From assembly GCA_025363655.1 (NCBI GenBank), contig JANYDK010000026.1:1-64000 (forward strand): 64,000 bases of DNA, read 5' to 3'. Below the pieces are notes generated by a model. It had not been told where the DNA came from and did no database searches. It saw only the letters and a program-made list of their open reading frames with translations. This document shows, one piece after another, positions 1 through 64,000 of this stretch (positions are counted from its first letter, which is position 1; each line of letters begins with the position of its first letter). A program made the translations under genes and the position numbers. This stretch comes from Deltaproteobacteria bacterium. Lineage in GTDB: Bacteria; Myxococcota_A; Polyangia; Polyangiales; JADJMO01.

Positions 1-1
1 C

Positions 2-559
2 CCCCGAGGTAGCCCTTCGATCGTGCGCGTTCCATCACCATCGTCGTCACCGCTTCCTACGTCGCGATCGCCGCGGTTTCTCGTGCCGCAATGCTCGGCC
101 TACGCCGCTGCGCTTCCATCAAACCTCTCGGAGAGCCGAAAGAGATTGCCCACCGAAGCAGAATGGGAGTCGGCGGCGCGCGGCCCCGAAGGTCGCAAAT
201 ACCCCTGGGGGGATACGCCACTCCGCTGTGGCGAGGTGCGCGTGGCGCCCGATGGCAACGTGCCGGCGAGCTTGGGGTGCGCGCCGACGCCGACGCCGAC
301 CGACGTCGGAACGAGCAACCAAGACGTCACGGCGGAGGGGGTCTTCGATCTCGGCGGCAACGTCGGTGAGTGGACCGAGACGGTCTTCGCGGTCGGCGTG
401 GCTGCGCCGCCTGCCGACGACGCACAGCCGCACGTCACCCGCGGTGGATCGTTCGCCATCTCGCTCGCCGCCCGCACCTTCGTTCGCAGTCGCCAGCCAC
501 CGAGCGCCGCCGGCATCAACGGCGGACTCCGCTGCGCACTCTCGATTTCACTTCCTTGA
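2..559 (+). CDS. Formylglycine-generating enzyme (SUMF1/FGE-like) C-terminal part, partial at left edge
   Basis: The readable part carries the FGE-sulfatase signature: RLPTEAEWE near the middle, then YPWGD, GGNVGEWTE, VTRGGSF and a terminal GGLRCA. This is the usual order of the C-terminal half of SUMF1/EgtB/PvdO-type proteins, which include sulfatase-activating oxidases and iron-dependent sulfoxide synthases; many myxobacterial copies have no known substrate. The frame is open to the left edge, so the true start is outside the window. Residues before RLPTEAEWE are Ser/Pro-rich and do not resemble the usual stretch ending in an AYC-type motif, so a frameshift just upstream or a divergent sequence is possible. 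A small gene follows after about 40 bases on the same strand. Confidence 0.75.
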   Translation, partial: PRGSPSIVRVPSPSSSPLPTSRSPRFLVPQCSAYAAALPSNLSESRKRLPTEAEWESAARGPEGRKYPWGDTPLRCGEVRVAPDGNVPASLGCAPTPTPTDVGTSNQDVTAEGVFDLGGNVGEWTETVFAVGVAAPPADDAQPHVTRGGSFAISLAARTFVRSRQPPSAAGINGGLRCALSISLP

Positions 560-601
560 TTCCGCGATCGTCGAAAAGCCCAACCACTGCACGGAGCACT
601 C

Positions 602-958
602 ATGAACCCCACCGATTGGCAGCCGAAGTACCGTGTCCAATTTGCACAACCGGGACCGGACGGCCTCATCACCGTGAGCCCGGTGCCCGGCTACTCCGCC
701 TGCGCGCTTCTCGAACGCGGCACCACGAAGCGCAACGGCGTTACCGTGCCTTGTGCCGATTTGAGACTCTACGTGGGCGTCAATGACGAGGACAAGGCGC
801 CCGTCAGCGCAACCTACAAGCCGCGCGGCCCGCAGAGTTACTGGATCGTCGACATCGTCGATCCCAACGTCTTCGACCTCGATCAACTCCTGGTCGCCAT
901 TCTCAACGGCGATCCTGGTCTCCCGGACGGCCCGGTCGTGTGGGGCAAGGGCCACTGA
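602..958 (+). CDS. Small protein of unknown function, coupled to a C11 protease
   Basis: This gene encodes 118 residues with no signal peptide or membrane segment and no family I recognise. The start ATG follows a GGAG ribosome-binding site at a normal distance. The protein is rich in Pro, Val and Asp, with a VDIVDPNVFDLDQLL stretch near residue 85-100 that could form a helix. Its stop codon overlaps the ATG of the downstream clostripain-like protease by one base (TGATG), which implies translational coupling and roughly matched expression. A role as partner, inhibitor or substrate adaptor of the protease is an inference from this arrangement only. Confidence 0.8.
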   Translation: MNPTDWQPKYRVQFAQPGPDGLITVSPVPGYSACALLERGTTKRNGVTVPCADLRLYVGVNDEDKAPVSATYKPRGPQSYWIVDIVDPNVFDLDQLLVAILNGDPGLPDGPVVWGKGH

Positions 959-2097
959 TGTCGGAAAAAGCAGAGTGGAACGTGGTGCTGCTCTTCGCAG
1001 GCGACAGCTCCGATCCCACGTTGACGGAGATCGCCGCCGACTTGGTGGTCACCAAGGCCAACGTCCTCGCTCATCGGTCGATCAACGTCTTCATCGAGCT
1101 CGTGCTCGGCGATGCCACCTCGGGCAAGGCCAATGCGACACGCCGGGCCATCGTCGCCGGCACGCTCGGGCCAGTTTCGGTGGTGAACGACGTCGACACC
1201 GGTGACGCGTCGACCTTGATCGGCCTTCGTCAATGGTGCGCGACGACGCCAGCCAAGCGCACTGCCATCTTCATCTATGGGCATGGCAACGGCGTCGCCG
1301 ATTGGGATACGCCGAAGAACGGAGGCGCGACGAGGCGTCGTGTGGCCCCGCCTCCCAAAGGCGGTGGACCGTCGTCCGCCCTCGGCTCGTCGTGGAGCTA
1401 TCTCGACGCACTCACCATCCCCGAGCTCGCCGACGCGATGAAGGCGGCGGGTCTACCCAAGGTGAACTTGGTCGGGCTCAACGGGTGCGAGATGAGCATG
1501 CTGGAAATCGCCTACGAGTTGAACGCGACGGACGCCGGGCTCACGCCCGAGGTGATGCTCGGCTCCGAGCTCGACGACACGGCAAGCGGTTGGCCCTACG
1601 TCGAAATCCTGACGCGACTCGCCGCCGCGCCCACGTCGTCGGCAGAGGCATTCGCCGAGATCGTTCTCGACGAGTATCGGAAACTCGACCCTGCCCCCAA
1701 ACCCAACCTCGTCTCGGCGTTGCGACCGAGCGCGACCCTCGCAGTCGCCGCCGAGCTCGCCGCTCTCTCGCCGACGTTGAAGGGTCACTACTCGAAGGTG
1801 AAGGAGGCTCGTGACGACGGGAAGTGGTGCTCGCCCTTTCCTTACTTGGATGTCGTCGACCTGGCCGAGAGAATCAGCCAACGGGGAGTCGCCGTCGCTG
1901 CGCTGCAGTCGGCGCTCGCGAAGGTGACGCTCGGCACCGCGCCGGTCAACGGTGTTTGGTCCGATTTTCACGGGTTTTCCGTCTATTTTCCCAAGGACGC
2001 CACGATTGGTTCCAAGGAGATGGGCGCCTATTTTCAATTGGCATTCAGCGGCGCTGCCCAATGGGGCGACTATCTCGTGGACTTTGCCAAGCACTGA
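958..2097 (+). CDS. Clostripain-like cysteine peptidase (family C11)
   Basis: A 379-residue protein with the caspase-fold C11 catalytic dyad: His in FIYGHGNG (about residue 109) and Cys in VGLNGCEMS (about residue 177). The N-terminal strand WNVVLLFAGDS is also typical. C11 enzymes cleave after basic residues and are usually self-activated; some are secreted, but this one has no signal peptide, so a cytoplasmic role is likely. The C-terminal part (about 230-379) resembles the helical and sheet extension seen in bacterial C11 proteins, including a D-x-x-G-F-S-V-Y-F-P motif. The ATG at 958 is chosen because it overlaps the preceding stop; a GTG at 940 lies inside the upstream gene. The 3' end overlaps the convergent sigma gene by 28 bases. 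Confidence 0.88.
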   Translation: MSEKAEWNVVLLFAGDSSDPTLTEIAADLVVTKANVLAHRSINVFIELVLGDATSGKANATRRAIVAGTLGPVSVVNDVDTGDASTLIGLRQWCATTPAKRTAIFIYGHGNGVADWDTPKNGGATRRRVAPPPKGGGPSSALGSSWSYLDALTIPELADAMKAAGLPKVNLVGLNGCEMSMLEIAYELNATDAGLTPEVMLGSELDDTASGWPYVEILTRLAAAPTSSAEAFAEIVLDEYRKLDPAPKPNLVSALRPSATLAVAAELAALSPTLKGHYSKVKEARDDGKWCSPFPYLDVVDLAERISQRGVAVAALQSALAKVTLGTAPVNGVWSDFHGFSVYFPKDATIGSKEMGAYFQLAFSGAAQWGDYLVDFAKH

Positions 2098-2639
2098 AGC
2101 GAGCCACTGCGCGGGCTCGGCGCGCTCGGACGGAGCAATTCGTCGCGAAGGCGCCGCAGCCGACGGCGAATGCGCGCGGCTTCTTCGAGGAGGCGGCGTT
2201 CGCTCGCCCGCCCTCCGAGCGTGACCTGCGCAATCTCCCGGTAGCTGAACCTCCGCGCCACACACAAAACGAGAAGCACCCGATCGACGGGGGCGAGGGC
2301 GCGGAGACGCGGCATTCCTGCCGATCGATAGGCGCCGCCGCCAGGAAGCTCGACCTGCCGGATTCGGCCCTTTCGATCGTTTGGATCGTTCCTCCAGTGA
2401 TGCACGAGCGCGATGCGCATGGTCGCATACACCCAGATGCGCAGTGGAGGACGACCGCGGCAAATGCGGTGACCGGGAAGGGCCTCGAAGAGCGCATCCG
2501 CAATCGCGCCATACACCTCGCGCGCCGCCATCCGATCACCGAGCACCGCACGAAGCACGCCGAACACCTCGGCGCCGTAGTCGCCGAGGATTTCTGCCAC
2601 GCTGCGACCCACCTCTTCTCGCGATGCCTCGTCCATCAT
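2070..2639 (-). CDS. RNA polymerase sigma factor-like protein (ECF type), divergent
   Basis: A 189-residue protein with a sigma region 2-like segment (about 25-85, ending in LRIWVYATMRIALVHHWR) and a region 4-like helix-turn-helix (about 115-160, with DRVLLVLCVARRFSYREIAQV). This is the layout of extracytoplasmic-function sigma factors, which direct RNA polymerase to alternative promoters. The tail is Arg-rich. The first gene upstream on the same strand, 54 bases away, is a clear relative, and no anti-sigma gene is adjacent. Region 2 is degenerate compared with canonical ECF factors, so promoter recognition may be altered. Confidence is high for the family, low for any specific regulon. Confidence 0.75.
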   Translation of the reverse strand: MMDEASREEVGRSVAEILGDYGAEVFGVLRAVLGDRMAAREVYGAIADALFEALPGHRICRGRPPLRIWVYATMRIALVHHWRNDPNDRKGRIRQVELPGGGAYRSAGMPRLRALAPVDRVLLVLCVARRFSYREIAQVTLGGRASERRLLEEAARIRRRLRRLRDELLRPSAPSPRSGSLQCLAKSTR

Positions 2640-2693
2640 GAGCGCCCACGCAGGTAGAGCCGGTGCGGCGCTGATGTGAAGGTGCGCTGTCGA

Positions 2694-3314
2694 TTAGTGT
2701 CCTTCGCCGTCGCGAGCGCGCGCGACCAACTTCTCTTTCACCAACTGGAATCGCTTTCGCAGGCGTGCGCTTTCGCGTTTGCGATCCTCCGGGGTCGTCG
2801 ATTCGGGTTTCTCGGCGAAGGCGAGCGCAATCTCGTCCCAAGCGAGATTGCGATCGACGCGGAGAACGAGCAGCGTTCGATCTTCGACCGAGAGCTCGTC
2901 GCGGAGCTTCACCAATGCCGAACGCTTCGCCGAGCCGAGCGCCGAGCTGCTCGACGATCGTGCCACCGCCAGGACTTCCTCGTACTCGGAAATCGGCACC
3001 CGTCCTCGTTCGTGACGGCGCGCGCCGCGACGATGGCGACCGATTTCATGGCGGGCGAGCACGTATCCCCAGGTGCGCACCGAACAGCGGCCTTCGAAGG
3101 TGTCGAGCGACTTCCAGAGACGCTCACTGAAGGCAGAGAACACTTCTTCCGCGTCGCTCTGGCCGAGGACGCCAGCGAGGAAGCCGAACACCTCCGGCCC
3201 GAGCGTCCGGAGAGCAACTGTGGCGGCGCGCGAAGTTTCGCCAGCGGCGAGCAACTCGGCGATGCGGCGATCGAGCTCGCCCGTCGTGGCCCCGTTGGCC
3301 TCACCTGCCTTCAT
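2694..3314 (-). CDS. RNA polymerase sigma factor (ECF type)
   Basis: About 206 residues. Sigma region 2 lies at about 35-100 (EVFSAFSERLWKSL, then CSVRTWGYVLARHEIGRHRR), and region 4 at about 135-200, beginning LSVEDRTLLVLRVDRNLAWDEIALAF. The EDRTLLVLRVDR pattern is typical of myxobacterial ECF sigma factors. I chose the ATG that gives MKAGEANG; an upstream start would add eleven residues that look like translated leader. It probably forms a two-gene transcript with the downstream sigma-like gene. No anti-sigma factor, zinc-binding or membrane partner is visible on either side, so its control is unclear. Confidence 0.82.
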   Translation of the reverse strand: MKAGEANGATTGELDRRIAELLAAGETSRAATVALRTLGPEVFGFLAGVLGQSDAEEVFSAFSERLWKSLDTFEGRCSVRTWGYVLARHEIGRHRRGARRHERGRVPISEYEEVLAVARSSSSSALGSAKRSALVKLRDELSVEDRTLLVLRVDRNLAWDEIALAFAEKPESTTPEDRKRESARLRKRFQLVKEKLVARARDGEGH

Positions 3315-3462
3315 CGTCCACCGCCAGGCTATCACGAAGGCTCGCACCGACCCATCGCGCTACCATTCGAAGCCATGGTCCGGTGCATCGAGTGGCTTCG
3401 GGAAGCGCACGGGATTTGCGTGGACCAACTTCGCGCGGAACCCATACCTAAGCTGCGCTGAC

Positions 3463-4293
3463 ATGAATTCCAGCCGACCCATCCTCACCGCCGAAGAAGT
3501 CTGGCGAACGTACGATCGCACGGAGATGCGGCTGACCGCACCGCTCAGCGAACGGATGGTCGAGCTCGCGGGCTTGCGCCCACGGATGCGCGTCTTGGAC
3601 CTCGCGACGGGGCGCGGTGAGCCGGCCATTCTCGCCGCTCGACGTGTCGGGCCGGGCGGAGCAGTCCTCGGAGTGGACGTCTCGCCGAGCATGCTCGAGA
3701 TGGCACGCGAGAGAGCGGTGCGCGAAGGCGTTTCGAATCTCGAGCTGCGCGTGACGAGCGCAGAGTCGCTCGACATCGAACCAAGTACACACTTCGATGC
3801 GACGCTCGCGCGCTGGGGTCTCATGTACATGGATGCGCCGGTGACCGCGCTCACCGTCGCTCGCCGCGCGATGGTCCCGCAGGGCGCCCTGGTCGCCGCG
3901 CTGTGGGCCGAGCCCGAGCGGGTCTCGTACTTCACGCTGCCGAGGCGCGCGCTCGAGAAGTATCGCGCCTTGCCAAAGGTCGATTTCGACGCACCGGGGA
4001 CCTTTCGCTACGCGGATCGGGAGCGGATCGATCGCGATTTTTCGAGCGCGGGTTTCTCCATCGAGCATGTCGAGGAGTTGGAGGTCCCGGTGATGGAGGC
4101 CGAGACCGACGCCGAGCTCGTTGCGTGGGCTCGTGCCTTCGGGCTCACGCGGCTTCTGAACGAGCTACCCGAGAATACCCAGCGCGCGTGGGAGAGCGAC
4201 TTCGTGAAAGCGGCGGAGCCTCTGCGAAGGGACGGCGTCGTCCGACTCGGCGGCGTGACGCGCATCGTCGTCGCGAGGAGCTCGACTCAATAG
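3463..4293 (+). CDS. Class I SAM-dependent methyltransferase
   Basis: A 276-residue protein with a Rossmann methyltransferase core: motif I RVLDLATGRGEPAILAARR (about residue 43), the acidic end of strand 2 in AVLGVDVSPSMLEMA, and DATLARWGLMYMDAP as the motif IV/post region. This fits the UbiE/Methyltransf_11 group, which transfers a methyl group from S-adenosylmethionine to small molecules. The substrate cannot be told from sequence; the first 25 residues (TAEEVWRTYDRTE) are typical of stand-alone small-molecule methyltransferases. The start ATG lies 148 bases from the divergent sigma gene. Its last seven bases overlap the convergent lipoprotein gene. Confidence 0.88.
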   Translation: MNSSRPILTAEEVWRTYDRTEMRLTAPLSERMVELAGLRPRMRVLDLATGRGEPAILAARRVGPGGAVLGVDVSPSMLEMARERAVREGVSNLELRVTSAESLDIEPSTHFDATLARWGLMYMDAPVTALTVARRAMVPQGALVAALWAEPERVSYFTLPRRALEKYRALPKVDFDAPGTFRYADRERIDRDFSSAGFSIEHVEELEVPVMEAETDAELVAWARAFGLTRLLNELPENTQRAWESDFVKAAEPLRRDGVVRLGGVTRIVVARSSTQ

Positions 4294-5942
4294 AGCTGCA
4301 CCAGCGTCAGCTTCGGATGCTCCCAGGCGACGAGGCCGCCCGTGAGGCCGAGCGTGACGCGGGCAGCGCTGCCGCCCGCTCCGAGAAGGACGGGCGTGCG
4401 CCAGGCATCCGCGGCGCGATCGTAACGTACGACCCAGACGCCGACTGCGTCGGTCCAGACCACCAATGCGTTGCCGAACGCGTCCATCGCCGAGCTGTGC
4501 GCATAACCCGTGGCGCCGGTGAGCGCGAGGTCGACGGCCGGCTTCCACGTCTTGCTGGCGGCATCGTAGCGACGCGCGGTCACGCCTTTGCCGACCACCG
4601 GCCAGGCGACGATGGCGTCTCCCGAGGCAGAGGCGGCGACGGTGATCGATTGTGACGAGCCGCTGCTCGCGGCGACCGCAGTGTCGAGCGTGACGATGCT
4701 GGCCGAGGCTTCGACGCGCGCGACCTTGGCGGTGGTGTCGGAAATCCAGGCGACGAAGAGCCCGCCGTCGCCGGCCATGGCCACTTTGGGGGTCGGCCAC
4801 GAGATGGTGGCGCCGGCGTCGAGCGCGAAGGTCGTGGAGAGGGTCGACGTCGCCACGGACACGCGTGTTCCATAGACGCCACCGTTGGTTTGGCAGAAGC
4901 CGACTCCCACGTAGCCGCCGCCAGCGCCGATGCCGAATACGTAGATCGATGGTTTGACGCTCGTGGGATCGACCAGCGGAACGAGCACGGGCCCGTGTCC
5001 CATTTGTGCGACGAAGAGCCCAGTCGCACCGGACCATGCTCCGAAGATTCTCCCACCGGCGACGGTGTCGACTGCCACTTTGGGCGCCGGGATTGCAGTC
5101 GTGTCGAGGACGAAGTCCGTCGAAGTACCCCCGAGGGCGTATTGACGAATCGCTGCGCCGCCGGCGCTGCGAAAGCCGACGAACGTCTTCCCCAATTCGT
5201 CGGCGACGATCGCGCTTTCGACATCGGTGCTCCCCGGCGTTTCCGAGACATCGGGGCCAGTCGGCAAATGGACGACGACGCCGCCGCTGTTGCTGATCGC
5301 GTAGCGGTTGTCGGCAGTGAGCGCGACGTCGAGGAAGACGCCGTCGGGCGCGAGTACGAAGGGCGTATGCCAAGTGCCGTCGCGCGTGCGGAAGTGGAAA
5401 GCGACGTCTGCGGCCAGGTGCGCACCATCGACAGCCGTGACGAGGTGGCTGACCGAGGTGGTGACGTCGGCGAGCAGGGGCCAACCCTTGGTAGAGAACG
5501 TCAGCGTCTTCCCATCGGCCGAAAGCTTGGAGGTCACCGAGCCGGCCACGTTCGGCGTGAGGGTGACGTTCGACGCAGGCGCCACGACCGCTCGTGAAAA
5601 CGTGATGGAAACGGGGTAATCCAACGCGACGCCGACCGCGCCGGCGGGCGGATCGATCGAGACGATCGTCAGCGGCGCGAGGGCAGAGTCGAATTCATCG
5701 GCTCCATCGCTTGCACCCGTAGTGTCGAATGCGTCAACCGCATCCGATGCATCATGTGTGTCGACTGCGGCATCGGCTGGGGTGTCGGCCGTCACGTCGC
5801 CAACGGTGGTGTCCGCGCCCCCCGTATCCACACTCGGGATCACGCCCGCATCGTCGGAGACGCTTCCGCAGCCCGCGAGCGCGATCGACATCATGAGCGG
5901 CAGGGCGACGTGCGACCGGCGCTTCACGGGGCGGACTTGCAT
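4287..5942 (-). CDS. Lipoprotein with Ig-like (SbsA/Big_5) domain and beta-propeller-like repeats
   Basis: 551 residues. A lipoprotein signal runs to Cys25 (SIALAGC). Residues about 30-85 are a linker of almost only Asp, Ala, Thr, Gly and Val. Residues about 88-185 form an SbsA-type Ig-like domain (VSIDPPAGAVGVALDYPVSI, then ITFSRAVV and FHFRT), usually a structural spacer on bacterial surfaces. The rest (about 190-551) contains repeated short blocks ending in phrases such as ALVVWTDAVGVWVVRY and GLFVAWISDT, as in beta-propeller-like surface proteins. The start chosen gives a normal signal peptide; a longer frame upstream is Arg-rich and is not convincing. Function is unknown, probably an outer-membrane-anchored surface or binding protein. 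Confidence 0.82.
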   Translation of the reverse strand: MQVRPVKRRSHVALPLMMSIALAGCGSVSDDAGVIPSVDTGGADTTVGDVTADTPADAAVDTHDASDAVDAFDTTGASDGADEFDSALAPLTIVSIDPPAGAVGVALDYPVSITFSRAVVAPASNVTLTPNVAGSVTSKLSADGKTLTFSTKGWPLLADVTTSVSHLVTAVDGAHLAADVAFHFRTRDGTWHTPFVLAPDGVFLDVALTADNRYAISNSGGVVVHLPTGPDVSETPGSTDVESAIVADELGKTFVGFRSAGGAAIRQYALGGTSTDFVLDTTAIPAPKVAVDTVAGGRIFGAWSGATGLFVAQMGHGPVLVPLVDPTSVKPSIYVFGIGAGGGYVGVGFCQTNGGVYGTRVSVATSTLSTTFALDAGATISWPTPKVAMAGDGGLFVAWISDTTAKVARVEASASIVTLDTAVAASSGSSQSITVAASASGDAIVAWPVVGKGVTARRYDAASKTWKPAVDLALTGATGYAHSSAMDAFGNALVVWTDAVGVWVVRYDRAADAWRTPVLLGAGGSAARVTLGLTGGLVAWEHPKLTLVQLY

Positions 5943-6019
5943 TCCGTGGGTCTCGGCCTTCCTCGCGGCGTTACCCGGCAATCGTCCGATGCCTCGAAGA
6001 CCGACCTCGACGATCGGTC

Positions 6020-6607
6020 TCAGTCGTCCTCGCGCAGCAGCCAGTAGTCGACGATCGGCACCGCGAGACGCGCGAGGTCCCCGCCGCCTTCGTTGGTCCA
6101 GGCGACGTAGCGCTCGTAGGAGCCGTGCCACTTCTTCAACGTCGCAGGCTTCGGGTTTTCGATCCCTTCGCTGGTGCGCATCTCGAGTTGCGTGTCCAGC
6201 TCATCGACCGCGTGCGCACCGACGCCGAGGGCAAAGCGAATCCACGCTTCCCACACCTCCGGCTCGGTGTACGACGTGTCGCCAGAGGAGACGCAGTTCG
6301 AGCGCATCACCTCGTCCTTTTCCATCGTCGCCAAATGCGAGGCGTCGATCTTCGCGATCGGGATCGTCGCCAGCATCAGGAAATAGTCGGTCGTCCGCAG
6401 GTAGGCGACCAACATGCACGGCGCGTCGCCCGAGCGCGCAGGATCGAGCTCGGCGGCGCCCGTCACCGGCAGGCCGACCTTGGCGAGCTCGGCGAAGAGC
6501 ATCGCCCGTCCAGGCGAGAGTTGCCCTGCTTTCAGAGCTTCGCTCACCGGCACGAGGTCGTTCTCCAACCTCTCCCAGGTATCCGTGTCGAGCTTGGTCT
6601 TCTTCAC
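6020..6607 (-). CDS. Conserved-looking hypothetical protein
   Basis: About 195 residues, no signal peptide, no membrane segment and no domain that I recognise. The start is taken as the GTG at 6607 because a GGAGG ribosome-binding site lies five bases upstream; another GTG twelve bases earlier would put that site inside the gene. The sequence is mixed alpha/beta in composition, with Trp-rich patches (EVWEAWIRFALGVG, KKWHGSYERYVAW). It lies 78 bases upstream of the Ig-like lipoprotein gene on the same strand, so the two could be co-transcribed, though the gap is wide enough for a separate promoter. Confidence 0.75.
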   Translation of the reverse strand: MKKTKLDTDTWERLENDLVPVSEALKAGQLSPGRAMLFAELAKVGLPVTGAAELDPARSGDAPCMLVAYLRTTDYFLMLATIPIAKIDASHLATMEKDEVMRSNCVSSGDTSYTEPEVWEAWIRFALGVGAHAVDELDTQLEMRTSEGIENPKPATLKKWHGSYERYVAWTNEGGGDLARLAVPIVDYWLLREDD

Positions 6608-6971
6608 GAGTCCTCCCACGCGGCGCGCAGGATGTTGCGATCACCGTGCAGTGAGAGAGGCACGGGCTCGGGGATCTCTTATCTCTGGCGATACGAGGGT
6701 TTTTGAGGAATCGCCAATCGCCCTCGGGATTGTCGCAAATCAACCCGCCGCCGTCACATCGCGCATGACGCGAGACGACACGAAACCCTGGAAATTATAG
6801 TGCGAAGGACGCGCTATCTCCCTTGCCCACGGAGGGTCCGGAGGGGTATGAGCGCGTCTGAATTCTGATTTGGGGGACGCGCTCGTCGTCCTCTTCTCAT
6901 GCGCTCTTCGCGTGCTCGCGTGCATGAATGCACGATGCGGCGCGAGGAAGCGCGACAACAAGGAACGTCTC
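6608..6971. other. Intergenic region between divergent genes with interleaved inverted repeats
   Basis: This 364-base stretch holds no convincing gene. It is less GC-rich than its surroundings around 6660-6800. Two interleaved inverted repeats are visible: GGCGAT at 6687-6692 with ATCGCC at 6710-6715, and CGAGGG at 6694-6699 with CCCTCG at 6721-6726. Because the two pairs overlap, the region could switch between two hairpins or form a pseudoknot, but both stems are only 6 bp. Promoters for the divergent genes on either side must lie here; I cannot place them with confidence. Confidence 0.35.
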
Positions 6972-7754
6972 ATGCGCTCACTCTTCACCAGCACTCTCCT
7001 CCTCGCCTCTGCCCTCGCCTTCGCCGGCTGCGCCGTCAGCGACAAGACCGCCGACGACGGTTCGGGCGACACGACGGAGACGAAGGACGCCCTCAGCTCG
7101 CTGAGCAAGTCGCTCGTCGGCAGCTACGACTACTCGGCGACCGGCACCACGTCGAACTTCTACACGACGCTCGTGCTCGGGGCCGACCTCTCCTACGCCG
7201 CCGACACCCGTCCGGTCTGCTCGCCCGGCATGGCCTGCCCGATGTGGATCCGCCACGAAGAAGGCACCTGGACGTCCACCACCTCGCACGGTGGCACGCT
7301 CCACCTGCACACCAGCCTCGGCGAGTCGAAGACGTTCGGCGTCCTCGTGTCCGGCACCGACCTCCGCCTCACGCAGGGCTCGGGCGTCGAGCACATGGCT
7401 CGTCGCGCGAAGATCGGCGAACACTGCGGCGGCAACATGGCAAACGCCCGCCAGTGTGAAGTCGGCGTCATCTGCTTCGGCGGCCCGCTCGTCGGCGACG
7501 TCGGCGGCACCTGCATGAAGCCGGTCGGCGAGGGCGGCTCGTGCGGCTTCCGCACCCAGAACGCGCCCTGTGCCGACGGCCTCGAGTGCGGCCACGTCAG
7601 CGGCCCGCTCGACTCGCTCACCTGCCACACGCCGGCGCCGACCTGCCCGTCGGGCCAGCACAGCTGCGCCGCCTACCAGGACACGAAGGGCACGTGTCAC
7701 GCGGCCTACTGCGTGTTCATGGGCGCGATGTGCGTGACCGGTCCCGCCTGCTGA
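6972..7754 (+). CDS. Cys-rich lipoprotein of unknown function
   Basis: 260 residues. The lipoprotein signal ends at Cys20 (ALAFAGC). Residues 45-140 look like a beta-sheet domain (SKSLVGSYDYSATG..., GTWTSTTSHGGTLHLHTS), reminiscent of small lipocalin-like or META-like scaffold proteins that test a background value against a scale; this is only a resemblance. Residues 145-260 are Cys-rich with spaced C-x5-C and GxxC patterns, as in many myxobacterial surface proteins. The ATG at 6972 follows AAGGAACG. A strong stem-loop terminator follows the stop codon after about 40 bases, so the gene is probably monocistronic. Confidence 0.8.
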   Translation: MRSLFTSTLLLASALAFAGCAVSDKTADDGSGDTTETKDALSSLSKSLVGSYDYSATGTTSNFYTTLVLGADLSYAADTRPVCSPGMACPMWIRHEEGTWTSTTSHGGTLHLHTSLGESKTFGVLVSGTDLRLTQGSGVEHMARRAKIGEHCGGNMANARQCEVGVICFGGPLVGDVGGTCMKPVGEGGSCGFRTQNAPCADGLECGHVSGPLDSLTCHTPAPTCPSGQHSCAAYQDTKGTCHAAYCVFMGAMCVTGPAC

Positions 7755-7792
7755 AGAGGCGCGCGAGCTCGTAGTCACCTCGAGTCACGATT

Positions 7793-7830
7793 CGGCGAAG
7801 CCTCTTCCATGGGGCTTCGCCGTCGTTTTT
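7793..7830 (+). terminator. Rho-independent terminator after the Cys-rich lipoprotein gene
   Basis: A perfect 10-bp stem, CGGCGAAGCC (7793-7802) pairing with GGCTTCGCCG (7813-7822), with a 10-base loop, is followed by TCGTTTTT. The T-run and the position 39 bases after the stop codon at 7754 make this a good intrinsic terminator for the plus-strand gene. Confidence 0.85.
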
Positions 7831-7996
7831 CTGCCACTCGCCGAGCGCTCAGAAGAGCCCGAATCGAGGTCCCCTCGGAGTCGTCGAATGTGCGCCGCCC
7901 GCTCATCGAACTGACGTCGCCGCGCAACACCCATCCCGCGTGGCCCGCTGAATCGCTCGGCCTGCGCGGCACATCGTTTGCTGATTGCGTGGCCCA

Positions 7997-8773
7997 ATGC
8001 GCCGCCCGCTCGCAAGTCTCGTCCTCCTCGGCAGTTTCGCGCAGACGCTCGGCTGTCACGCAGTGAGGCCGGCGTCCCAGGACGCCGAGTTGGAAGTCGT
8101 CGAAGAGCGACGGCCCGACGAAGACCGCGTGCTCGTTCATGTCGACGTCGTCGATCACGTGGTGGTCGTCGAGCTGCTGAGCGAGCGAGTCTGTGTCGTC
8201 GGCGATCGCACGGTGCTCGTCCAGAGGGAAGAGAGTGGCGGCGGCGCCGACACCCCGACGATCGTCGGCGCCGTCGTCGGGGTCTCTGGCCTCGTGGCCG
8301 TGGTCGGGGGGCTCGCCGCGGCGGGGCGACAGCAGTCGGAAAATCAAGGTTGCTCCAACGAGACGCTCTCCAAGAAGCGATGCGATGGCGACAGCACGCC
8401 ACGCACGGTCGTCGACCTCGGGTTGGTGGCGATGGTCGTCGGCGGGGTGATCTCGATCATCGGAGCGAATCTCGATCCCCCGGTGCCGCCAACGAAGCGC
8501 GCGACGGTCGACACCAAGTGGAAGGTCGAGACGCTCGTGTGCGGACGCGCGCCGCTCGTCGACGTCCAGGTCGCGGTCTCACCTTCCGCAGCCTCGCTCG
8601 GACCGAAGAAGGTGTTCGCACGCGCTCGCACCGATGCGAACGGCAAGGCGCGGGTCGCGCTCGGCGCCGAGGCGTGGTGGGGCGCGCCGCTCCAGGTAAC
8701 GATCGGGCTGGAAGGAAAATCGTTGGTCGTCCTCGTCGATGAAAAGGGGCGTGTTCCCAACGCGGCGGAGTGA
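7997..8773 (+). CDS. Putative lipoprotein with two membrane-like segments
   Basis: 258 residues. The start is taken as the ATG that gives MRRPLASLVLLGSFAQTLGC, a lipoprotein signal with Cys20; a TTG four codons earlier is less likely. Two hydrophobic glycine-rich stretches (about residues 88-108, TIVGAVVGVSGLVAVVGGLAAAG, and 135-155, VVDLGLVAMVVGGVISIIG) suggest membrane association. The first region after the signal is acidic and Val-rich (RVLVHVDVVDHVVVVELL). The C-terminal part (about 180-258) resembles a surface carbohydrate or transthyretin-like beta domain. I do not recognise a family. It stands alone between a terminator and the lectin gene. Confidence 0.7.
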   Translation: MRRPLASLVLLGSFAQTLGCHAVRPASQDAELEVVEERRPDEDRVLVHVDVVDHVVVVELLSERVCVVGDRTVLVQREESGGGADTPTIVGAVVGVSGLVAVVGGLAAAGRQQSENQGCSNETLSKKRCDGDSTPRTVVDLGLVAMVVGGVISIIGANLDPPVPPTKRATVDTKWKVETLVCGRAPLVDVQVAVSPSAASLGPKKVFARARTDANGKARVALGAEAWWGAPLQVTIGLEGKSLVVLVDEKGRVPNAAE

Positions 8774-8959
8774 GTGCTTCCAGCGGCGCCGCGGCTTCAG
8801 GGGCGCCGCGGTAGGTCGTTGCCCGCTTGGCGTGGCATGCAACCCGATCCTCGTGTTGCGATCCGAGGCCTGGAGTCGGCCCGCACGGTGAATGTCGTGA
8901 CCGACGCGTGGCATGTCGCTCGCACTGGGGCGAGCTCGCCCTCTCTCCAGGAGTCACTC

Positions 8960-11083
8960 ATGCGATCCCATGCGCTTCTTCCGATTCTCCTCGCCGCGTC
9001 TTCGCTTCTCGCCTGCGTCGCAGACGCGACCGACACACCCATGCCCTCGAGCACCTCCGCGCAGGCGCTGGCCGTGGACCCAGTCGCGTTCGGGACGTGG
9101 AAGCTCCACCTCGTCGACGACCAGTACGCGAAGTGCCTCGACGTAGGTGGCTACCCGTCCGGCAACGGGGCCCTCGCGATCGTCTTCACCTGCAACGGCA
9201 CCCCCGCGCAGGACCTGACCATCGTCCCTTCCAACGACGCGCAGACGGAGGTCGAGATCCGTGCTCACGGACGTTGTCTGAGCGTGCAAGGGACGATTGC
9301 CAAAGGCGCGCCCCTCGTCCTCGATCGCTGCGACGGCAGCCGCCGACAGCAATTCGTCGCCACGTCGGAGAGCGTGAAGTTCGCGTCCGCCGACGCCCCG
9401 AGCCTCTTCGTCACGACGGCCAACGCCTCGGGCGCCGATCGAACGCCGCTCGTCCTCGCCGACCGGACCACTGTCCGTGCCGTGCAGCTCTTCCGGAAGG
9501 AGAAGGTCGACACGACTCCCTACGTCGCGATGACACCTTCTCTCGCGCAGGGCACGGTCGAGCTCATCGGCCTCGCCAACAAGTGCCTGGACATCGGCGG
9601 TGCTCCCTACCCGGCGCGTCGGCCCAGCATCCTCTTCGAGTGCAACGCGACGGGTGCGCAGCGCTTCACGGTGAGTCCCGTGGAGGGGAAGCGCGGCGAG
9701 GTCGAGATCCACGCCAACGGTCGCTGCCTCGAGGTTGCTCCGCTCCACGAGGTTCCTCTTCCACTGCCGTCCTCCTCCGACGGCCTCTCTTCGCTCCCCG
9801 TTGCGGCGGCCCCCACCGCGACAACGCTGAAGACGTCTTCCCTCACGGCGCTCCCTTTCCCAGGCACGACTCCGACGACGCCGTATTTCGCGGGGGCAGA
9901 GGTCGCCCTCACCGAGTGCGCGGGCCGCGAGACGCAGCGCTTCGGGATCGAGACCTTCGACGCGACGTACGTCTTTCCCGCGAAGCATCCGGAGCTGGCG
10001 GTGGGTGTCCGCGGGGCGGCGACCGCCAACTGGACCCCCATCGAGCTCCAGGCCCGGAGCGTTGCGCCCTCCCACCAATGGAAGATGATCGGGCGGGAAG
10101 GGCCCGGATTCGCCCCCGTCCTCCCAAAGGTGTCCTTCGGGTTCGCTACCGAGAGCGGTTCGAAAACGGTCCCTGCGCTCTTCCTGAAGGACCAGGCGCT
10201 GACCGAGAGCTCCTATTCGTTCCTCTACAGGCCGCTCGGCACCAGCCCCTTCACGGAGCGATGGGTCAGCGGCGGCCTTGCGGGTGCTTCGGAATCGCGT
10301 TTCATCACTCCGCCCTTCGCGCCGGGCTTCAACTACGAGGTGAAGGTGCGCGTCTCGGGGCCGGGTGGGATCGCCGAGAGCGCACCGTTCATGGTCGATG
10401 CGCGTCCGCCGAGCCCAGCGCACGGGCTCTCGGTGTCGGATGTCACGAAGGACGCGTTCACCATCTCCTGGACAGGTAGAGGAAGCCCGTACGTCGATGT
10501 CTTCGCCGTCGTTTGGCGAGCCGACGGGGACTACGAGGACAGCGTGGCGGTGCTGCCTGCGATCGGGGCTGGGGAGACCACGTACTCCAGGCGCATCAGC
10601 GGTCTCGACAGCGGCCGCGCGTACACCGCTTTCATCCGGTCGTTCAGCTTCGGCGGCCAGGTCAACAGCGACGAGGACGTGTACCCGACCACACTGTCGA
10701 GCGGCGGCGGTACTGGCGGAGGCGGCGGTGATCAGCTGAGCAGCATCACCATGTCTCGCCAGGAGATCGTGGAGGGCAACATCCCGTACGTCGGCAAGTT
10801 CGGCCCCATCGCGGGTGGCGCGACCGTCACCAGGATCAACTTTCCGACGCAGTATCCCGCCGTCAAGCTGTTGAAGCCGGGACACTCGACGAACGAGTGC
10901 GGCAACGCGAGCGCGTACGTGCTCGTTCAGGGCGACATGACGGACGCCCAGAAGAAGGACGTGTGGGGCACGTCGAGCCTCACCCTTTCCAGCAGCCAGT
11001 GGCTCCTCTTCCTCGGGTGCAGCACCAACAGCGGTCCGAACATCCTCGAATGGCTGCCGGTGAACGTGTACTGGCACAAGTGA
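8960..11083 (+). CDS. Secreted lectin lipoprotein: two ricin-type beta-trefoil regions and fibronectin-type III domains
   Basis: 707 residues. The lipoprotein signal ends at Cys19 (ASSLLAC). Two ricin B-like regions (about 40-165 and 185-390) contain repeats such as KCLDVGGYPSGNGA, GRCLSVQG, KCLDIGG and GRCLEVAP, the carbohydrate-binding beta-trefoil pattern. An approximately 100-residue segment follows, then one or two fibronectin type III-like domains (about 435-590; SPAHGLSVSDVTKDAFTISW). After a Gly-rich linker comes a C-terminal module of about 120 residues with KLLKPGHSTNECGNASAYVL. The protein is probably outer-surface bound and recognises glycans. A GGAG-like site precedes the ATG. 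It may be co-transcribed with the next gene 58 bases downstream. Confidence 0.85.
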   Translation: MRSHALLPILLAASSLLACVADATDTPMPSSTSAQALAVDPVAFGTWKLHLVDDQYAKCLDVGGYPSGNGALAIVFTCNGTPAQDLTIVPSNDAQTEVEIRAHGRCLSVQGTIAKGAPLVLDRCDGSRRQQFVATSESVKFASADAPSLFVTTANASGADRTPLVLADRTTVRAVQLFRKEKVDTTPYVAMTPSLAQGTVELIGLANKCLDIGGAPYPARRPSILFECNATGAQRFTVSPVEGKRGEVEIHANGRCLEVAPLHEVPLPLPSSSDGLSSLPVAAAPTATTLKTSSLTALPFPGTTPTTPYFAGAEVALTECAGRETQRFGIETFDATYVFPAKHPELAVGVRGAATANWTPIELQARSVAPSHQWKMIGREGPGFAPVLPKVSFGFATESGSKTVPALFLKDQALTESSYSFLYRPLGTSPFTERWVSGGLAGASESRFITPPFAPGFNYEVKVRVSGPGGIAESAPFMVDARPPSPAHGLSVSDVTKDAFTISWTGRGSPYVDVFAVVWRADGDYEDSVAVLPAIGAGETTYSRRISGLDSGRAYTAFIRSFSFGGQVNSDEDVYPTTLSSGGGTGGGGGDQLSSITMSRQEIVEGNIPYVGKFGPIAGGATVTRINFPTQYPAVKLLKPGHSTNECGNASAYVLVQGDMTDAQKKDVWGTSSLTLSSSQWLLFLGCSTNSGPNILEWLPVNVYWHK

Positions 11084-11141
11084 CCTGGCTACGTCGGAGT
11101 CGCGGTGTATTCTCCGCCTGGCTCCGAAAGGCAGGCGAACG

Positions 11142-13409
11142 ATGGCGGGGAGATGGTGGCGGGCGAAGGCGGTGTTCGGCGCAATCTCGTGGACCCTCGC
11201 CATGGCCGCGCCCGCGTGCAGCAGCGACGAGCCGGCCGTGCGCGCCCTCGGCGACGGGTGCTACGTCCCCACCGACTGCAGCGATCCGCTGGTTTGCGCC
11301 TTCCAGCGTTGTCACCAGCAATGCCTCGCCGATCGAGACTGCTCGGCGGGGCAGAATTGCGCCGGAGCCTCGGCGCCGAAGAAGGGCGTGTGCCTCTTCG
11401 CCGAAGAGAGCGCCTGCGCGCGCAACAGCGATTGCGCGGGAACGCTGGTGTGCAGCAACCGGCATCGCTGCGAGGTCCAGTGCGTCGAGCAGCGCGACTG
11501 TCTCGAAGCGCAGATTTGCGATCACGGCTCGTGCGCCGACAAGAGCGCCATCCCCGAGACCGGCACGCCGACGGGCGCCAAGCAGGGCGAGCTCTGCGTG
11601 CTCAACAGCGACTGCGACGCGCCGCTGGTGTGCATCGGGCAACACTGCACCGAGGAGTGTCGCCAAGATCGCGATTGCCGCGACGGCGAGTCGTGCCAAG
11701 ACCATACGTGTCGACGCGCCGGATCCGACGCTGGCGGCGATGGAGGCTCGAGCGATACCGGCGATGGAGGCGACGGAGGCTCGGGCGATACCGGTAGTGG
11801 GGACGCCACCGTCGACGCAACGCCGGCCGACGCTCCGCCGGGATACGGGAAATCGTGCGTCTATCGGAGTGACTGCCCAGCGCCGCTGATCTGCCGCGCG
11901 AGCGGGCTCTGCGCCTACGAGTGCAACGCCGACGTCGACTGCGCATCCTCGCAGACGTGCGCCTTCCACCTCTGCGCGGTGCGCAGCGATGCCGGTGCAG
12001 ACGCCGGCGACGCGGTGACCGACGGCGACGTCGGGACCGCCAAGTCGTGCACCATCGAGTTCGACTGCGACGACAAATCCTGGTGCAACGGCCCCGAACG
12101 TTGCATCTCGGGCAAGTGCGCGGCGTCGCTCGGCGGTCCGTGCGAGGGGCCGAGCGCGTGTACCACTGCGTCGTGCAACGAGACGACGCGGACCTGCGAC
12201 GGGGCCGCCACCATCGACGACGTCGACGGCGACGGGCACAAGGCAATCGGCTGCGGCGGCGACGACTGCAACGATCGAAACGGCACCGTGTACGGCGGCG
12301 CCCCCGAGCTTTGCGACTCGCTCGACAACGACTGCGACGGAGCGATCGACGACTTCGCGGTGGCGCCGCGAGGTGCCCTCGTCAGCGTGCCGGTGAGCGA
12401 CGAGCATTCGATCGCGGCCTCCACGCTGGGCGGCAAGTGGTGGGTGGTGACGTCGGACGTGTTCTCGTCGACGACCGCCGCGGTCCGCTCGTTCACCATC
12501 GACGCCACGGGGACCGCGTCCCCGACCAAGGAGCTCTGGAAGCCGACGGGCGGTCAGCTGGCGATCGAGGCCGCAGCGTCCAAAGGCGACGTTGGCTTGG
12601 TGATGTCGGTGGCCGGCGTCGGCTTGCCGGGCTTCCCCTTCGTCGAGACCCACTACGCGACCTTGGTGAAGAGCGATCTCACGCCGATCGTCACCACGAC
12701 CCTCGCGACGTTGTCGTCGACGAGCACTTTCTTCGTCGGCGGGGACGTCGTCTGGGACGGCACCGCATTCTTCGCCGCGTGGCATCGCGAAAGGTACGGC
12801 CAGTTCGGCTTCATCGCGCCGGACGGCGTGCTCAGCGGGGTGCAATACTTCCCCGAGCCCGCCGCCGACTTCGTGGGAGGCGCGCGAATCAAGGTAGCCG
12901 TGAGCTCCGGCGTGCACGCGATCGCCTTTCAGCACTACATCACGGGCGCCTCGAGCCGGGAGATCTCGGTCTCGCTCGTCTCGTCGAGCGGCGGGACGAT
13001 CGCGTCGGCGGTCGACCTCTCCGGGGGCGACGCCGAGCTGCACGGAATCTTCGCCGAGCCCGGCGGCTTCGCCATCGTTTGGGGGCTCGCGCCGACGCTG
13101 ACCCACGTCTCGCTCACGGGCGTGAAGGGGACCAGCGTCGATCTGAAGGCCCCGCTCGTCGCCTCACCGGCCTCCGCGAGCGCATCCGACGGTTCGATGG
13201 GCGCGTTTCTCGCGATGACCGCCTCGGTGCCGCGCCTGATGCGTTCGCCGAACGGCGCTCCGCCCTTCGAGTCGAGCTATCCCTTCTCGATCCCGCCCGC
13301 CGTCACCGACTCGCTCGCGATCGCGAGCCTCCCCGGGTCGCAGCTCGGGCTGTTCGTTCTCTCGGGGTACTCCAACGTCCTCTTCCGCCGCATGGGCTGC
13401 TTGCCCTGA
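11142..13409 (+). CDS. MopE-like Cys-rich lipoprotein with tandem disulfide repeats
   Basis: 755 residues. The signal peptide has a possible lipobox ending at Cys26 (MAAPAC). Repeats of C-x-D-C / C-x4-C-x-x-C type run through about 30-360, e.g. DSDCAGTLVC-like units. An Asp/Gly linker with D-G-G-S-S-D-T-G repeats occupies about 185-230. A MopE/metal-binding motif follows at about 360-410: VDGDGHKAIGCGGDDCNDRN then DNDCDGAIDD, the calcium/metal-binding signature seen in methanotroph MopE and many myxobacterial surface proteins. The C-terminal half (about 420-755) looks beta-propeller-like. Likely secreted or cell-surface; the function is unknown. Confidence 0.85.
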   Translation: MAGRWWRAKAVFGAISWTLAMAAPACSSDEPAVRALGDGCYVPTDCSDPLVCAFQRCHQQCLADRDCSAGQNCAGASAPKKGVCLFAEESACARNSDCAGTLVCSNRHRCEVQCVEQRDCLEAQICDHGSCADKSAIPETGTPTGAKQGELCVLNSDCDAPLVCIGQHCTEECRQDRDCRDGESCQDHTCRRAGSDAGGDGGSSDTGDGGDGGSGDTGSGDATVDATPADAPPGYGKSCVYRSDCPAPLICRASGLCAYECNADVDCASSQTCAFHLCAVRSDAGADAGDAVTDGDVGTAKSCTIEFDCDDKSWCNGPERCISGKCAASLGGPCEGPSACTTASCNETTRTCDGAATIDDVDGDGHKAIGCGGDDCNDRNGTVYGGAPELCDSLDNDCDGAIDDFAVAPRGALVSVPVSDEHSIAASTLGGKWWVVTSDVFSSTTAAVRSFTIDATGTASPTKELWKPTGGQLAIEAAASKGDVGLVMSVAGVGLPGFPFVETHYATLVKSDLTPIVTTTLATLSSTSTFFVGGDVVWDGTAFFAAWHRERYGQFGFIAPDGVLSGVQYFPEPAADFVGGARIKVAVSSGVHAIAFQHYITGASSREISVSLVSSSGGTIASAVDLSGGDAELHGIFAEPGGFAIVWGLAPTLTHVSLTGVKGTSVDLKAPLVASPASASASDGSMGAFLAMTASVPRLMRSPNGAPPFESSYPFSIPPAVTDSLAIASLPGSQLGLFVLSGYSNVLFRRMGCLP

Positions 13410-13448
13410 AGATCCACCAGGCGCCCGGACAGCCACCGCGCTCGCGAC

Positions 13449-14195
13449 ATGAACGACGACGATTGGAACGACTTCTACGACGCGCGCTTCGCTGCGCTCG
13501 TCCTCGATCGGAAGCGCGACGGTTTGCCGGCGACGATCGATCGGCTGATCACCTGGCTTCGTCTCTCGCGCGGGCAGCGCGTCTTCGACCAGTGCTGCGG
13601 CAACGGGCGCGTCGGGCTTCCACTCGCGCGCGCAGGCCTCGGCGTCGTCGGCGTCGATGCCACCGAGGGCTACATCGACGAGGCGAATCGTCTCGCCCAA
13701 GCCGAATCACTCGATGCCCGGTTCGTTCATGCCGATGCGCGATCGTTCGTCGCGGCGCCGAGGTGCGATGCGGCGATCAACTGGGGCACCAGCTTCGGCC
13801 ATGCGGCGAAAGACGAAGACAACGTCGCGATCCTGCGTCGCGTCTTCGAGTCGCTTCGCCCTGGTGGACGCTTCGCGCTCGAGTACCCGCACGTGCCGAA
13901 TCTGCTGCGCGACTTCCAGCCGTCGATCATCCAGCGCGTCCAGACGGCTGGTGGCGAGGTGATTCTCATCCGAGAATCGACGCTCGAGTTCACCCGAGGT
14001 CAGCTCGCGCAGGTGTGGACCTACGTCCTGCCGAACGGCGAGCGCGTCGAGAAGCGCGGTGCCACGCGATTGTACCTGCCGCACGAGCTCGCGCGGATGA
14101 CGCGCGAAGCGGGCTTCGACGAGATCGAGCTGTTCGACTCGGCGGGAGCGCCGCTGAGTCGAACGAGCGCGAAGTGCGTGATGCTCGCCAGGTAG
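13449..14195 (+). CDS. Class I SAM-dependent methyltransferase
   Basis: 248 residues. Motif I is RVFDQCCGNGRVGLPLARAG (about residue 38), motif II ends in VVGVDATEGYIDEA, and the post-I/IV region is RCDAAINWGTSFGHA. The CCGNGR form, with two Cys, is used in small-molecule methyltransferases of the Methyltransf_25 type. The N-terminus (DDDWNDFYDARFAALVLD) suits a soluble enzyme. The substrate is unknown. It follows the MopE-like gene by 39 bases, and the gene behind it runs in the opposite direction. Fold assignment is firm, function is not. Confidence 0.87.
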   Translation: MNDDDWNDFYDARFAALVLDRKRDGLPATIDRLITWLRLSRGQRVFDQCCGNGRVGLPLARAGLGVVGVDATEGYIDEANRLAQAESLDARFVHADARSFVAAPRCDAAINWGTSFGHAAKDEDNVAILRRVFESLRPGGRFALEYPHVPNLLRDFQPSIIQRVQTAGGEVILIRESTLEFTRGQLAQVWTYVLPNGERVEKRGATRLYLPHELARMTREAGFDEIELFDSAGAPLSRTSAKCVMLAR

Positions 14196-14218
14196 CTACG
14201 TCGAGTGGTTCTTCATCG

Positions 14219-14587
14219 TCATCTCCCGCTCTTTCCACGGTGATTCACCTCGACGAGGATGCCGTCGGCCGACGTGAGATAGACGAGCGTGCCGCGGTTG
14301 CCCGAGGTGATGTCGCTGACCTCGAGGCCCTCGGCCTTGGCGAGCGCGTGCACGCGTTCGACGTCGGCGAGCGCGTCGACGTGGAAGCCGATGTGGAAAC
14401 CCTCGGGCCAACGCTCGTCGTCTCGCTTCTTGCGTTGCAAGACGAGGACGAAGTCGCCGTCGCCGTGCAAAATGGCGATCGCCGGCGAGCTCGGATTGCT
14501 GCGCAGCTCGAAGCCGAAATAGCGCTGGAAGAAGTCGGTCGCGCGATGGACGTCGGGGACCTGCAGATCGATGTGGTTGAGCTTCAC
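14219..14587 (-). CDS. VOC-family (glyoxalase/bleomycin-resistance/dioxygenase) protein
   Basis: 122 residues, the size of a single two-module VOC protein. The start gives MKLNHIDLQVPDVHRATDFFQRYFGFEL, a typical first beta-alpha-beta unit with the metal-ligand His in the N-terminal LNHIDL. The final strand TSADGILVEVNH carries a Glu that often completes the metal site. VOC proteins form dimers and can be glyoxalase, isomerase or drug-binding proteins; nothing here picks one. The gene is convergent with the methyltransferase, ending 23 bases from it. No partner gene is close on the same strand. Confidence 0.87.
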   Translation of the reverse strand: MKLNHIDLQVPDVHRATDFFQRYFGFELRSNPSSPAIAILHGDGDFVLVLQRKKRDDERWPEGFHIGFHVDALADVERVHALAKAEGLEVSDITSGNRGTLVYLTSADGILVEVNHRGKSGR

Positions 14588-14773
14588 CGTGACCTCCTGA
14601 TGGGCAAAAACATGCCCGAGGTCGTGGGAGTCACCTCGTACTGAGGGCTCAATGGCTCGCGGAGCGCGAGTGGTCGGGGCTCACCGAACCGACCTGCCGT
14701 TTTTCGACGACTCGAGTATGTCGCGATCCGCGCGAGCGGGCAACCCTCGCTTCTTCGGCGTCCGATGCGACGC

Positions 14774-15202
14774 TCACTTCCCGAAATACTGCGTGATGTC
14801 GAAGGTGAACTCGCGGCGCTCGCCACCGGCGGAGCACTGGCAGCTGAGGACGTCGAACTGACGACCGTTCTTCGACACCAAGGATTGCTCCATCATCTTC
14901 CATCGACCCGAGCCGCTGCATCGGAGCGTCGCCAAGTACTTGTATTCGGCGTCGACGCCGTCCTGTTCGCCCTTCGCGACGACCTCGAGCACGCCGGTAC
15001 TCGCGATCTCGAACACCGTCGCGGTCCCCTCGTGCCAGACCTCTCTCCGGTCGCTCGGCTGACCAGCGCCATCGCCGACAGCGTCCCCCGACGACGGAGG
15101 ATTGAGCTCGGCGGGCTTCGGCGGCGCGACTGGAGGAGGAGTGGAGGCGCAGCCGACGGCGGACGCCGACGCCGCGAGAAGACCCAACAGGAGGAGGCGC
15201 AT
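14774..15202 (-). CDS. Small lipoprotein of unknown function
   Basis: 142 residues. The lipoprotein signal has Cys18 (ASASAVGC), followed by a Pro/Ala/Ser-rich linker (about 19-45) and an alpha/beta or beta-rich domain with the conserved-looking phrases TATVFEIASTGVLEV and CQCSAGGERREFTFDITQYFG. Three Cys near the end (RFDVLSCQCS region) may form a disulfide. I do not recognise a family. It lies between the VOC gene and the CHAP-like gene, all on the minus strand, with short gaps, so they might be co-transcribed. Confidence 0.7.
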   Translation of the reverse strand: MRLLLLGLLAASASAVGCASTPPPVAPPKPAELNPPSSGDAVGDGAGQPSDRREVWHEGTATVFEIASTGVLEVVAKGEQDGVDAEYKYLATLRCSGSGRWKMMEQSLVSKNGRQFDVLSCQCSAGGERREFTFDITQYFGK

Positions 15203-15233
15203 GATCGACTCTCTCCCAACTTCCCTAAGTCGT

Positions 15234-16178
15234 CTACGTCTCGCGTCTCACGAGCGACGAGCGACGACGGCGCGAGATAAGCACGGCGGCTGCCGCCAAT
15301 GCGATCCATGCCACGTGACTTCCCGAGTCGCCGCCGACGTCCTCGACGCTGCACGTTCCTCCCTGCAGATCGCCTTCCGGTCCAGCCTCGCCGGCTTCGA
15401 GGTCACCGCTGTCGACTTCGACCGGCGGCTCGCCCGTGTCGGCCTCGCTCGCGGAGTCGTTCGCCTCGTGGGCGTCGACGAGCGCGTCGGAGGCTGCATC
15501 GACGTCGGCGTCGTGCTTGCCCGTATCGGCTCCAGCGTCGGTGCCGGCATCGGTGGTCGGCTTGGGAGGCGTCTTCGGGGGCTCGAGCGACTTGAGGCGA
15601 TAGAAGCCGTACGGCGTCCGCGAAACGGTGTGGGCACAGGTCGACTTCCGGTAGCGATAGCCTTCCGGCGGGGCATTCCAGTTCATGTCCATCACGTAGA
15701 GGACGCCGCCTTTGTAGTGATCGACGCTCGCGACGTGGCCGTACCCAGCTGCACTGCCGGACGGCGGATAGATCACCAGATCGTAGGTCTGCGGCGTCTC
15801 GGTGCCCCACGCGTAGCGGTTCCACAGGGCAGGGTTCGGATGGCTCGAGAGCCACATCTGGCAAGCGCCGTAGCCGAGGCAGTTGCCGACAGTCTTCGAG
15901 TAGCTCGCCGCGAGGCGCGGAACGCCGAATTTGGCCGTGTAGAACACCGACACACCGTGCACGCACTGGTTGGTCGAGCTGACGCCGTCGCCTGCCGGGA
16001 AGAGCGACCAGTGGCCTTTGGTCGTGCCATCGCACACGGCCTGCTGGGTCGATCCGAGGTCGTCTTCTCCGTTCTCCGGGCTGGGCGCGCCGCTCGCGCA
16101 ACCGACGCTGGAGAAGGCAAAAGTCGAGGCCAGCAAAAAGCCGCGGACGATCTCATTTCGCCGACGTTGCTTCACCAT
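15234..16178 (-). CDS. CHAP-like surface protein with MYXO-CTERM-like tail
   Basis: 314 residues. The signal peptide or lipobox ends at Cys27. Residues about 50-195 match a CHAP/NlpC-like amidase fold: NQCVHGVSVFYTAKFG with Cys, GNCLGYGACQMWLSS and a GYGHVASVDHYKGG segment that contains the expected His. CHAP enzymes cleave peptidoglycan or glutathionylspermidine. After a linker rich in Asp, Ala and Thr (about 198-270) comes a terminal tail of Cys, one hydrophobic helix (HVAWIALAAAAVLISR) and an RRRRSS cluster, as in MYXO-CTERM proteins sorted to the outer surface. Catalytic Cys and His are present but the third residue cannot be confirmed by eye. Confidence 0.8.
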   Translation of the reverse strand: MVKQRRRNEIVRGFLLASTFAFSSVGCASGAPSPENGEDDLGSTQQAVCDGTTKGHWSLFPAGDGVSSTNQCVHGVSVFYTAKFGVPRLAASYSKTVGNCLGYGACQMWLSSHPNPALWNRYAWGTETPQTYDLVIYPPSGSAAGYGHVASVDHYKGGVLYVMDMNWNAPPEGYRYRKSTCAHTVSRTPYGFYRLKSLEPPKTPPKPTTDAGTDAGADTGKHDADVDAASDALVDAHEANDSASEADTGEPPVEVDSGDLEAGEAGPEGDLQGGTCSVEDVGGDSGSHVAWIALAAAAVLISRRRRSSLVRRET

Positions 16179-16236
16179 CGAATTACTCTACCGATGAAGA
16201 GCGAAGCGGGGCGCCAGACTTCCGAAGAATCGCGCC

Positions 16237-17037
16237 ATGAAAGAGACCCCTTACGACCTCTTCTTGCAGTCGACCGTGGGTCGATTCACGATCACCGGCT
16301 CTTCCTTCGTTTGGTGTGCGTCGCCCACATTGTGCGGGGCGTTCCTCTGGGGTGAGCAGACCGAGGCCGAGACGCGGGCGATCCTGCACGTCTTCGATCA
16401 GCGCGCGCTACAGATGTCGAGCACGTTCGACATCGTGCTCGACACCCGCGGCGTCGGTCACGTCGATCCCAGTGGACTGAAGCTTCTCTTCCAGTGGCTG
16501 ATGAAGAACCGGCGCGATCTCGCGGCGCGCATTCGCCTGCAAGCGAGCGTGATTCGCGAAGGACCGATCGGTTTCTTGCTGACGGGGCTCCTGCCGGTCG
16601 CCGGTCGCACGCATCCCTATCGAATCTTCACCGAGCCCATCGAAGCGTTTCGCGCCGTGGTGGGCGAGCGAGGCGACGTGCTCTGCGCCGAGGTGGAAGC
16701 GATCGCCGAAGGCATCCGTGGCGTCGCGCGGGAGCTACGCGCCACACGCGAGATGCTGCAGGTGCGCCTCGACGCGTCCTTGAACGAGGTCGGTCGCGCG
16801 CTCGGGATGTCGTCGCGCTCGCTGCAGCGCGTGCTCACCCGGCACGGCACGTCGTTCCATCGTGAGGTGATGGCGGCACGCTTCGAGAGGGCGCAGGAGC
16901 TGTTGCGCTCGGGCGAGCACAAAATCGACGACGTCGGCGCACGCGTGGGGATCTCCGATCGGGCGCTGACGCTGCTCTTTCGCGAGAAGACGGGCCTCAC
17001 GCCGGCCGAGTGGCGCAAGCAACATCGCCGTGCGTGA
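16237..17037 (+). CDS. AraC-family transcriptional regulator with unusual N-terminal domain
   Basis: 266 residues. The C-terminal half (about 165-265) is a two-helix-turn-helix AraC domain: DASLNEVGRALGMSSRSLQRVLTRHGTSFHREV, then KIDDVGARVGISDRALTLLFREKTGLTPAEWRK. The N-terminal part (about 1-150) is not the usual sugar-binding cupin. A segment FDIVLDTRGVGHVDPSGLKLLFQWL followed by IRLQASVI resembles STAS/SpoIIAA-like or adjacent regulatory folds. This suggests protein- rather than sugar-controlled activity, but this is inference. It is divergent to the CHAP gene, with 58 bases between starts. Confidence 0.85.
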   Translation: MKETPYDLFLQSTVGRFTITGSSFVWCASPTLCGAFLWGEQTEAETRAILHVFDQRALQMSSTFDIVLDTRGVGHVDPSGLKLLFQWLMKNRRDLAARIRLQASVIREGPIGFLLTGLLPVAGRTHPYRIFTEPIEAFRAVVGERGDVLCAEVEAIAEGIRGVARELRATREMLQVRLDASLNEVGRALGMSSRSLQRVLTRHGTSFHREVMAARFERAQELLRSGEHKIDDVGARVGISDRALTLLFREKTGLTPAEWRKQHRRA

Positions 17038-17046
17038 TGTTGCCGC

Positions 17047-17760
17047 CTACTTCCCGACGGTGAACCCCATCGCCTTCGCGCTCTTGGCGATCTCCGCGAA
17101 ATCGGCGTCTTGGTTCAACGTGGCGACCAGCTTCTTGGTGATTGGCTGGTGGGCGTAGACCTTCTTCACCGCCGCGAGATCGAGCTCGTCGTCGAGCTCG
17201 TAGTTGTCCTCGGCGAGCTCGGCGTAGGTCTTCGGGTCGCCGTCGAGGATCGAGAGCAAATGGGTCGAGCCGTCCGGATCGCTCTTGTAGGGCTCGATCG
17301 CCTTTCGTTGCGGAAAGACGATGTCGCCGATGCGATAACGATCGTCGGTCGCGAGCCGCCACACGATGAACGTGTGATCGCCGGGCGAGAACGCTGGTTC
17401 GGCGAGGGCCGCCTTCAGCTCGTCGGGAAAGCCGGTGAGCATGCCCGGCCAGAGCGATTTGTCCTTGCGCGCGTAGGGCGTCATCGGCGACGCCTCGTGA
17501 TCGAAGCCGAGGAGCACGAGGCCTTTCTTGCCGAACCAGAGGAACCACTCGTCGCCGGAGCCGTTGCGCATCGACGCCATCGCCTCGCCCGCGCCCCACT
17601 TCGGATCGAACGAGTAGCAGCGGTCCTCCCAATCGTCGCAGAGAATCTCTTCGAGCAACGCGACCGACTCCATCAGCGCGCGCAACGGCTTCGGCTCCGG
17701 TATGGCCGCGAGGTTGCGCGTCGAGGGCTGCGAGGAGGCGGAGCGCTTCTTGGCCGGCAT
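17047..17760 (-). CDS. Hypothetical protein after histidine kinase, unknown family
   Basis: About 237 residues, soluble, no recognised domain. The chosen ATG gives MPAKKRSASSQPST; an in-frame GTG at 17799 overlaps the kinase stop (GTGA) and would add 13 residues, so either start is possible. The sequence has acidic and aromatic patches: DDWEDRCYSFDPKWGAGEAMASM, SGDEWFLWFGKKGLVLLGFDHEASP and KVYAHQPITKKLVATLNQ. The overlap with the kinase gene suggests a shared transcript. A role in that signalling pathway cannot be claimed from sequence. Confidence 0.7.
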   Translation of the reverse strand: MPAKKRSASSQPSTRNLAAIPEPKPLRALMESVALLEEILCDDWEDRCYSFDPKWGAGEAMASMRNGSGDEWFLWFGKKGLVLLGFDHEASPMTPYARKDKSLWPGMLTGFPDELKAALAEPAFSPGDHTFIVWRLATDDRYRIGDIVFPQRKAIEPYKSDPDGSTHLLSILDGDPKTYAELAEDNYELDDELDLAAVKKVYAHQPITKKLVATLNQDADFAEIAKSAKAMGFTVGK

Positions 17761-17795
17761 CGGACCAGAGTACGATCGCTGCCCGATGCCGTCGC

Positions 17796-19220
17796 TCACG
17801 TCGCTCCAACGCTCGGTTCGCTCTCGAGGATGCCCTCGGCGCGCGGCAGATGGATCGAGAACGTCGTCCCTCGGCCGAGCTCGCTCTGCACCTGCAGGTG
17901 TCCGCCGGCTCGACGGACGATGCCGTAGACCGTCGACAACCCGAGCCCGGTCCCCTTTCCGATCGGCTTGGTCGTGAAGAACGGTTCGAAGATGCGCGCC
18001 AGCGTCTTCGCGTCCATCCCCGAACCCGTGTCGCTGACCGACAAGACGACGTGCTCACCCGCCGTCGCGTCGGCGAATCGCCGGACGTAGGTCTCGTCGA
18101 GGGTCTCGTTGCGGGTCCCGATCGTCAGCCTCCCGCCGCTCGTCATCGCATCTCGCGCGTTGACGGCGAGGTTCATCAAGATCTGTTCGACCTGCCCGAG
18201 ATCGGCCTTCACGACCCACAATGAGTCGGCGAGCTGGAGCTCGATCTCGATGTCGTTCCCGAGCGTCCGCTCGAGGAGACGCTCCACGTCGACGATGGCC
18301 GCGTTGAGGTCGAGCAGTCGCGGTTGCACCGCCTGACGCCGGCTGAACGCGAGCAGCTGCCAGGTGAGCGCCGCGGCGCGCCGCGCAGCCTTGGCGATTT
18401 CGTCGATCTCTTCGCGGCCGCGGCGACCCGACGGCATGTCGCGCAAGAGCAGCTCGGCGTACCCCGTGATCACCGCGAGCAGATTGTTGAAGTCGTGCGC
18501 GATGCCGCCGGCGAGCTGTCCAATCGCCTCCATCTTCTGCGATTGCACGAGCTGCTCGTGCAGGAGCTTTCGCTCCGAGTGATCTCGCAGCACCAGCAGG
18601 CTGGCGAGGGCGCCCTCGAACTCGAGGCTCGGTCCGCGCACGATCTCGGCCGTGATCGCTTCACCGTCCGATCTCATGAGCCGCACCTCGAAGGGGGCAC
18701 CGGCGTCGGCGGCACCGCTCGGGGTTTCGGCAGCCAGCCAAGCGGCGAAGGCACCGGCGTCGTCGGGATGCGCGAGCTCGGCGACGCGGCGTTGGCGCAG
18801 GGTGACGTCCCCGCCCAGCGTTCGACTCATCGCGCGGCTCGCGAAGACGCAGAGCCCGTCTCGCATCAAGAGCATCCCGTCCGGCGCGGCGGCGATCACC
18901 TCTCGTAGCTCGCCGTCGCTCTGACGCAGCCTCTGCTCGCTTCGCCGGAGGGCTTCGAAGACCGGGGCGATCGAGGCCACGCCGACGACCATCAGCGCCG
19001 AGATGGTCAAAGCGACGAGCTCCGACGAGAGATCGGCGCCGACGATGCGGTGAAGCAAGAGTCCGTGGAGCGTGACCGCCCGCCGACTCGACATCAGTAC
19101 CAGCGCCGTGGCGATGAGGAGCCAGGCCCATCGCGCTCCCGTCACGCGAATCAGACGCAAGGCCAAGACCGCGGCGGTCAGCTGCAGCGCGAGCGAGACC
19201 ACGAGGACGACCATCACCAT
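17796..19220 (-). CDS. PAS-domain sensor histidine kinase (membrane-bound, orphan)
   Basis: 474 residues. Two to three transmembrane segments (about 1-75) are followed by a PAS domain (about 90-205, ELREVIAAAPDGMLLMRDGLCVFASRAM) and a PAC-like end. The kinase core starts at about 215: GQLAGGIAHDFNNLLAVITGYAELL carries the phospho-acceptor His, then the N-box LMNLAVNARDAMTSGG, the G1 box SDTGSGMD, FEPFFTTKP and GTGLGLSTVYGIV. The AHDFNNLL form is typical of hybrid or cyclic-type kinases. No response regulator gene is adjacent, so the partner is elsewhere. The substrate or signal sensed is unknown; the PAS domain could bind a small ligand or be regulated by partner proteins. Confidence 0.92.
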   Translation of the reverse strand: MVMVVLVVSLALQLTAAVLALRLIRVTGARWAWLLIATALVLMSSRRAVTLHGLLLHRIVGADLSSELVALTISALMVVGVASIAPVFEALRRSEQRLRQSDGELREVIAAAPDGMLLMRDGLCVFASRAMSRTLGGDVTLRQRRVAELAHPDDAGAFAAWLAAETPSGAADAGAPFEVRLMRSDGEAITAEIVRGPSLEFEGALASLLVLRDHSERKLLHEQLVQSQKMEAIGQLAGGIAHDFNNLLAVITGYAELLLRDMPSGRRGREEIDEIAKAARRAAALTWQLLAFSRRQAVQPRLLDLNAAIVDVERLLERTLGNDIEIELQLADSLWVVKADLGQVEQILMNLAVNARDAMTSGGRLTIGTRNETLDETYVRRFADATAGEHVVLSVSDTGSGMDAKTLARIFEPFFTTKPIGKGTGLGLSTVYGIVRRAGGHLQVQSELGRGTTFSIHLPRAEGILESEPSVGAT

Positions 19221-19452
19221 CGGCGGCTAGGGTCGCACGGATGATAGCCATGGTTGTGCGTGACCACGCGGACTACCCGCTGGGTCGGCCCCCGAAGCAT
19301 CTGCCGTGAACGTTCGCGCAGGCTCGAAAGGATGGTGCAGCGGTAGGGGCGCTGGCTGCCCACCCTGGCGACCCGAGTCCCCACCTCGTTCGGGGGGCGG
19401 CACGGTTCCCGCAAAACCAAGCCTGGTGCAAGAGCTGCATTCGAGCGGCCAC

Positions 19453-20520
19453 ATGCGCGCACGCAACTTCGGTTCGACCACGTTCATCCCAGCGCTCCTC
19501 ACGCTCCTCACGCTCTCCAGCTGCGTCGGAGACCAAGGGAACCTCGAGCCGGGCGCGCTCGGCGATGCGGCGCACGGCGAGACCTCGGATGCATCGGATG
19601 TCGTCAAAGACAGCCGTGGCCCCGAGACCGACGAGCGCGACGGAGGCGAGCCCGACACGTCCCCTCGAACGGATGTCGCCGACGCGCCCGCGACGGATGT
19701 CACGCACGACGATGCCCCGGGCGACGCTCCCGTCGATGCTCCCGTCGATGCCCCCGCAGGGTGGGTGCTGACGTGGTCGGACGAGTTCGGTGGGGCCGAC
19801 GGCTCTGCGGTCGACGCGACGAAATGGAACTACGACGTCGGCGCCGGCGAAAGCGGCTGGGGCAACAACGAGCTCGAGTACTACACGAGCGGCACCGACA
19901 ACGCGGTGGTTCGCGGCGGCTCACTCGTCATCACCGCCACCAACGCTGGCGCGTCGAAATACAAGTGTTCGTACGGCCCCTGCAAGTTCGTCTCGGCGCG
20001 CCTGACGACGAGCGGGAAGTTCGCGCAGAAGTACGGCCGCTTCGAGGCGCGCATGAAGCTTCCGCGCGGCAAGGGCGTATGGCCCGCGTTCTGGATGCTC
20101 GGGCAGAATTTCCCCGCCACCGACTGGCCCGACTGCGGCGAGATCGACGTGATGGAAAACATCGGCGACGAGCCGTCGATTTGTCACGGTACGACGCACG
20201 GTCCGGGGCCGGCGAGCTACGTCGATGTCGGGCTCACCGGGCAGGTCACGCTACCCGGCGGCAAGGCGCTCGCCGACGACTTCCACGTCTACACCGCGGA
20301 GTGGGAGGCGAGCGCGGTTCGATTCTATTTCGATGGAGCGCTCTACAAGACCGTCACGTCGAAGGATCTCCCGAGCGGCGCGAAGTGGGTTTGGGATCAC
20401 TCGTTCTTCGTCCTCCTCAATTTCGCGGTCGGCGGCGATTGGCCTGGAAGTCCAGATGCCAGCACCAAGTGGCCGCAGACGATGGAGGTCGACTACGTGC
20501 GCGTGTATCGCGCCGAGTAG
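19453..20520 (+). CDS. Lipid-anchored GH16 family glycoside hydrolase (beta-glucanase-like)
   Basis: 355 residues. The signal ends at Cys24 (TLLTLSSC). Residues about 28-100 form a very acidic Asp/Ala/Thr linker, with repeats GDAPVDAPVDAPAG. The catalytic domain (about 102-355) carries all GH16 marks: SDEFGG, WGNNELEYYT, GRFEARMKLPRGKGVWPAFWML and the active-site EIDVMENIG, where the two Glu are nucleophile and acid/base. GH16 enzymes split beta-1,3 or mixed beta-1,3/1,4-glucans and some marine polysaccharides. The lipobox and linker imply the enzyme is held at the cell surface. It precedes a GH5 gene by 35 bases, probably in one transcript. Confidence 0.93.
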   Translation: MRARNFGSTTFIPALLTLLTLSSCVGDQGNLEPGALGDAAHGETSDASDVVKDSRGPETDERDGGEPDTSPRTDVADAPATDVTHDDAPGDAPVDAPVDAPAGWVLTWSDEFGGADGSAVDATKWNYDVGAGESGWGNNELEYYTSGTDNAVVRGGSLVITATNAGASKYKCSYGPCKFVSARLTTSGKFAQKYGRFEARMKLPRGKGVWPAFWMLGQNFPATDWPDCGEIDVMENIGDEPSICHGTTHGPGPASYVDVGLTGQVTLPGGKALADDFHVYTAEWEASAVRFYFDGALYKTVTSKDLPSGAKWVWDHSFFVLLNFAVGGDWPGSPDASTKWPQTMEVDYVRVYRAE

Positions 20521-20555
20521 CCCGGCCGGGTACGAGGTGTGCAACGCGCTCGTGG

Positions 20556-22004
20556 ATGATGTCTCAACCCCTACGCACTTCGATCGTCATTCTCGGCGCG
20601 CTGACCTTCACGGCCTGTGGCAGCGGCGCCGATGGTGGCGCGAGCTCGGACGACGTCGATGGCTCGCGCGCTCACGATGCGTCTGCGACCGACACCCGCG
20701 TCGTCGACGAGCCGGACGGCGCCTCGAAGGACTCATCCGATCCATCCGACGGCAAAGGCGCGACGGACGCGACCGACGCGACCGACGCCGGATTCGACGT
20801 CATTTCCAGCGCCGATGCGATCGCCTCGCCGTGGTCCGGCCTGCGCGTGTCGGGCACGACCTTCGTCGACGGCTCGGGTAAGGAGCTCATTCCTCGCGGC
20901 ATCGGCATCGGTGAATGGCACAACATCGAGTCGTACATGCTCGGCGTCGACTTGAGCTCGGACTCGCCGGGCATGGGTGAGACCAGGCTTCGCGCTGCGC
21001 TCGAGAAGGCGATGGGCAAGGCCGGCGCGGACGCCTTCTTCGCCAGTTGGGAAGCGAACGTGGTGACCGAGGACGACGTCGCGCTGTGGGCGAGCTGGGG
21101 GATGAACACGGTCCGATTGCCCATCAACTACCGCGCCCTCAGCAGCGCGCCTGGCGTCTACATCGAAGCCGGTTTCGTGGTCATCGATCGCTTCATCGCC
21201 TGGTGCAAAGCCAAAGGCATCTACGTCATCCTCGATTTGCACGCCGCGCCGGGCGGTCAGAACTGCGAGGAGATGGGCGACAGCCCCGACGGCGTCGCGC
21301 ACCTCTGGAAAGACCCGGCGACGTATCGCGCCTGGACGATCGAGCTCTGGCAGACCCTCGCCAAACGCTACGCCGCCGAGACGGCCGTCGGTGGCTACGA
21401 CATCTTCGACGAGCCCTACGACATCGAGAGCAGCGGCACGTTCTCCAGCGGAATCTCCACCTTGCGAACGATGTACGTGGACATCACGGCCGCCATTCGC
21501 GCGGTCGACGCGCACCACGTGCTCTTCTTCGAGGGCACCAATTGGTCGTCGATCGATGCGGGCAAAGGCGGGACCAGTGGCTTCGATGGGCTGGCGCCGG
21601 CGTGGGATCCTCAGATGGCCTGGGCATTCCACAAGTATTGGGACGACAACACCGTAGCGGCGATTCAGGGATATCTCGACTTGCGCACCAGCACCGGTCG
21701 GCCCGTCTGGAACGGCGAGACCGGCGAGGATCAAAAGACGGGTTGGTCGGCAGCGATGATCGCGCTCCTCGAATCGCACGGCATCGGCTGGAACGAGTGG
21801 ACCTACAAGAAGGTGGAAAATGCCGCCAATTTCTACTCGATTCATGCGCCGACGAACTGGTCGAAGATGCAGACGTACTTGAAGGGCGGCGCGATGCCTT
21901 CCTCTGCGGACGCCAACGCCATCATGATGTCGCTCGCGGCGAACGCCGCTACCGCGAAGTGCACGCTGCAATCGGCGTGGCTGAAGGAGGTGTTCGGCAA
22001 GTAG
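20556..22004 (+). CDS. Lipid-anchored GH5 family glycoside hydrolase (cellulase/glucanase-like)
   Basis: 482 residues. The lipoprotein signal ends at Cys21 (ALTFTAC), followed by an Asp/Ser/Ala linker (about 24-78). A GH5-type (beta/alpha)8 domain runs from about 88 to 460: GSGKELIPRGIGIGEWHNIES, WGMNTVRLPINY, GIYVILDLHAAPGGQN and GYDIFDEPYD, then HVLFFEGTNW and PVWNGETGE with the likely nucleophile Glu. The expected Asn before the acid/base Glu (NEP) is replaced by Asp (DEP). Two adjacent ATGs start the gene; the first is used. Family membership is clear. The substrate, probably a beta-glucan or mannan, is not determined by sequence alone. Confidence 0.9.
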   Translation: MMSQPLRTSIVILGALTFTACGSGADGGASSDDVDGSRAHDASATDTRVVDEPDGASKDSSDPSDGKGATDATDATDAGFDVISSADAIASPWSGLRVSGTTFVDGSGKELIPRGIGIGEWHNIESYMLGVDLSSDSPGMGETRLRAALEKAMGKAGADAFFASWEANVVTEDDVALWASWGMNTVRLPINYRALSSAPGVYIEAGFVVIDRFIAWCKAKGIYVILDLHAAPGGQNCEEMGDSPDGVAHLWKDPATYRAWTIELWQTLAKRYAAETAVGGYDIFDEPYDIESSGTFSSGISTLRTMYVDITAAIRAVDAHHVLFFEGTNWSSIDAGKGGTSGFDGLAPAWDPQMAWAFHKYWDDNTVAAIQGYLDLRTSTGRPVWNGETGEDQKTGWSAAMIALLESHGIGWNEWTYKKVENAANFYSIHAPTNWSKMQTYLKGGAMPSSADANAIMMSLAANAATAKCTLQSAWLKEVFGK

Positions 22005-22031
22005 GACTTCGCCGAGCGCCGACGCTACCAG

Positions 22032-23219
22032 CTAGGGCTCGTGAAGCACGTAGCGCGTCACCACGCCCTTCTGGTTCACCACCCAGACGGCCCTCGTCGC
22101 GTCGACGGCGACGTCGGCTGCGTGATCGAGTGACCCATCGAGGAGGCCGAAATCGTGCCCTTCGGGGCCGAGGACGCGCACGAGGCCGCCGTCGCGGATG
22201 AAGAGGTGGCCGTTGCCGTCGATGGCGGCGTTGCCGAAGTGTGGCCTGTCGGGGAGCCCGAATTTGCCGGTGAAGGCGCCCTTGGAGTCGTAGGAGTAGA
22301 CGAGATTCTCGTAGACGTGGGCGACGTAGACGTTGCCGAAGCCGTCGACGGCCGGCTTGTCGGACGAAGCCTTCGTGTAGTCGTGCGGCTCGTCCCAGCG
22401 GGCGACGACCTTGCCCTTGGTGTCGAGCTTGACGATCGCGAACTCGGTGTCGCCGCAGCCGCTTCGTGCGTAGAGCGTGTCGGTCGCGTCGATCGCGAGA
22501 TCGCGATAACACGTCTTCGGACGTTTGCCGGGGAAGGTCGCGAGGAGCTTCGGCGGCGCGGCGTCTCCGTCGAGAGAGAGCGAGAACTGCAGGATGTCGT
22601 ACCCGATGGCGACGTAGAGGCGACCGGTCGAATCGACGGCGATGCCTTGGACGCGATCGATGTCCCCCTCGAGCGGGTTCGACGCGACGTTCTTCGTCGT
22701 CGCGCGCAAGGAGAAGAGCGTCTTGCCGGTCGCGTCCATCACCTGCGTGCGATTCGTGCGATCGGCGACGTAGACGTTGCCTTTCTTGTCGAGCGCGATG
22801 CAGCAAGGGTCGGTGAATTGGCCGGGACCGTCGCCCTCGCCGCCGAAGTGGACGGTGGCGGCGGCGAACGACGTTGGGGCAGAGGGCGTGGCGACCGTCG
22901 ACGGTGAAGCCGCGGTCACCGAAGCAACTGCTGGCGGCGGCGGGGGAGACACCGGCGCCGGTGAAGGAGAAGGTCGCGAGCCGAGCAGCGTGAGGAGGCC
23001 GACGAGCCCGAGGCCGGCGACCAACGCACCGACGAAGAAGATCATGCGGCTACTCGACGGGGGCGGGGCCGTCTCGAGCTCGATGCGACGCGGAAGCGGG
23101 ACGGCCATGCGCGGCGCGGGCTCGGGTTTCGTCGAGACGAGGCGGCCACAGTACGGGCACTCGTCCGTGGCCCGGACGTCGACCGCGGCGCCACACCCTC
23201 CGCACGTGAGCTTGGGCAT
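22032..23219 (-). CDS. Zinc-ribbon membrane protein with NHL-repeat beta-propeller
   Basis: 395 residues. The N-terminus holds a zinc ribbon (CGGCGAAVDVRATDECPYCG, about 5-25). One transmembrane helix lies at about 59-80 (FFVGALVAGLGLVGLLTLLG). After a Pro/Ser/Val linker, residues about 125-395 form NHL-like repeats: GPGQFTDPCCIALDKKGNVYVADRTN, VQGIAVDSTGRLYVAIG, DLAIDATDTLYARSG, KPAVDGFGNVYVAHV, AIDGNGHLFIRDG and ADVAVDATRAVWVVN. NHL propellers usually bind peptides, RNA or glycans. The ribbon is predicted cytoplasmic and the propeller periplasmic by this simple topology, if the ribbon side stays inside. It is convergent with the GH5 gene, with only 27 bases between them. Confidence 0.88.
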   Translation of the reverse strand: MPKLTCGGCGAAVDVRATDECPYCGRLVSTKPEPAPRMAVPLPRRIELETAPPPSSSRMIFFVGALVAGLGLVGLLTLLGSRPSPSPAPVSPPPPPAVASVTAASPSTVATPSAPTSFAAATVHFGGEGDGPGQFTDPCCIALDKKGNVYVADRTNRTQVMDATGKTLFSLRATTKNVASNPLEGDIDRVQGIAVDSTGRLYVAIGYDILQFSLSLDGDAAPPKLLATFPGKRPKTCYRDLAIDATDTLYARSGCGDTEFAIVKLDTKGKVVARWDEPHDYTKASSDKPAVDGFGNVYVAHVYENLVYSYDSKGAFTGKFGLPDRPHFGNAAIDGNGHLFIRDGGLVRVLGPEGHDFGLLDGSLDHAADVAVDATRAVWVVNQKGVVTRYVLHEP

Positions 23220-23333
23220 GGTCTCGACGGTACGACGTCGGCGCGGGTGGGGAGGAGGGAAATTTTCTCGGCCTCCGGCGTGCGCGGCGTCACGTGCGGG
23301 GAACGAAGCGCGCGCCTCGTCTGCTGGCTCGAC

Positions 23334-24056
23334 ATGACGTCCCTCGCTCGATCCATTTCGTGCGCGTTCCTCTTTGCGACCCTCGTCGTCGGCAGCGGTT
23401 GCGTGTCTCGCGCGCGCATGTCGGCCGCGAAGATCGGTTGCTCGTCCGACGAGGTCGCGATCAGCGGCGGAGGCTACGAGCCCAGCCCCGAGTCGCTGCG
23501 ACCGAACGAGACTTGGACGGCAACGTGCCGAGGGCGCTCGTACACCTGTTCGCGCATCAACTTCGCCAAGGGCACCGACGTTTCGTGTGTCGAGATCGGC
23601 GGGGAGCAGGTGGCCGCGAGCAACGGGCCGCCGATGCCGACCGAATGGCGATGGGTCGACGTCGACGGCGCTGCCTTCCAGACACCGACGGACTGGAAGG
23701 TTCCCGAGAAGAGCCCGACCAGCTCCGATCCTCCGACGTGGTACGCGCCCTTCGGCACGCGCGCGGTGACCCTTCGCGTTCGCGCGTTCAGCGGTTCGCT
23801 CGAGGAGCAGGTGAGCGCGCTCGGCGATCGCGCCGTCGAAGAGCTACGAATCGACGGCACGCCAGCGACGCTCGCCTATGGCTATTACGACGGCGGCCAC
23901 GTGACCACGCTCCTCGTCGCGCGTGGCGAGCGGCTCTACGATCTCTCGTGCTACGACGCGCAAATCAAGGAGCAATCGGCCCAGTGCACCGACATCCTCG
24001 CCTCGTTCACGCTCGAGCCGAAGAAGAAGAAATCGAAGCCGAAGAGCAGTCACTAG
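23334..24056 (+). CDS. Lipoprotein of unknown function with basic C-terminal tail
   Basis: 240 residues. The chosen ATG gives a lipoprotein signal with Cys23 (VVGSGC). Residues about 30-110 include SSDEVAISGGGYEPSP and TWTATCRGRSYTCSR with spaced Cys. The second half has an alpha/beta character (AFQTPTDWKVPEKSPTSSDPPTWYAPFGTRAVTLRVRAFSG, listed in parts). The tail EPKKKKSKPKSSH is strongly basic. I do not recognise the family. The gene is followed 15 bases later by the barstar-like gene on the same strand, so the two are likely co-transcribed. Confidence 0.75.
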   Translation: MTSLARSISCAFLFATLVVGSGCVSRARMSAAKIGCSSDEVAISGGGYEPSPESLRPNETWTATCRGRSYTCSRINFAKGTDVSCVEIGGEQVAASNGPPMPTEWRWVDVDGAAFQTPTDWKVPEKSPTSSDPPTWYAPFGTRAVTLRVRAFSGSLEEQVSALGDRAVEELRIDGTPATLAYGYYDGGHVTTLLVARGERLYDLSCYDAQIKEQSAQCTDILASFTLEPKKKKSKPKSSH

Positions 24057-24071
24057 CTACGCTGTCTCCGT

Positions 24072-25073
24072 ATGAAGGTCCCCCTCGACGCCGAAGGAGT
24101 CGCCGCCCTCGCCGCGCGTTTCGGCGAGTTCCACGACTCGGTGATTCGCCGCTTCGGCTGCACCTACGGCGAAAAGGGCGCCTGCGAGATCGAGCTCGAA
24201 GCGATGGACCTCGAAGGCGCATGGCATCGCGTCACCATGGTCGTGCAGCACGTGTCGGAGTTTCGTCTGACCGAGGGGCCGGCCGTCTGGGGCAACGCGC
24301 CGACGTGGGACGTCACCGTGCATCACGCCGATGGAACGTCGACGGAGGAGTCCCGTCCGCGCGATTACTCCGACCTCGGCCTCGGTGGTGCGACGAATCA
24401 GGTGATCTATGCCGCGGCGATCCACGCGACGCCGCGGGGACCGTTCGTCGATCTCGCGCCGGCTTCTCACGAGCCGTCGAAAGATCTCGATCCGGTCTCG
24501 TGGAGGAAGTCGACGTTCTACGTCTTCGGTCGCAGCGGGTACGCGAGCGTCGAGCCGGTCGAGCAGGCGCCAATCCAACCGCAGACGCCGGCGATCCGCG
24601 AGCTCCTCCGCGGCGGCGCGATCACTCTCTATCACCGCGCGACGCTCTTCGACGCGGCGATCGCCGAGCTCACGGTGGCAGGTGCTCGCGTCCACGCAAT
24701 CGACGCTTCGAGCGCTGCCACCGTCCAAGCAGCACTGACCGAAGTGCTGCGATTCGACGAGAACTTCGGGTACGCGCCTTGGACGGGAAATCTCGACGCG
24801 CTCGTCGATGCTTTTCGCGAGGTCGACTACCGCGCCGCGAACGGCGTCGTTCTCGCGTTTCGCCACTTCGATGCGTGGGTCGCCGAGAGCTCCAGCTTCG
24901 CAACGGGAGTGCTCGACGTCCTGGAGATGGCTTCGCGCGATGCCTTGCTGGACGGGCACGCGCTCCTCGGTCTCGTGCAAACCGACGCTCCACACTTGCA
25001 GATCGCCCCGCTCGGAGGCCGCGCACCGAGTTGGAATCGCGCGGAGTGGCTGAACGCGAGTCGGAGTGGCTGA
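24072..25073 (+). CDS. Putative fused immunity protein: FHDS-type domain plus barstar-like domain
   Basis: 333 residues, cytosolic, no signal peptide. The N-terminal part (about 8-95) begins FGEFHDSVIRRFGCTYG and continues with an EIELEAMDLEGAWHRVTMV strand pattern, similar to small FHD-type immunity-like domains. The C-terminal part (about 184-300) looks like barstar, the inhibitor of barnase-type RNases: VHAIDASS, ALTEVLRFDENFG, NLDALVDAF, VLAFRHFDAW and TGVLDVLEMASRDA correspond to the usual strand-helix order with the fG...NlDAL core. Barstar folds bind barnase-like toxins tightly. No toxin gene is adjacent. The identification is by pattern only; a structural comparison would settle it. 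Confidence 0.6.
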   Translation: MKVPLDAEGVAALAARFGEFHDSVIRRFGCTYGEKGACEIELEAMDLEGAWHRVTMVVQHVSEFRLTEGPAVWGNAPTWDVTVHHADGTSTEESRPRDYSDLGLGGATNQVIYAAAIHATPRGPFVDLAPASHEPSKDLDPVSWRKSTFYVFGRSGYASVEPVEQAPIQPQTPAIRELLRGGAITLYHRATLFDAAIAELTVAGARVHAIDASSAATVQAALTEVLRFDENFGYAPWTGNLDALVDAFREVDYRAANGVVLAFRHFDAWVAESSSFATGVLDVLEMASRDALLDGHALLGLVQTDAPHLQIAPLGGRAPSWNRAEWLNASRSG

Positions 25074-25246
25074 GCGGCTCTGAGTCTTCAGATAGCCAAG
25101 TGAGGTAGAGACAACGGATCCCGCGAAAATCGCAGGGCGAAGTAAATCGACCGGGCGATGTCGAGACCCGCGCTCCGGCTCCGACTCCCCTAGGAAAGCC
25201 AGCCGGCTCGGCGGGCTAAGATGTTCCCTCACGAAGGAGTCGAGCG

Positions 25247-25636
25247 ATGAAATTCATGATGATGATGAACACCCCTGGCGGTGGCCCCTACCAGATCAAC
25301 AAGTGGCCGCAGAAGGACATCGCGGCGCACATCGAGTTCATGCGTGGGTTCAACAAGAAGCTCGTCGCCTCGGGGGAGTGGGTGACGGGGGAGGGGCTCA
25401 CCGGGCCCGATCGGGCCAAGCTGGTTCGCGCAGGGACTGACGGCGCGCCGATCACCGATGGCGTGTTTCCCGAGTCGAAGGAGTTCCTGGCGGGGTATTG
25501 GATCGTCGACGTCGAGACCGAAGAGCGCGCGTACCAGCTCGCGGCGGAGGCTTCGGCGGCGCCCGGTCCGGGGGGAACTCCGCTCAACATGGCGATCGAA
25601 GTGCGTCAGGTGATGAGCGGCCTTCCCATCGACTGA
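25247..25636 (+). CDS. YCII-related (DGPF-domain) protein
   Basis: 129 residues, the normal size for a DGPF/YCII domain. It starts MKFMMMMNTPGGGPYQ and has GEWVTGEGLTGPDRAKLVR, ITDGVFPESKEFLAGYWIVDV and EVRQVMSGLP, the standard family landmarks. YCII-like proteins are small, often dimeric, and their activity is mostly unknown. In many bacteria they sit next to ECF42-type sigma factors; here an ECF42-like sigma gene follows 14 bases later on the same strand. A good ribosome-binding site (GAAGGAG) precedes the ATG. The pair likely forms a regulatory operon. Confidence 0.92.
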   Translation: MKFMMMMNTPGGGPYQINKWPQKDIAAHIEFMRGFNKKLVASGEWVTGEGLTGPDRAKLVRAGTDGAPITDGVFPESKEFLAGYWIVDVETEERAYQLAAEASAAPGPGGTPLNMAIEVRQVMSGLPID

Positions 25637-25650
25637 GTCGGTCCCCATCG

Positions 25651-26910
25651 ATGAGCCACCTCGACGTCGCCACCGAGCATCTCTTGCGTGAGCTCGCGCC
25701 GCAGGTGCTCGGCGCCCTCGTTCGTCGATTTCGCGACTTCGGCGCCTCGGAAGACGCGGTGCAAGAGGCCTTGATCGACGCCGCCGCGCAGTGGCCGATC
25801 GAAGGGACGCCGGAAAATCCTCGCAGCTGGCTGATTCACGTCGCCACGCGGCGAATGACTGATCACCAGCGCAGCGAGGTGTCTCGGCGACGGCGGGAGG
25901 AGACCGTCGCCAGCTTGGTGCCGCTCGAGCTGCAGCTCGGCGCGGCGGTCGACGTGGCCGAGAACCCCGCGCACGACGACACGTTGGTGCTCCTCTTCAT
26001 GTGCTGTCATCCATCGCTCTCGACGGCGTCGGCGATCGCGCTCACGCTGCGGGCCGTCGGCGGTCTCACGACGGCGGAGATCGCCAAGGCTTTCCTCGTC
26101 CCCGAGGCGACGATGGCGCAACGAATCAGCCGCGCGAAGCAGTCGATCAAGACGTCGGGCGTGCCATTCGAAGTGCCCGACGCGCATGAGCGCGAGGCGC
26201 GACGGAGCGCGGTTTTGCACGTCCTCTATCTCGTCTTCAACGAGGGGTACGTCAGCAGCGACGGGCCCGATTTGCAACGCATGGATCTGGCGAGCGAAGC
26301 GATTCGTCTCGCCCGCGGCCTCCATCGTCTTCTCCCGGACGATGGCGAGGCCGCGGGGCTCCTCGCGTTGATGATCCTCACCCATGCCCGTCGCTTCGCC
26401 CGCAGTGGGCCGAGTGGTGAGCTGGTGCCGCTGCCCGAGCAAGATCGTTCGCGCTGGGAGGCGCGCGAGATCGACGAAGGTCTGGCGCTGCTGGCGGCGA
26501 CGCTCTCGAAGGGCGCGATCGGGATGTACCAATTGCAGGCCACGATCGCCGCCTTGCACGACGAGGCGAAGACCGTCGAGGCGACCGATTGGCCGCAAAT
26601 CCTCGCGCTCTATGGGCTCCTCCAGCACGTCGCCGGCAGTCCGATGGTGACGCTCAATCGCGCGATCGCGGTGTCGATGGTGCACGGGGCGCAGGCTGGG
26701 CTCGACGAGCTCCGCGCGCTCGACGGCGACGCCCGCCTCGCGGGAACGCATCGCCTCGATGCCGTACGTGCTCATCTGCTCGAGAAGGCCGGCGAGATCG
26801 AGGAGGCGATTGCCCACTACCTTCGGGCTGCCGATCGTACGAGTAGCGCGCCGGAGCGCAATTACTTGATGACCCAGGCGGCGAGACTCTCGGACGCGAG
26901 ATCGAAGTGA
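25651..26910 (+). CDS. ECF42-type RNA polymerase sigma factor with TPR-like C-terminal extension
   Basis: 419 residues, much longer than a minimal ECF factor. Sigma region 2 (about 12-78) includes FGASEDAVQEALIDAAAQWP and NPRSWLIHVATRRMTDHQRS; region 4 (about 120-175) is AIALTLRAVGGLTTAEIAKAFLVPEATMAQRISRAKQSIK. The long C-terminal part (about 195-419) has helical repeats typical of ECF42 factors (HVLYLVFNEGY, RFARSGPSGELVPLPEQDRSRW and the ALYGLLQHVAGSPMVTLNRAIA block). The neighbouring YCII gene supports this assignment. ECF42 factors are not coupled to a classical anti-sigma factor; the C-terminal extension is thought to be needed for activity. Confidence 0.92.
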   Translation: MSHLDVATEHLLRELAPQVLGALVRRFRDFGASEDAVQEALIDAAAQWPIEGTPENPRSWLIHVATRRMTDHQRSEVSRRRREETVASLVPLELQLGAAVDVAENPAHDDTLVLLFMCCHPSLSTASAIALTLRAVGGLTTAEIAKAFLVPEATMAQRISRAKQSIKTSGVPFEVPDAHEREARRSAVLHVLYLVFNEGYVSSDGPDLQRMDLASEAIRLARGLHRLLPDDGEAAGLLALMILTHARRFARSGPSGELVPLPEQDRSRWEAREIDEGLALLAATLSKGAIGMYQLQATIAALHDEAKTVEATDWPQILALYGLLQHVAGSPMVTLNRAIAVSMVHGAQAGLDELRALDGDARLAGTHRLDAVRAHLLEKAGEIEEAIAHYLRAADRTSSAPERNYLMTQAARLSDARSK

Positions 26911-26935
26911 GTCATCGAGCGCTTCTTGCTTCGCG

Positions 26936-27514
26936 TCAGGTCGGCCAACTGCCGTCGACCTTTCCAGAGATCGCCGTCGGCATCACCCCGTCGAGCTCGA
27001 GCTCACAGGCGCTCGGCATGAAGCTCGGCGATGCGTCGAGCGAAACGCGCACGCGCAAGACGGTGCGCCCGTGCGGCAACGTGCCCTCGAACGTCGTCCC
27101 TTCGGGATTGAGGAAGACGGCGAATCGTCCCAGCGTCGGCCCTTCTGGAAGGAGCGGCGGCATGACGACGAACCGATCGACCCGACGCAGCGAAACGACC
27201 TTGGTGCCCGGTGACTCGCGAAGTCGCAACGCGTGCACGCGCACGTCTTGCAGCGGTGGGCCGTCGTTGTCCACTTCGACGGCGACGATGGCGAAGCTCG
27301 TTTCGTAGCCGGGGGGAAGAGGATTGGGAACCATCCCGACTCCACCGAAGGCGCAGAAAAGGAGCTTGGCGTGGGGAGGGGTGTTCGACACGGGGGTGAG
27401 CGTCGTGCTCGGGGCGCTCGGATCGTGCGGCGCGTGGATGCGATCATCGGGCGTCGAAGTCGTGGTGCGCGAGCAGGCTAGGGCGAGGACCATCGGCAGG
27501 AACATCCGCGTCAT
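26936..27514 (-). CDS. Small lipoprotein of unknown function
   Basis: 192 residues. The signal peptide is short, MTRMFLPMVLALAC, with Cys14. A Pro/Thr/Ser linker follows, then a beta-rich domain (ETSFAIVAVEVDNDGPPLQDVRVHALRL and RFVVMPPLLPEGPTLGRFAVFL), which could be an Ig-like or transthyretin-like sandwich. No family is recognised. It is convergent with the sigma factor gene, with 25 bases between stops, and 18 bases downstream of another lipoprotein gene on the same strand, so the two lipoproteins probably share a transcript. Confidence 0.72.
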   Translation of the reverse strand: MTRMFLPMVLALACSRTTTSTPDDRIHAPHDPSAPSTTLTPVSNTPPHAKLLFCAFGGVGMVPNPLPPGYETSFAIVAVEVDNDGPPLQDVRVHALRLRESPGTKVVSLRRVDRFVVMPPLLPEGPTLGRFAVFLNPEGTTFEGTLPHGRTVLRVRVSLDASPSFMPSACELELDGVMPTAISGKVDGSWPT

Positions 27515-27532
27515 GCAACGTCGACGATAGCC

Positions 27533-28531
27533 TCAAGTGCCGGACTTCGGCGGTGGGATGGGCGCGCTGGCGAAGATCGTGAAATCGGAGTTGCGCGCGA
27601 AGCCGTAACCCCCGAAGCGTGCGTTCTTCGGAAGGGTACCGAGGAAGGCGGTGACGAACGCAGGAATGGTGTGGAGCTCGGCGGCGACCGGAGGCTCGTC
27701 GGACGACGGGACGGTGGTGGCGCGCGAGTAGTGCCCGGGGCCTTCGCCGCAGTAGTAAGGCGCGAAGGTGGTGAACTCGTAGGCGAGCCGCGCATTGCCA
27801 TGGTCGAACGCGAGGTGCGCTGCGTAGAGCTCGGGGTTCGGCGGGTCGGCGATGCAGCCCTTCATCTCCTCGTCGTCGCTGAACTGTTGCGACGCGGTGG
27901 AGATGAGACGCGACAGGCCCTCGCTCGCGGGCACGGGCGACGGCAGCGGTCCGAGGCGTTCGTCGAGATCGATCCAGGCGATGGCGTCGCTGTAGATGCC
28001 GTGTGCGCCGCAGGCGTAGACGTCGTCGTGGATGCCGATCACGGTCGTGCCGCCGAGGGAGCTCTCGAGATCGACGCCGCGACCGAACTCGACGAGGCCG
28101 TCGCCGGAGCCGGGCGAGCCTGCGCCCACCACGCGTCCATCGGAGAGACGCACGAACGCCTCGGCGTCGATGCTGGTGGGATGCGGCGCGCAGCTCTCGT
28201 GGGGCTCGGGCGTGCCGTAGACGCAGGCGCACGACGCAGCGAGGTCCATGCGACCGGCGAACGTGCGCCGAAATGCCCAGAGGCCGTTGCCCGTCGCGAT
28301 CACGGCCTCGGGACGTCGCTCCCTCGACGTCGGCTCGTCACCGTGGGCCTCGACCCAGGCCGACCGATAGGCTCCCCCTTCCTGCCACCAGACGACAGCG
28401 GCAGTTCGCGGGGCTTCGGGTTCGGCCTGGGCGTACTCGACCCGCTGCACGTTGCAGCCAAAGGCCGAAATCAGGGCTGCCGTGAACATCGTCGAAAGCG
28501 TCACGGCGCGCAGCATTCGGGTCATCGTCAT
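27533..28531 (-). CDS. Lipoprotein of unknown function, beta-rich
   Basis: 332 residues. The signal peptide ends at Cys26 (ALISAFGC). Short repeats such as VIATGNGLWAFRRTF, AFVRLSDGRVVGAGSPGS and TVIGIHDDVYACGAHG look like beta-propeller or RCC1-like blades, but the count is too low to assign a family. Several Cys pairs (ASCACVY, APYYCGEGPG) suggest disulfides. The gene lies immediately upstream of another small lipoprotein, and follows the Kelch-type pseudogene on the same strand, separated by about 100 bases. The function is unknown. Confidence 0.75.
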   Translation of the reverse strand: MTMTRMLRAVTLSTMFTAALISAFGCNVQRVEYAQAEPEAPRTAAVVWWQEGGAYRSAWVEAHGDEPTSRERRPEAVIATGNGLWAFRRTFAGRMDLAASCACVYGTPEPHESCAPHPTSIDAEAFVRLSDGRVVGAGSPGSGDGLVEFGRGVDLESSLGGTTVIGIHDDVYACGAHGIYSDAIAWIDLDERLGPLPSPVPASEGLSRLISTASQQFSDDEEMKGCIADPPNPELYAAHLAFDHGNARLAYEFTTFAPYYCGEGPGHYSRATTVPSSDEPPVAAELHTIPAFVTAFLGTLPKNARFGGYGFARNSDFTIFASAPIPPPKSGT

Positions 28532-28632
28532 TGCTCACCGATCAACGCGCGATCGGCCGAAGGTTCATCCCTCTGAGGCTGCGATGAAGCAAATACGTCA
28601 GGGCGGCGATCGAGCCGAGGAATGGGAGCGCT

Positions 28633-31600
28633 CTATCGTTTCCGTCGACGCCGAGCCTGGCCGACGAGTGCACCCAAGCCGACGAGGGCAGCGAGGCCGA
28701 GTGGGGCCGTTTCGCCCGTCGACGACGAACGCACCGTGCACCCCGAGCCTTGATCACCGGCCGCCGCTTGTGGCGCGACGCACTCGCCGGCGGAGCTGCA
28801 GACGAAGCCGGTGACGCAGTCCGCTTCGCTGGCGCAGTGTCCGATTGGTCGCGTCGGTCGCGCCATCGCACCACGCCGCTTTGCAAGTGTCGGCGCCGCC
28901 GTCGTCGCAAGCAGCGCGCGGCTTCACGGGATCGCCGGTCACGGGGCTGCAGGCGCCGATTTTCCCGGTCAAATTACATGCCTCGCACTGCCCGGAGCAG
29001 GCGACGTCGCAGCACACTCCGTCGACGCAGTTGCCACTGGCGCACTCGCCGTTCGCCTTGCACGCGGTGCCGTCGTTCCGGAGGCAGAGGCCCTTGCCCT
29101 TCGCGCAAGAGCTCCCGGCCTCGCACGCAGCGACGCCGCAGCAGACTTTGTCGGTGCAAAAGAGCGTGGAAGGACAGCTGCCGGCGGTGCAGGTCTCACC
29201 GAGCCCGGGCTCGGGCACGCAGGTCGTTCCGCTGCAAAAGTATCCCGCCGTGCAGTCGGCCTTGAGCGCGCAGGACGTCTTGCAGCTCGACGGACCGCAC
29301 GCGTAGACGCCGCAGGTCGACGAACGTCGCCGCATTTCCCCGCACCGTCGCAGAAGCTGGTGTGCGTGGCCGTGCCGCCGCTGCACGAGTCGACGCCGCA
29401 AGCAGAGGAGGCCGATGGATAGTGACAGGCGTCGAGGTCGATGCCATCGCACGTTTGCCCGCACGCGGTTCCGACGCCGGTGCCGGTGCAAGCTGGCCGC
29501 GCTCCCACCGGCGTGCCGCTCGTCGCCGTGCAGGTGCCGATCTTGGTCGGCACGTTGCACGCTCCGCACCGGTTCGCGCACGCCGTATCGCAGCAATAGC
29601 CGTCCGCGCAGAACGTCGATTGGCACTCGTGATTCGTGCTGCACGCGGATTTAAGCACTTTGGTCGCGAGGCAACTGCCTCCCTCGCAATATCTTCCGCT
29701 CGCGCAGTCGATGTCGGTGGTGCAGGAGGTCGCGCACGCGCCGGCGACGCAGGTGTTGGCGAACGCTCCGCAGCTCACCGTGCGCGAGCCGTGAGGCGCA
29801 CCGGAGACGGGCGAGCACGTGCCCGCCTTGCTGGCGACGTCGCACGCGCTGCACGCGCCGGTGCAGGTGGTGTCGCAGCAGACGCCGTCGACGCAGATGC
29901 CGGTGGTGCAATCGCCCGCCGTCGCGCAAGCGATGCCTGCGCCGCCGATTTGGAAGAGCTCGGCGCTCGTCGAGGCGCCGCCGAGGCCGGTGAGATAGCC
30001 TTTTCCCGAGCCGGTGATGAGGACTTTGCCGGAGGGCAGGAGCGTCGCGGTGTGGCGCGTGTGAACGCTGCCCAGGGTGCCGGTGGCGAGGAACGACGAC
30101 GCACCGTCGAACACCTCGGCCGTCGCCGACGAGCCGAAGGCGCCCGTCGAGGAAGTGTAGGTGCCACCGCCGGCGATCAGCACCTTTGCCGAGGCGAGCA
30201 CCGTCGCCGTGTGTCCATTGCGCGCCGCTGTCGGCGTCCCCGTCGACGCGAAGGCGGCGCCATCGAAGAGCTCGGCGGTCAGAGATGCCGGGTCGCCGCC
30301 GGTGAGGAGCACCTTGCCTGACGGCAGGAGCGCAGCGGCGTGGAAGAGGCGGCTCGCCTTCATCGCCGGGAGCCCCGTGAAGGTGCCCGTTCCGTCGAAG
30401 AGCTCGGCCGCTGCGACACCACCGGCGATCAGCACCTTGCCAGAAGGAAGACGCGTGGCGGTATGACCTTCTTCGTGCGCCGACAGCATCGACGCGATCT
30501 TGCTGACGGTGCTCGTCGTCTCGTCGTAGAGGTACGCGCCGTTGCCGGTCGCAGTGCCGAAGAGGGTGCCGCCGGCGAGCAGCACCTTGCCGGAGACGAG
30601 CGGCGTCGCGCTGATCCCGACGGCGTTGTTGAAGCTCGCCCCCGACGTGAAGGTGCCGACGCCGTCGAAGCGCTCGAGAGGCAATGACGTTCCCGAGGCG
30701 TCGTAGCCGCCGGCGATCAGCACTTTTCCAGAAGGCAGGAGCGCGGCGACGTGTTTGCAACGTCCATCTTTCATCGCGCCGGTCGCGGCGAAGGCGCTCG
30801 TTCCGTCGAACAGCTCGGCGCTCGCGGTCGGGATCCCGGTGGCGTCGTAACCGCCGGCGATCAGCGCTTTGCCCGTCGAGAGCAACGTCGCGGTGTGCTC
30901 CCCACGAGCCGTCGCCATCGAGCCGGTCGTGGTCCATGCGGGATCGACCAAGAACGGATACGTGACGTCTTGCCAGCGAACGACGACCTCGCAGGTCGCG
31001 GCGCCTGGCGGGGTGATCGGCCGATCCCACGGAGCCGCCGCGTCACCGTCGAAGCTGCATCCTTCGATGGCCAGCGTCGCGGGAGAACGTCGTCCCCCTC
31101 GGTCGACGACGTAGGGCGGGGCGATGCGGAGCCGAGGCGTGCCGTGCGCATCGAGGAACTCGAGCGTCCGGCTCACCAGACGCAGCCCCGAGATGTGGGA
31201 CACGTCGACGATGTAGCGAACCTCTTCGCGCGTCGGATGTTTCTCGAAGGCGATGAAGTCTTCGGTGCCTTCCGCGTGGACGCGATGCACGACGTCGGCG
31301 CCGGCGAACGCGCCGCGATAGATGGCGAGACCTCCGACGAGCTCGACCGATTCGTCGCTGGCACCGGCGAGCCGAAATGCGACCGCGAGGCCGGTCTGAT
31401 CATCGGTGACGCGAACATGCTCGTTCGCGTGCGTGGGGAGCGTGACGCTGGCCGCGCGCAACGCGAGGTCGCGAACGGCGGAGGGCACGAACGCGTGAAC
31501 GCCCTGTGATTCGTGCTCCCAGCGCGTCACGACCTCCGCGCCGATCGCCGGTCGCAGCTCTCTCAGGCGCTGCTCGCCTGCGCTCGGAGACGACAGCTCC

Positions 31601-31700
31601 GCCGCGCCGCCGATGCACGAGCGTCATCCTCGCGAGGACGAGCCCCACACGCGATGCCGGCCATCGAACAGGCCACTCCGAGATAGGCGAATCGCCGCAT
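28633..31700 (-). pseudogene. Kelch-repeat/Cys-rich surface protein with MYXO-CTERM tail, broken by three frameshifts
   Basis: Read together, three frames give one protein of about 1020 residues. It begins with a signal peptide (31700, MRRFAYLGVACSMAG) and shifts frame near 31600-31626 into the part that holds VTRWEHESQGVHAFVPSAV. About six Kelch-like blades follow, each with a GKVLIAGG-type strand, and then Cys-rich repeats (CDTTCTGACSACDV). A second shift near 29310-29335 leads to STCGVYACGPSSCKTSC and further Cys repeats; a third near 28840-28866 leads to HCASEADCVTGFVCSS and a MYXO-CTERM-like end (helix GLAALVGLGALV, then RRRRKR). Each piece is coding-like and in the right order. Either it is a decayed gene or the assembly has three single-base errors. 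The first shift lies just behind the signal sequence, so as it stands no exported full-length product is made. Confidence 0.75.
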
Positions 31701-31728
31701 GATGTGTCCCTCGCATGGGCAGCCTATC

Positions 31729-32376
31729 TCACGTCCATTTGATGCGCGTCACGCAGGTCGGATGGCCCCAGGCCTGACACTTCGTGCGCCCGGCATCGAC
31801 GTTCGTCTTCCCGCTGCGCTCGACGAGCCGCCTACCACCTTCGACTGCCAACTTGCAGACGCGGATGTCGTGATGAGGCCAGTCGGCGACCTCGCTGTGG
31901 AACTCGGTGTCGGTGAGCTTGAGAATGGTCAGTCGTCCGCAGTCGTGGAAAATGCGCCAGAGCTCGGGGGCGCGTTGGGCGACGGCTTGCGGGGAGACGA
32001 GATATCGAATGAGCACCCGCTCGACGGTGTCGAGGGTGGCGTCGACGCCCCAGCGTCCGAGTTGACGAATGAACGCGTCTTCGTCGGCCGCGCGCACGGT
32101 CGTGTGCATCGTGCGTAGGAGCTCGCCGACGAAGGCGTAGGGGTACTTTCGCGACGCGAGGATGCCGAGCGAGACGTGGTTCGGCTGGACGAAGGCGCGA
32201 TAGCGCGCGTCGATCTTGGAGACGACCTCGCTGCCCGCGGCATGCCCGTAGTGACCGAGAAAGCCGGTGATCGCCCCGCGAAACGCCGTTCCATAGAGAT
32301 GCCCGACGCCCGGATCGGAGGCCAGCTTCGGCACCGAAGGAGCCCCCGCTCCTCGCTCGTCACGCCCCACGTTCAT
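31729..32376 (-). CDS. Hypothetical protein with DUF2378/V4R-like features
   Basis: 215 residues, no signal peptide. The core contains LYGTAFRGAITGFLGHYGH, then DARYRAFVQPNHVSLGILAS, TLDTVERVLIRYLVSPQAVA and an ending GRTKCQAWGHPTCVTRIKW. The overall helical pattern and Cys-x-x-W-G-x-x-x-C end resemble the myxobacterial TIGR02265/DUF2378 proteins or, more loosely, the V4R/heme-NO-binding relatives. I cannot decide between them. The chosen ATG at 32376 gives MNVGRDERG; longer frames upstream look like translated leader. It lies 28 bases beyond the Kelch pseudogene start and is divergent to a lipoprotein gene. Confidence 0.62.
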   Translation of the reverse strand: MNVGRDERGAGAPSVPKLASDPGVGHLYGTAFRGAITGFLGHYGHAAGSEVVSKIDARYRAFVQPNHVSLGILASRKYPYAFVGELLRTMHTTVRAADEDAFIRQLGRWGVDATLDTVERVLIRYLVSPQAVAQRAPELWRIFHDCGRLTILKLTDTEFHSEVADWPHHDIRVCKLAVEGGRRLVERSGKTNVDAGRTKCQAWGHPTCVTRIKWT

Positions 32377-32461
32377 CTTCGGCCAGAGTAGGTTCTGGCG
32401 AGGCGGAGAGCAAAGGCCTTCAACGCGTTGACGCCGACTCTCGCGTGCGCAACGGCGAGCG

Positions 32462-33310
32462 ATGCACGCCCGAATCGCACCCGCCGTCGCAGTCGTGGCA
32501 CGCGCCGCGCTGATCTCCCTCGCGCTGGCGAGCTGCAAGGGGACGACGACGCCTTGCCCGACGAGCACCACGAGCCCGACGACCACGAACGGTACCGAAG
32601 CCTCCTCGCCGCCGCGCTATCGCGCAGTGCACATCGACCTCCTCCGCGAAGGTCGCTTCGCCCAATTCGAGAACGCGCGCAAAGAGTGGGTGAGCATCCT
32701 CGGCAAGGTCCACGGCAGCGATCTCCGCGGTGCCTACTTCGAGATGGAGCACCTCGGTTTTCTCGGCATCCGGCCGCTGCAGACGTTCGCCGAGCTCGAT
32801 GCGCGCCCGGCGCTGGTGTCGAAGGCGATGGAGAACGTCCCGAGCTCGGCCGGCGATGCCTACGACCTCGCGAGCGACACCGCGCTGGTGTTTCCGCACA
32901 CGAGCGAGATTTGGCGCCTGGACGACGAGCTTGCCTACCGTCCCGAGTCCGGCGCGCTCACCGAGACGAGCGCGGGGTTCATCTCGCTCTCGATGCTGGA
33001 GGTGAAGGCCGACAAGGACTCCGAAGCGCTCTTCTACGGCGCGAGCAAGGAGGCGCTCGGCGCGCTCGCGAAGGCCCACTATCCGCTGACGCGGCTCACG
33101 TTCGAAACGCAGTATGGAAGTGGTCGGGTATATGCACTCTGGCTCGCGCCCACGCGTGAGGTCTTCGCCGATACGCCGACGGTAGAGCGCGCGCTGGAGG
33201 CCGCGCTCGGCGAAGGTCCGGCGAAGGCGTTGCTCGAGCGAATCGCGTCGGCGCTGGTGAAGGAGACGACGATCGCGGTGATTCGCCGGCGCGATCTCGA
33301 CAGTCCGTAG
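32462..33310 (+). CDS. Lipoprotein of unknown function
   Basis: 282 residues. The signal ends at Cys25 (SLALASC), then a Thr/Ser/Pro linker. The rest is helical and acidic: FENARKEWVSILGKVHGSDLRGAYFEMEHLG, FAELDARPALVSKAMENVPSSA, with FISLSMLEVKADKD. No domain known to me. The protein has no Cys after the lipobox except one in the linker. Its start is 86 bases from the divergent gene at 32376; it ends 80 bases before a convergent FG-GAP lipoprotein. Confidence 0.72.
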   Translation: MHARIAPAVAVVARAALISLALASCKGTTTPCPTSTTSPTTTNGTEASSPPRYRAVHIDLLREGRFAQFENARKEWVSILGKVHGSDLRGAYFEMEHLGFLGIRPLQTFAELDARPALVSKAMENVPSSAGDAYDLASDTALVFPHTSEIWRLDDELAYRPESGALTETSAGFISLSMLEVKADKDSEALFYGASKEALGALAKAHYPLTRLTFETQYGSGRVYALWLAPTREVFADTPTVERALEAALGEGPAKALLERIASALVKETTIAVIRRRDLDSP

Positions 33311-33390
33311 GGCCGCTACGGCGTGGAGCTCCGTCGTGCGAAAGCACACTCGATTGCGATCGGGAGGAAGACGAGCACCACTTCAGTGCC

Positions 33391-34392
33391 TCAGAACGTG
33401 CCGGTGTACGGACCGACGTAGCCGAGCCATCGGTAGCAATTGCCCGAGCCCCAGTTGTGGCCATAACCATCGAAGGCGCCGTTCTTCAGGTTCTGGTGAA
33501 TCCAGAAGTCGCCCGTGGTGGTGTTGTAATCGATGTAGTCGGCGTAACCGTCGCCGGTGAAATCGCCGACCAGCGTGGCGAAGGGCGTGGTGACGTTGGA
33601 CTTTCCATAGCCCCAAGCGCGATTGAGCGTCGAGGGGTCGGCGAAGGTGCCGTTCTTCAAGTTCTCGTGGATCCAGAACTCGCCAGTGGTCAAATTGTGA
33701 TCGGCGAAGTCGACGAAACGATCGCCGGTGAAGTCGGCGACGAGTGTCTCCCAGTTGTTTCCGTAGTTGGTTTGCCCAGAGCCCCAATTGACGCCCCAGC
33801 TCGCGAACCCGCCATTCCGCTGGTTCTCGTGGATGTAGAAGCCGCCGTTCGAGAGGTTGTGATCGGCGTAATCGGCAAAGCCGTCGCCGGTGAAGTCACC
33901 GACGAGCGTCTCCCAATTGCTGCCGATGGTGGTGCTCGCGGCCCCCCAAGTGCTGGTCGTGGTGAACGCGCCGCTGCCCGCGGCGCGATAGATGGACATG
34001 GTGCCGACCGAGCCGGAATTGCTCACGACGTGATCGGCGAAATCGGCGAGGCCGTCGCCGGTGAAGTCGCCGACGAGCGTCTCCAAGTCCACCAAGGAGT
34101 TGACGTTGGCGCCGTGCCCCCACTGGGTCGTGGAGAACGTTCCGTTCTTCTGATTGAGGTGGATGTTGAAGGCGCCCGTCGCCGGATTGACGTAGGCGCA
34201 ATCGGCATAGTGATCGCCATTGAAGTCGGGGACCGCCTGTTGGCGATAGCGTTTGGGGACCGTGACGACGGCACTCTCCGTGGCGTGGGTGCCCTCCTGA
34301 TCTTCTTGCGAGGACGAGGACGGCGCGGCTGCGCAGCCGGAGGCGAGGACGAGGACGGTGATCGAACCGAAGGTGAGACGTCGCATGGTCAT
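33391..34392 (-). CDS. FG-GAP/VCBS-repeat lipoprotein with calcium-binding-type repeats
   Basis: 333 residues. Lipoprotein signal with Cys20 (LVLASGC). Residues about 70-325 hold five imperfect repeats of about 45-50 residues, each with a D-F-x-G-D-x-x-x-D core: VPDFNGDHYADCAYVNP, GDFTGDGLADFADH, GDFTGDGFADYADH, ADFTGDRFVDFADH and GDFTGDGYADYIDY. These match FG-GAP/VCBS blades of beta-propellers, whose Asp-rich loops bind calcium. Each repeat then has a W-I-H-x-N-x-x-N-G-x-F phrase. The ATG at 34392 follows an AAGGAG site. Likely an outer-surface adhesion or binding protein. Confidence 0.88.
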   Translation of the reverse strand: MTMRRLTFGSITVLVLASGCAAAPSSSSQEDQEGTHATESAVVTVPKRYRQQAVPDFNGDHYADCAYVNPATGAFNIHLNQKNGTFSTTQWGHGANVNSLVDLETLVGDFTGDGLADFADHVVSNSGSVGTMSIYRAAGSGAFTTTSTWGAASTTIGSNWETLVGDFTGDGFADYADHNLSNGGFYIHENQRNGGFASWGVNWGSGQTNYGNNWETLVADFTGDRFVDFADHNLTTGEFWIHENLKNGTFADPSTLNRAWGYGKSNVTTPFATLVGDFTGDGYADYIDYNTTTGDFWIHQNLKNGAFDGYGHNWGSGNCYRWLGYVGPYTGTF

Positions 34393-34454
34393 GGTGAGGG
34401 GCTCCTTGGCGAGCGCGCTCACAGCAACCCACGTGCCGAAGTGAATGGGCCTCG

Positions 34455-34802
34455 ATGACGCTCGATCGCCGGCGATTTCTCGGAGATCGTCGTCACCACG
34501 CAACGCCTCTTCGGTTGCATGCAACGTCTGCGACGACCGATTCCGCGACGACAGACACCGCGACGACAGACACTGCCATCGCGGATACGAGCGTCACGGA
34601 TTCGGTGAGCCCCGTCGACTCCAACCCGATCGCCGACACCGGAGGAAGCAGCGACTCGGGCGCGACGCCTGGGGGTGACGCGGGGAGCTCGGGTGGATGC
34701 GCGTACGGTGGCGGAGGCAGCTCGGAAGACGTGACTGCGTTCGCGCTCGCAGGATTGATCGGGCTCGTCGCGTTGCGGGGTCGCCGCGTGCGTCGCAGCT
34801 GA
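34455..34802 (+). pseudogene. Orphan MYXO-CTERM-like C-terminal tail
   Basis: The only coding-like part is the second half: a Ser/Thr/Asp/Ala linker (TDTATTDTAIADTSVTDS) followed by GGCAYGGGGSSED, a hydrophobic helix (VTAFALAGLIGLVALRG) and RRVRRS. This is the end of an exported surface-anchored protein, but there is no signal peptide or functional domain before it. The open frame starts just inside the region divergent to the FG-GAP gene. It is best explained as the remnant of a deleted gene; a missed upstream frameshift is possible but no coding-like sequence is seen upstream. Confidence 0.55.
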
Positions 34803-34895
34803 AAATCGTACCCCACCGTCACGCCAAAGACCGCGACGCGAGCGCAGGCGAGCAGACCGAGCCGCGCCTCGCATCGGAACGCCGGCGAAGGGTCT

Positions 34896-35825
34896 TCAAC
34901 GAGCTCCTCCGCCCGTCGCGAGGCCGCCGCGTCGCGCCTCCTCGAGGATGAAGCTCCACACCGCCGCGATGCGCGGGACCTGCCTCAGCGCTCTGTGACC
35001 CACCAGCCAGAGGGACGTGTGCGGGGTCGGCGAGAGCGATGCGCGGAGCCGCTTCCCGAGCGGCACCGAGACGAGCCGGCGGGCGCTCGCGTGTGCCCGG
35101 GTGAGCAAGAGGACTCCCACGCCGTGCTCGGCGGCGGTGAGCAGCGCGCCGACGCTGTTCGTTCGCAGCACGACCGAGCCGCGCGGCACGTGTTTGTCGA
35201 CCCACCGCGCGTCGGACAAGTGACCGAGCGAAGCATCCCACGCGATCCACGATGCGTCGCCGAGGGCGCGCAGCGTGCCGAGCGAGGATGCGAGCGTTAC
35301 CGACGCGACGATGACGCTCGGCTCCTCCGCGAGCTTCACGCTCACCAGATCGCCGCTCGTCGGACGCACCAGTCGCACTGCGATGTCTGCTTCACGACGC
35401 GCGAGGTCGGCATAGGACACGCTCGCATCGAGCTCGAGGACCAGCGCTGGATACTTCTCGCGAAGTCGTGGCAGCGCCGGTGCGATCAGCGCCTCGGCCA
35501 CCGCCGGTGGCGCCGTGAGCCGCACCGTTCCTTCGAGGCCCGATTCGAAGCCGCTCACCTCGGCCGCGAGCCCGCTCGCAGCCTCCTCCAGGCGCTCGGC
35601 GTGACCGAGCAGGCGCTCTGCCGCGGCGGTAGGCAGGACGCCGTCGGGCGTGCGGTCGAAGAGCCTCGCACCGAGCGCCTCCTCGAGCGCGCCGACCCGA
35701 CGGCCGACCGTCGAGGGGTTCACGCCGAGCCGCGCCGCGGCGGCGGTCAACGTACCCGCGCGCGACAAGGCCAAGAAGACACGTAGATCGTCCCACGAGA
35801 ACGCGTTTTGCAAATATGCGGGCAT
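34896..35825 (-). CDS. LysR-family transcriptional regulator
   Basis: 309 residues, normal length for the family. The N-terminal winged helix (about 8-65) has FLALSRAGTLTAAAARLGVNPSTVGRRVGALEEALGARLFDR, cited in parts here as ARLGVNPSTVGRRVGALE. The rest is the substrate-binding-type effector domain (RLTAPPAVAEALIAPALP, LDASVSYADLARREADIAVR and VLRTNSVGALLTAAEHGVGV). LysR proteins usually control a divergently transcribed gene; here that gene is the epimerase gene 42 bases away. The TTGCAAAT and TTGCAATC motifs near 35809 and 35857 in this interval could be part of the operator. Confidence 0.93.
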   Translation of the reverse strand: MPAYLQNAFSWDDLRVFLALSRAGTLTAAAARLGVNPSTVGRRVGALEEALGARLFDRTPDGVLPTAAAERLLGHAERLEEAASGLAAEVSGFESGLEGTVRLTAPPAVAEALIAPALPRLREKYPALVLELDASVSYADLARREADIAVRLVRPTSGDLVSVKLAEEPSVIVASVTLASSLGTLRALGDASWIAWDASLGHLSDARWVDKHVPRGSVVLRTNSVGALLTAAEHGVGVLLLTRAHASARRLVSVPLGKRLRASLSPTPHTSLWLVGHRALRQVPRIAAVWSFILEEARRGGLATGGGAR

Positions 35826-35867
35826 GCGCGGCGATTTTGCGCGCTGACATGCAGGGTTGCAATCACC

Positions 35868-36842
35868 ATGCTGCTCTTCATGAACGACTCCGAGCTGCAC
35901 GTCGTCGTCGGTGCCGGTCAGGTCGGCGTGCCCCTCGCGGAGCGCCTCGTCGCGCGCGGTCGACGCGTACGGGTCGTGCGGCGCGGAGGGCCCGTGGCAG
36001 GGTTGAACGGCGTCGAGTGGGCGCGTGGTGACATCACCGATCGCGCCTTCGCCGATGCTGCCTTCCGCGGCGCGCGCACCGTCTATCACTGCGCCAACCC
36101 GTCGAACTTTCAGTGGGATGGCACGCTCTTGCCGCTCGCGCGCAGCGTTCGCGACGCGGCGGGTCGCGCCGGAGCACGCCTCGTCGTCCTCGATGCGCTC
36201 TTCATGTACGGACGTCCGCGCGATGGTGTGATGACCGAGGATCATCCGCACGAGCCGTGCAGCCGCAAGGGCGAGCTTCGTGCGCTGCTCGCGCGTGAGC
36301 TCTTCGAGGCGCACCGGCGCGGCGACGTGCACGCGACGGCCGGCTACGCAGGAGACTTCTACGGACCGACCGCGAGCGATCAGGCTCCGATCGTCGGCGC
36401 TACGTTTCTCGCGGGCCTGCGATCGGGCCGGCCGATTCTCGCGCTCGGCAATCCTGATCTGCCGCACGCCTGCACCTATCTTCCGGACGTGGCCGCGGGG
36501 CTCCTGACGCTCGGCGAGAGCGACGTCGCGCTCGGGCGAGCCTGGCACCTGCCGACGTCGTGGAACGGGAGCGTTCGCCAACTGATGCAACGCTTCGCCT
36601 CTGTCGCGAGGCGTCCCCTCCGGCTCTTTCGAACCCCGAAGACGGCGCTGCGCATCGCGGGACTGTTCGACGCGGCGATCCGGGAGGCGATCGAGATGCT
36701 CTATCTCTGGGAGGTGCCGGGTCGACTCGACGACACGCGCTTCGTCGAGACGTTCGGCGTCCGCGCCACGCCGGTCGAGCAGACGATCGTCGCGACGCTC
36801 CGGGCTGCCGGCCTGCTGGCGACCCATGACCGTGTCTTCTGA
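35868..36842 (+). CDS. NAD(P)-dependent epimerase/dehydratase (extended SDR-like)
   Basis: 324 residues. A glycine-rich nucleotide-binding turn near the start (VVVGAGQVGVPLAERLVARG) and the usual ARTVYHCANP and RLVVLDALFMYGRP segments place it in the extended short-chain dehydrogenase group. The canonical YxxxK pair is not obvious; GELRALLARELFEAHRRGDVHATAGYAGDFYG stands where it would be, so it belongs to the atypical group. Later parts (CTYLPDVAAGLLTLGE, HLPTSWNGSVRQLMQRFA) fit sugar-nucleotide- or lactone-reducing epimerases. The ATG at 35868 is used. It probably responds to the divergent LysR regulator. Confidence 0.85.
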   Translation: MLLFMNDSELHVVVGAGQVGVPLAERLVARGRRVRVVRRGGPVAGLNGVEWARGDITDRAFADAAFRGARTVYHCANPSNFQWDGTLLPLARSVRDAAGRAGARLVVLDALFMYGRPRDGVMTEDHPHEPCSRKGELRALLARELFEAHRRGDVHATAGYAGDFYGPTASDQAPIVGATFLAGLRSGRPILALGNPDLPHACTYLPDVAAGLLTLGESDVALGRAWHLPTSWNGSVRQLMQRFASVARRPLRLFRTPKTALRIAGLFDAAIREAIEMLYLWEVPGRLDDTRFVETFGVRATPVEQTIVATLRAAGLLATHDRVF

Positions 36843-36942
36843 AAACATGTGAAACCGTCACCGGCGACGAGCTCAAGTCGAAGTGCGGGCTCCCGACCGA
36901 TATGCGCGCGTGCGATAGGGTTGGTGATCGACGCCATCTTCT

Positions 36943-37854
36943 TCAATGCTCGTGTGCTGAATCGCCACGCGAAAAGGCGTAAATCATCCCCAGCCCAGCC
37001 CGCCAACGATCCTCCTGCGCGGCCGATCGGTAGTCCTGCACGACCGGCAGCGACACGAGCGCGAAGAAGCGAAGCCTCGCCGCCGGTGACCAGACGACGG
37101 TCGGAGAGAGGAGCAGCTCCCATCCGCCACTCGAGTCGATCAGCGTCTTGTCGGCGCGGTCGCGCGCGTGGATCTCGTCGGCGATTCCGAGTTGGAAGCT
37201 CACCATCCGATCTTCCTCGTCGAGTGGCGTGTAGGCGAAGCCGACGCCGACCAGCGCGTTGTTTCCCTTCTTGGCGCCTGCGCCGTCCTCGGTGTTGATT
37301 CGGTAGTAACTGAGCAAGACGGTCGACAGAGACTTCCATTCGAGCCCGGCCATCGCCGCCACGATCCCATTCACCGGTCCGTGGAACGCCGGGTAGTCCT
37401 TGTTGCCCGTGGGCAGCTCGAGCGACGCGCTGAGGAGCACGAAGTTGCCATCCTTGCCGAGCTCGCGCTGCAGTGACGTGAAGTCGAAGCGGTATTGCGT
37501 GCCGACGAGCAGGTTCTCGCGGTGAGAGCATCCCGCGCACGACGACGAAGGTCCGACCTGATTGCCGGACGGCGAGCGCGCCACTTCGTAAGTGAACGGC
37601 TGCACGATCGTGATCCCCCACGGGAGACCGCGAATCGGCGAGAACCCGGCGCTCGTGATGTAGGTCGTCTCGGTCGCGTAGCTCGCGCCGGAGCCGGTGG
37701 CATGAACGTGCGCCTGCCCGCTCGCGAAGGCGGGTGACTCCACGGCCAGCGACGATTGCGGTCCGAAGAGGGCCTCGTGGTGGGCCGCCGCATCGGACGC
37801 CGCGAGGAGCGTTGTCCCGGCGATGGCCGCTTGGACGCGCCGCCTCGTTTTCAC
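36943..37854 (-). CDS. Putative outer-membrane beta-barrel protein
   Basis: About 303 residues. The start is a GTG (VKTRRRVQAAIAGTTLLAASDAAAHH) that gives a signal peptide cleaved near AAAHH. Repeated amphipathic strands ending in aromatic residues (LVGTQYRFDF, FVLLSASLELPTG, TVLLSYYRI, LVGVGFAYTP, MVSFQLGIADEI and LRFFALVSLPV) and a terminal strand WRAGLGMIYAF fit a small beta-barrel of the porin/phenol-degradation transporter type. Two Cys (CAGCSH) are present. No family is certain. An earlier GTG would add an Arg-rich stretch with no signal-like features. It ends 100 bases from the convergent epimerase gene. Confidence 0.7.
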   Translation of the reverse strand: MKTRRRVQAAIAGTTLLAASDAAAHHEALFGPQSSLAVESPAFASGQAHVHATGSGASYATETTYITSAGFSPIRGLPWGITIVQPFTYEVARSPSGNQVGPSSSCAGCSHRENLLVGTQYRFDFTSLQRELGKDGNFVLLSASLELPTGNKDYPAFHGPVNGIVAAMAGLEWKSLSTVLLSYYRINTEDGAGAKKGNNALVGVGFAYTPLDEEDRMVSFQLGIADEIHARDRADKTLIDSSGGWELLLSPTVVWSPAARLRFFALVSLPVVQDYRSAAQEDRWRAGLGMIYAFSRGDSAHEH

Positions 37855-37997
37855 GGGGAGGAGACTACACGACTCGAAGGTCAGCCCAGGTCGGCGTAAA
37901 TCTCGGCCAGTGGAACGCTGATTTCGAGCGAGGGTAGATCGATGACGACGCCGCGACACGACGCCGGTGCCCCTTCGAGCGGCCGAACGGTCGAGGT

Positions 37998-38756
37998 ATG
38001 TTGGTTCCGATGAGCGGTCGCACCTTTGCCATCGGCGACATTCACGGCGAGCTCGATCTCCTCCGCGCGCTGATCGCCAAGCTGCCGTTCGTCGACGCGA
38101 GCGACACGGTCGTATTCCTCGGCGACTACGTCGATCGCGGCCCGAGGTCGCGCGAGGTCGTCGAGGTGGTGCGCGCGCTCGATCGCGACGTCGGGTGCAA
38201 CGTCGTTTGTCTGCGCGGCAACCACGAAGACGCCTGGCTGCGCGTGGTCGACTCGGGCTGGCCGGAGTTCGTGCTTCCTCCGGGCAACGGCTGTCGCAAC
38301 ACGATGCGCTCGTACATCAGCCAAAACGCGTTCGACGAGATGTCGGAGGCGACGTTCGCGTCGCTCTTCGCGGGGAAGTTCTTTCCGCCCGACGTCATCG
38401 CGTGGTTTCGCACGCTCCCGCATTGGTACGAAGACGAGCACGCGATCTACGTACATGCCGGTCTACCGCCGGATGGCAAAGGCGGCTTTCTCCATCCGCG
38501 CGACGCACCCGAGCCGAAGGCGCTCCTCTGGACGCGCTCGACGGACTTCTTCCGCAACCATCGAGGCAAGCGGGTGGTCGTCGGGCACACCGCTACCAAA
38601 GAGCTGCCCCCGGAGCTCTCGTCCTACACGGTCGACGATCCGACCGACCTTTGGGCAGGCCCCGCCGTCTTTGCCATCGACACCGGTGCGGGGAAACGTG
38701 ACGGATTCCTCACCGCGCTCGAGTTGCCCGCGGCGAAGGTCTACGAGTCGCGCTGA
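37998..38756 (+). CDS. Metallophosphoesterase (PPP-type serine/threonine phosphatase-like)
   Basis: 252 residues with the complete calcineurin-like metal site: GDIHGE (residues 13-18), GDYVDRG (about 42-48), GNHED (about 74-78), a His in YVHAGLPP (about 155) and VVGHTATK (about 195). This spacing matches bacterial PrpA/PrpB-type phosphatases that act on phosphoproteins or diadenosine tetraphosphate. The enzyme is soluble and cytoplasmic. The start ATG TTG GTT CCG ATG has an alternative at 38010. It is divergent to the barrel gene, with 143 bases between, and convergent with the next gene. Confidence 0.93.
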   Translation: MLVPMSGRTFAIGDIHGELDLLRALIAKLPFVDASDTVVFLGDYVDRGPRSREVVEVVRALDRDVGCNVVCLRGNHEDAWLRVVDSGWPEFVLPPGNGCRNTMRSYISQNAFDEMSEATFASLFAGKFFPPDVIAWFRTLPHWYEDEHAIYVHAGLPPDGKGGFLHPRDAPEPKALLWTRSTDFFRNHRGKRVVVGHTATKELPPELSSYTVDDPTDLWAGPAVFAIDTGAGKRDGFLTALELPAAKVYESR

Positions 38757-38789
38757 GCAGGGATCGCGGGCCCGAGTAGCTGGTTCGCC

Positions 38790-39767
38790 TCAGTTCGCCG
38801 CGTTCAGCGCCTTGGACGCCTCCGCCTCGCCGACCTCTTCGGGAAGCTCCTTGGCCCACGCGTAGACCTCGACCGACAACCCATCGAGCCGCGAGCGCAC
38901 CTCGCGTTTCATGGCATCGTCGTACGGCCGTCCGCGAAACAGCAGCTCACCACCGACTTCACCGTGCACCCGCTCGGCGGCCTCGACGACGGCAGTGGCA
39001 ATTCGGGCAAAAGGCGCTTGTCCGTGCGAGGGCCAGATTTGCCAATCGCCGTCCGGCCGCACGATGACCTTGGCGAGGCCCTTCTCGTCCTCGGCGCCGA
39101 CGACGTGCATCGCCACCGTGTTGATGACCTCCGCCTTCGCCGCCGACAGATGGGCGTCGAGCACGGCTCGCATCGACTCGACCGACGCCTCCCGCGCAGG
39201 CGCGACGTGGAAGATGAAGAACTCGGAGACGCTGTCGACGCTGCCGAGCGGGTACTCGAGCGCCGCATTCACCCGCGTGTCGAGCGCCTCGATCGCCTTA
39301 CGCCAGACGTCGACGTGGCGTCGGAGATACTCGCCGTCGATCGAGAGCAGCCCGTCGACGTTCGCCGCCGTGACCTCGGCGCCGGAGGCCTCCTCGAAGA
39401 GCCGCGCCTTCAGTTGCTCGGCCATTCGAAGCCCTTGGTCGAACAGGTCGCCGAGGTTCCGGAGAAAGCGATGATGCGTGTAGCTCGTGGAGAGGAGGAT
39501 GAGCCCCTCGTCCTTCCACTCGGCGGCAAACCAGGGATCGCCTTCGGGATGCCGAACCCAATACAGCCTGTCGCTTTGCTTGCTGGCAGGCGCGGTGGCC
39601 AACAGGGCATGAAACTCTTCGAGGGTGATCGGCCCGGTCGGCGCGAGCGGCGCAGGCTTGGCAAATAGCCGAGAAAATAAGCTCGGTTTCTCTGCCACGA
39701 CGACAGGCAGCGGCTCGCGAAGCGCGGCGAACGACGGTGCTCGGCTGAGGTACGAATCGAAAGGCAC
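38790..39767 (-). CDS. Hypothetical protein, unknown family
   Basis: 325 residues, no signal peptide, no membrane segment. It starts MPFDSYLSRAPSFAALREPL and has a basic patch SLFSRLFAKPAPLAP near residue 30. The middle has helical text (GLRMAEQLKARLFEEASGAEV) and the end DGLSVEVYAWAKELPEEVGEAEASKALN. Residues 65-100 include RLYWVRHPEGDPWFAAEWKDEGLILLS, a beta-hairpin-like pattern. I recognise no domain. It sits between the phosphatase (convergent) and the pirin gene (same strand, 54 bases upstream), so it may share a transcript with the pirin gene. Confidence 0.75.
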   Translation of the reverse strand: MPFDSYLSRAPSFAALREPLPVVVAEKPSLFSRLFAKPAPLAPTGPITLEEFHALLATAPASKQSDRLYWVRHPEGDPWFAAEWKDEGLILLSTSYTHHRFLRNLGDLFDQGLRMAEQLKARLFEEASGAEVTAANVDGLLSIDGEYLRRHVDVWRKAIEALDTRVNAALEYPLGSVDSVSEFFIFHVAPAREASVESMRAVLDAHLSAAKAEVINTVAMHVVGAEDEKGLAKVIVRPDGDWQIWPSHGQAPFARIATAVVEAAERVHGEVGGELLFRGRPYDDAMKREVRSRLDGLSVEVYAWAKELPEEVGEAEASKALNAAN

Positions 39768-39821
39768 GCACCCTTTTAGTCGACGTCCGACCGCCGCGCG
39801 ACGGGTACACCATCTCGAGCC

Positions 39822-40586
39822 TCACGGCAGATCGAACACCAGCACTTCGCCCGAGCCATCTCCTTCGATGATCAAAGCGCCGCCGCGATCGTCCGCCGTG
39901 TACGCGGCGTCTCCTGCTTCGAGACGCTTGCCGCCGACCTTCACGCTGCCTTGCGCCACGTGCAGCCAGGCGTGACGGCCAGCGGTGACTTCGAAGACGA
40001 CGCGCTCGCCGGTCGCGAAGACGCCCGCATGCAAGGCGATGTCAGCATGCACCGTCACGCTTCCGGCGCGCCCGTCCTTCGACGCGACGAGCGCGAGCTT
40101 CCCTTGCTTGTCGGCCGGCGCGAAGTTTTTCTGCTCGTATCCGGGCTTGATTCCGCGGGCTGCGGGCTCGATCCAAATCTGGAGGAAGTGGACCGGCTCC
40201 GTCTTCGACGCGTTGTACTCGCTGTGACGCACGCCGGTGCCGGCGCTCATCCGCTGCACGTCGCCCGGCTTGATCTCCGAGCCGGTGCCCATCGAGTCCT
40301 TGTGCGCGAGCGCGCCCTCGAGGACGTAGGAGAGAATCTCCATGTCGCGATGCGGGTGGGTGGGGAAGCCCTTTCCGGGATCGACGCGATCGTCGTTGAT
40401 GACCCGCAGGTTGCGAAAGCCCATCCACGCCGGCGCGTAGTAGTCGGCAAAAGAGAACGTGTGCTGCGAGCGCAGCCAACCGTGATTGGCGACCCCACGC
40501 TCGCCGGAAAGTCGAAACGCAAGTTTGGCTTCGGAGCTCGTCCCGCCAGCCGTCGTGACTCGTTCCTGCGTCGTCGTGTCGTTCAT
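39822..40586 (-). CDS. Pirin-family bicupin (YhhW-like)
   Basis: 254 residues. The N-terminal cupin carries FSFADYYAPAWMGF, GFPTHPHRDMEILSYVLEGAL with the metal-binding His and Glu, and VQRMSAGTGVRHSEYN. The C-terminal cupin (about 165-250) is shorter, with HADIALHAGVFATGERVVFEV. Pirins bind Fe(II) or other metals; YhhW has quercetinase-like dioxygenase activity, and some relatives act as redox-sensing cofactors for regulators. The His in HPHRD and His/Glu of the first cupin are intact. A divergent remnant of a ClC gene begins about 60 bases beyond the start. Confidence 0.93.
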   Translation of the reverse strand: MNDTTTQERVTTAGGTSSEAKLAFRLSGERGVANHGWLRSQHTFSFADYYAPAWMGFRNLRVINDDRVDPGKGFPTHPHRDMEILSYVLEGALAHKDSMGTGSEIKPGDVQRMSAGTGVRHSEYNASKTEPVHFLQIWIEPAARGIKPGYEQKNFAPADKQGKLALVASKDGRAGSVTVHADIALHAGVFATGERVVFEVTAGRHAWLHVAQGSVKVGGKRLEAGDAAYTADDRGGALIIEGDGSGEVLVFDLP

Positions 40587-40647
40587 CGTGACCTCCAGTC
40601 AAGCAAACGTAAGGCCGACGAGCGAGGGAGAAACGCATGCCGACGTG

Positions 40648-41472
40648 ATGGGTACCATCGGCGCAGGTGATAGGTCCGCTCGGCTTGGTCTGCGACGCAT
40701 CGACCTGGAACGAACGCGGAGTCGTGGTGGACCAGCGGTCGCGGGCCCACAGATCGTCGGCTCGATCGTGCGCGCGATCGTGTCACGATTGACGCTCGAA
40801 TTCGAGTCGCTCGCGACTAGACTTCGTCATGCCCAATTCGAGACCACGCGCGAGTCGCTCGGCCTCGTGCCGCTGCTCGGAGGGTGCACCGCCGCCTATC
40901 TCGTGTCCTGTCTCTTGATGAAGAACACGATCATGACCGAGAAGCTCGCCCGTCGCGGAGCGCGAATTCCCAGCGAATATGCCGCCGACTTTCTCGAATC
41001 GGTGCTCGTCCGCCAGGGGATGCACGGCGACGTGATCACGCTCGATGCGAGCGACAACGTCGAGAGCGTGCGGGCGTGGCTCGCGTCGAAGGAAGAGGCA
41101 GCGCAGCACCAAGGCTATCCGGTGATGGCGGGTGACGAGCTCGTCGGCGTGCTCACGCGTCGCGATTTGCTTCGCGAGGACGTCGCGCCCTCGGCGACGA
41201 TGCGCGAATTGGTGAGGCGCCCACCGGTGGTCGCGCGCGAAGGCTGGTCGCTGCGCGAGGTCGCCGATCAGATGGTGCGCGCCAGCGTCGGACGTCTCCC
41301 GGTCGTGAGCGACGCCAATCCGAACCGCCTCGTCGGCATCGTCACGCGCAGCGACCTACTCACGGCGCACAAGGTCCGACTCGACGCCGGCGTCCGGCAG
41401 AGCAGCCCGTCACCGTTGGGAAAGTTCCGATTGGCTCGAATCAAGCGAAAACGCGTGGCAGGGGCGGCTTGA
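40648..41472 (+). pseudogene. Truncated ClC chloride-channel gene: last helix plus two CBS domains
   Basis: Only the C-terminal end of a ClC-type transporter is present. The segment around 40850-40970 reads FETTRESLGLVPLLGGC, CLLMKNTIMTEKLARRG, matching the end of the membrane part. After it come two CBS domains (VESVRAWLASKEEAAQHQGYPVM... as VMAGDELVGVLTRRDLL, then VADQMVRASVGRLPVVSD and LVGIVTRSDLL). The roughly 400 residues of pore-forming helices are missing; the upstream sequence is not ClC-like. The residual frame could start at 40648 or at an internal ATG (40918) and still make a CBS-only protein of about 184 residues. I consider it a deletion remnant. Confidence 0.65.
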
Positions 41473-41501
41473 TCGCGGGATACCGATGACGCGCGTCATC
41501 G

Positions 41502-42752
41502 TCACTCCGTACGCATGCGCCAAAACCCGTCGGTGCTGTTCAGCGAATAGAGCACGTGGTGATCAGGATCGTATTTCAGTGCCCACGAGCGCGCGCTGTC
41601 CGGCTTGGCGAAAGCCGGCGCTGCGAGCTTCGTCCACTTCGTCGGATCTGCCACTGGCGCCGATTGGTACGAAGCGCCACGCGACACGAAGATGATCTTG
41701 CCGTCGCCGGTCACGTTCGATGCGCCCGGCGAGGGGTCGAGCTTCTTCCAAGTCGCGCCATCGGCGCTCGAAAGCAGGTTGAACTCGCCGCCCGTGAACC
41801 ACTTGCCGCCACCGGGGCTGAATCCTGCAGGATCGGCGTACCCGCCGTCGTAGACGTGTTGCCACGAAGCGCCCCCATCGATGGTCCGATACATCCCACC
41901 GAAATACGCGGCCCAGAACCACGTCTTCGAATCGGCCATCCAGTGTCCCGCGCCCTCGCCCGAGCCCGGCGTGCCCTCGAGAATTTTCCAAGTCGCGCCC
42001 GCGTCCATCGTCTCGAGCAGGCAATTCTTCGTCTTCGGGAGACCGCCCGGCCCGGCGCCGATTTCACACTCGAAGTGCGGCGTCACGATCAGGTGCTTGG
42101 GATTCGTCGGATCGATGGAGATTAGGTGCACGAAGCTGCCGAATTGCAGCGCCTTGATGGCGTCGGGGCTTATGAATTCCTCCCAATCGACCCCGCCGTT
42201 GGTCGACTTCCAGGCGATGGAGCCCTTGGGGCTGTACCCGGTATTCGTATAGAGATTCTTCGGTTCCAGCGGATCGATGACGAAGGTCCACTGCCGCCCT
42301 TGATCGAGCATCGCGCCATTTTTGCCGGTGTTCACGTGTTTCCACGTCGCGCCGCAATCGGTCGTTTGATAAATGCCTTGTGCGCTCGTACCGAGATAGA
42401 GCATCGAGCTGTCGAGCGGGTTGATGACGAACGAGTGCACGCCGTAATTCAGCCCCGCGGGGGTATCGAACTTCTCGTCGAGGCTGACCGCCTTGGGAGT
42501 GATTTGCTCCCAGACGCCGACGGCGCCGAGGCTGGTGCATGGGCCAGGGGTGTGCACGGGGGCATCGGGAGTCGGCGGAGCGTCGGCGGGCGTGCTCGTG
42601 TCGGAGCTCGAGTCGGACGCCGTCGTGTCCGCAGCGCCACCGGTGTCGGGGCCTGGGCCCGGTCCACCGCTGTCGGTGACCGCGTCGTCGGCGTGGCCGC
42701 CGCTGCAGGCGAGGAGGAGTAACGCGAGGGGGAGGAGAGTGGATGGGCGCAT
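41502..42752 (-). CDS. Lipoprotein with BNR/sortilin-like beta-propeller repeats
   Basis: 416 residues. The lipoprotein signal ends at Cys16 (LLLLAC), followed by an Asp/Gly/Pro/Thr linker to about residue 70. Then come sialidase-type BNR repeats of the S-x-D-x-G-x-x-W pattern: TTDCGATWKHV, STNGGVDWEEF, MDAGATWKIL, TIDGGASWQHV, SADGATWKKL, together with YLGTSAQGIYQT and WAAYFGGMYRT. This looks like a VPS10/sortilin or BNR-type propeller, often used for binding glycans or proteins. No active-site residues for hydrolysis can be assigned. It is transcribed away from the next gene upstream. Confidence 0.85.
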   Translation of the reverse strand: MRPSTLLPLALLLLACSGGHADDAVTDSGGPGPGPDTGGAADTTASDSSSDTSTPADAPPTPDAPVHTPGPCTSLGAVGVWEQITPKAVSLDEKFDTPAGLNYGVHSFVINPLDSSMLYLGTSAQGIYQTTDCGATWKHVNTGKNGAMLDQGRQWTFVIDPLEPKNLYTNTGYSPKGSIAWKSTNGGVDWEEFISPDAIKALQFGSFVHLISIDPTNPKHLIVTPHFECEIGAGPGGLPKTKNCLLETMDAGATWKILEGTPGSGEGAGHWMADSKTWFWAAYFGGMYRTIDGGASWQHVYDGGYADPAGFSPGGGKWFTGGEFNLLSSADGATWKKLDPSPGASNVTGDGKIIFVSRGASYQSAPVADPTKWTKLAAPAFAKPDSARSWALKYDPDHHVLYSLNSTDGFWRMRTE

Positions 42753-42905
42753 GGGATTCCGAGGCCAGAGCCAGCAATGCGCATGCCTGATTCGCGACGG
42801 GCCCACGCGCACGGATCCAGCCAATTTTGCCGGAATCGCGCGGCGTGTTCCCTGCCGGATGGTTTCAGTGAAACCCGCCGCAACCCCTCCGACCGAGGCC
42901 GCTCG

Positions 42906-43031
42906 TCACTTCTTGCAGGTCGGGCACATCGCCTCGAAGCGCGCCTTCAGCTCGTACTCGGTCGGCATCTTCGGCGGCTTCGCCTTCTGCCCCGTGATCT
43001 TGGCGATCTCCTCGGCGCCGGGATCTTTCAT
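42906..43031 (-). CDS. 41-residue small frame, in frame after the preceding lipoprotein's amber stop
   Basis: The peptide is MKDPGAEEIAKITGQK... with end CPTCKK, encoded almost entirely with G/C-ending codons, so it is under coding selection. It starts two codons (GAA GGG) after the TAG that ends the lipoprotein gene, and in the same frame. There is no spaced ribosome-binding site of its own, because GGAAGGG is directly against the ATG. It is therefore either a separate short protein translated by coupling, the lost C-terminus of the lipoprotein after a nonsense change, or a readthrough extension. The CxxC end could bind metal. Confidence 0.5.
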   Translation of the reverse strand: MKDPGAEEIAKITGQKAKPPKMPTEYELKARFEAMCPTCKK

Positions 43032-43037
43032 CCCTTC

Positions 43038-44468
43038 CTACACCTTGAGCTCCTCGATCTCGACGTAGACTTTGTACGCGGTCACGCAGTCACCGGCGCG
43101 AGCGAAGCAGCCCGGCGCGATCGAGGTGAGCGGGCCGAGCGCCTCTTTCGGTACGTGCCAGTCGGTGTCGTCCTTGGGCTTCACCGTCTTGCGGAACTTC
43201 ATCGCCGTATCGAGGTTCGCCTGACAGAACTGCGGGGTCTTCTTCGCCTCGAGTGCGCCGACCTGCAGGTTGTCGATCGCTTGAATGTACTGATCGCGAT
43301 CCGACATCTTGCCGGCCCCGCCACCCTGGCAGTTCGCCATCGCCGACTCGTCGGCGGCCTTGTCGGTCGCCGTCGCATCGGAGCCCTTCCGCGCCGCATA
43401 GGTCTTGCGGAAGAGCGCTTTCCCGGACTCGCAATCGCCGGCGATCATCAGGCACTCGGCGCGCAACGTCGCGGAGGTGAAGGCGAGCGGATTGGTCGAC
43501 ATGCCGCCGGGTCGCGGGTCGAGCTTGTCGTGCGCATCGAGCTCGGCGACGCAGCTCTTGCCATCCTTCGCCGCCTTCTTCTGCTTCGCCGTCTCGACGT
43601 GTTCTTGCGCTTGTTTTTCCGCGTCGTTCGTCGCCTTCAGCTGCCCGGCCAAGCTGAGGGCGGCGCCGGTCTCGGGGGCCTTGGCCGCTGATGCGCTCTC
43701 GCCTTCACCGTCGACGATCGGGCGCAGCGCGAGGCGAATCGGCACCTTGCAGGCGTCGGTTTCCTTCGACGCGGCGCCGGTGCAGGCGCCGAGCTCGCCG
43801 CCCTTCTTCTCGGCAGCGATGCCGCTCGACTTGGTGCCGCCGCCGCCGAAGCCGAAGTACGAGCCGTTGGCCTCGCTCTTGAGCGACGACGCCGAGGCGA
43901 GCGCGAAGGCCCCGAGGTTGTACTGGTAGACGAAGTGCGTCGCGGTCGCGCAGGCCGGGTTCTTCGCCAAGTCGCCGCGCGCGATCTTGTCGCGCGTCGC
44001 GGTTCGCGTACCGCTCACGTAGTACTCCATGTGCAGCTTCTCGCCGCCCTGCACCTTGCCCGAGAGCGAGAGCGCGCCGAGCGGGAGCTTCGCGTAGAGC
44101 TCGCCCTCGTCGTGGATGTCGATGGTCTCGACGCCGCCGCTCGTCCATTCGATCGACTTGTAGGAGCCGAACGTGCCCTTCACCGAGTCGTCACGACAGC
44201 CGTAGAGCACCTTCAGCTGACAGCCCTCGTAGTGGACGAAGACGACGTCGTTCTGTGATTGCGCTTGAAATGAAGACTGATCGGTCGCGTCCCAGTCGAT
44301 GATGAAGGGACGATCGTTCCCCTTGGCGCTGCACTTCGACTGACCGGCGAGGGTCTGATCGTAGAGCTTGCTCTGACCGTTCGGTCCCATGCCAGGGCCG
44401 CTACACGCCTGCGAAGCGGCGGCGAAGAGGACGAGCGCGAGAGGGGCGAGCGAGCGGCGAAGCTTCAT
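43038..44468 (-). CDS. Lipoprotein of unknown function with Cys-rich beta domain and helical repeats
   Basis: 476 residues. The signal ends at Cys22 (AAASQAC). Residues about 25-200 contain beta-strand text with paired Cys (QLKVLYGCRDDSVKGTFGSYKSIEWTSGGVETIDI, cited in parts as KVLYGCRDDS and TSGGVETIDIHDEGELY), an alpha/beta or lipocalin-like region. Residues about 250-470 are helical with AKQKKAAKDGKSCVAELDAHDKL and C-x-N-type repeats (DCESGKALFRKTYAARKG, AKKTPQFCQANLDTAM), similar to TPR-like repeats. It ends in a TAG. Unusually, a second in-frame 41-codon stretch follows directly after the stop. Confidence 0.78.
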   Translation of the reverse strand: MKLRRSLAPLALVLFAAASQACSGPGMGPNGQSKLYDQTLAGQSKCSAKGNDRPFIIDWDATDQSSFQAQSQNDVVFVHYEGCQLKVLYGCRDDSVKGTFGSYKSIEWTSGGVETIDIHDEGELYAKLPLGALSLSGKVQGGEKLHMEYYVSGTRTATRDKIARGDLAKNPACATATHFVYQYNLGAFALASASSLKSEANGSYFGFGGGGTKSSGIAAEKKGGELGACTGAASKETDACKVPIRLALRPIVDGEGESASAAKAPETGAALSLAGQLKATNDAEKQAQEHVETAKQKKAAKDGKSCVAELDAHDKLDPRPGGMSTNPLAFTSATLRAECLMIAGDCESGKALFRKTYAARKGSDATATDKAADESAMANCQGGGAGKMSDRDQYIQAIDNLQVGALEAKKTPQFCQANLDTAMKFRKTVKPKDDTDWHVPKEALGPLTSIAPGCFARAGDCVTAYKVYVEIEELKV

Positions 44469-44518
44469 GGCGTCCCTCTTCGATGACTTTCCGAGGGGCG
44501 CCAATTCGCCTCGAATCT

Positions 44519-45175
44519 TCACGTCGAGGTCCCCGCGTAGGGAGTGCCCCGCGCCATGGCGCTCGCGCCACGCAAGCCGCGATCGAGGAGCTCGAGAAAT
44601 TCTTCGCGCACGGCGGCGGCCGAGGCAGATCGCTGCCTACGCAGTCCTTCCGCGAACGCGACGCGAAAGGCGCCGAGGATCGTCCCCGCGACGAGGCGTG
44701 CAGTGGCGTCGTCCGCGGGAAGTCCGACGTCGGTCGCGAGCATCTGCGCCAAGGACTGCTCGATCTCCTGGAGCAAATCGAACGCGCGCGCTCGGAGCGC
44801 CGGGCTGTCGACCACGACCTTCCAGTTGGCGGCCACGTCGCGATTGATCTTGGTGATGGGGTGCCCGTCCGCGACCGACTGGTGCGCGAGCGCCCGCAAG
44901 GCGGCGATCGGAGCGTGACGACCACGACCGCCGATCGCCTCGCGCAAGAGCTGCTGGACGTCGCCCGTGCGGTCGAAGAAGAGGTCTTCCTTGCGCGGGA
45001 AGTAGTTGAAGACCGTCATCTTCGAGACCTGGGCGGCGACCGCGACCTCGTCCACGGTGACCTGCTCGAAGCCGCGAGCGATGAAGAGACGGGTCGCGGT
45101 GTCCGAGATCAGCTGGCGGGTCGCCTTCTTCTTGCGCGCGCGGAGACCTTCGTTCTCACCGTCGTCGTTCGGCAT
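44519..45175 (-). CDS. TetR-family transcriptional regulator
   Basis: 218 residues. The N-terminal helix-turn-helix (about 14-60) is TRQLISDTATRLFIARGFEQ, VTVDEVAVAAQVSKMTVFNYFPRKEDLFF, typical of TetR repressors. The C-terminal ligand-binding part has VAANWKVVVDSPALRARAFDLL and LVAGTILGAFRVAF. It is divergent to a FAD-dependent monooxygenase; the 61-base interval holds a 10-bp palindrome and overlapping promoters. It probably represses both genes and is released by a monooxygenase substrate. Other class A monooxygenases with such regulators modify antibiotics or aromatics. Confidence 0.93.
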   Translation of the reverse strand: MPNDDGENEGLRARKKKATRQLISDTATRLFIARGFEQVTVDEVAVAAQVSKMTVFNYFPRKEDLFFDRTGDVQQLLREAIGGRGRHAPIAALRALAHQSVADGHPITKINRDVAANWKVVVDSPALRARAFDLLQEIEQSLAQMLATDVGLPADDATARLVAGTILGAFRVAFAEGLRRQRSASAAAVREEFLELLDRGLRGASAMARGTPYAGTST

Positions 45176-45182
45176 TCGGAAA

Positions 45183-45210
45183 AGTATACCTTGGATTAAA
45201 GTTGTACCAA
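45183..45210 (-). promoter_or_regulatory. Promoter of tetR-type gene
   Basis: Reading on the minus strand, -35 TTGGTA (from 45205-45210) and -10 TATACT (from 45183-45188) are separated by 16 bases. They lie just upstream of the ATG at 45175 and mirror the plus-strand promoter in the same DNA. Confidence 0.6.
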
Positions 45211-45216
45211 GGTATA
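45185..45216. promoter_or_regulatory. TetR operator (10-bp inverted repeat)
   Basis: TATACCTTGG (45185-45194) and CCAAGGTATA (45207-45216) are a perfect inverted repeat with a 12-base spacer. It covers the -10 and -35 elements of both divergent promoters, so one bound repressor would block both genes. The regulator gene starts 10 bases to the left and the monooxygenase gene 21 bases to the right. Confidence 0.85.
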
Positions 45217-45218
45217 AA
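45191..45218 (+). promoter_or_regulatory. Promoter of FAD monooxygenase gene
   Basis: -35 TTGGAT (45191-45196) and -10 TATAAA (45213-45218) with 16 bases between. The expected transcript starts about 10 bases before the ATG at 45237, so the leader is short and no clear ribosome-binding site is present. Confidence 0.6.
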
Positions 45219-45236
45219 AATGATAGACGACCTCCC

Positions 45237-46763
45237 ATGAAACCTCGCAAGGTCGACGTCATAGTCGTGGGCGCTGGCCCTACTGGGCTGTTTCTCGCCA
45301 CCGAGCTTCGGCTGGCTGGCATCGTGGTCGTCGTCGTCGAGCGGCATTCCGAGCCCGATCTGGCGCTCAAGGCGGGTGGGCTCGGCCCTCTCGCCGCCGA
45401 AGCGCTCGAGCGCCGAGGGCTCGGCCCAGCTCTCGACGCGGAGGAGACGGCCGCCCTTCAGGCCGTGAAGGCCATGGGCCAATCACTCGGCGCCGACGGC
45501 CGTGCGCAGCCTGCACCTCGCCCCATCGCCGGCAATTTCGGGGGGCTCTTCCTGATCGAGCAGTCGCTCCAGCGAGAGCCCGCGCGAAGGATGCGCGGCG
45601 TCGCCCAATCGGCCCTCGAGCGCATCCTCGCTGAGCATGCGCAGACGGTCGGCGTCGAAATCTGGCGCGGCCAAGCCGTCGAGTCGTTCGTCGACGATGG
45701 CGAGTGCGTGCGGGTCGAAGTGCGGGGGGAGGGCGGCCCGCGGGTGCTCGAAGCGGCCTATTTGGTCGGCTGCGATGGCGCTCGAAGCGTGGTGCGCAAA
45801 CGAGGTGGCTTCGACTTTCCCGGCACCGAGCCGACGCTCACCGGCCGGCAAGGCCTCGTCGAGCTCGATCATCCCGAGCGCCTTTTGCCGCTCGGTTGGC
45901 GTCGCACCGCGACCGGGATGATGGCCTACGGTCCTCGGCCCGGACGCCTGAGCGTGATCGAATTCGATCGCCCGCCGAGCGATCGCGATGGGCCGCTCAC
46001 GGCGCTCACGGCGGTCGAGCTCGAGGAGAGTCTACGGCGGGTCAGCGGTGCCGACGTGCGGATCACCGCCTTGCGGTCGGCCACGCGTTGGACCGATCAC
46101 GCGAGGCAGGCTTCCGCCTATCGCCGAGGCCGCGTTCTGCTCGCCGGCGACGCCGCCCACATCCATTCTCCGTTCGGCGGACAAGGCCTCAACCTCGGGC
46201 TCGTCGACGCGGCCAACCTCGGCTGGAAGCTCGCAGCGACGATTCGAGGCGAAGCGATGGGCAACGCGTCCGTCGCGGTGCTCGACACCTACGCCAGTGA
46301 ACGACACCCAGTGGCCGCGCGTGTGCTCGACAACACCCGGGCCCAGCTCGCGCTCATGCGTCCAGATCCGCAGACGACGGCGCTACGGGAAATCATCGCC
46401 GATTTGCTGACGCACTTTCCCGAGGTGAATCGCCACTTCGGAGAGATGACGAGCGGCGTCGAGAACCGCTACGACCTCGGTGACGACGATCCGCTCGTCG
46501 GGCGCTTGCTCGGTGATGGCGACCTGCTGGTCGAGAACGAGGGCGAGGAGAGGCGGCTCTACTCGCTGATGCACGACGGACGAGGGCTCTTGATCGAGGG
46601 CGACGGCGGCGTTGGAGAGCTCGATCTCTCGTCGTCCTCACGCGTGCGTCGAGTGAAGGCCGTGGGGGCGCGTTCGATGTTGATTCGTCCCGACGGTTGC
46701 GTCGCTTGGGCCGGCGGCGCGAGAGGACTGCAGGAGGCGCTCGCGCGCTGGTTTGCTTCTTGA
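45237..46763 (+). CDS. FAD-dependent aromatic-type monooxygenase (class A, PHBH fold)
   Basis: 508 residues. The FAD site is VDVIVVGAGPTGLFLATEL at the start; the second FAD motif is LVGCDGARSVVRK (about residue 175) and the third GDAAHIHSPFGGQGLNLGL (about 305). These define class A flavoprotein hydroxylases, which add oxygen to aromatic or related substrates using NAD(P)H. The length and the C-terminal thioredoxin-like part (LYSLMHDGRGLLIEGDGGVGELDL) match PhzS/antibiotic-inactivating relatives. The neighbouring divergent TetR and their shared operator suggest induction by the substrate, for instance a xenobiotic. The substrate is not identifiable here. Confidence 0.95.
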   Translation: MKPRKVDVIVVGAGPTGLFLATELRLAGIVVVVVERHSEPDLALKAGGLGPLAAEALERRGLGPALDAEETAALQAVKAMGQSLGADGRAQPAPRPIAGNFGGLFLIEQSLQREPARRMRGVAQSALERILAEHAQTVGVEIWRGQAVESFVDDGECVRVEVRGEGGPRVLEAAYLVGCDGARSVVRKRGGFDFPGTEPTLTGRQGLVELDHPERLLPLGWRRTATGMMAYGPRPGRLSVIEFDRPPSDRDGPLTALTAVELEESLRRVSGADVRITALRSATRWTDHARQASAYRRGRVLLAGDAAHIHSPFGGQGLNLGLVDAANLGWKLAATIRGEAMGNASVAVLDTYASERHPVAARVLDNTRAQLALMRPDPQTTALREIIADLLTHFPEVNRHFGEMTSGVENRYDLGDDDPLVGRLLGDGDLLVENEGEERRLYSLMHDGRGLLIEGDGGVGELDLSSSSRVRRVKAVGARSMLIRPDGCVAWAGGARGLQEALARWFAS

Positions 46764-46780
46764 TGGCCGCGTGGAGGATT

Positions 46781-47716
46781 TCAACGCGAGACTTCGCTCG
46801 CTCGAGCGAAGTAGTGACCCTCGGCGATGTCCGCCAGGAGGTTCGCGTGCGTCGGCTTCCACCCGAGAAGTTCCCGGGTGCGCGCGCTCGACGTCGGATT
46901 GTCGAGTTGGGTGATCATCCCGAGGAAGCCGCCGAAGATTTCGGCTGCCTGCTCGAGCGCGATGCTCTTGGCGGGCACGCCGAGACCCTGGCCTACCGCT
47001 TCGGCGATCGCTCGGAAGGGGACGCCTTCTTCGGCGGCGGCATGCACGCGTGCACCGGCTGGCGCCGACTCGAGGGCGAGCCGATAGAGGCGTGCGGCAT
47101 CGAGCGTGTGCGCCGCCGGCCATCGCGCGGCACCCTCGCCGACGTAGGCCGAGAAGCCGTTTTTTCGGGCAGCGGCGACGATCATCGGCAGGAAGCCATG
47201 ATGATCGAGCGAGCTGTGCACCGTCGGGGCGAGGCGCATGATCGAGGCGCGCACGCCGCGCTCTGCGAAGCCGAGCGAGAGGGTCTCGGACGCGACGCGC
47301 GGGTTGCCACCTGTTTGTCCGACGTCCTCTTCGGTGCCGATGCGACCCCGAACGCTGTGTGCGAGCAGCATCGTGCCGGTGGTGTTGACGAAGGGCTTGC
47401 CGGAGCCGACCAACGCTTCGCCGATGGCCTCGACCGCGCGTAGATCTGCGGTCACCGCGCCCATGAAGTCGCCGGTGACGAGGGCGAGGTCGTGCTTGAA
47501 AGCGAGGTGAATCACGCCGTCGGCGGCCTTCGCTGCCTCGCGCAGCCCGTCGAGATCGTCGAGCGTGCCGCGTCGCACCTCGCCGCCGGCCGATGCGATC
47601 GTCTGCGCCGAGGCCTCGGAGCGGGCGAGACCAAAGACGGTGTGGCCCGCGGCCAAGAGCTCGCGAACGACGGGGAGACCGATGTGACCGGACGCGCCGG
47701 TGACGAAGACACGCAT
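46781..47716 (-). CDS. NAD(P)-dependent extended short-chain dehydrogenase/epimerase-like protein
   Basis: 311 residues. Starts MRVFVTGASGHIGLPVVREL with the GASGxxG nucleotide turn. Next are VFGLARSEASAQTIASAGGEV and VIHLAFKHDL. A Thr-rich VNTTGTMLL segment stands at the place of the Ser/Tyr site and RASIMRLAPTVHSS follows. It belongs to the atypical SDR group, such as NmrA- or nucleoside-diphosphate-sugar-epimerase relatives. The ATG follows a strong AGGAGG site. Operators for the divergent TetR regulator overlap its promoter region, so it is probably the target of that regulator. The last part ends in a helical region (TRELLGWKPTHANLLADIAEG). Confidence 0.9.
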   Translation of the reverse strand: MRVFVTGASGHIGLPVVRELLAAGHTVFGLARSEASAQTIASAGGEVRRGTLDDLDGLREAAKAADGVIHLAFKHDLALVTGDFMGAVTADLRAVEAIGEALVGSGKPFVNTTGTMLLAHSVRGRIGTEEDVGQTGGNPRVASETLSLGFAERGVRASIMRLAPTVHSSLDHHGFLPMIVAAARKNGFSAYVGEGAARWPAAHTLDAARLYRLALESAPAGARVHAAAEEGVPFRAIAEAVGQGLGVPAKSIALEQAAEIFGGFLGMITQLDNPTSSARTRELLGWKPTHANLLADIAEGHYFARASEVSR

Positions 47717-47729
47717 GGAAGACCTCCTG

Positions 47730-47746
47730 ATGTCAGTTAGTGACAT
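47730..47746. promoter_or_regulatory. Operator 1 of second TetR circuit
   Basis: ATGTCA (47730-47735) and TGACAT (47741-47746) form a perfect inverted repeat with spacer GTTAG. It is 14 bases from the SDR start and covers the SDR ribosome-binding/promoter side. Confidence 0.75.
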
Positions 47747-47761
47747 GAGCGGTAGCATGTG

Positions 47762-47778
47762 ATGTCAGTCACTGCAAT
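47762..47778. promoter_or_regulatory. Operator 2 of second TetR circuit (imperfect)
   Basis: ATGTCA-GTCAC-TGCAAT repeats the first operator with the same 5-base spacer and two mismatches in the right half-site. The flanks also hold GTGAT at 47759-47763 and ATCAC at 47777-47781. It is just upstream of the regulator start, which suits autoregulation. Confidence 0.65.
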
Positions 47779-47783
47779 CACGT

Positions 47784-48425
47784 ATGCTCGGAGGCATGGC
47801 GCGCTGGGAGCCCGACGCACGAGGACGGCTGGAGAAGGCCGCGATGGAGCTCTTCGTGGAGCGCGGCTACGTGCAGACCACCGTCGAGGAGATCGCCGCG
47901 CGCGCCGGTCTCACCGAGCGGACGTTCTTTCGCTACTTCGAAGACAAGCGCGAGGTGCTATTTTCCGGGTCGAAAGGGCTCGAGAAGAGCATCGTCGAGG
48001 GCATCGCGAGCGCCCCCAAAGGTGCGAGTCCATTCGACGCAGTCGCCGCTGCGTTCGAGGCGGCGGGAGCCGAGCTGCAAGAGCGACGCGATCTCCAGTA
48101 CGTGCGGGCGCGTTGGGCCCTCGTCACGCAGCACGCAGAGATTCGTGAGCGCGAGCTGATCAAGCTCGCCTCCCTCGCCGTCGCCGTCAGGGCGGCGCTC
48201 CATGCGCGCGGCGTCGACGAGCCTGCCGCGAGCCTCACTGCCGAGGCCGGCATTGCCGTCTTCAAGATTGGCTTCGAGCGCTGGCTCGAGGAGCGGAAGC
48301 CGCGCGATTTTGCTGATCACATTCGGGCGGCGGTGGTGGCGTTGCGGGGGGTGACTGTGGGGGGAGACGAGAAAAAAAAGAAGGCGAGGAGTGAGAAGAA
48401 GGACAAGAAGGACAAGAAGGAATAG
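47784..48425 (+). CDS. TetR-family transcriptional regulator with lysine-rich tail
   Basis: 213 residues. Helix-turn-helix at about 15-60: LEKAAMELFVERGYVQTTVEEIAARAGLTERTFFRYFEDKREVLF, cited in parts (AMELFVERGYVQTTVEE; GLTERTFFRYFEDK). The ligand-binding part has the usual helices (QYVRARWALVTQHAEIRERELIK). The last 20 residues (GDEKKKKARSEKKDKKDKKE) are almost only Lys, Asp, Glu and Arg, encoded by AAG-rich DNA with a run of eight A, which is very unlike the rest of the gene. This may be a natural tail or an end altered by a slip in the A-run. It probably controls the divergent SDR gene. Confidence 0.92.
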   Translation: MLGGMARWEPDARGRLEKAAMELFVERGYVQTTVEEIAARAGLTERTFFRYFEDKREVLFSGSKGLEKSIVEGIASAPKGASPFDAVAAAFEAAGAELQERRDLQYVRARWALVTQHAEIRERELIKLASLAVAVRAALHARGVDEPAASLTAEAGIAVFKIGFERWLEERKPRDFADHIRAAVVALRGVTVGGDEKKKKARSEKKDKKDKKE

Positions 48426-48439
48426 GAGGCTGAGAGAGA

Positions 48440-50881
48440 TCAGTCGGCCCATTCGCCGTCGCGGCGCATCAGGACCTTCCGTTCGGTGTCGTCGATTTGG
48501 AAGAGGTGGAGCCACTCGTTCTTCACGAGATCACCGACCTTGGGGTGCTTCTCGAGGACGCGGTCGATCGCCTCGCGGGGCGCTTCGATGAAGACGCTGA
48601 GGCGCAAGGGAGAGTGCATCCAGCGTTCGCCGTCGTTGAGCGACTGGAACGAGAGGCCGATGCGGAGGTCGCCGCCGTTGCCTTCGAAGACGCCGATGTG
48701 TCCGCCGACGACGTTGTGGAGCACCTTGTTTCCGCTGCCGTAGCGCCGATTGTCGACCGTCGAGGCGTAGTATTGGAAGTTGATCCAGTGCGCGACCACC
48801 ATCGGTCCCGTCATGAGCTGTTCGAGGATCGCGAAGTCGGGATCGTCTTCGCAGCGGTAGTCGTGGAGGAAGGCGCGGCCCGCGAGGTCGAGCAGTCGCG
48901 TTCGTTCGCGCGGGGCGATGATGAACGAGGCGTTGCCGGCGAGGCCCCACTCCGGACGCACCTCGGCCCAGTTGAGGGAGCGCTCGACGAGGGCCGCTCG
49001 AAGAGCGTCGTTCGAAAGGTCGCCGAGGCCGAGATCAGGGGCCCGCTCGTGCCTCGCCGTGTTGCTCGCGCGATCGAGGCACCCGCGCAGCTCGGCGAGC
49101 TCACGCGCGTGGGTCGTCGCGATCGCGCTCTCGTCGAAGAGCGTGACGTGATCGGTCGTGGTGTTGTGGAGAGCGCCGACGAACCGAGTGCTCGCGGGAA
49201 TGTCGATGCCGAGCGCGGCGAGACCGGTGCGAACGTCGACGTCTTCGAGGAGCGCCGCGGCGGCCCGCGCGTTGACCTCACCCGTCTGGCCACAGCACGC
49301 GCCGCAATCGAGCCCTGCGGCGTGCGGGTTGTTGCGCGTTCCGGCGCCGTGTCCGACGAGCACGACCAAGCTCGCGAAGTCGCGCGTGAGGCTCATCGCG
49401 CGGAGCACGCCCTCGGCGAGTTGGCAGCGAACCTCGAGCGTGAGCGGCTTGCCGTCGACGGTGCTGGTGAGGCGCGGCGTGCGCTTCTTCTCCTCGGAGG
49501 TGCGCAGCCCGGCGTGCTCGTGCTCGGCGTTGTGCCGCGATTTACGGCCGAACGACTCGCCGAACAAGTCGAGGGCGAAGAAAATACCCATCGCGTCGAC
49601 GAAGGCGAAGCTCGAGAGCGCGGTCGATTTGAAGGCCTTCCACGCATGCGACGCGTGAAGTCGCGACCGTCGCTTCGATTCCACGCCTTCCGGCATGCCG
49701 GTGTCGGTGACGCGAAACTTCGGTGCGAAGAGCCCGGGCAGCTGCGGACGTGCGCCCTCGGCGGCGAGCGGCGCGTACTCGATGGGCAGACCGAAGAAGC
49801 CCGCGCAGCCGATCGTCTGGATGCCTTCTCCTTGTCCTTCGAGCGCGCGTCGATAGGTCTCGGAGCGCACGTCGAGACAGAACGCCGCTTGCACGCTCGG
49901 CGTCGCCGGACGTGCGCGCTCGAACCCCTGCGGCAACCTCCTGCGCACCTGAGACGTCCAGGCGATTTCGGCGGCGCGCTGGAGGATCCAATCGTCTGCG
50001 CGCGCGGCCTGCGCGGCGCGATCGAGCAGTGGCCAGCTCGCCATCGCTTGATGCCACTCGGCGCGCAGTTCGACGCCGCCGGCGCGGAGGAGAATCCACT
50101 CCCACGCGAGACGAATCGCCAAGAGCTCACGAATGTTGCCGTCTTCGTCGCTGACGAGCCGCGCCGTCCAGCGAAGGTAGGCGCACCACGACGCCCACCC
50201 GTTCATGTCGAGGAGCAGCGCCCAAAAATAGCTCTCTTGCTCGGCTTCCGGCACGTCGAGCTCTGCCGCCGCGTAGCGAATCATCTCTTCCGCGTAGCGC
50301 GGGAGCTTTGCCACCGTGGCGCGATACTCGGTGAGACCGACGAACAAGCTCGGCCCTCGATCTCCGAGGGCACCTTCGAGCCAGCTGGCGTAGAGACCTC
50401 CCTTTCGCACCGGTCCGATCTGCGCCTGTCCGTCGTCGAAATACGAAGCGCAGAAGCGGCTCACGCGTTCGACGACGAAGTCTCGCCACGAGACCTCGAC
50501 CTCACCGCGATAGCGCGTGTCCATCACGTCGACGACGAGAGGACGTCGGGGTGGCATCGCCTCGGGGATCCAGAAGAGCGCGGTGACCTCGTCTTCGGTC
50601 ACGTCGACGCCGCTCTCGGCGATGGCCTCGCGCAAATGCTCCGGACGAATTCGCCCTTCGCGCCACTCTTGCGCATACCACGCGCGTGAAATGAGCAGCC
50701 GCGCGCCGGACAGCGCCGAGAGCTCGCCGGCGAGCCGGGGCAGCGGCTTGTCGGTGCACGACCAGAAGGGATTGACCGCGATGAAGCGATCGAGCGGCCA
50801 CGTCGGCGAGATGCGGGCGCACGCGCGCTCGGCAGCGAGCCAGAGATGCCTCGAGGAGTCGGTCGAGATGGGGGGCGTCAA
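48440..50881 (-). CDS. dabA: DabA, inorganic-carbon transporter subunit (DUF2309 family)
   Basis: 813 residues, the normal size of DabA. A TTG start overlaps the dabB stop by TTGA, which implies coupling; no ATG exists nearby. The carbonic-anhydrase-like zinc site is intact: FCLDVRSE with Cys and Asp (about residues 335 and 337), GHGAGTRNNPHAAG with His (about 510) and LDCGACCG with Cys (about 525). DabA works on the cytoplasmic side with the membrane partner DabB to turn imported CO2 into bicarbonate, driven by a proton or sodium gradient. The terminal part (WMHSPLRLSVFIEAPR, HLFQIDDTERKVLMR) is the conserved C-terminal end. Confidence 0.95.
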   Translation of the reverse strand: MTPPISTDSSRHLWLAAERACARISPTWPLDRFIAVNPFWSCTDKPLPRLAGELSALSGARLLISRAWYAQEWREGRIRPEHLREAIAESGVDVTEDEVTALFWIPEAMPPRRPLVVDVMDTRYRGEVEVSWRDFVVERVSRFCASYFDDGQAQIGPVRKGGLYASWLEGALGDRGPSLFVGLTEYRATVAKLPRYAEEMIRYAAAELDVPEAEQESYFWALLLDMNGWASWCAYLRWTARLVSDEDGNIRELLAIRLAWEWILLRAGGVELRAEWHQAMASWPLLDRAAQAARADDWILQRAAEIAWTSQVRRRLPQGFERARPATPSVQAAFCLDVRSETYRRALEGQGEGIQTIGCAGFFGLPIEYAPLAAEGARPQLPGLFAPKFRVTDTGMPEGVESKRRSRLHASHAWKAFKSTALSSFAFVDAMGIFFALDLFGESFGRKSRHNAEHEHAGLRTSEEKKRTPRLTSTVDGKPLTLEVRCQLAEGVLRAMSLTRDFASLVVLVGHGAGTRNNPHAAGLDCGACCGQTGEVNARAAAALLEDVDVRTGLAALGIDIPASTRFVGALHNTTTDHVTLFDESAIATTHARELAELRGCLDRASNTARHERAPDLGLGDLSNDALRAALVERSLNWAEVRPEWGLAGNASFIIAPRERTRLLDLAGRAFLHDYRCEDDPDFAILEQLMTGPMVVAHWINFQYYASTVDNRRYGSGNKVLHNVVGGHIGVFEGNGGDLRIGLSFQSLNDGERWMHSPLRLSVFIEAPREAIDRVLEKHPKVGDLVKNEWLHLFQIDDTERKVLMRRDGEWAD

Positions 50882-52488
50882 AACAGTCGGGATTCTCTCG
50901 ACGATCGAGCGCTCGTCGACGGGGTCAGAGGGGTTGATCGTTCGAGCTGCGGCGGCCAGAGACGGAAGGTCACCCGCGTGAACCAATCGTCGATGTAGAG
51001 ACCGCTGTGAAGATACGGCTGAAGGATGCGCGCGAGCAGGCCATTGGGCGCCGCTTGCAAGATGGTCTGCGCGAGGAAGAGCAAAACCAACCCGCCGAGG
51101 ACGATCGACCATCGAAGCGACAGCGCCGGTCCGATCTCCATCGTCGGGATCAAGTCCTCGAAGATCGCGTGACCTGCGAAATAGAGCAGGCTGGCGCCGA
51201 TGGCGAAGAGCGCGGCGCGGCGGAGTGCGCCGAGGCCCCCGGCGACCGCTTTGGCGATCATCGGGACGAAGCTCAAGACGAGGGCCAGCGCCAGTGACTT
51301 CAGCGGCAACGACGCGTGCAGCGGACCGCGCGTCATCACCAAGTAGCCTCCGCCGCCGACGAGGCCCATCAAGAAGATAGCGGCCAGCGTGGCCCAGATT
51401 GATTTCTTCGACTTCACCAGCGACGAGCCTCGCCAGGTCTCGACCACGCTGCCCGAGGTCAAGAACATGTACGCCTTGTAGAACGAGTGCCCGAGGAGGT
51501 GGAGCAGCGCGAGGTGCCACACCCCGAGGCCGCATTGCACGAGCATGAAGCCCATCTGCGCGATGGTCGACCACGCGAGCACGAGCTTGATGCTCATGCG
51601 CGTCATCATCACCAGCGAGCCGAGGAGCGCCGTCACCAGACCTACCCCGATGAGAATGTCTTGCGCGATCGTCGCGTGGGCCATCAGCGGGCTGAGTCTG
51701 ATCATCACGAAGCCGCCGATGTTGACGACCCCCGCGTGCAGGAGCGCCGAGACCGGCGTCGGCGCTTCCATCACCTGCAACATCCAACCGTGGAACGGCA
51801 GCTGCGCGGTCTTGAGGAGCACGCCGAGGACGAGCAGCACCGTCGCGAGCTGGAGGGTCGGCGGGAGCGGCCCGGTCGATCGCGTCGCGTAGGCGTTGAG
51901 CTCGTCGATGCGCAGCGTGCCCAACTTCGTCGACATCACCGCCAGCGACCCGACGAAGCAGAGGTCGGCGACGCGCCCGAGGAGGAACTTCTTGTGCGCG
52001 ACGATCACCGCTTGTCGTCGCGTCCGATAGAAGATGAGGAGCTGGTGGAGGAAAATTCCGGTCGCGACCCAACCGGCGAGCAAGAAGCCGAGGTGATTCG
52101 AGACCACGAGCACCGTCACCGAGGCGATGGTCAAGAGCATCGAGCGCGCGTACCGATCGAGCCCGCTCTCGCCGGCGAGATACGTCCGCGAGTAGCGCAC
52201 GACGACGACCGCGAGGGTGCAGACGAGGACCAGCATCGCGCTCGACGCGAGATCGAGCTGCACGAAGCCGTAGAGCCTCGAGCCGCCTGTCGGATGACCG
52301 AGCAAGGAAACGACGGCCTGGAGCATGACCGCGATGCCGGAGAGCCCAGCGGTCATCGCCGTCACGAACGACGGGACTCGGAACGGAGCGCGCTCGGTGA
52401 CGAAGACGCTGGCGACGAGGAGGATCGTCGGAATGAGTGTCGCGAGGACGAGCGGCGCCAGCTGCAACACGTCTCGAGGTGCCATCAT
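50878..52488 (-). CDS. dabB: DabB, proton/cation-conducting membrane subunit of DAB inorganic-carbon uptake (NuoL-like)
   Basis: 536 residues and about 13-14 transmembrane helices (LAPLVLATLIPTILLVASVFV, VLATLAAIFLMGLVGGGGYLV and many more). The core is the NuoL/MrpA-like antiporter fold with helix-break residues and the conserved Lys in KTAQLPFHGWMLQVMEAPTPVSALLHAGVV, cited in part as LPFHGWMLQVMEAPTPVSAL. In the DAB system this subunit couples ion flow to DabA. The ATG at 52488 (second ATG at 52485) is preceded by a divergent membrane protein gene. It forms one operon with dabA and lies upstream of it. An NADH-dehydrogenase role is unlikely, since no other complex I gene is near. Confidence 0.93.
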   Translation of the reverse strand: MMAPRDVLQLAPLVLATLIPTILLVASVFVTERAPFRVPSFVTAMTAGLSGIAVMLQAVVSLLGHPTGGSRLYGFVQLDLASSAMLVLVCTLAVVVVRYSRTYLAGESGLDRYARSMLLTIASVTVLVVSNHLGFLLAGWVATGIFLHQLLIFYRTRRQAVIVAHKKFLLGRVADLCFVGSLAVMSTKLGTLRIDELNAYATRSTGPLPPTLQLATVLLVLGVLLKTAQLPFHGWMLQVMEAPTPVSALLHAGVVNIGGFVMIRLSPLMAHATIAQDILIGVGLVTALLGSLVMMTRMSIKLVLAWSTIAQMGFMLVQCGLGVWHLALLHLLGHSFYKAYMFLTSGSVVETWRGSSLVKSKKSIWATLAAIFLMGLVGGGGYLVMTRGPLHASLPLKSLALALVLSFVPMIAKAVAGGLGALRRAALFAIGASLLYFAGHAIFEDLIPTMEIGPALSLRWSIVLGGLVLLFLAQTILQAAPNGLLARILQPYLHSGLYIDDWFTRVTFRLWPPQLERSTPLTPSTSARSSRESRLF

Positions 52489-52582
52489 CGATTTCAGGCC
52501 CGATCTTCGGGGAGCCAGCGCCGAAATTGCGCGCACGGCGTCGTTCTCGTGAACGTATCGTAGAGGGGCCAAGGATGGAACA

Positions 52583-53380
52583 ATGACCCTCCCAGTGCGT
52601 GCACCCGCGTGGAAAGGCGGAGGGCTCGTCGTACCGCCGGAGTTCTCCGGAGTGACCACGCTCGGAAGCGCCGAGCAGGTCTACGGACCGAAGTCGGGCG
52701 TGATGCTCACGGCGAGCATCGTGATGATCGTCGGTGGCGTCTTCCTCGCAATCGCCATCGTGGTCGCGATCTTCGCCGCGGTCCCTGCGGCGATCGCGCC
52801 GGCCACCCTCGGCGTCTTCTTGTTCCCGATCGGCATGTGGAACGTGGCGCGACTGCGCGCGGGCGCACGCGTGGTCGTGATCTATCCGATGGGATTCGCC
52901 GCCCGCGTCGGCGAGGCGGTGAGCGTGTGGCCTTGGGGCGAGATCACAGCGACCTTCACCAAGGACCGGATGATCTCGGGCAAGCGCAGCTTCCACCACG
53001 AGCATCGGCTCGACGTCTCGAAGGCGAGTGGCGAAACCGTGGTGCTCCTCGGCGACCACTTCGACGACGCGAGCGCGCTCGCCAAGCGCATCAAGAGCAA
53101 GACCTCCGCGGCGCTCTTGTCACCGCTGCAAAAGGCCTACGACGCCGGACAACCCGTCACGTTCGGACCGGTCACCGTGAGCAAGGAGGCCATCGAGAGC
53201 GGAAATCGACGGCTGGCGTGGGGACAAGTGGCCAACGTCGTCGTGAAGGACGGTCGCCTCGTCGCGACGCCGAGGGACGGCAGGCCGCTCAAGGTGCGAA
53301 CGTCGCAGATTCCCAACGTCGAGCTGCTCGGCGTGCTCATCGGCCTCAATCCTGGGACGATGGACCTCGAGTACTACTGA
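52583..53380 (+). CDS. Membrane protein of unknown function (DUF6585-like)
   Basis: 265 residues. Two adjacent transmembrane helices near 42-85 (VMLTASIVMIVGGVFLAIAIVVAIFAAV and PATLGVFLFPIGMWNV, cited in parts). The remaining cytoplasmic part is beta-rich with VVVIYPMGFAARVGEAVSVWPWGEITATF, GKRSFHHEHRLDVSKASG and RLAWGQVANVVVKDGRLVATPRDG, a PH-like pattern that fits a membrane-anchored PH or DUF6585-type protein. It starts 94 bases from the divergent dabB gene and is followed by a second membrane gene 20 bases away. Confidence 0.78.
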   Translation: MTLPVRAPAWKGGGLVVPPEFSGVTTLGSAEQVYGPKSGVMLTASIVMIVGGVFLAIAIVVAIFAAVPAAIAPATLGVFLFPIGMWNVARLRAGARVVVIYPMGFAARVGEAVSVWPWGEITATFTKDRMISGKRSFHHEHRLDVSKASGETVVLLGDHFDDASALAKRIKSKTSAALLSPLQKAYDAGQPVTFGPVTVSKEAIESGNRRLAWGQVANVVVKDGRLVATPRDGRPLKVRTSQIPNVELLGVLIGLNPGTMDLEYY

Positions 53381-53400
53381 GCACGAACGACGGAGTCCCC

Positions 53401-53913
53401 ATGCACATGCATCATCACCATCATCGCGGCTCGACCACCGTCATCGTCGGCGGCGGCATCGTCAACGCCGTGGTGATGATCGTCGTCGGGCTGGTCTTGG
53501 TCGGCATGGGCGTGTCGTTCTTCTCGATCGGCAATTCGACGCCGATTCTTCACGACAGTTTTCTCCCCACCGGCGGCATCCTCGCGGTGATCGGCGTGGT
53601 CTTGTTCGTCGTCGGCATCGTGATGTGGGTGAGGCGCAAGCGCACGCCGGGGACCGTCGCCGGCGGCATTCAAGGGCACGCGACGATCGTCGGCATGAAC
53701 CAGACGGGGCTCCTCGTGAACGGCCAACCGGTGGTCGATTTGCAGCTTCAGATCACGAGTCCGGTGCACGCGTCCTACGTCGTGGCTCGGCGAGAGACGG
53801 TGCCCGCGGCGATGATGGGACGGCTCATGAGCGGTCACCCCCTGCCGGTGATGGTGGACGCCACGCGGCCCGAGAACGTCGTGATTTCGTGGGACTTGAT
53901 GATGCGAATGTGA
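53401..53913 (+). CDS. Small membrane protein with natural His-rich N-terminus
   Basis: 170 residues. The start MHMHHHHHRGS has seven His/Met-rich positions, followed by two transmembrane helices (about 15-36, TVIVGGGIVNAVVMIVVGLVL, and 54-73, GGILAVIGVVLFVVGIVMWV). A cytoplasmic or periplasmic beta domain follows (IQGHATIVGMNQTGLLVNGQPVVDLQLQI and VARRETVPAAMMGRL). This domain resembles the small OB/PH-like 'DUF3592-type' fold found in other membrane proteins; this is weak. A GGAG site lies five bases before the ATG. His-rich ends bind metals such as Ni, Zn or Cu, so a metal-related role is possible. Confidence 0.75.
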   Translation: MHMHHHHHRGSTTVIVGGGIVNAVVMIVVGLVLVGMGVSFFSIGNSTPILHDSFLPTGGILAVIGVVLFVVGIVMWVRRKRTPGTVAGGIQGHATIVGMNQTGLLVNGQPVVDLQLQITSPVHASYVVARRETVPAAMMGRLMSGHPLPVMVDATRPENVVISWDLMMRM

Positions 53914-53938
53914 GGGCTCGGCGCTCGCTCGCGACGCA

Positions 53939-55120
53939 TCACGACGCCTCACGCGCAAACAGCGCAGCACGTCGCAGCCGCAGCCGCACCACGTCTCCGC
54001 GCGCCAACGCGCTCGCCAGTGGTGAGTCGCGCGACACCGTGACCGGGATCTCGACGTCCCTCTTCGCGTCTTTCGCGGGACCGCGATCGAGCCGCACCGT
54101 CAGCCGCACCGAAGGTCCAATCGCCAGACGCGACTCGATGCGACCGGTCGGAGCGTTCTCGGGGCTCGACTCGTCGGGTGAGACCAGCTCGACGTCATGC
54201 CCACGCACGAACGCGCGCAGGCCGTCGCCCTCGGCCACGTGCCTCGGCGGAGGGAGACGAAACGGTCCAATTTCGGCCTGCCCGCGACGTACGACGCCCG
54301 CGAGCTCGACGGCGCCGCCGACGAACGAGGCGACGAACGGAGTCGCCGGACGCGCGTAGACCTCTTCCGGCGTGCCGGTTTGTTCGACGCGGCCGCGGCT
54401 CATCACCACCAGACGATCGGAGACCTCGAGCGCCTCTTCCTGATCGTGCGTGACCAAGATCGTCGTCAGCTGCGTCTCACGATGGAGCGTGCGCAGCCAC
54501 GCGCGGAGCTCGACCCGTACCCGCGCATCGAGCGCTCCGAACGGTTCGTCGAGGAGGAGCACGCGCGGTTCGACGGCGAGCGCGCGGGCGAAGGCGACGC
54601 GTTGACGTTCTCCTCCCGACAGCTCGGCGGGAAAGCGCCTCCCGTAGCCGCCGAGCTGCACGCGCGCGAGGAGCTCTCGGACGCGCTCGTCGATCACACG
54701 CTTCGGAACGCCGCGAATCGAGAGGCCGAAGGCGACGTTGTCGTGCACCGACATCGTCGGAAAGAGAGCGTAGCTCTGGAAGACGAACCCGACGCCACGA
54801 CGCTGCGCGGGCAAGTCGGTGACGTCGTCGCCGCCGAGCAAGACCGTTCCCGCATCGGGAATTTCAAGGCCGGCGATGATGCGGAGGAGCGTCGACTTGC
54901 CCGAGCCGGAGGGGCCGAGGAGCGAGGTGACGCCGCCGCGCGCTGCGACGAAGCTCGCACCTTCGACAGCTGGGGCCTCGCCGCGTGGATAGCGCTTGGT
55001 CACGTCCTCGACCGCGAGCTCGCCGTGACTTTCGTCGCGCCATCGCTCGGTCGTGCGCGCCTTGGCGCGTGCTTCGTCGGTGGCGCCGGCGAACGTGAGT
55101 GCCCCGAGGAGCGCGTTCAT
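53939..55120 (-). CDS. cysA: Sulfate/thiosulfate ABC transporter ATPase
   Basis: 393 residues. The nucleotide-binding domain holds Walker A GPSGSGKST (about 72-80), the signature LSGGERQRVAFARAL (about 173-187), Walker B RVLLLDEPFG and the H-loop VTHDQEE. The C-terminal part (about 280-393) is the TOBE/regulatory region (VELAGVVRRGQAEIGPFRLPPP, VRGHDVELVSPDESS). The enzyme powers uptake of sulfate by CysT/CysW. The ATG is 8 bases after the stop of the upstream permease. It is the last gene of the operon. Family and role are firm; exact substrate (sulfate or related oxyanions) follows from the linked binding protein. Confidence 0.93.
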   Translation of the reverse strand: MNALLGALTFAGATDEARAKARTTERWRDESHGELAVEDVTKRYPRGEAPAVEGASFVAARGGVTSLLGPSGSGKSTLLRIIAGLEIPDAGTVLLGGDDVTDLPAQRRGVGFVFQSYALFPTMSVHDNVAFGLSIRGVPKRVIDERVRELLARVQLGGYGRRFPAELSGGERQRVAFARALAVEPRVLLLDEPFGALDARVRVELRAWLRTLHRETQLTTILVTHDQEEALEVSDRLVVMSRGRVEQTGTPEEVYARPATPFVASFVGGAVELAGVVRRGQAEIGPFRLPPPRHVAEGDGLRAFVRGHDVELVSPDESSPENAPTGRIESRLAIGPSVRLTVRLDRGPAKDAKRDVEIPVTVSRDSPLASALARGDVVRLRLRRAALFAREAS

Positions 55121-55128
55121 GAGTGCGG

Positions 55129-56031
55129 TCAAGCAGCACCTCCCGCGCGTCGTCCGCGCACCAGTTGCCAAGCGAGCAGCTTCTTCGCCACCAAGGTCGC
55201 AAGCGCGAGGAGCGTGAGCACGCTCGCGGCCGCGAAGGCGCCGGTGAAATCGTATTCGTCGTAGAGAATCTCGACGTGCAAGGGCAGCGTCACGGTGCGA
55301 CCGCGGACGTGACCGGAGACCACCGAGACCGCGCCGAACTCGCCCATCGCCCGCGCGTTGCAGAGAATCGCCCCATAAAGAAGGCCCCAACGCAATTTGG
55401 GCAAGGTGACGCGGCGGAACATCTGGAAGCCCGAGGCGCCGAGCGTCAGCGCCGCTTCTTCTTCGGCGACGCCCTGCGCCTCGAGCAGTGGGATGAGCTC
55501 GCGCGCGACGAAGGGGAAGGTGACGAAGAGCGTGGCGAGGACGATCCCCGGCACCGCGAAGACGATCTGTGTGTCGCGCGCGGCGAGGAGGGGACCGAAG
55601 AGGCCACGTCGGCCGAAGAGGAGAATGAAGACCAGCCCCGCGATCACTGGCGAGACGCTGAAGGGGAGATCGACCAGCGCGACGAGCAGACGCTTGCCGC
55701 GGAATTCGAAGCGCGCGATCAGCCACGCAGCGCCGACGCCGAGGACGAGGTTGATGGGAACCACGATCGCCGCCACGAGCAACGTGAGCAGCGCTGACTC
55801 GTGCAGCTTCGGATCGGAAATCGCCTCGAAATAGTGGGCAAATCCTTTGCCGAGGGCTTGCACGAAGACGGCGCCGAGCGGCAACAGCACGAAGAGCCCG
55901 AGGAAGCCGAGCGCGGTCGCGAGGAGCACGCCTCGGAGCAGGCCCGGGTCGCGTTGCACTTCTCGCTGGGTCTCATGCGGCATCTTCGAGCGCGGCATCT
56001 TCGACCGCGGCGATGATCTGGCGGGATTCAT
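55129..56031 (-). CDS. cysW: Sulfate ABC transporter permease CysW
   Basis: 300 residues with six transmembrane helices. The ABC permease loop [23 protein letters not shown], cited in part as [18 protein letters not shown], matches the EAA motif. [19 protein letters not shown] and [10 protein letters not shown] are also typical of CysW. It partners CysT to form the channel through which the binding protein delivers sulfate. Its start overlaps the cysT stop (ATGA). The N-terminus holds a short repeat (SKMPRSKMP) encoded by a direct DNA repeat, so the true start could be at a later Met. Confidence 0.93.
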
Positions 56032-56882
56032 CGCACGCCTCCGAGTCGCCGTCGGCTCCAGGTCTGGAGCGAACCGACGGCGACGAGCATGAGCAGCGCC
56101 ACCGCCAGCATCACCACCGCGATCGCCGTCGCGCCGGCGTAGTCGTATTGCTCGAGGCGCGTGACGATGAGGAGCGGCGCGATCTCGGTGCGCATCGGCA
56201 TGTTGCCGGAGATGAAGATGACCGAGCCGTATTCACCGAGGCCGCGCGCGAAGGCGAGCGCGAAGCCGGTGAGGAGCGCGGGGACGAGCGCGGGAAAGAC
56301 CACGCGCCGAAGCACCGTCAGGCGCGAAGCCCCGAGCGACGCGGCGGCTTCCTCGGCCTCGAAATCGATCTCGGCGATCACCGGCTCGACCGTGCGAACG
56401 ACGAACGGCAGCCCGACGAAGATCATCGCCACCACCACGCCCGCCGGCGCGAAAGCGACCTTGATTCCCCAGTGCGCGAGGTGTCGCCCGAGGACGCCAT
56501 GCTCGGCGTAGATCGAGGTCGAGGTGATGCCGGCGACCGCGGTGGGAAGCGCGAAAGGGAGATCGACCAAGGCGTCGATGAGCGCCTTGCCGGGGAAGCG
56601 GTATCGGACGAGCACCCACGCCACGACGGCGCCGAAGGGCGCGTTGATCAGCGCGGCGATGAACGAGGCGCCGAAGCTGAGTCGGTACGCGGCGAGGGCG
56701 CGCGGATCGGTGAGGGCCAAGCGCAGCCCGTGGAGCCCGACCTCGCTCGACTTGGCGACGAGCGCGGCGAGCGGCACCAAGACGACGATCGACAGCCAGA
56801 AGATCGTCGTGCCCAGCGTGAGCGAGAACCCAGGAAGCACCCGCCGCGGCGCGCGCGCGACACCCGCTGCGGGCGGGCTCAT
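56028..56882 (-). CDS. cysT: Sulfate ABC transporter permease CysT (CysU)
   Basis: 284 residues, with six helices ([20 protein letters not shown] and others). [22 protein letters not shown] and [21 protein letters not shown], cited in part as [17 protein letters not shown], are the CysT hallmarks, as is [21 protein letters not shown]. The ATG at 56882 overlaps the stop of the binding-protein gene (ATGA) and its own stop overlaps cysW (ATGA), so translation is tightly coupled. It is therefore the second gene of the sulfate operon. Confidence 0.94.
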
Positions 56883-57916
56883 GATTTCGGCTTGTAGATC
56901 TGATCGAAGACGCCGCCGTCGGCGAAGTGCGTCGCCTGCGCCTTGGTCCATCCGCCGAAGACGGTGTCGACGTCGAAGAGCTCGATCTTGGCGAACTGCC
57001 CGGCGAACTCGGCGGCGATCGCCGCGTTGCGGGGGCGGTAGAAGTTCTTCCCGGCGATGCGCTGGGCCTCGTCGGTCCAGAGGAATTGCAGGTACGCCTC
57101 GGCCAGCTTGCGCGTGCCGTGCTTGTCGACGACCTTGTCGACCACCGCCACCGGCGGCTCGGCGAGGATGCTCAGCGAGGGCACGATCAGCTCGAATTTC
57201 CCCGCTCCCGCTTCCTTCTGCGAGAGGATGGCGTCGTTCTCCCAACCGACGAGGACGTCGCCGATGCCTCGTTGCACGAACGTCGTCGTCGAGCCGCGTG
57301 CGCCGGTGTCGAGCACCGGGACGTTGGCGTAGAGGCTCGCGACGTAGGCCCGCGCGGCGTCGCCGTCGTCCTTCTGCGCTGCCGCGCCAGCCTTCTTCTG
57401 CGCGTAGCCCCAGGCCGCGAGGTACGCCCAGCGCGCGCCGCCCGAGGTCTTCGGGTTGGGGAGAATCACCGAGACGCCCGGCTTGATCAGATCGTCCCAA
57501 TCCTTGATGCCCTTCGGGTTGCCGGCGCGCACCAAGAAGACGATCGTCGAGGTGTAGGGCACGCTCTTGTCGGGGAGACGCGCCTGCCACTTCGAATCGA
57601 TGAGTCCGCTCGCCGCCACCGCGTCGACGTCCGAGGCGAGGGCCAAGGTGACGACGTCGGCCTCGAGCCCGTCGATCACCGATCGAGCTTGTTTTCCTGA
57701 GCCGCCGTGCGACGAGTCGAGCGTCACCGTCTCGCCGGTCTTCTCTTTCCAGTTCTTGGCGAAGGCGACGCCGACCTCTTGGTAGAGCTCGCGGGTCGGG
57801 TCATAGGAGACGTTGAGGATCTTGGTCGGGTTCTGCGTGCGCTTGCACGAGACGCCCGCGATCGCGAAGACGGAGACCAAGAGTGCGAAGAGCGCCTCGA
57901 GTCGGTGCTGGTTCAT
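56879..57916 (-). CDS. sbp: Sulfate-binding protein of ABC transporter, lipid-anchored
   Basis: 345 residues. Unlike the usual soluble Sbp, the signal ends in a Cys at residue 24 (AIAGVSC), so it is a lipoprotein. The mature protein shows [77 protein letters not shown] and [20 protein letters not shown], the sulfate-binding fold (class 2). It captures sulfate and hands it to CysT/W. It heads the operon sbp-cysT-cysW-cysA and is downstream of a porin gene. A substitute oxyanion (e.g. molybdate) is unlikely given this motif set. Confidence 0.94.
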
Positions 57917-57933
57917 GATTGTCTCCGCGCGGC

Positions 57934-59265
57934 TCAGTAGGCGACTTGGAAGCGACCGAGGAAGAGCGTCTCCTTCGGCCGGTCACCGCCGGCGGGCGCG
58001 CAGCCTTCGAAGGTCGTCTGCACGTAGTTGGCGACGAGTTTGATCGCCGGCGCGAAGTGCCACTGCACGCCGAACGCCAGCTCGGTGGCGGTGCGCGCCT
58101 GCTTGGTGGTGTCGGCGATCGTCCGCGCGAACGGATCGTCGTCGACGTGGAGACGTCCGAGCCTGAAATCGAGCTCGATCGCGCCGAAGGTGCCCTTCTC
58201 CGGCGCGAAGACGTGTTTCGGTTTGATCGTCCCATACGAGGCCTTCTCGCCAGTGACGACGAAGCTGACGGTGACCGACGCGGCGGTGGCGCTGGCGGTG
58301 CCTGCCGCATCCGCGCGACGCACCGCTTGGTAGATGCGACCCCACTCGCCCATCACGCCGACGGGTCCGACGTAGGCGTAGGCCTGGGGCGCGAACCGAC
58401 GCTCGGTGCCGGCGGCCACGGCGTCCGTCGCAAAAGCGAAGAAGCTCTGCTGCCCGGCGGTCTTGTACGTCGTGAGCGCGCCGCTGTGCTGACCGCGGGT
58501 CCCGGCGATGCCGAAGCCGATGTGCTTCAGCAGATCGAAGTCCGTCGCCGCGAAGGGCCGAAGGAAGATGCGGCCGGCGATGTCCTTGCGATCGTCGACG
58601 TCGCCGTCGACCTGCTGTCCGTCGAGCGCGCCGTCGAAGATGCCGCCGGCGTAGGCGATGGTGCCTTTGAGGATCTCACCGTGGACCTGCACGCCGATGT
58701 CGCGGTCGGGGAAGAGCGACGAGGGGAGGCCGCGCTCGGCGAAGGCGAGGTCGGCGTCGTTCTGCAGCCGCTCGAGCCCGACCGGCGATTTGAACTTGCC
58801 GAACCGCAGCTGAAGTTCCGGGATGATCTGCAAATTGGCGAACGCGTCGACGACGGTCGCCGCGCCGCCGCCGAGCTCGGGCGTGATGCGCAAGGTGAAG
58901 CGCTCGAAGAACGTCGCCTCGATCGCCGGTCGCACGCGCCGCGCGAGGAAGGTGTTGGTCCCGCCTTGCCCGAAGAAGCGCCCATCGAGCTGGATGATCG
59001 GCCGGAGACGAATCGAGACGTCGTCGTTCTCCAGCGCGAGCAGCCCCGGGGGCTTCTCCTTCCCGGAGCTCTCGGGAGGCGCCTTGGGACCGGAATCGTC
59101 GACCGGTCGTGGAGTCTCCAGCTCCCCGAGACGCTTCTCCAGCGCCTCGATTCGCGCCTTGTCGACGGCGTCGGTGTCCGCGAAAGCGAACGCAGAAATC
59201 AGGAGGGTGGTGAGGAGGGTGGACCCGAAGACGACGGACGTGACGGCGTGACGATGCGCGCGCAT
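57934..59265 (-). CDS. Phosphate-selective porin OprO/OprP-like, upstream of sulfate operon
   Basis: 443 residues. Signal peptide to about ALAFA (residue 28). A short coiled-coil follows ([18 protein letters not shown]), typical of OprP-type porins, then a beta-barrel: [61 protein letters not shown] and a final FLGRFQVAY with terminal aromatic residue. OprP/OprO pores pass phosphate or pyrophosphate, but the gene sits 17 bases before the sulfate operon, so it may carry sulfate here. It shares the 282-base divergent region with a DUF2325 gene. Confidence 0.9.
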
Positions 59266-59453
59266 GCGGAAATCTCGCGTTCGTTCGCCTCCGTGGTGCG
59301 GTCGGCGAGCGCCAGAAGCAGGTGGTCTCGGCGCGCGCTCGGCGGTTCCGTCGCGACGCGCAGAGATGTCAGAAAGTGCTCATGAGCAGGCGACTTCGCG
59401 CCCGCTCTCGGTCGGCTCGCTCGCTGCCATGAGTCCGACTGTTCATTATAGTA

Positions 59454-59478
59454 GACGCGGCGTCAAGGGCGCCGCGTC
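59454..59478. repeat. Perfect 9-bp inverted repeat upstream of porin/sulfate operon
   Basis: GACGCGGCG (59454-59462) and CGCCGCGTC (59470-59478) are separated by TCAAGGG. It lies between the divergent porin and DUF2325 genes. No T-run follows it on either strand, so an operator or small hairpin is as likely as a terminator. A TGTTCATTATAG motif precedes it. Confidence 0.6.
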
Positions 59479-59536
59479 GCAATATCATGACGAAGGCCGC
59501 ATCGCAGGCGTTTGGCAATCCACGATCGCGACATAG

Positions 59537-59554
59537 TGTTCGTTATTATGAACA
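59537..59554. repeat. Palindrome TGTTC-N8-GAACA around the DUF2325 start codon
   Basis: TGTTCGTTATTATGAACA covers the start codon (59548). The arms are perfect and the interior is AT-rich. A related TGTTCATTATAG occurs at 59440-59451, so both may be sites for one regulator that also controls the porin side. Confidence 0.55.
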
Positions 59555-59892
59555 TCGCGCCTTCACACGTCCTGGTCGTGGGCGGCCTCGATCGCCTCGA
59601 ACGCGCCATCGAAGCGCTCGGCGCCGAGCTCGGCTACGTCCTCGAGTCCCACCACGGCGACGTCCGCGGCCGCGGCGCCCGCGAGCTCGAATCGAAGATC
59701 GGCCGCGCCGACCTGATCCTCGTCTTCACGTCGATCATCAGCCACGGCGGGATGAGCTTGGCGAAGAAGCACGCCCGGGCGACCGGCAAAGAGCTGCACA
59801 TCATCCGCGGCGGCGGCATCGCGGCGATGCGCGAGATCCTGTCGGCGAAGAAGGCGCACGCCCACATCGGCCGGGGCATCCAGGCCGCCTGA
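59548..59892 (+). CDS. DUF2325-family protein
   Basis: 114 residues, size typical of DUF2325. VLVVGGLDRLERAIEALGAELGYVLESHHGD, cited in part as VLVVGGLDRLERAIEALGAE, opens a Rossmann-like fold; ADLILVFTSIISHGGMSLAKKHA and the terminal IIRGGGIAAM end it as in other members. DUF2325 genes often sit near sulfur, iron-sulfur or nitrogen-fixation genes; here the sulfate operon is divergent. The usual Cys/Asp of many members in the SHG region is changed to Ser. The ATG at 59548 lacks an obvious ribosome-binding site (a TTG 12 codons earlier is possible). Confidence 0.85.
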   Translation: MNIAPSHVLVVGGLDRLERAIEALGAELGYVLESHHGDVRGRGARELESKIGRADLILVFTSIISHGGMSLAKKHARATGKELHIIRGGGIAAMREILSAKKAHAHIGRGIQAA

Positions 59893-59894
59893 CC

Positions 59895-60491
59895 TCACGG
59901 CTGGGTGGGGCGCGGCGTGCCACGACGGGCAGTGACGAGCCCGACGATCCCGCCGATGAAGATCGGCACCAGCAGCACCAGGCCCGCGACCTCCTGCGAG
60001 ATGAGCACCGGCAACCCGACGGCGCCGAGGCAGAGGATGAGCACCAGCCGCGTCGCGTAGACGTTCCGAAAGCGCAGCTTCGCGGCGGTCCAGATACCGA
60101 GCCAGAAGAGCACCACCGATCCGACGACGCCGAGTGACAGCTGGACGACCGCCCTCCCGATGCGCACCGAGCCGCCGGCGAAGATTTCCCGGTATCCGGC
60201 CACCCGCTTGTCGATCTCTTCCGGTGTCGACTGGTGCCAGCCGCTCGAGAGCTGTGAGAGCGTCGGCGACGGTTCGAGCTCGGCGACCCATTTTTTCCAG
60301 CTCTCCGACAGCACCCACGTCTCTTGCGTGAGCCGCACCGCCGGCCAATCGGCGAGATCTTTCGAAGCCTTCTCGAGATCGGCGCGGCTCGCGTGGAAGA
60401 GCGCGTCGCGATCGATCGCCGGTTTGGTGACGAAGAAGGCGATGGCCATGGCGATCGCGAGGACGAGCGAGGTGAGGAAGCCGGCGCGCAT
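59895..60491 (-). CDS. Hypothetical membrane protein
   Basis: About 198 residues. It starts with a helix MRAGFLTSLVLAIAMAIAFFV; a central alpha-helical part (ASRADLEKASKDLADWPAVRL, WKKWVAELEPSPTLSQLSSG) follows, and two or three more helices near the end (LSLGVVGSVVLFWLGIWTAA, LVLILCLGAVGLPVLISQEV, VLLVPIFIGGIVGLV). No family recognised. A GTG at 60551 would add 20 residues without signal-like character. It is convergent with the DUF2325 gene, with only two bases between the stops. Confidence 0.7.
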   Translation of the reverse strand: MRAGFLTSLVLAIAMAIAFFVTKPAIDRDALFHASRADLEKASKDLADWPAVRLTQETWVLSESWKKWVAELEPSPTLSQLSSGWHQSTPEEIDKRVAGYREIFAGGSVRIGRAVVQLSLGVVGSVVLFWLGIWTAAKLRFRNVYATRLVLILCLGAVGLPVLISQEVAGLVLLVPIFIGGIVGLVTARRGTPRPTQP

Positions 60492-60611
60492 GGCGCCATC
60501 GGTACCAGATAGTGCGTCGAGCCGGCAGGGGTGGTCGAGGTAGCGCTTCACCGGTTTCCGCGAAACGGGCGCTCGTGCAAAGCCGGCCCCCCCCGCGCGA
60601 GGCTCGCGCGC

Positions 60612-61991
60612 CTACATCTTCACCAACATCGCCGCCGTGATCCGATTCTCGTCGTGCACCAGGTCGGGGCGCCAACCATCGACGAGCGAGCCCGGTGCGC
60701 CCTGATTTCCTCCGGGCGGCGTGATGCCGTCGTGGCCGGTGAAATACGGGATGTTGGCGTGACGATGGTTGTACTCGAGGCGAAGGGTGAAGAACTGGCT
60801 CGGCATCCAGTCGGTCGTGAGTTGCATGTCCCACGCCTTGAAGGCATCGCCCGGGCTGGCGGAGAAATAGGGCGTGCCGCTGGTCGCGGTGGCGCCATTG
60901 ATCGGTGGCATCAGCACGAGGTAGCGACCGGGGTTGGTGATCGCGCCGCCGCCGACGGTGACGCCGAAGAGATCGCGGACGAACCAGGCGCGCGCGTAGG
61001 CCATGAAGCCGACGAAGTATTGGGAGCTGCAGGTGACGCCACCGCCGCTCTCGCACCCCGCGTCGACGGTGAGCGACGCCGCGAGCTTGCTCACGGCGCC
61101 GTCAGGCGATTGGAAGAGGCGCACCATCACGCTGTCGTCGGTGTGCAAGCGCGTGCGATCGGGCACCCCAAGGGTGTCGGCACCATAGTACTGATTGCCC
61201 ACTAGCGTCACCGCCTCGGTCGGGCTCCATCGTACTTGGAGGCCGAGCCCGGGCGCGCGGTTGAATTGTCCATAGGCCTGCCAGCCATTGACCACCCACG
61301 GCTCGATTTTCAAGTTCGGCCGCAAATAGTACTGAATTCGCAGGCCGTTGAAGAACCACGGCGTGTTCGACGAGACGTACGAGGGTTGGAAGTTCCAATT
61401 GTCGGCGTGGTAGTAACTCCACAGTCCGACGTACGACATGAAGATACCCGTCTGCACGTTGATCCAGGAATTCTCGTTCACGTCGATGCGGTATCCCCCA
61501 TAGCCTTCGGAGATGTAGCGATAGGCGTCCGCCAGCTGCCACTGGCCGCGCGAGGGGCTGGCGTCGTTGCGCGCGGTGCCTGTAGCGTAGAGACCGAACT
61601 GGGTCATGATGCGACCGTGCACCGGGCCGACGTGGAAGTCGCCGCCGACGCCGACGTGGGTGACTTGAATCTCGCCGTGCCTGAAGGCTTCGCTCGAGCC
61701 GCCAATCGTGTTGTCGGCGGGGCGCGAGAATTCGTAGTGATAGGTGCTGTCGAGGCGGAACTCACCGGTGAAATAGGTCGTGGCGAGCGGGCTCGTCTTG
61801 GTGCGACCTCCGCCTGGCAGCCAGGTGAAGTCGCCAGGGAAGGCGCTCGGCTGCTGCGGCGAGAGCTCGGGATCGGCGACTGGCGCGTCGTCGGCGCGCG
61901 CGACCGTGGCACCGACGAGCAGCAGCGCGCCGGCGCAGAGCGAGACCAAGAGCGCATGCGGGAGGGGGTGGAGGAGGGATCGATTCGGCAT
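60612..61991 (-). CDS. Putative beta-barrel porin (OmpL/porin-2-like)
   Basis: 459 residues. Signal peptide to about residue 33 (GATVARA). Many strands ending in aromatic residues (FTGEFRLDSTYHYEF, RGQWQLADAYRYIS, WINVQTGIFMSYVGLWSYYH, GLRIQYYLRPNLKIEPWVVNGW, GLQVRWSPTEAVTLVGNQYYG, FFTLRLEYNHRHANIPYF) and WMPSQ are the landmarks of putative OmpL-like beta-barrel porin-2 proteins, which form solute channels. Two Cys (DAGCESGGGVTCSSQ) may form a disulfide in a loop. The transported solute is unknown. It lies 120 bases upstream of the hypothetical membrane gene on the same strand. Confidence 0.85.
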   Translation of the reverse strand: MPNRSLLHPLPHALLVSLCAGALLLVGATVARADDAPVADPELSPQQPSAFPGDFTWLPGGGRTKTSPLATTYFTGEFRLDSTYHYEFSRPADNTIGGSSEAFRHGEIQVTHVGVGGDFHVGPVHGRIMTQFGLYATGTARNDASPSRGQWQLADAYRYISEGYGGYRIDVNENSWINVQTGIFMSYVGLWSYYHADNWNFQPSYVSSNTPWFFNGLRIQYYLRPNLKIEPWVVNGWQAYGQFNRAPGLGLQVRWSPTEAVTLVGNQYYGADTLGVPDRTRLHTDDSVMVRLFQSPDGAVSKLAASLTVDAGCESGGGVTCSSQYFVGFMAYARAWFVRDLFGVTVGGGAITNPGRYLVLMPPINGATATSGTPYFSASPGDAFKAWDMQLTTDWMPSQFFTLRLEYNHRHANIPYFTGHDGITPPGGNQGAPGSLVDGWRPDLVHDENRITAAMLVKM

Positions 61992-62030
61992 CGCGCGAGC
62001 TGAAGAGCAACGCGCATTCCATGCGAAAAA

Positions 62031-62777
62031 TCACGGTAGTTCGCGTGACTTGTCGCCCTCGCGATGCGCCATTGCATCGTCTTCGACGCCGACGTCGTGC
62101 AAGTCGTCCGCGAGCTGTGGCGCGAGCGGCAGACGGAGCTCGACGGTGGTCGCGCGCGCGTCGCTCGGGATGCGGAGCGCGCCGCCGTGACGCGCGGCGA
62201 TCTCGGAGATCATCACCAGCGCGTAGGCCGGGCCGAGGGTCGCGTGCGCGATTTGCTCGAGCACCTCGGCGGGCATGCCGGGGCCGCGATCACGGACGCG
62301 TAGGATGGCCTCGTCACCACGTGCGGCGACTGCGATCGACACCGTGCTCTCGTCGGGCGCGTAGCGGAGGGCGTTGCCGGCCAGGGTCGCGATCGCCCAC
62401 GCGAGGTGGACGCGATGTCCCCAGATCGGCACCAGGTCGGGCGCGCGCAAGGCGAGGCGCACCTTGCGCGCCTTCGCTTGGCTGGCGATCGGCGCGATCG
62501 CCTCACGCGCGAGGGTCGACAACTCGAGCCGCACCCGCTCGTAGGGACCGAGGTAGCTCCCGAGCGCTTCGAGATCGAGCGAGCGTCCGACGAGCGCATG
62601 GAGCCGCGCGATCTCGCCGGCGAGCGTCTCCACCACCTCTCGTTGCGACGGCGTCAGCGGGCCCAGCTCGGGCCGCGCGAGGATGTCGATGCCGAGCTGA
62701 AGCGCGGTGAGTGGCGTCCCGATCGCGTGGGCGAGCGCGAACATCGCGTCACGATTGAGCTTGGTTTCTCGGCTCAC
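62031..62777 (-). CDS. Short cytoplasmic histidine kinase, third gene of a split signalling operon
   Basis: 248 residues, no membrane segment. The H-box is MFALAHAIGTPLTALQLGIDIL (about 12-31; His17), with HAIGTPL in place of the usual HELRTPL. The N-box is ATLAGNALRYAP (about 129-140), G1 is VRDRGPGMPAEV (about 155), and the last part is ALVMISEIAARHGGALRI. A canonical GxGLGL G2 motif is replaced by LGPAYALVMIS, so ATP binding or catalysis may be weak. The gene overlaps the response regulator by ATGA. There is no input domain here; the sensor part seems to be encoded by the first gene of this operon. Confidence 0.85.
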   Translation of the reverse strand: MSRETKLNRDAMFALAHAIGTPLTALQLGIDILARPELGPLTPSQREVVETLAGEIARLHALVGRSLDLEALGSYLGPYERVRLELSTLAREAIAPIASQAKARKVRLALRAPDLVPIWGHRVHLAWAIATLAGNALRYAPDESTVSIAVAARGDEAILRVRDRGPGMPAEVLEQIAHATLGPAYALVMISEIAARHGGALRIPSDARATTVELRLPLAPQLADDLHDVGVEDDAMAHREGDKSRELP

Positions 62778-63649
62778 GGCGCCATCTTCAGGGGCGCGTC
62801 GTGGCCGAGGATCGATCGCGCGCGCAACGCGGCGGCGTCATCGACCGAGCCGGAGAGCACGAGGAAGCTGCGAGCCTGCCCGCGTCGCGCGTGCATCGAG
62901 ACGTCGACGCCGGTGATGCGCGGGAGGCCGAGGCCGAGGAGGGTGACCTCGTGCGCGCTCTCGAGAGCCGACGACTGCGTCAGCTCGATCGGTCTCGCGC
63001 GGGCCTCCGCGTACATCGCGAGACGCGCCAGGCCTTCGTGCGGGCTCGGCGCGGCGCTGTTGTCGCTCTGCTGAAGGGCGAGGGAGGCGCGATATCCACG
63101 GTCGGCGTCGTGGTCGCGGCCCTCGAGCTCGGCGATCACCGCCGCCATCGACATCAGTTCGCCGTCGAATGGATCGACTTGCGCCCTCCGAAGATGCAGG
63201 CGGGCGCCTTCGAGATCGCCGAGGTGGATCGCGCGCAGGACGCCGTCGATCGCGCTCGCCACCTCGAGACCGATCATGTGCTCGGGCGTGCTCCGGAGCG
63301 TCACGCGCGTCAGTGCCGCGAGCACTTCGGCCGGAGAAAATGGCTTCATCAGCACGTCTGCGATGGGCACGCGGACGGCCTCGATCAAAGTCGACGCCGA
63401 GAGCACCGCACCGGCGAGTACGATGGGGAGCCGTGGATCGACGGCGTGCAACGAACGGAGGGCTTCGATCGTGCCTCCATGACGACGCTCGTCGACGAGC
63501 GCGACGTCGAACTCTCCGCTCCGCGCGCGATCGCAGGCGTCGGTCGCCTCGGCGCAGGTCTCGACGTACCAGCCGGCCGCCGGGAGAAGACGCGCGAGGA
63601 GACCCCGCAAGTGCGCGTCGTCGTCGAGGAGAAGGACGCGTCCCTTCAT
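62774..63649 (-). CDS. Response regulator with large unknown output region
   Basis: 291 residues. The receiver (about 1-118) has RVLLLDDDAHLRGLLARLL, the phospho-acceptor Asp in ALVDERRHGG (residue 53) and the Lys in LMKPFSPAEV (residue 102). The usual Thr/Ser on strand 4 is replaced by Gly/Ala (IVLAGAVL), so phosphorylation-driven switching may differ. The rest (about 120-291) is helical, with an EHMIGLEVASAIDGVLRAIHLGDLEGARLHLRRA block that could be TPR-like, and lacks a DNA-binding domain. Stop and start overlap both neighbours by ATGA, giving tight coupling in the operon. Confidence 0.85.
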   Translation of the reverse strand: MKGRVLLLDDDAHLRGLLARLLPAAGWYVETCAEATDACDRARSGEFDVALVDERRHGGTIEALRSLHAVDPRLPIVLAGAVLSASTLIEAVRVPIADVLMKPFSPAEVLAALTRVTLRSTPEHMIGLEVASAIDGVLRAIHLGDLEGARLHLRRAQVDPFDGELMSMAAVIAELEGRDHDADRGYRASLALQQSDNSAAPSPHEGLARLAMYAEARARPIELTQSSALESAHEVTLLGLGLPRITGVDVSMHARRGQARSFLVLSGSVDDAAALRARSILGHDAPLKMAP

Positions 63650-64000
63650 GCGTCCCCCATACCCACGACCAAGACGTCGACGTCGGGAACGAGCCGCATG
63701 AAGCGCGTGAGCACGCTACCGCGGAGACGCTCGCGAAAGCGCGCCGCGATCGTCGAGGTGCCCGGCCGCCCGAAGACCGCATGCGAGATTCGTCGCTCCA
63801 GACAGAACCGCGCCAGCGCCTCGGCGACGTCGGTGCCCTCGAGTCGCACGACCTCGGCGCCGAGCTCCTTGGCGAGCCGCATGTTCTCGGTGAGCGATCG
63901 CAGATCGTCGCTCGAGATGAGCTCCACGGATTCGCTCGGGGTACGCACGTAGGCGACGTACCAGACGCTGTTCGGCCCGCCTGCGAGCCGCGCGCCGTGA
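63646..64000 (-). CDS. KdpD-like sensor piece with Usp-type domain, partial at right edge
   Basis: Only the last 118 residues are in the window. They read HGARLAGGPNSVWYVAYVRTP, then LTENMRLAKELGAEVVRLEG, VAEALARFCLERRISHAVFGRP and RGSVLTRFMRLVPDVDVLVV. This is the universal-stress/osmosensing region that lies between the KdpD domain and the membrane part of the K+ sensor KdpD. The protein ends there; no transmembrane helices or kinase core follow. Its stop overlaps the response regulator start (ATGA). It looks like a split or short KdpD, with kinase function supplied by the third gene of the operon. Confidence 0.85.
   Translation of the reverse strand, partial: HGARLAGGPNSVWYVAYVRTPSESVELISSDDLRSLTENMRLAKELGAEVVRLEGTDVAEALARFCLERRISHAVFGRPGTSTIAARFRERLRGSVLTRFMRLVPDVDVLVVGMGDA

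What the first reader, a model, noticed from the sequence alone, without database searches (positions are those of the whole stretch)
62031..64000. Split KdpD-type signalling operon: sensor piece, response regulator, short kinase
The KdpD-like Usp region ends before the kinase core and is translationally coupled (ATGA) to a response regulator and then to a stand-alone kinase. Both partners are atypical: Gly/Ala on the receiver strand 4, HAIGTPL H-box and a lost G2 motif in the kinase. No KdpE-type DNA-binding output is seen. This could be a K+/osmotic or c-di-nucleotide-like sensor rewired into three proteins.
Basis: partly seen in the sequence, partly recalled or inferred. Interest (0 to 1): 0.6.

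Follow-up and report, generated by a model that had tools for sequence, protein, structure and literature searches.

The report
Split potassium-sensing operon in a myxobacterium
Beside its high-affinity potassium pump genes this myxobacterium carries a short potassium sensor followed by a degenerate receiver protein and a small histidine kinase that looks unable to phosphorylate itself but able to dephosphorylate, and comparison with relatives suggests the set tunes a separate sigma-54 regulator that switches the pump on.

Summary
Reading past the window edge shows a complete short KdpD (about 376 aa; KdpD and Usp domains, no kinase) joined by 4-base overlaps to a receiver-TPR protein (RR1) and a small HisKA kinase (HK1), divergent from an intact kdpFABC operon. 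KdpD occurs once in the genome; eight relatives end alike, so it is no frameshift. Stand-alone KdpD is known as a c-di-AMP-controlled serine kinase of KdpB. RR1 has orthologues in 9 of 184 genomes of the order; all nine, and one other, encode a distinctive membrane kinase (HK2) paired with a sigma-54 NtrC-type regulator (RR2). RR2-HK2 is joined to the cassette in six genomes but unlinked here and in Minicystis rosea. kdp upstream regions share paired palindromes about 59 bp before a -24/-12-like site, clear in relatives and degenerate here. HK1 orthologues all carry HA..T instead of HE..T, a change that abolishes kinase but not phosphatase activity in tested HisKA enzymes. Best reading: a post-translational pump brake plus a degenerate adaptor/phosphatase branch tuning an unlinked NtrC/sigma-54 pathway. 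New variant of a known split Kdp system; all activities are inferred.

The parts
63646..64000 (-). 3' part of short kdpD (Usp domain and stop); the gene continues to about 64776 on contig C19
   Evidence: PF02702 and PF00582 matches, Walker A GMAAGVGKT and Walker B DE present
62774..63649 (-). RR1: receiver domain with switch Thr replaced by Ala, then TPR-like helices; no DNA-binding domain
62031..62777 (-). HK1: short soluble HisKA-HATPase protein, H-box HAIGT, degenerate G2
60612..61991 (-). BBP2-type porin downstream; homologues lie at the kdp locus in relatives
   Evidence: PF07642 2.6e-37
62006..62021 (-). weak -24/-12-like site before the porin, TGGAATGCGCGTTGCT; may be chance
   Evidence: 16 sites of this score or better in the 64-kb window

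Best explanation
A split Kdp signalling module. (1) Short KdpD is a cytoplasmic serine kinase that phosphorylates KdpB at the TGES serine and shuts the pump when K+ is ample, probably triggered by c-di-AMP on its Usp domain. (2) kdpFABC transcription starts at a -24/-12 promoter under an NtrC-type activator (RR2) controlled by a membrane kinase (HK2); here RR2-HK2 is unlinked, with two candidate pairs on contigs C39 and C123. (3) HK1 cannot autophosphorylate (HA instead of HE/HD) but keeps the phosphatase Thr, so it lowers RR2-P as a phosphatase or as a dimer partner of HK2. (4) RR1 is a degenerate receiver on a TPR-like scaffold that couples KdpD to HK1 or HK2, so that pump braking and transcriptional shut-off go together. 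Shown by sequence: architecture, linkage, co-occurrence, residue losses. Inferred: every activity and protein contact.
For: kdpFABC adjacent. KdpD keeps Walker A/B and KdpB keeps DESAITGES; tested homologue in PMC11018627; diadenylate cyclase present. RR1 and HK2 co-occur: 9 of 9 RR1 genomes, 1 of 175 others (Fisher 1.8e-14, ignoring relatedness). RR2-HK2 follow the cassette in six genomes. RR2 has Sigma54_activat, GAFTGA and HTH_8. -24/-12 site TGGCACGTCGGCTGCT at L006:4961 (0 of 200 shuffles); paired palindromes about 59 bp upstream of the -24 in relatives; in M. rosea a near-perfect copy precedes the unlinked RR2. HK1: HA..T in 4 of 4 orthologues and in no other of 60 HisKA proteins aligned; E-to-A there removes kinase but not phosphatase activity in four HisKA kinases (PMC3510030). 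RR1 active site degenerate in every relative.
Against: Nothing was tested biochemically. In this genome the palindromes are degenerate (cores TGC-N6-GCA only; two in 650 bp is mildly unusual). Which RR2-HK2 pair serves kdp is unresolved. Four relatives do without HK1, so it is not essential to the system. In three relatives (G009, G399, G400) the -12 element lacks GC. RR1's acidic pair, Asp and Lys are intact here, so phosphorylation is not excluded. c-di-AMP binding was not tested.
Confidence: 0.45

Rival explanations
1. HK1 is an active kinase for RR1, and RR1-P acts by protein binding, for example on KdpD or KdpFABC: a self-contained two-component branch.
For: HK1 keeps the His, N box and G1; RR1 here keeps DD, Asp53 and Lys; the genes overlap by 4 bases.
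Against: HA at the H-box in all four HK1; G2 lost here and in G002; RR1 receiver degenerate in all relatives, two with Glu for Asp53; RR1 occurs without HK1 in four genomes.
Confidence: 0.15
2. HK1 is a phosphotransfer or dimer partner: its conserved His is phosphorylated in trans by HK2 in a heterodimer and passes phosphate to RR1 or RR2.
For: His conserved in all four HK1; HK2 always present in the same genomes.
Against: HK1 and HK2 cores form separate clades; no direct evidence of heterodimers.
Confidence: 0.2
3. RR1 and HK1 are decaying remnants here after RR2-HK2 moved away, with KdpD alone still functional.
For: HK1 here is the longest HK1 branch and lacks G2; RR1's C-terminus is about 30-60 residues shorter than in relatives; operators are degenerate.
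Against: All three frames are open, overlap by 4 bases and keep coding composition; conserved residues remain; M. rosea has the same unlinked arrangement with a well-kept HK1.
Confidence: 0.15

Closest known systems
Short KdpD/Usp serine kinase (Deinococcus geothermalis; NCBIfam NF038185 KdpD_non_kinase)
   Same: KdpD and Usp domains without kinase core, Walker motifs, encoded beside kdpFABC
   Different: Scores 337 against a cut-off of 550 in NF038185; followed here by RR1 and HK1
Desulfovibrio vulgaris DVU3334-3339 (PMC3333781)
   Same: kdp operon with KdpD sensor/UspA and histidine kinase on separate ORFs and a regulator shown to bind its own kdp operon
   Different: No RR1 or HK1 counterpart described; regulator gene in the operon
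Deinococcus radiodurans kdp (PMC5716572)
   Same: Truncated kdpD with separate kinase and regulator
   Different: DNA-binding regulator and kinase adjacent and divergent; no NtrC-type activator described
CrdS E372A and equivalent HisKA mutants (PMC3510030)
   Same: H-A-x-x-T/N as in HK1: kinase-dead, phosphatase-competent in vitro
   Different: Those are laboratory mutants; HK1 would be a natural case and is untested
E. coli KdpD/KdpE
   Same: KdpD and Usp domains; controls kdpFABC
   Different: No TM/GAF/kinase part in this KdpD, no OmpR-type output in the cassette

Membership tests
KdpD/Usp atypical serine kinase | KdpD domain with Walker A G-x5-GKT and Walker B DE | tested here: met
   GMAAGVGKT and VDE
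KdpD/Usp atypical serine kinase | TGES target serine in KdpB | tested here: met
   DESAITGESAPV
KdpD/Usp atypical serine kinase | Phosphorylates KdpB, stimulated by c-di-AMP | not testable with these tools
   Only a diadenylate cyclase gene was found
Full-length KdpD histidine kinase | TM/GAF and HisKA-HATPase domains in the same chain | tested here: not met
   Gene ends after Usp; single PF02702 copy
HisKA histidine kinase (HK1) | HisKA and HATPase_c domains with phospho-acceptor His | tested here: met
   H17
HisKA histidine kinase (HK1) | Acidic residue after His (H-E/D-x-x-T/N), needed for autokinase | tested here: not met
   Ala in all four orthologues; Thr at +4 kept
HisKA histidine kinase (HK1) | G2 ATP-lid motif | tested here: not met
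   GPAYAL here; intact-like in G393 and G458
Response regulator (RR1) | Receiver with acidic pair, Asp, Thr/Ser, Lys | tested here: inconclusive
   Here all but Thr; in relatives acidic pair, Asp or Lys are lost
Response regulator (RR1) | DNA-binding output domain as in KdpE | tested here: not met
   No Pfam DNA-binding domain; TPR-like helices
Sigma-54-dependent kdp promoter | -24/-12 element with upstream activator sites | tested here: inconclusive
   Strong -24/-12 here, upstream palindromes only core-conserved; clear in relatives

The most novel reading that the evidence does not exclude
A natural HisKA phosphatase without kinase activity (HK1) and a degenerate receiver-TPR adaptor (RR1) form a phosphorylation-silent bridge by which c-di-AMP-bound KdpD both brakes the K+ pump and switches off its NtrC/sigma-54 transcription.
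Probability: 0.25. Interest if true: 0.65.

Novelty: new variant of a known kind. Interest (0 to 1): 0.45.

Why it matters
[quoted passage not shown] This locus and its relatives point to an NtrC/sigma-54 answer in part of the Myxococcota and offer a candidate natural phosphatase-only kinase. Minicystis rosea DSM 24000, a named strain with a complete genome, carries the same KdpD-RR1-HK1 set, so the idea can be tested.

Tried and rejected
Frameshift or assembly artefact at the KdpD end: rejected, eight relatives have the same short KdpD. Full-length KdpD elsewhere in the genome: none found. RR1 as a KdpE-like DNA-binding regulator: no such domain. The search for related loci with the eight-row RR1 alignment failed for lack of conserved stretches; a three-row alignment gave Byssovorax sp., Minicystis rosea and a weak Pseudomonas hit. 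The RR1 model is poor beyond residue 195 (pLDDT under 50), so its C-terminal fold is unassigned; Foldseek's top hit is PorX, driven largely by the receiver. RR2 and HK2 trees do not resolve which of the two copies here is the kdp pair. A palindrome weight matrix trained on relatives gives no hit in this genome's kdp intergenic region. A broad search for KdpE-like regulators was not made.

Full report
Observation. The three reading frames and their overlaps are as described. The contig extends beyond the window (C19, 102142 bases); in locus L006 position = window position - 59999. kdpD runs L006:3647-4777 (-), with a likely GTG start because relatives begin at the same residues. Divergently lie a 27-aa ORF (L006:4989), kdpF (match to TIGR02115), kdpA, kdpB and kdpC. 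The genome has one PF02702 copy and one diadenylate cyclase.

What KdpD probably does. PMC11018627 shows that the KdpD domain is a Walker-type serine kinase of KdpB Ser162 and that the short KdpD/Usp protein of D. geothermalis responds to c-di-AMP; it lists Myxococcota among phyla with mainly short KdpD. The Walker motifs are present here, as is the DESAITGES target in KdpB. The activity here is an inference from those motifs.

Relatives. A profile of four RR1 proteins finds nine of 184 genomes of the order (one match is cut by a contig end). Gene orders are KdpD-RR1-HK1-RR2-HK2 (G393, a Byssovorax MAG, and G002), KdpD-RR1-RR2-HK2 (G009, G399, G462, G467) and KdpD-RR1-HK1 alone (this genome and G458, Minicystis rosea DSM 24000). 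G400 splits the locus over two contigs, with RR2-HK2 near kdpABC.

Co-occurrence. HK2, recognised by its sensor region, occurs at E below 1e-99 in ten genomes: the nine RR1 genomes and G003, which has no KdpA or KdpD match. Fisher's test gives 1.8e-14; the genomes are related, so this overstates independence, but the nine fall in three families. This genome has two HK2-RR2 pairs, on C39 and C123; the trees do not say which is the kdp pair. In M. rosea HK2 lies 2.4 Mb from the cassette. RR2 has a receiver, Sigma54_activat with GAFTGA and HTH_8. HK2 groups with kdp-linked kinases of other Myxococcota (SH-aLRT 91), which fits HK2 being the older kdp kinase.

Promoters. The score and the palindrome were chosen after looking at these loci, so the p-values are descriptive. 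Sigma-54-like scores upstream of kdpA are higher in short-KdpD than in full-length-KdpD loci (one-sided Mann-Whitney p = 0.002, 17 against 19 loci). Here the site is TGGCACGTCGGCTGCT at L006:4961. TCGTGC-N6-GCACGA with up to two mismatches occurs upstream of kdpA in six of seven RR1 genomes (ten sites in 4.35 kb, against 11 per 64 kb in the window), in one of ten other short-KdpD loci and in five of 19 full-length loci. In G393, G399, G400, G467 and G009 two copies lie 32-34 bp apart (the second copy in G393 only core-conserved), the nearer one 58-60 bp (71 in G009) before the -24 element. Here only the cores TGC-N6-GCA remain, at L006:4860-4877 and 4902-4919, that is 101 and 59 bp before the -24; the nearer spacing equals that of the relatives, but two such cores in 650 bp are only mildly unusual (29 in the 64-kb window). 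Exact sites are few genome-wide: both of the two in G400 are at its kdp genes. In M. rosea a strong site lies before the unlinked RR2.

HK1 and RR1. HK1 is a clade (SH-aLRT 99) with HA at the H-box in all four and Thr at +4. PMC3510030 reports that E-to-A at this position abolishes autophosphorylation but not phosphatase activity in CrdS, HK853, HK4262 and HK1190. HQ occurs in several other kinases here, including the HK2 of G002 and M. rosea, so the H+1 residue is not absolutely fixed among presumably active kinases. RR1 is a receiver plus TPR-like helices. Here its active site lacks only the switch Thr; in all seven relatives read in full the second residue of the acidic pair is lost, two have Glu for the phospho-acceptor Asp and one Arg for Lys, as expected of a scaffold more than of a phosphorylation switch.

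Verdict. Known parts (short KdpD serine kinase; kdp control by separate kinase and regulator as in D. vulgaris, PMC3333781, and D. radiodurans, PMC5716572) in a new arrangement with two extra degenerate signalling proteins. The mechanism is proposed, not shown. Six paper searches found no description of this arrangement, but the library holds only open-licence papers.

Noticed in passing
L006:4989-5072 (contig C19:64988-65071, just outside the window): A 27-aa ORF (MTELLVLAVSAFSYVAAFGFLRVCDRI) precedes kdpF; similar ORFs precede kdpF in G393, G467, G399, G400, G009, G458 and G004. No Pfam or NCBIfam match.
   Followed up: partly
60612-61991: A BBP2-type porin lies next to the cassette; homologues sit at the kdp locus in several relatives, in M. 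rosea and G393 with palindrome-like sites upstream. Possibly part of the same K+ regulon.
   Followed up: partly
L174:4506-7304 (M. rosea kdpB-kdpC): kdpB and kdpC matches each fall in two reading frames in the M. rosea chromosome record, suggesting frameshifts or sequence errors.
   Followed up: no
L164:8639-11934 (G003): G003 has an HK2-RR2 pair with a palindrome upstream (17.4 bits) but no KdpA or KdpD match, so this pair may have another role there.
   Followed up: no
L092:2641-4746 and L167:8288-11755: HK2 of G002 and of M. rosea has HQFKT at the H-box instead of HE, as do kinases at the kdp loci of G236 and G322.
   Followed up: no
55129-57916: ORFs that look like a sulfate/anion ABC transporter (two permeases and a binding protein), with a porin-like ORF at 57934-59265 (judged by eye only).
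   Followed up: no
G000 contigs C7:1640, C44:43153, C62:14181: The same 18-mer TCGTGCTGAGAGGCACGA occurs at three places in this genome, possibly a repeated element.
   Followed up: no
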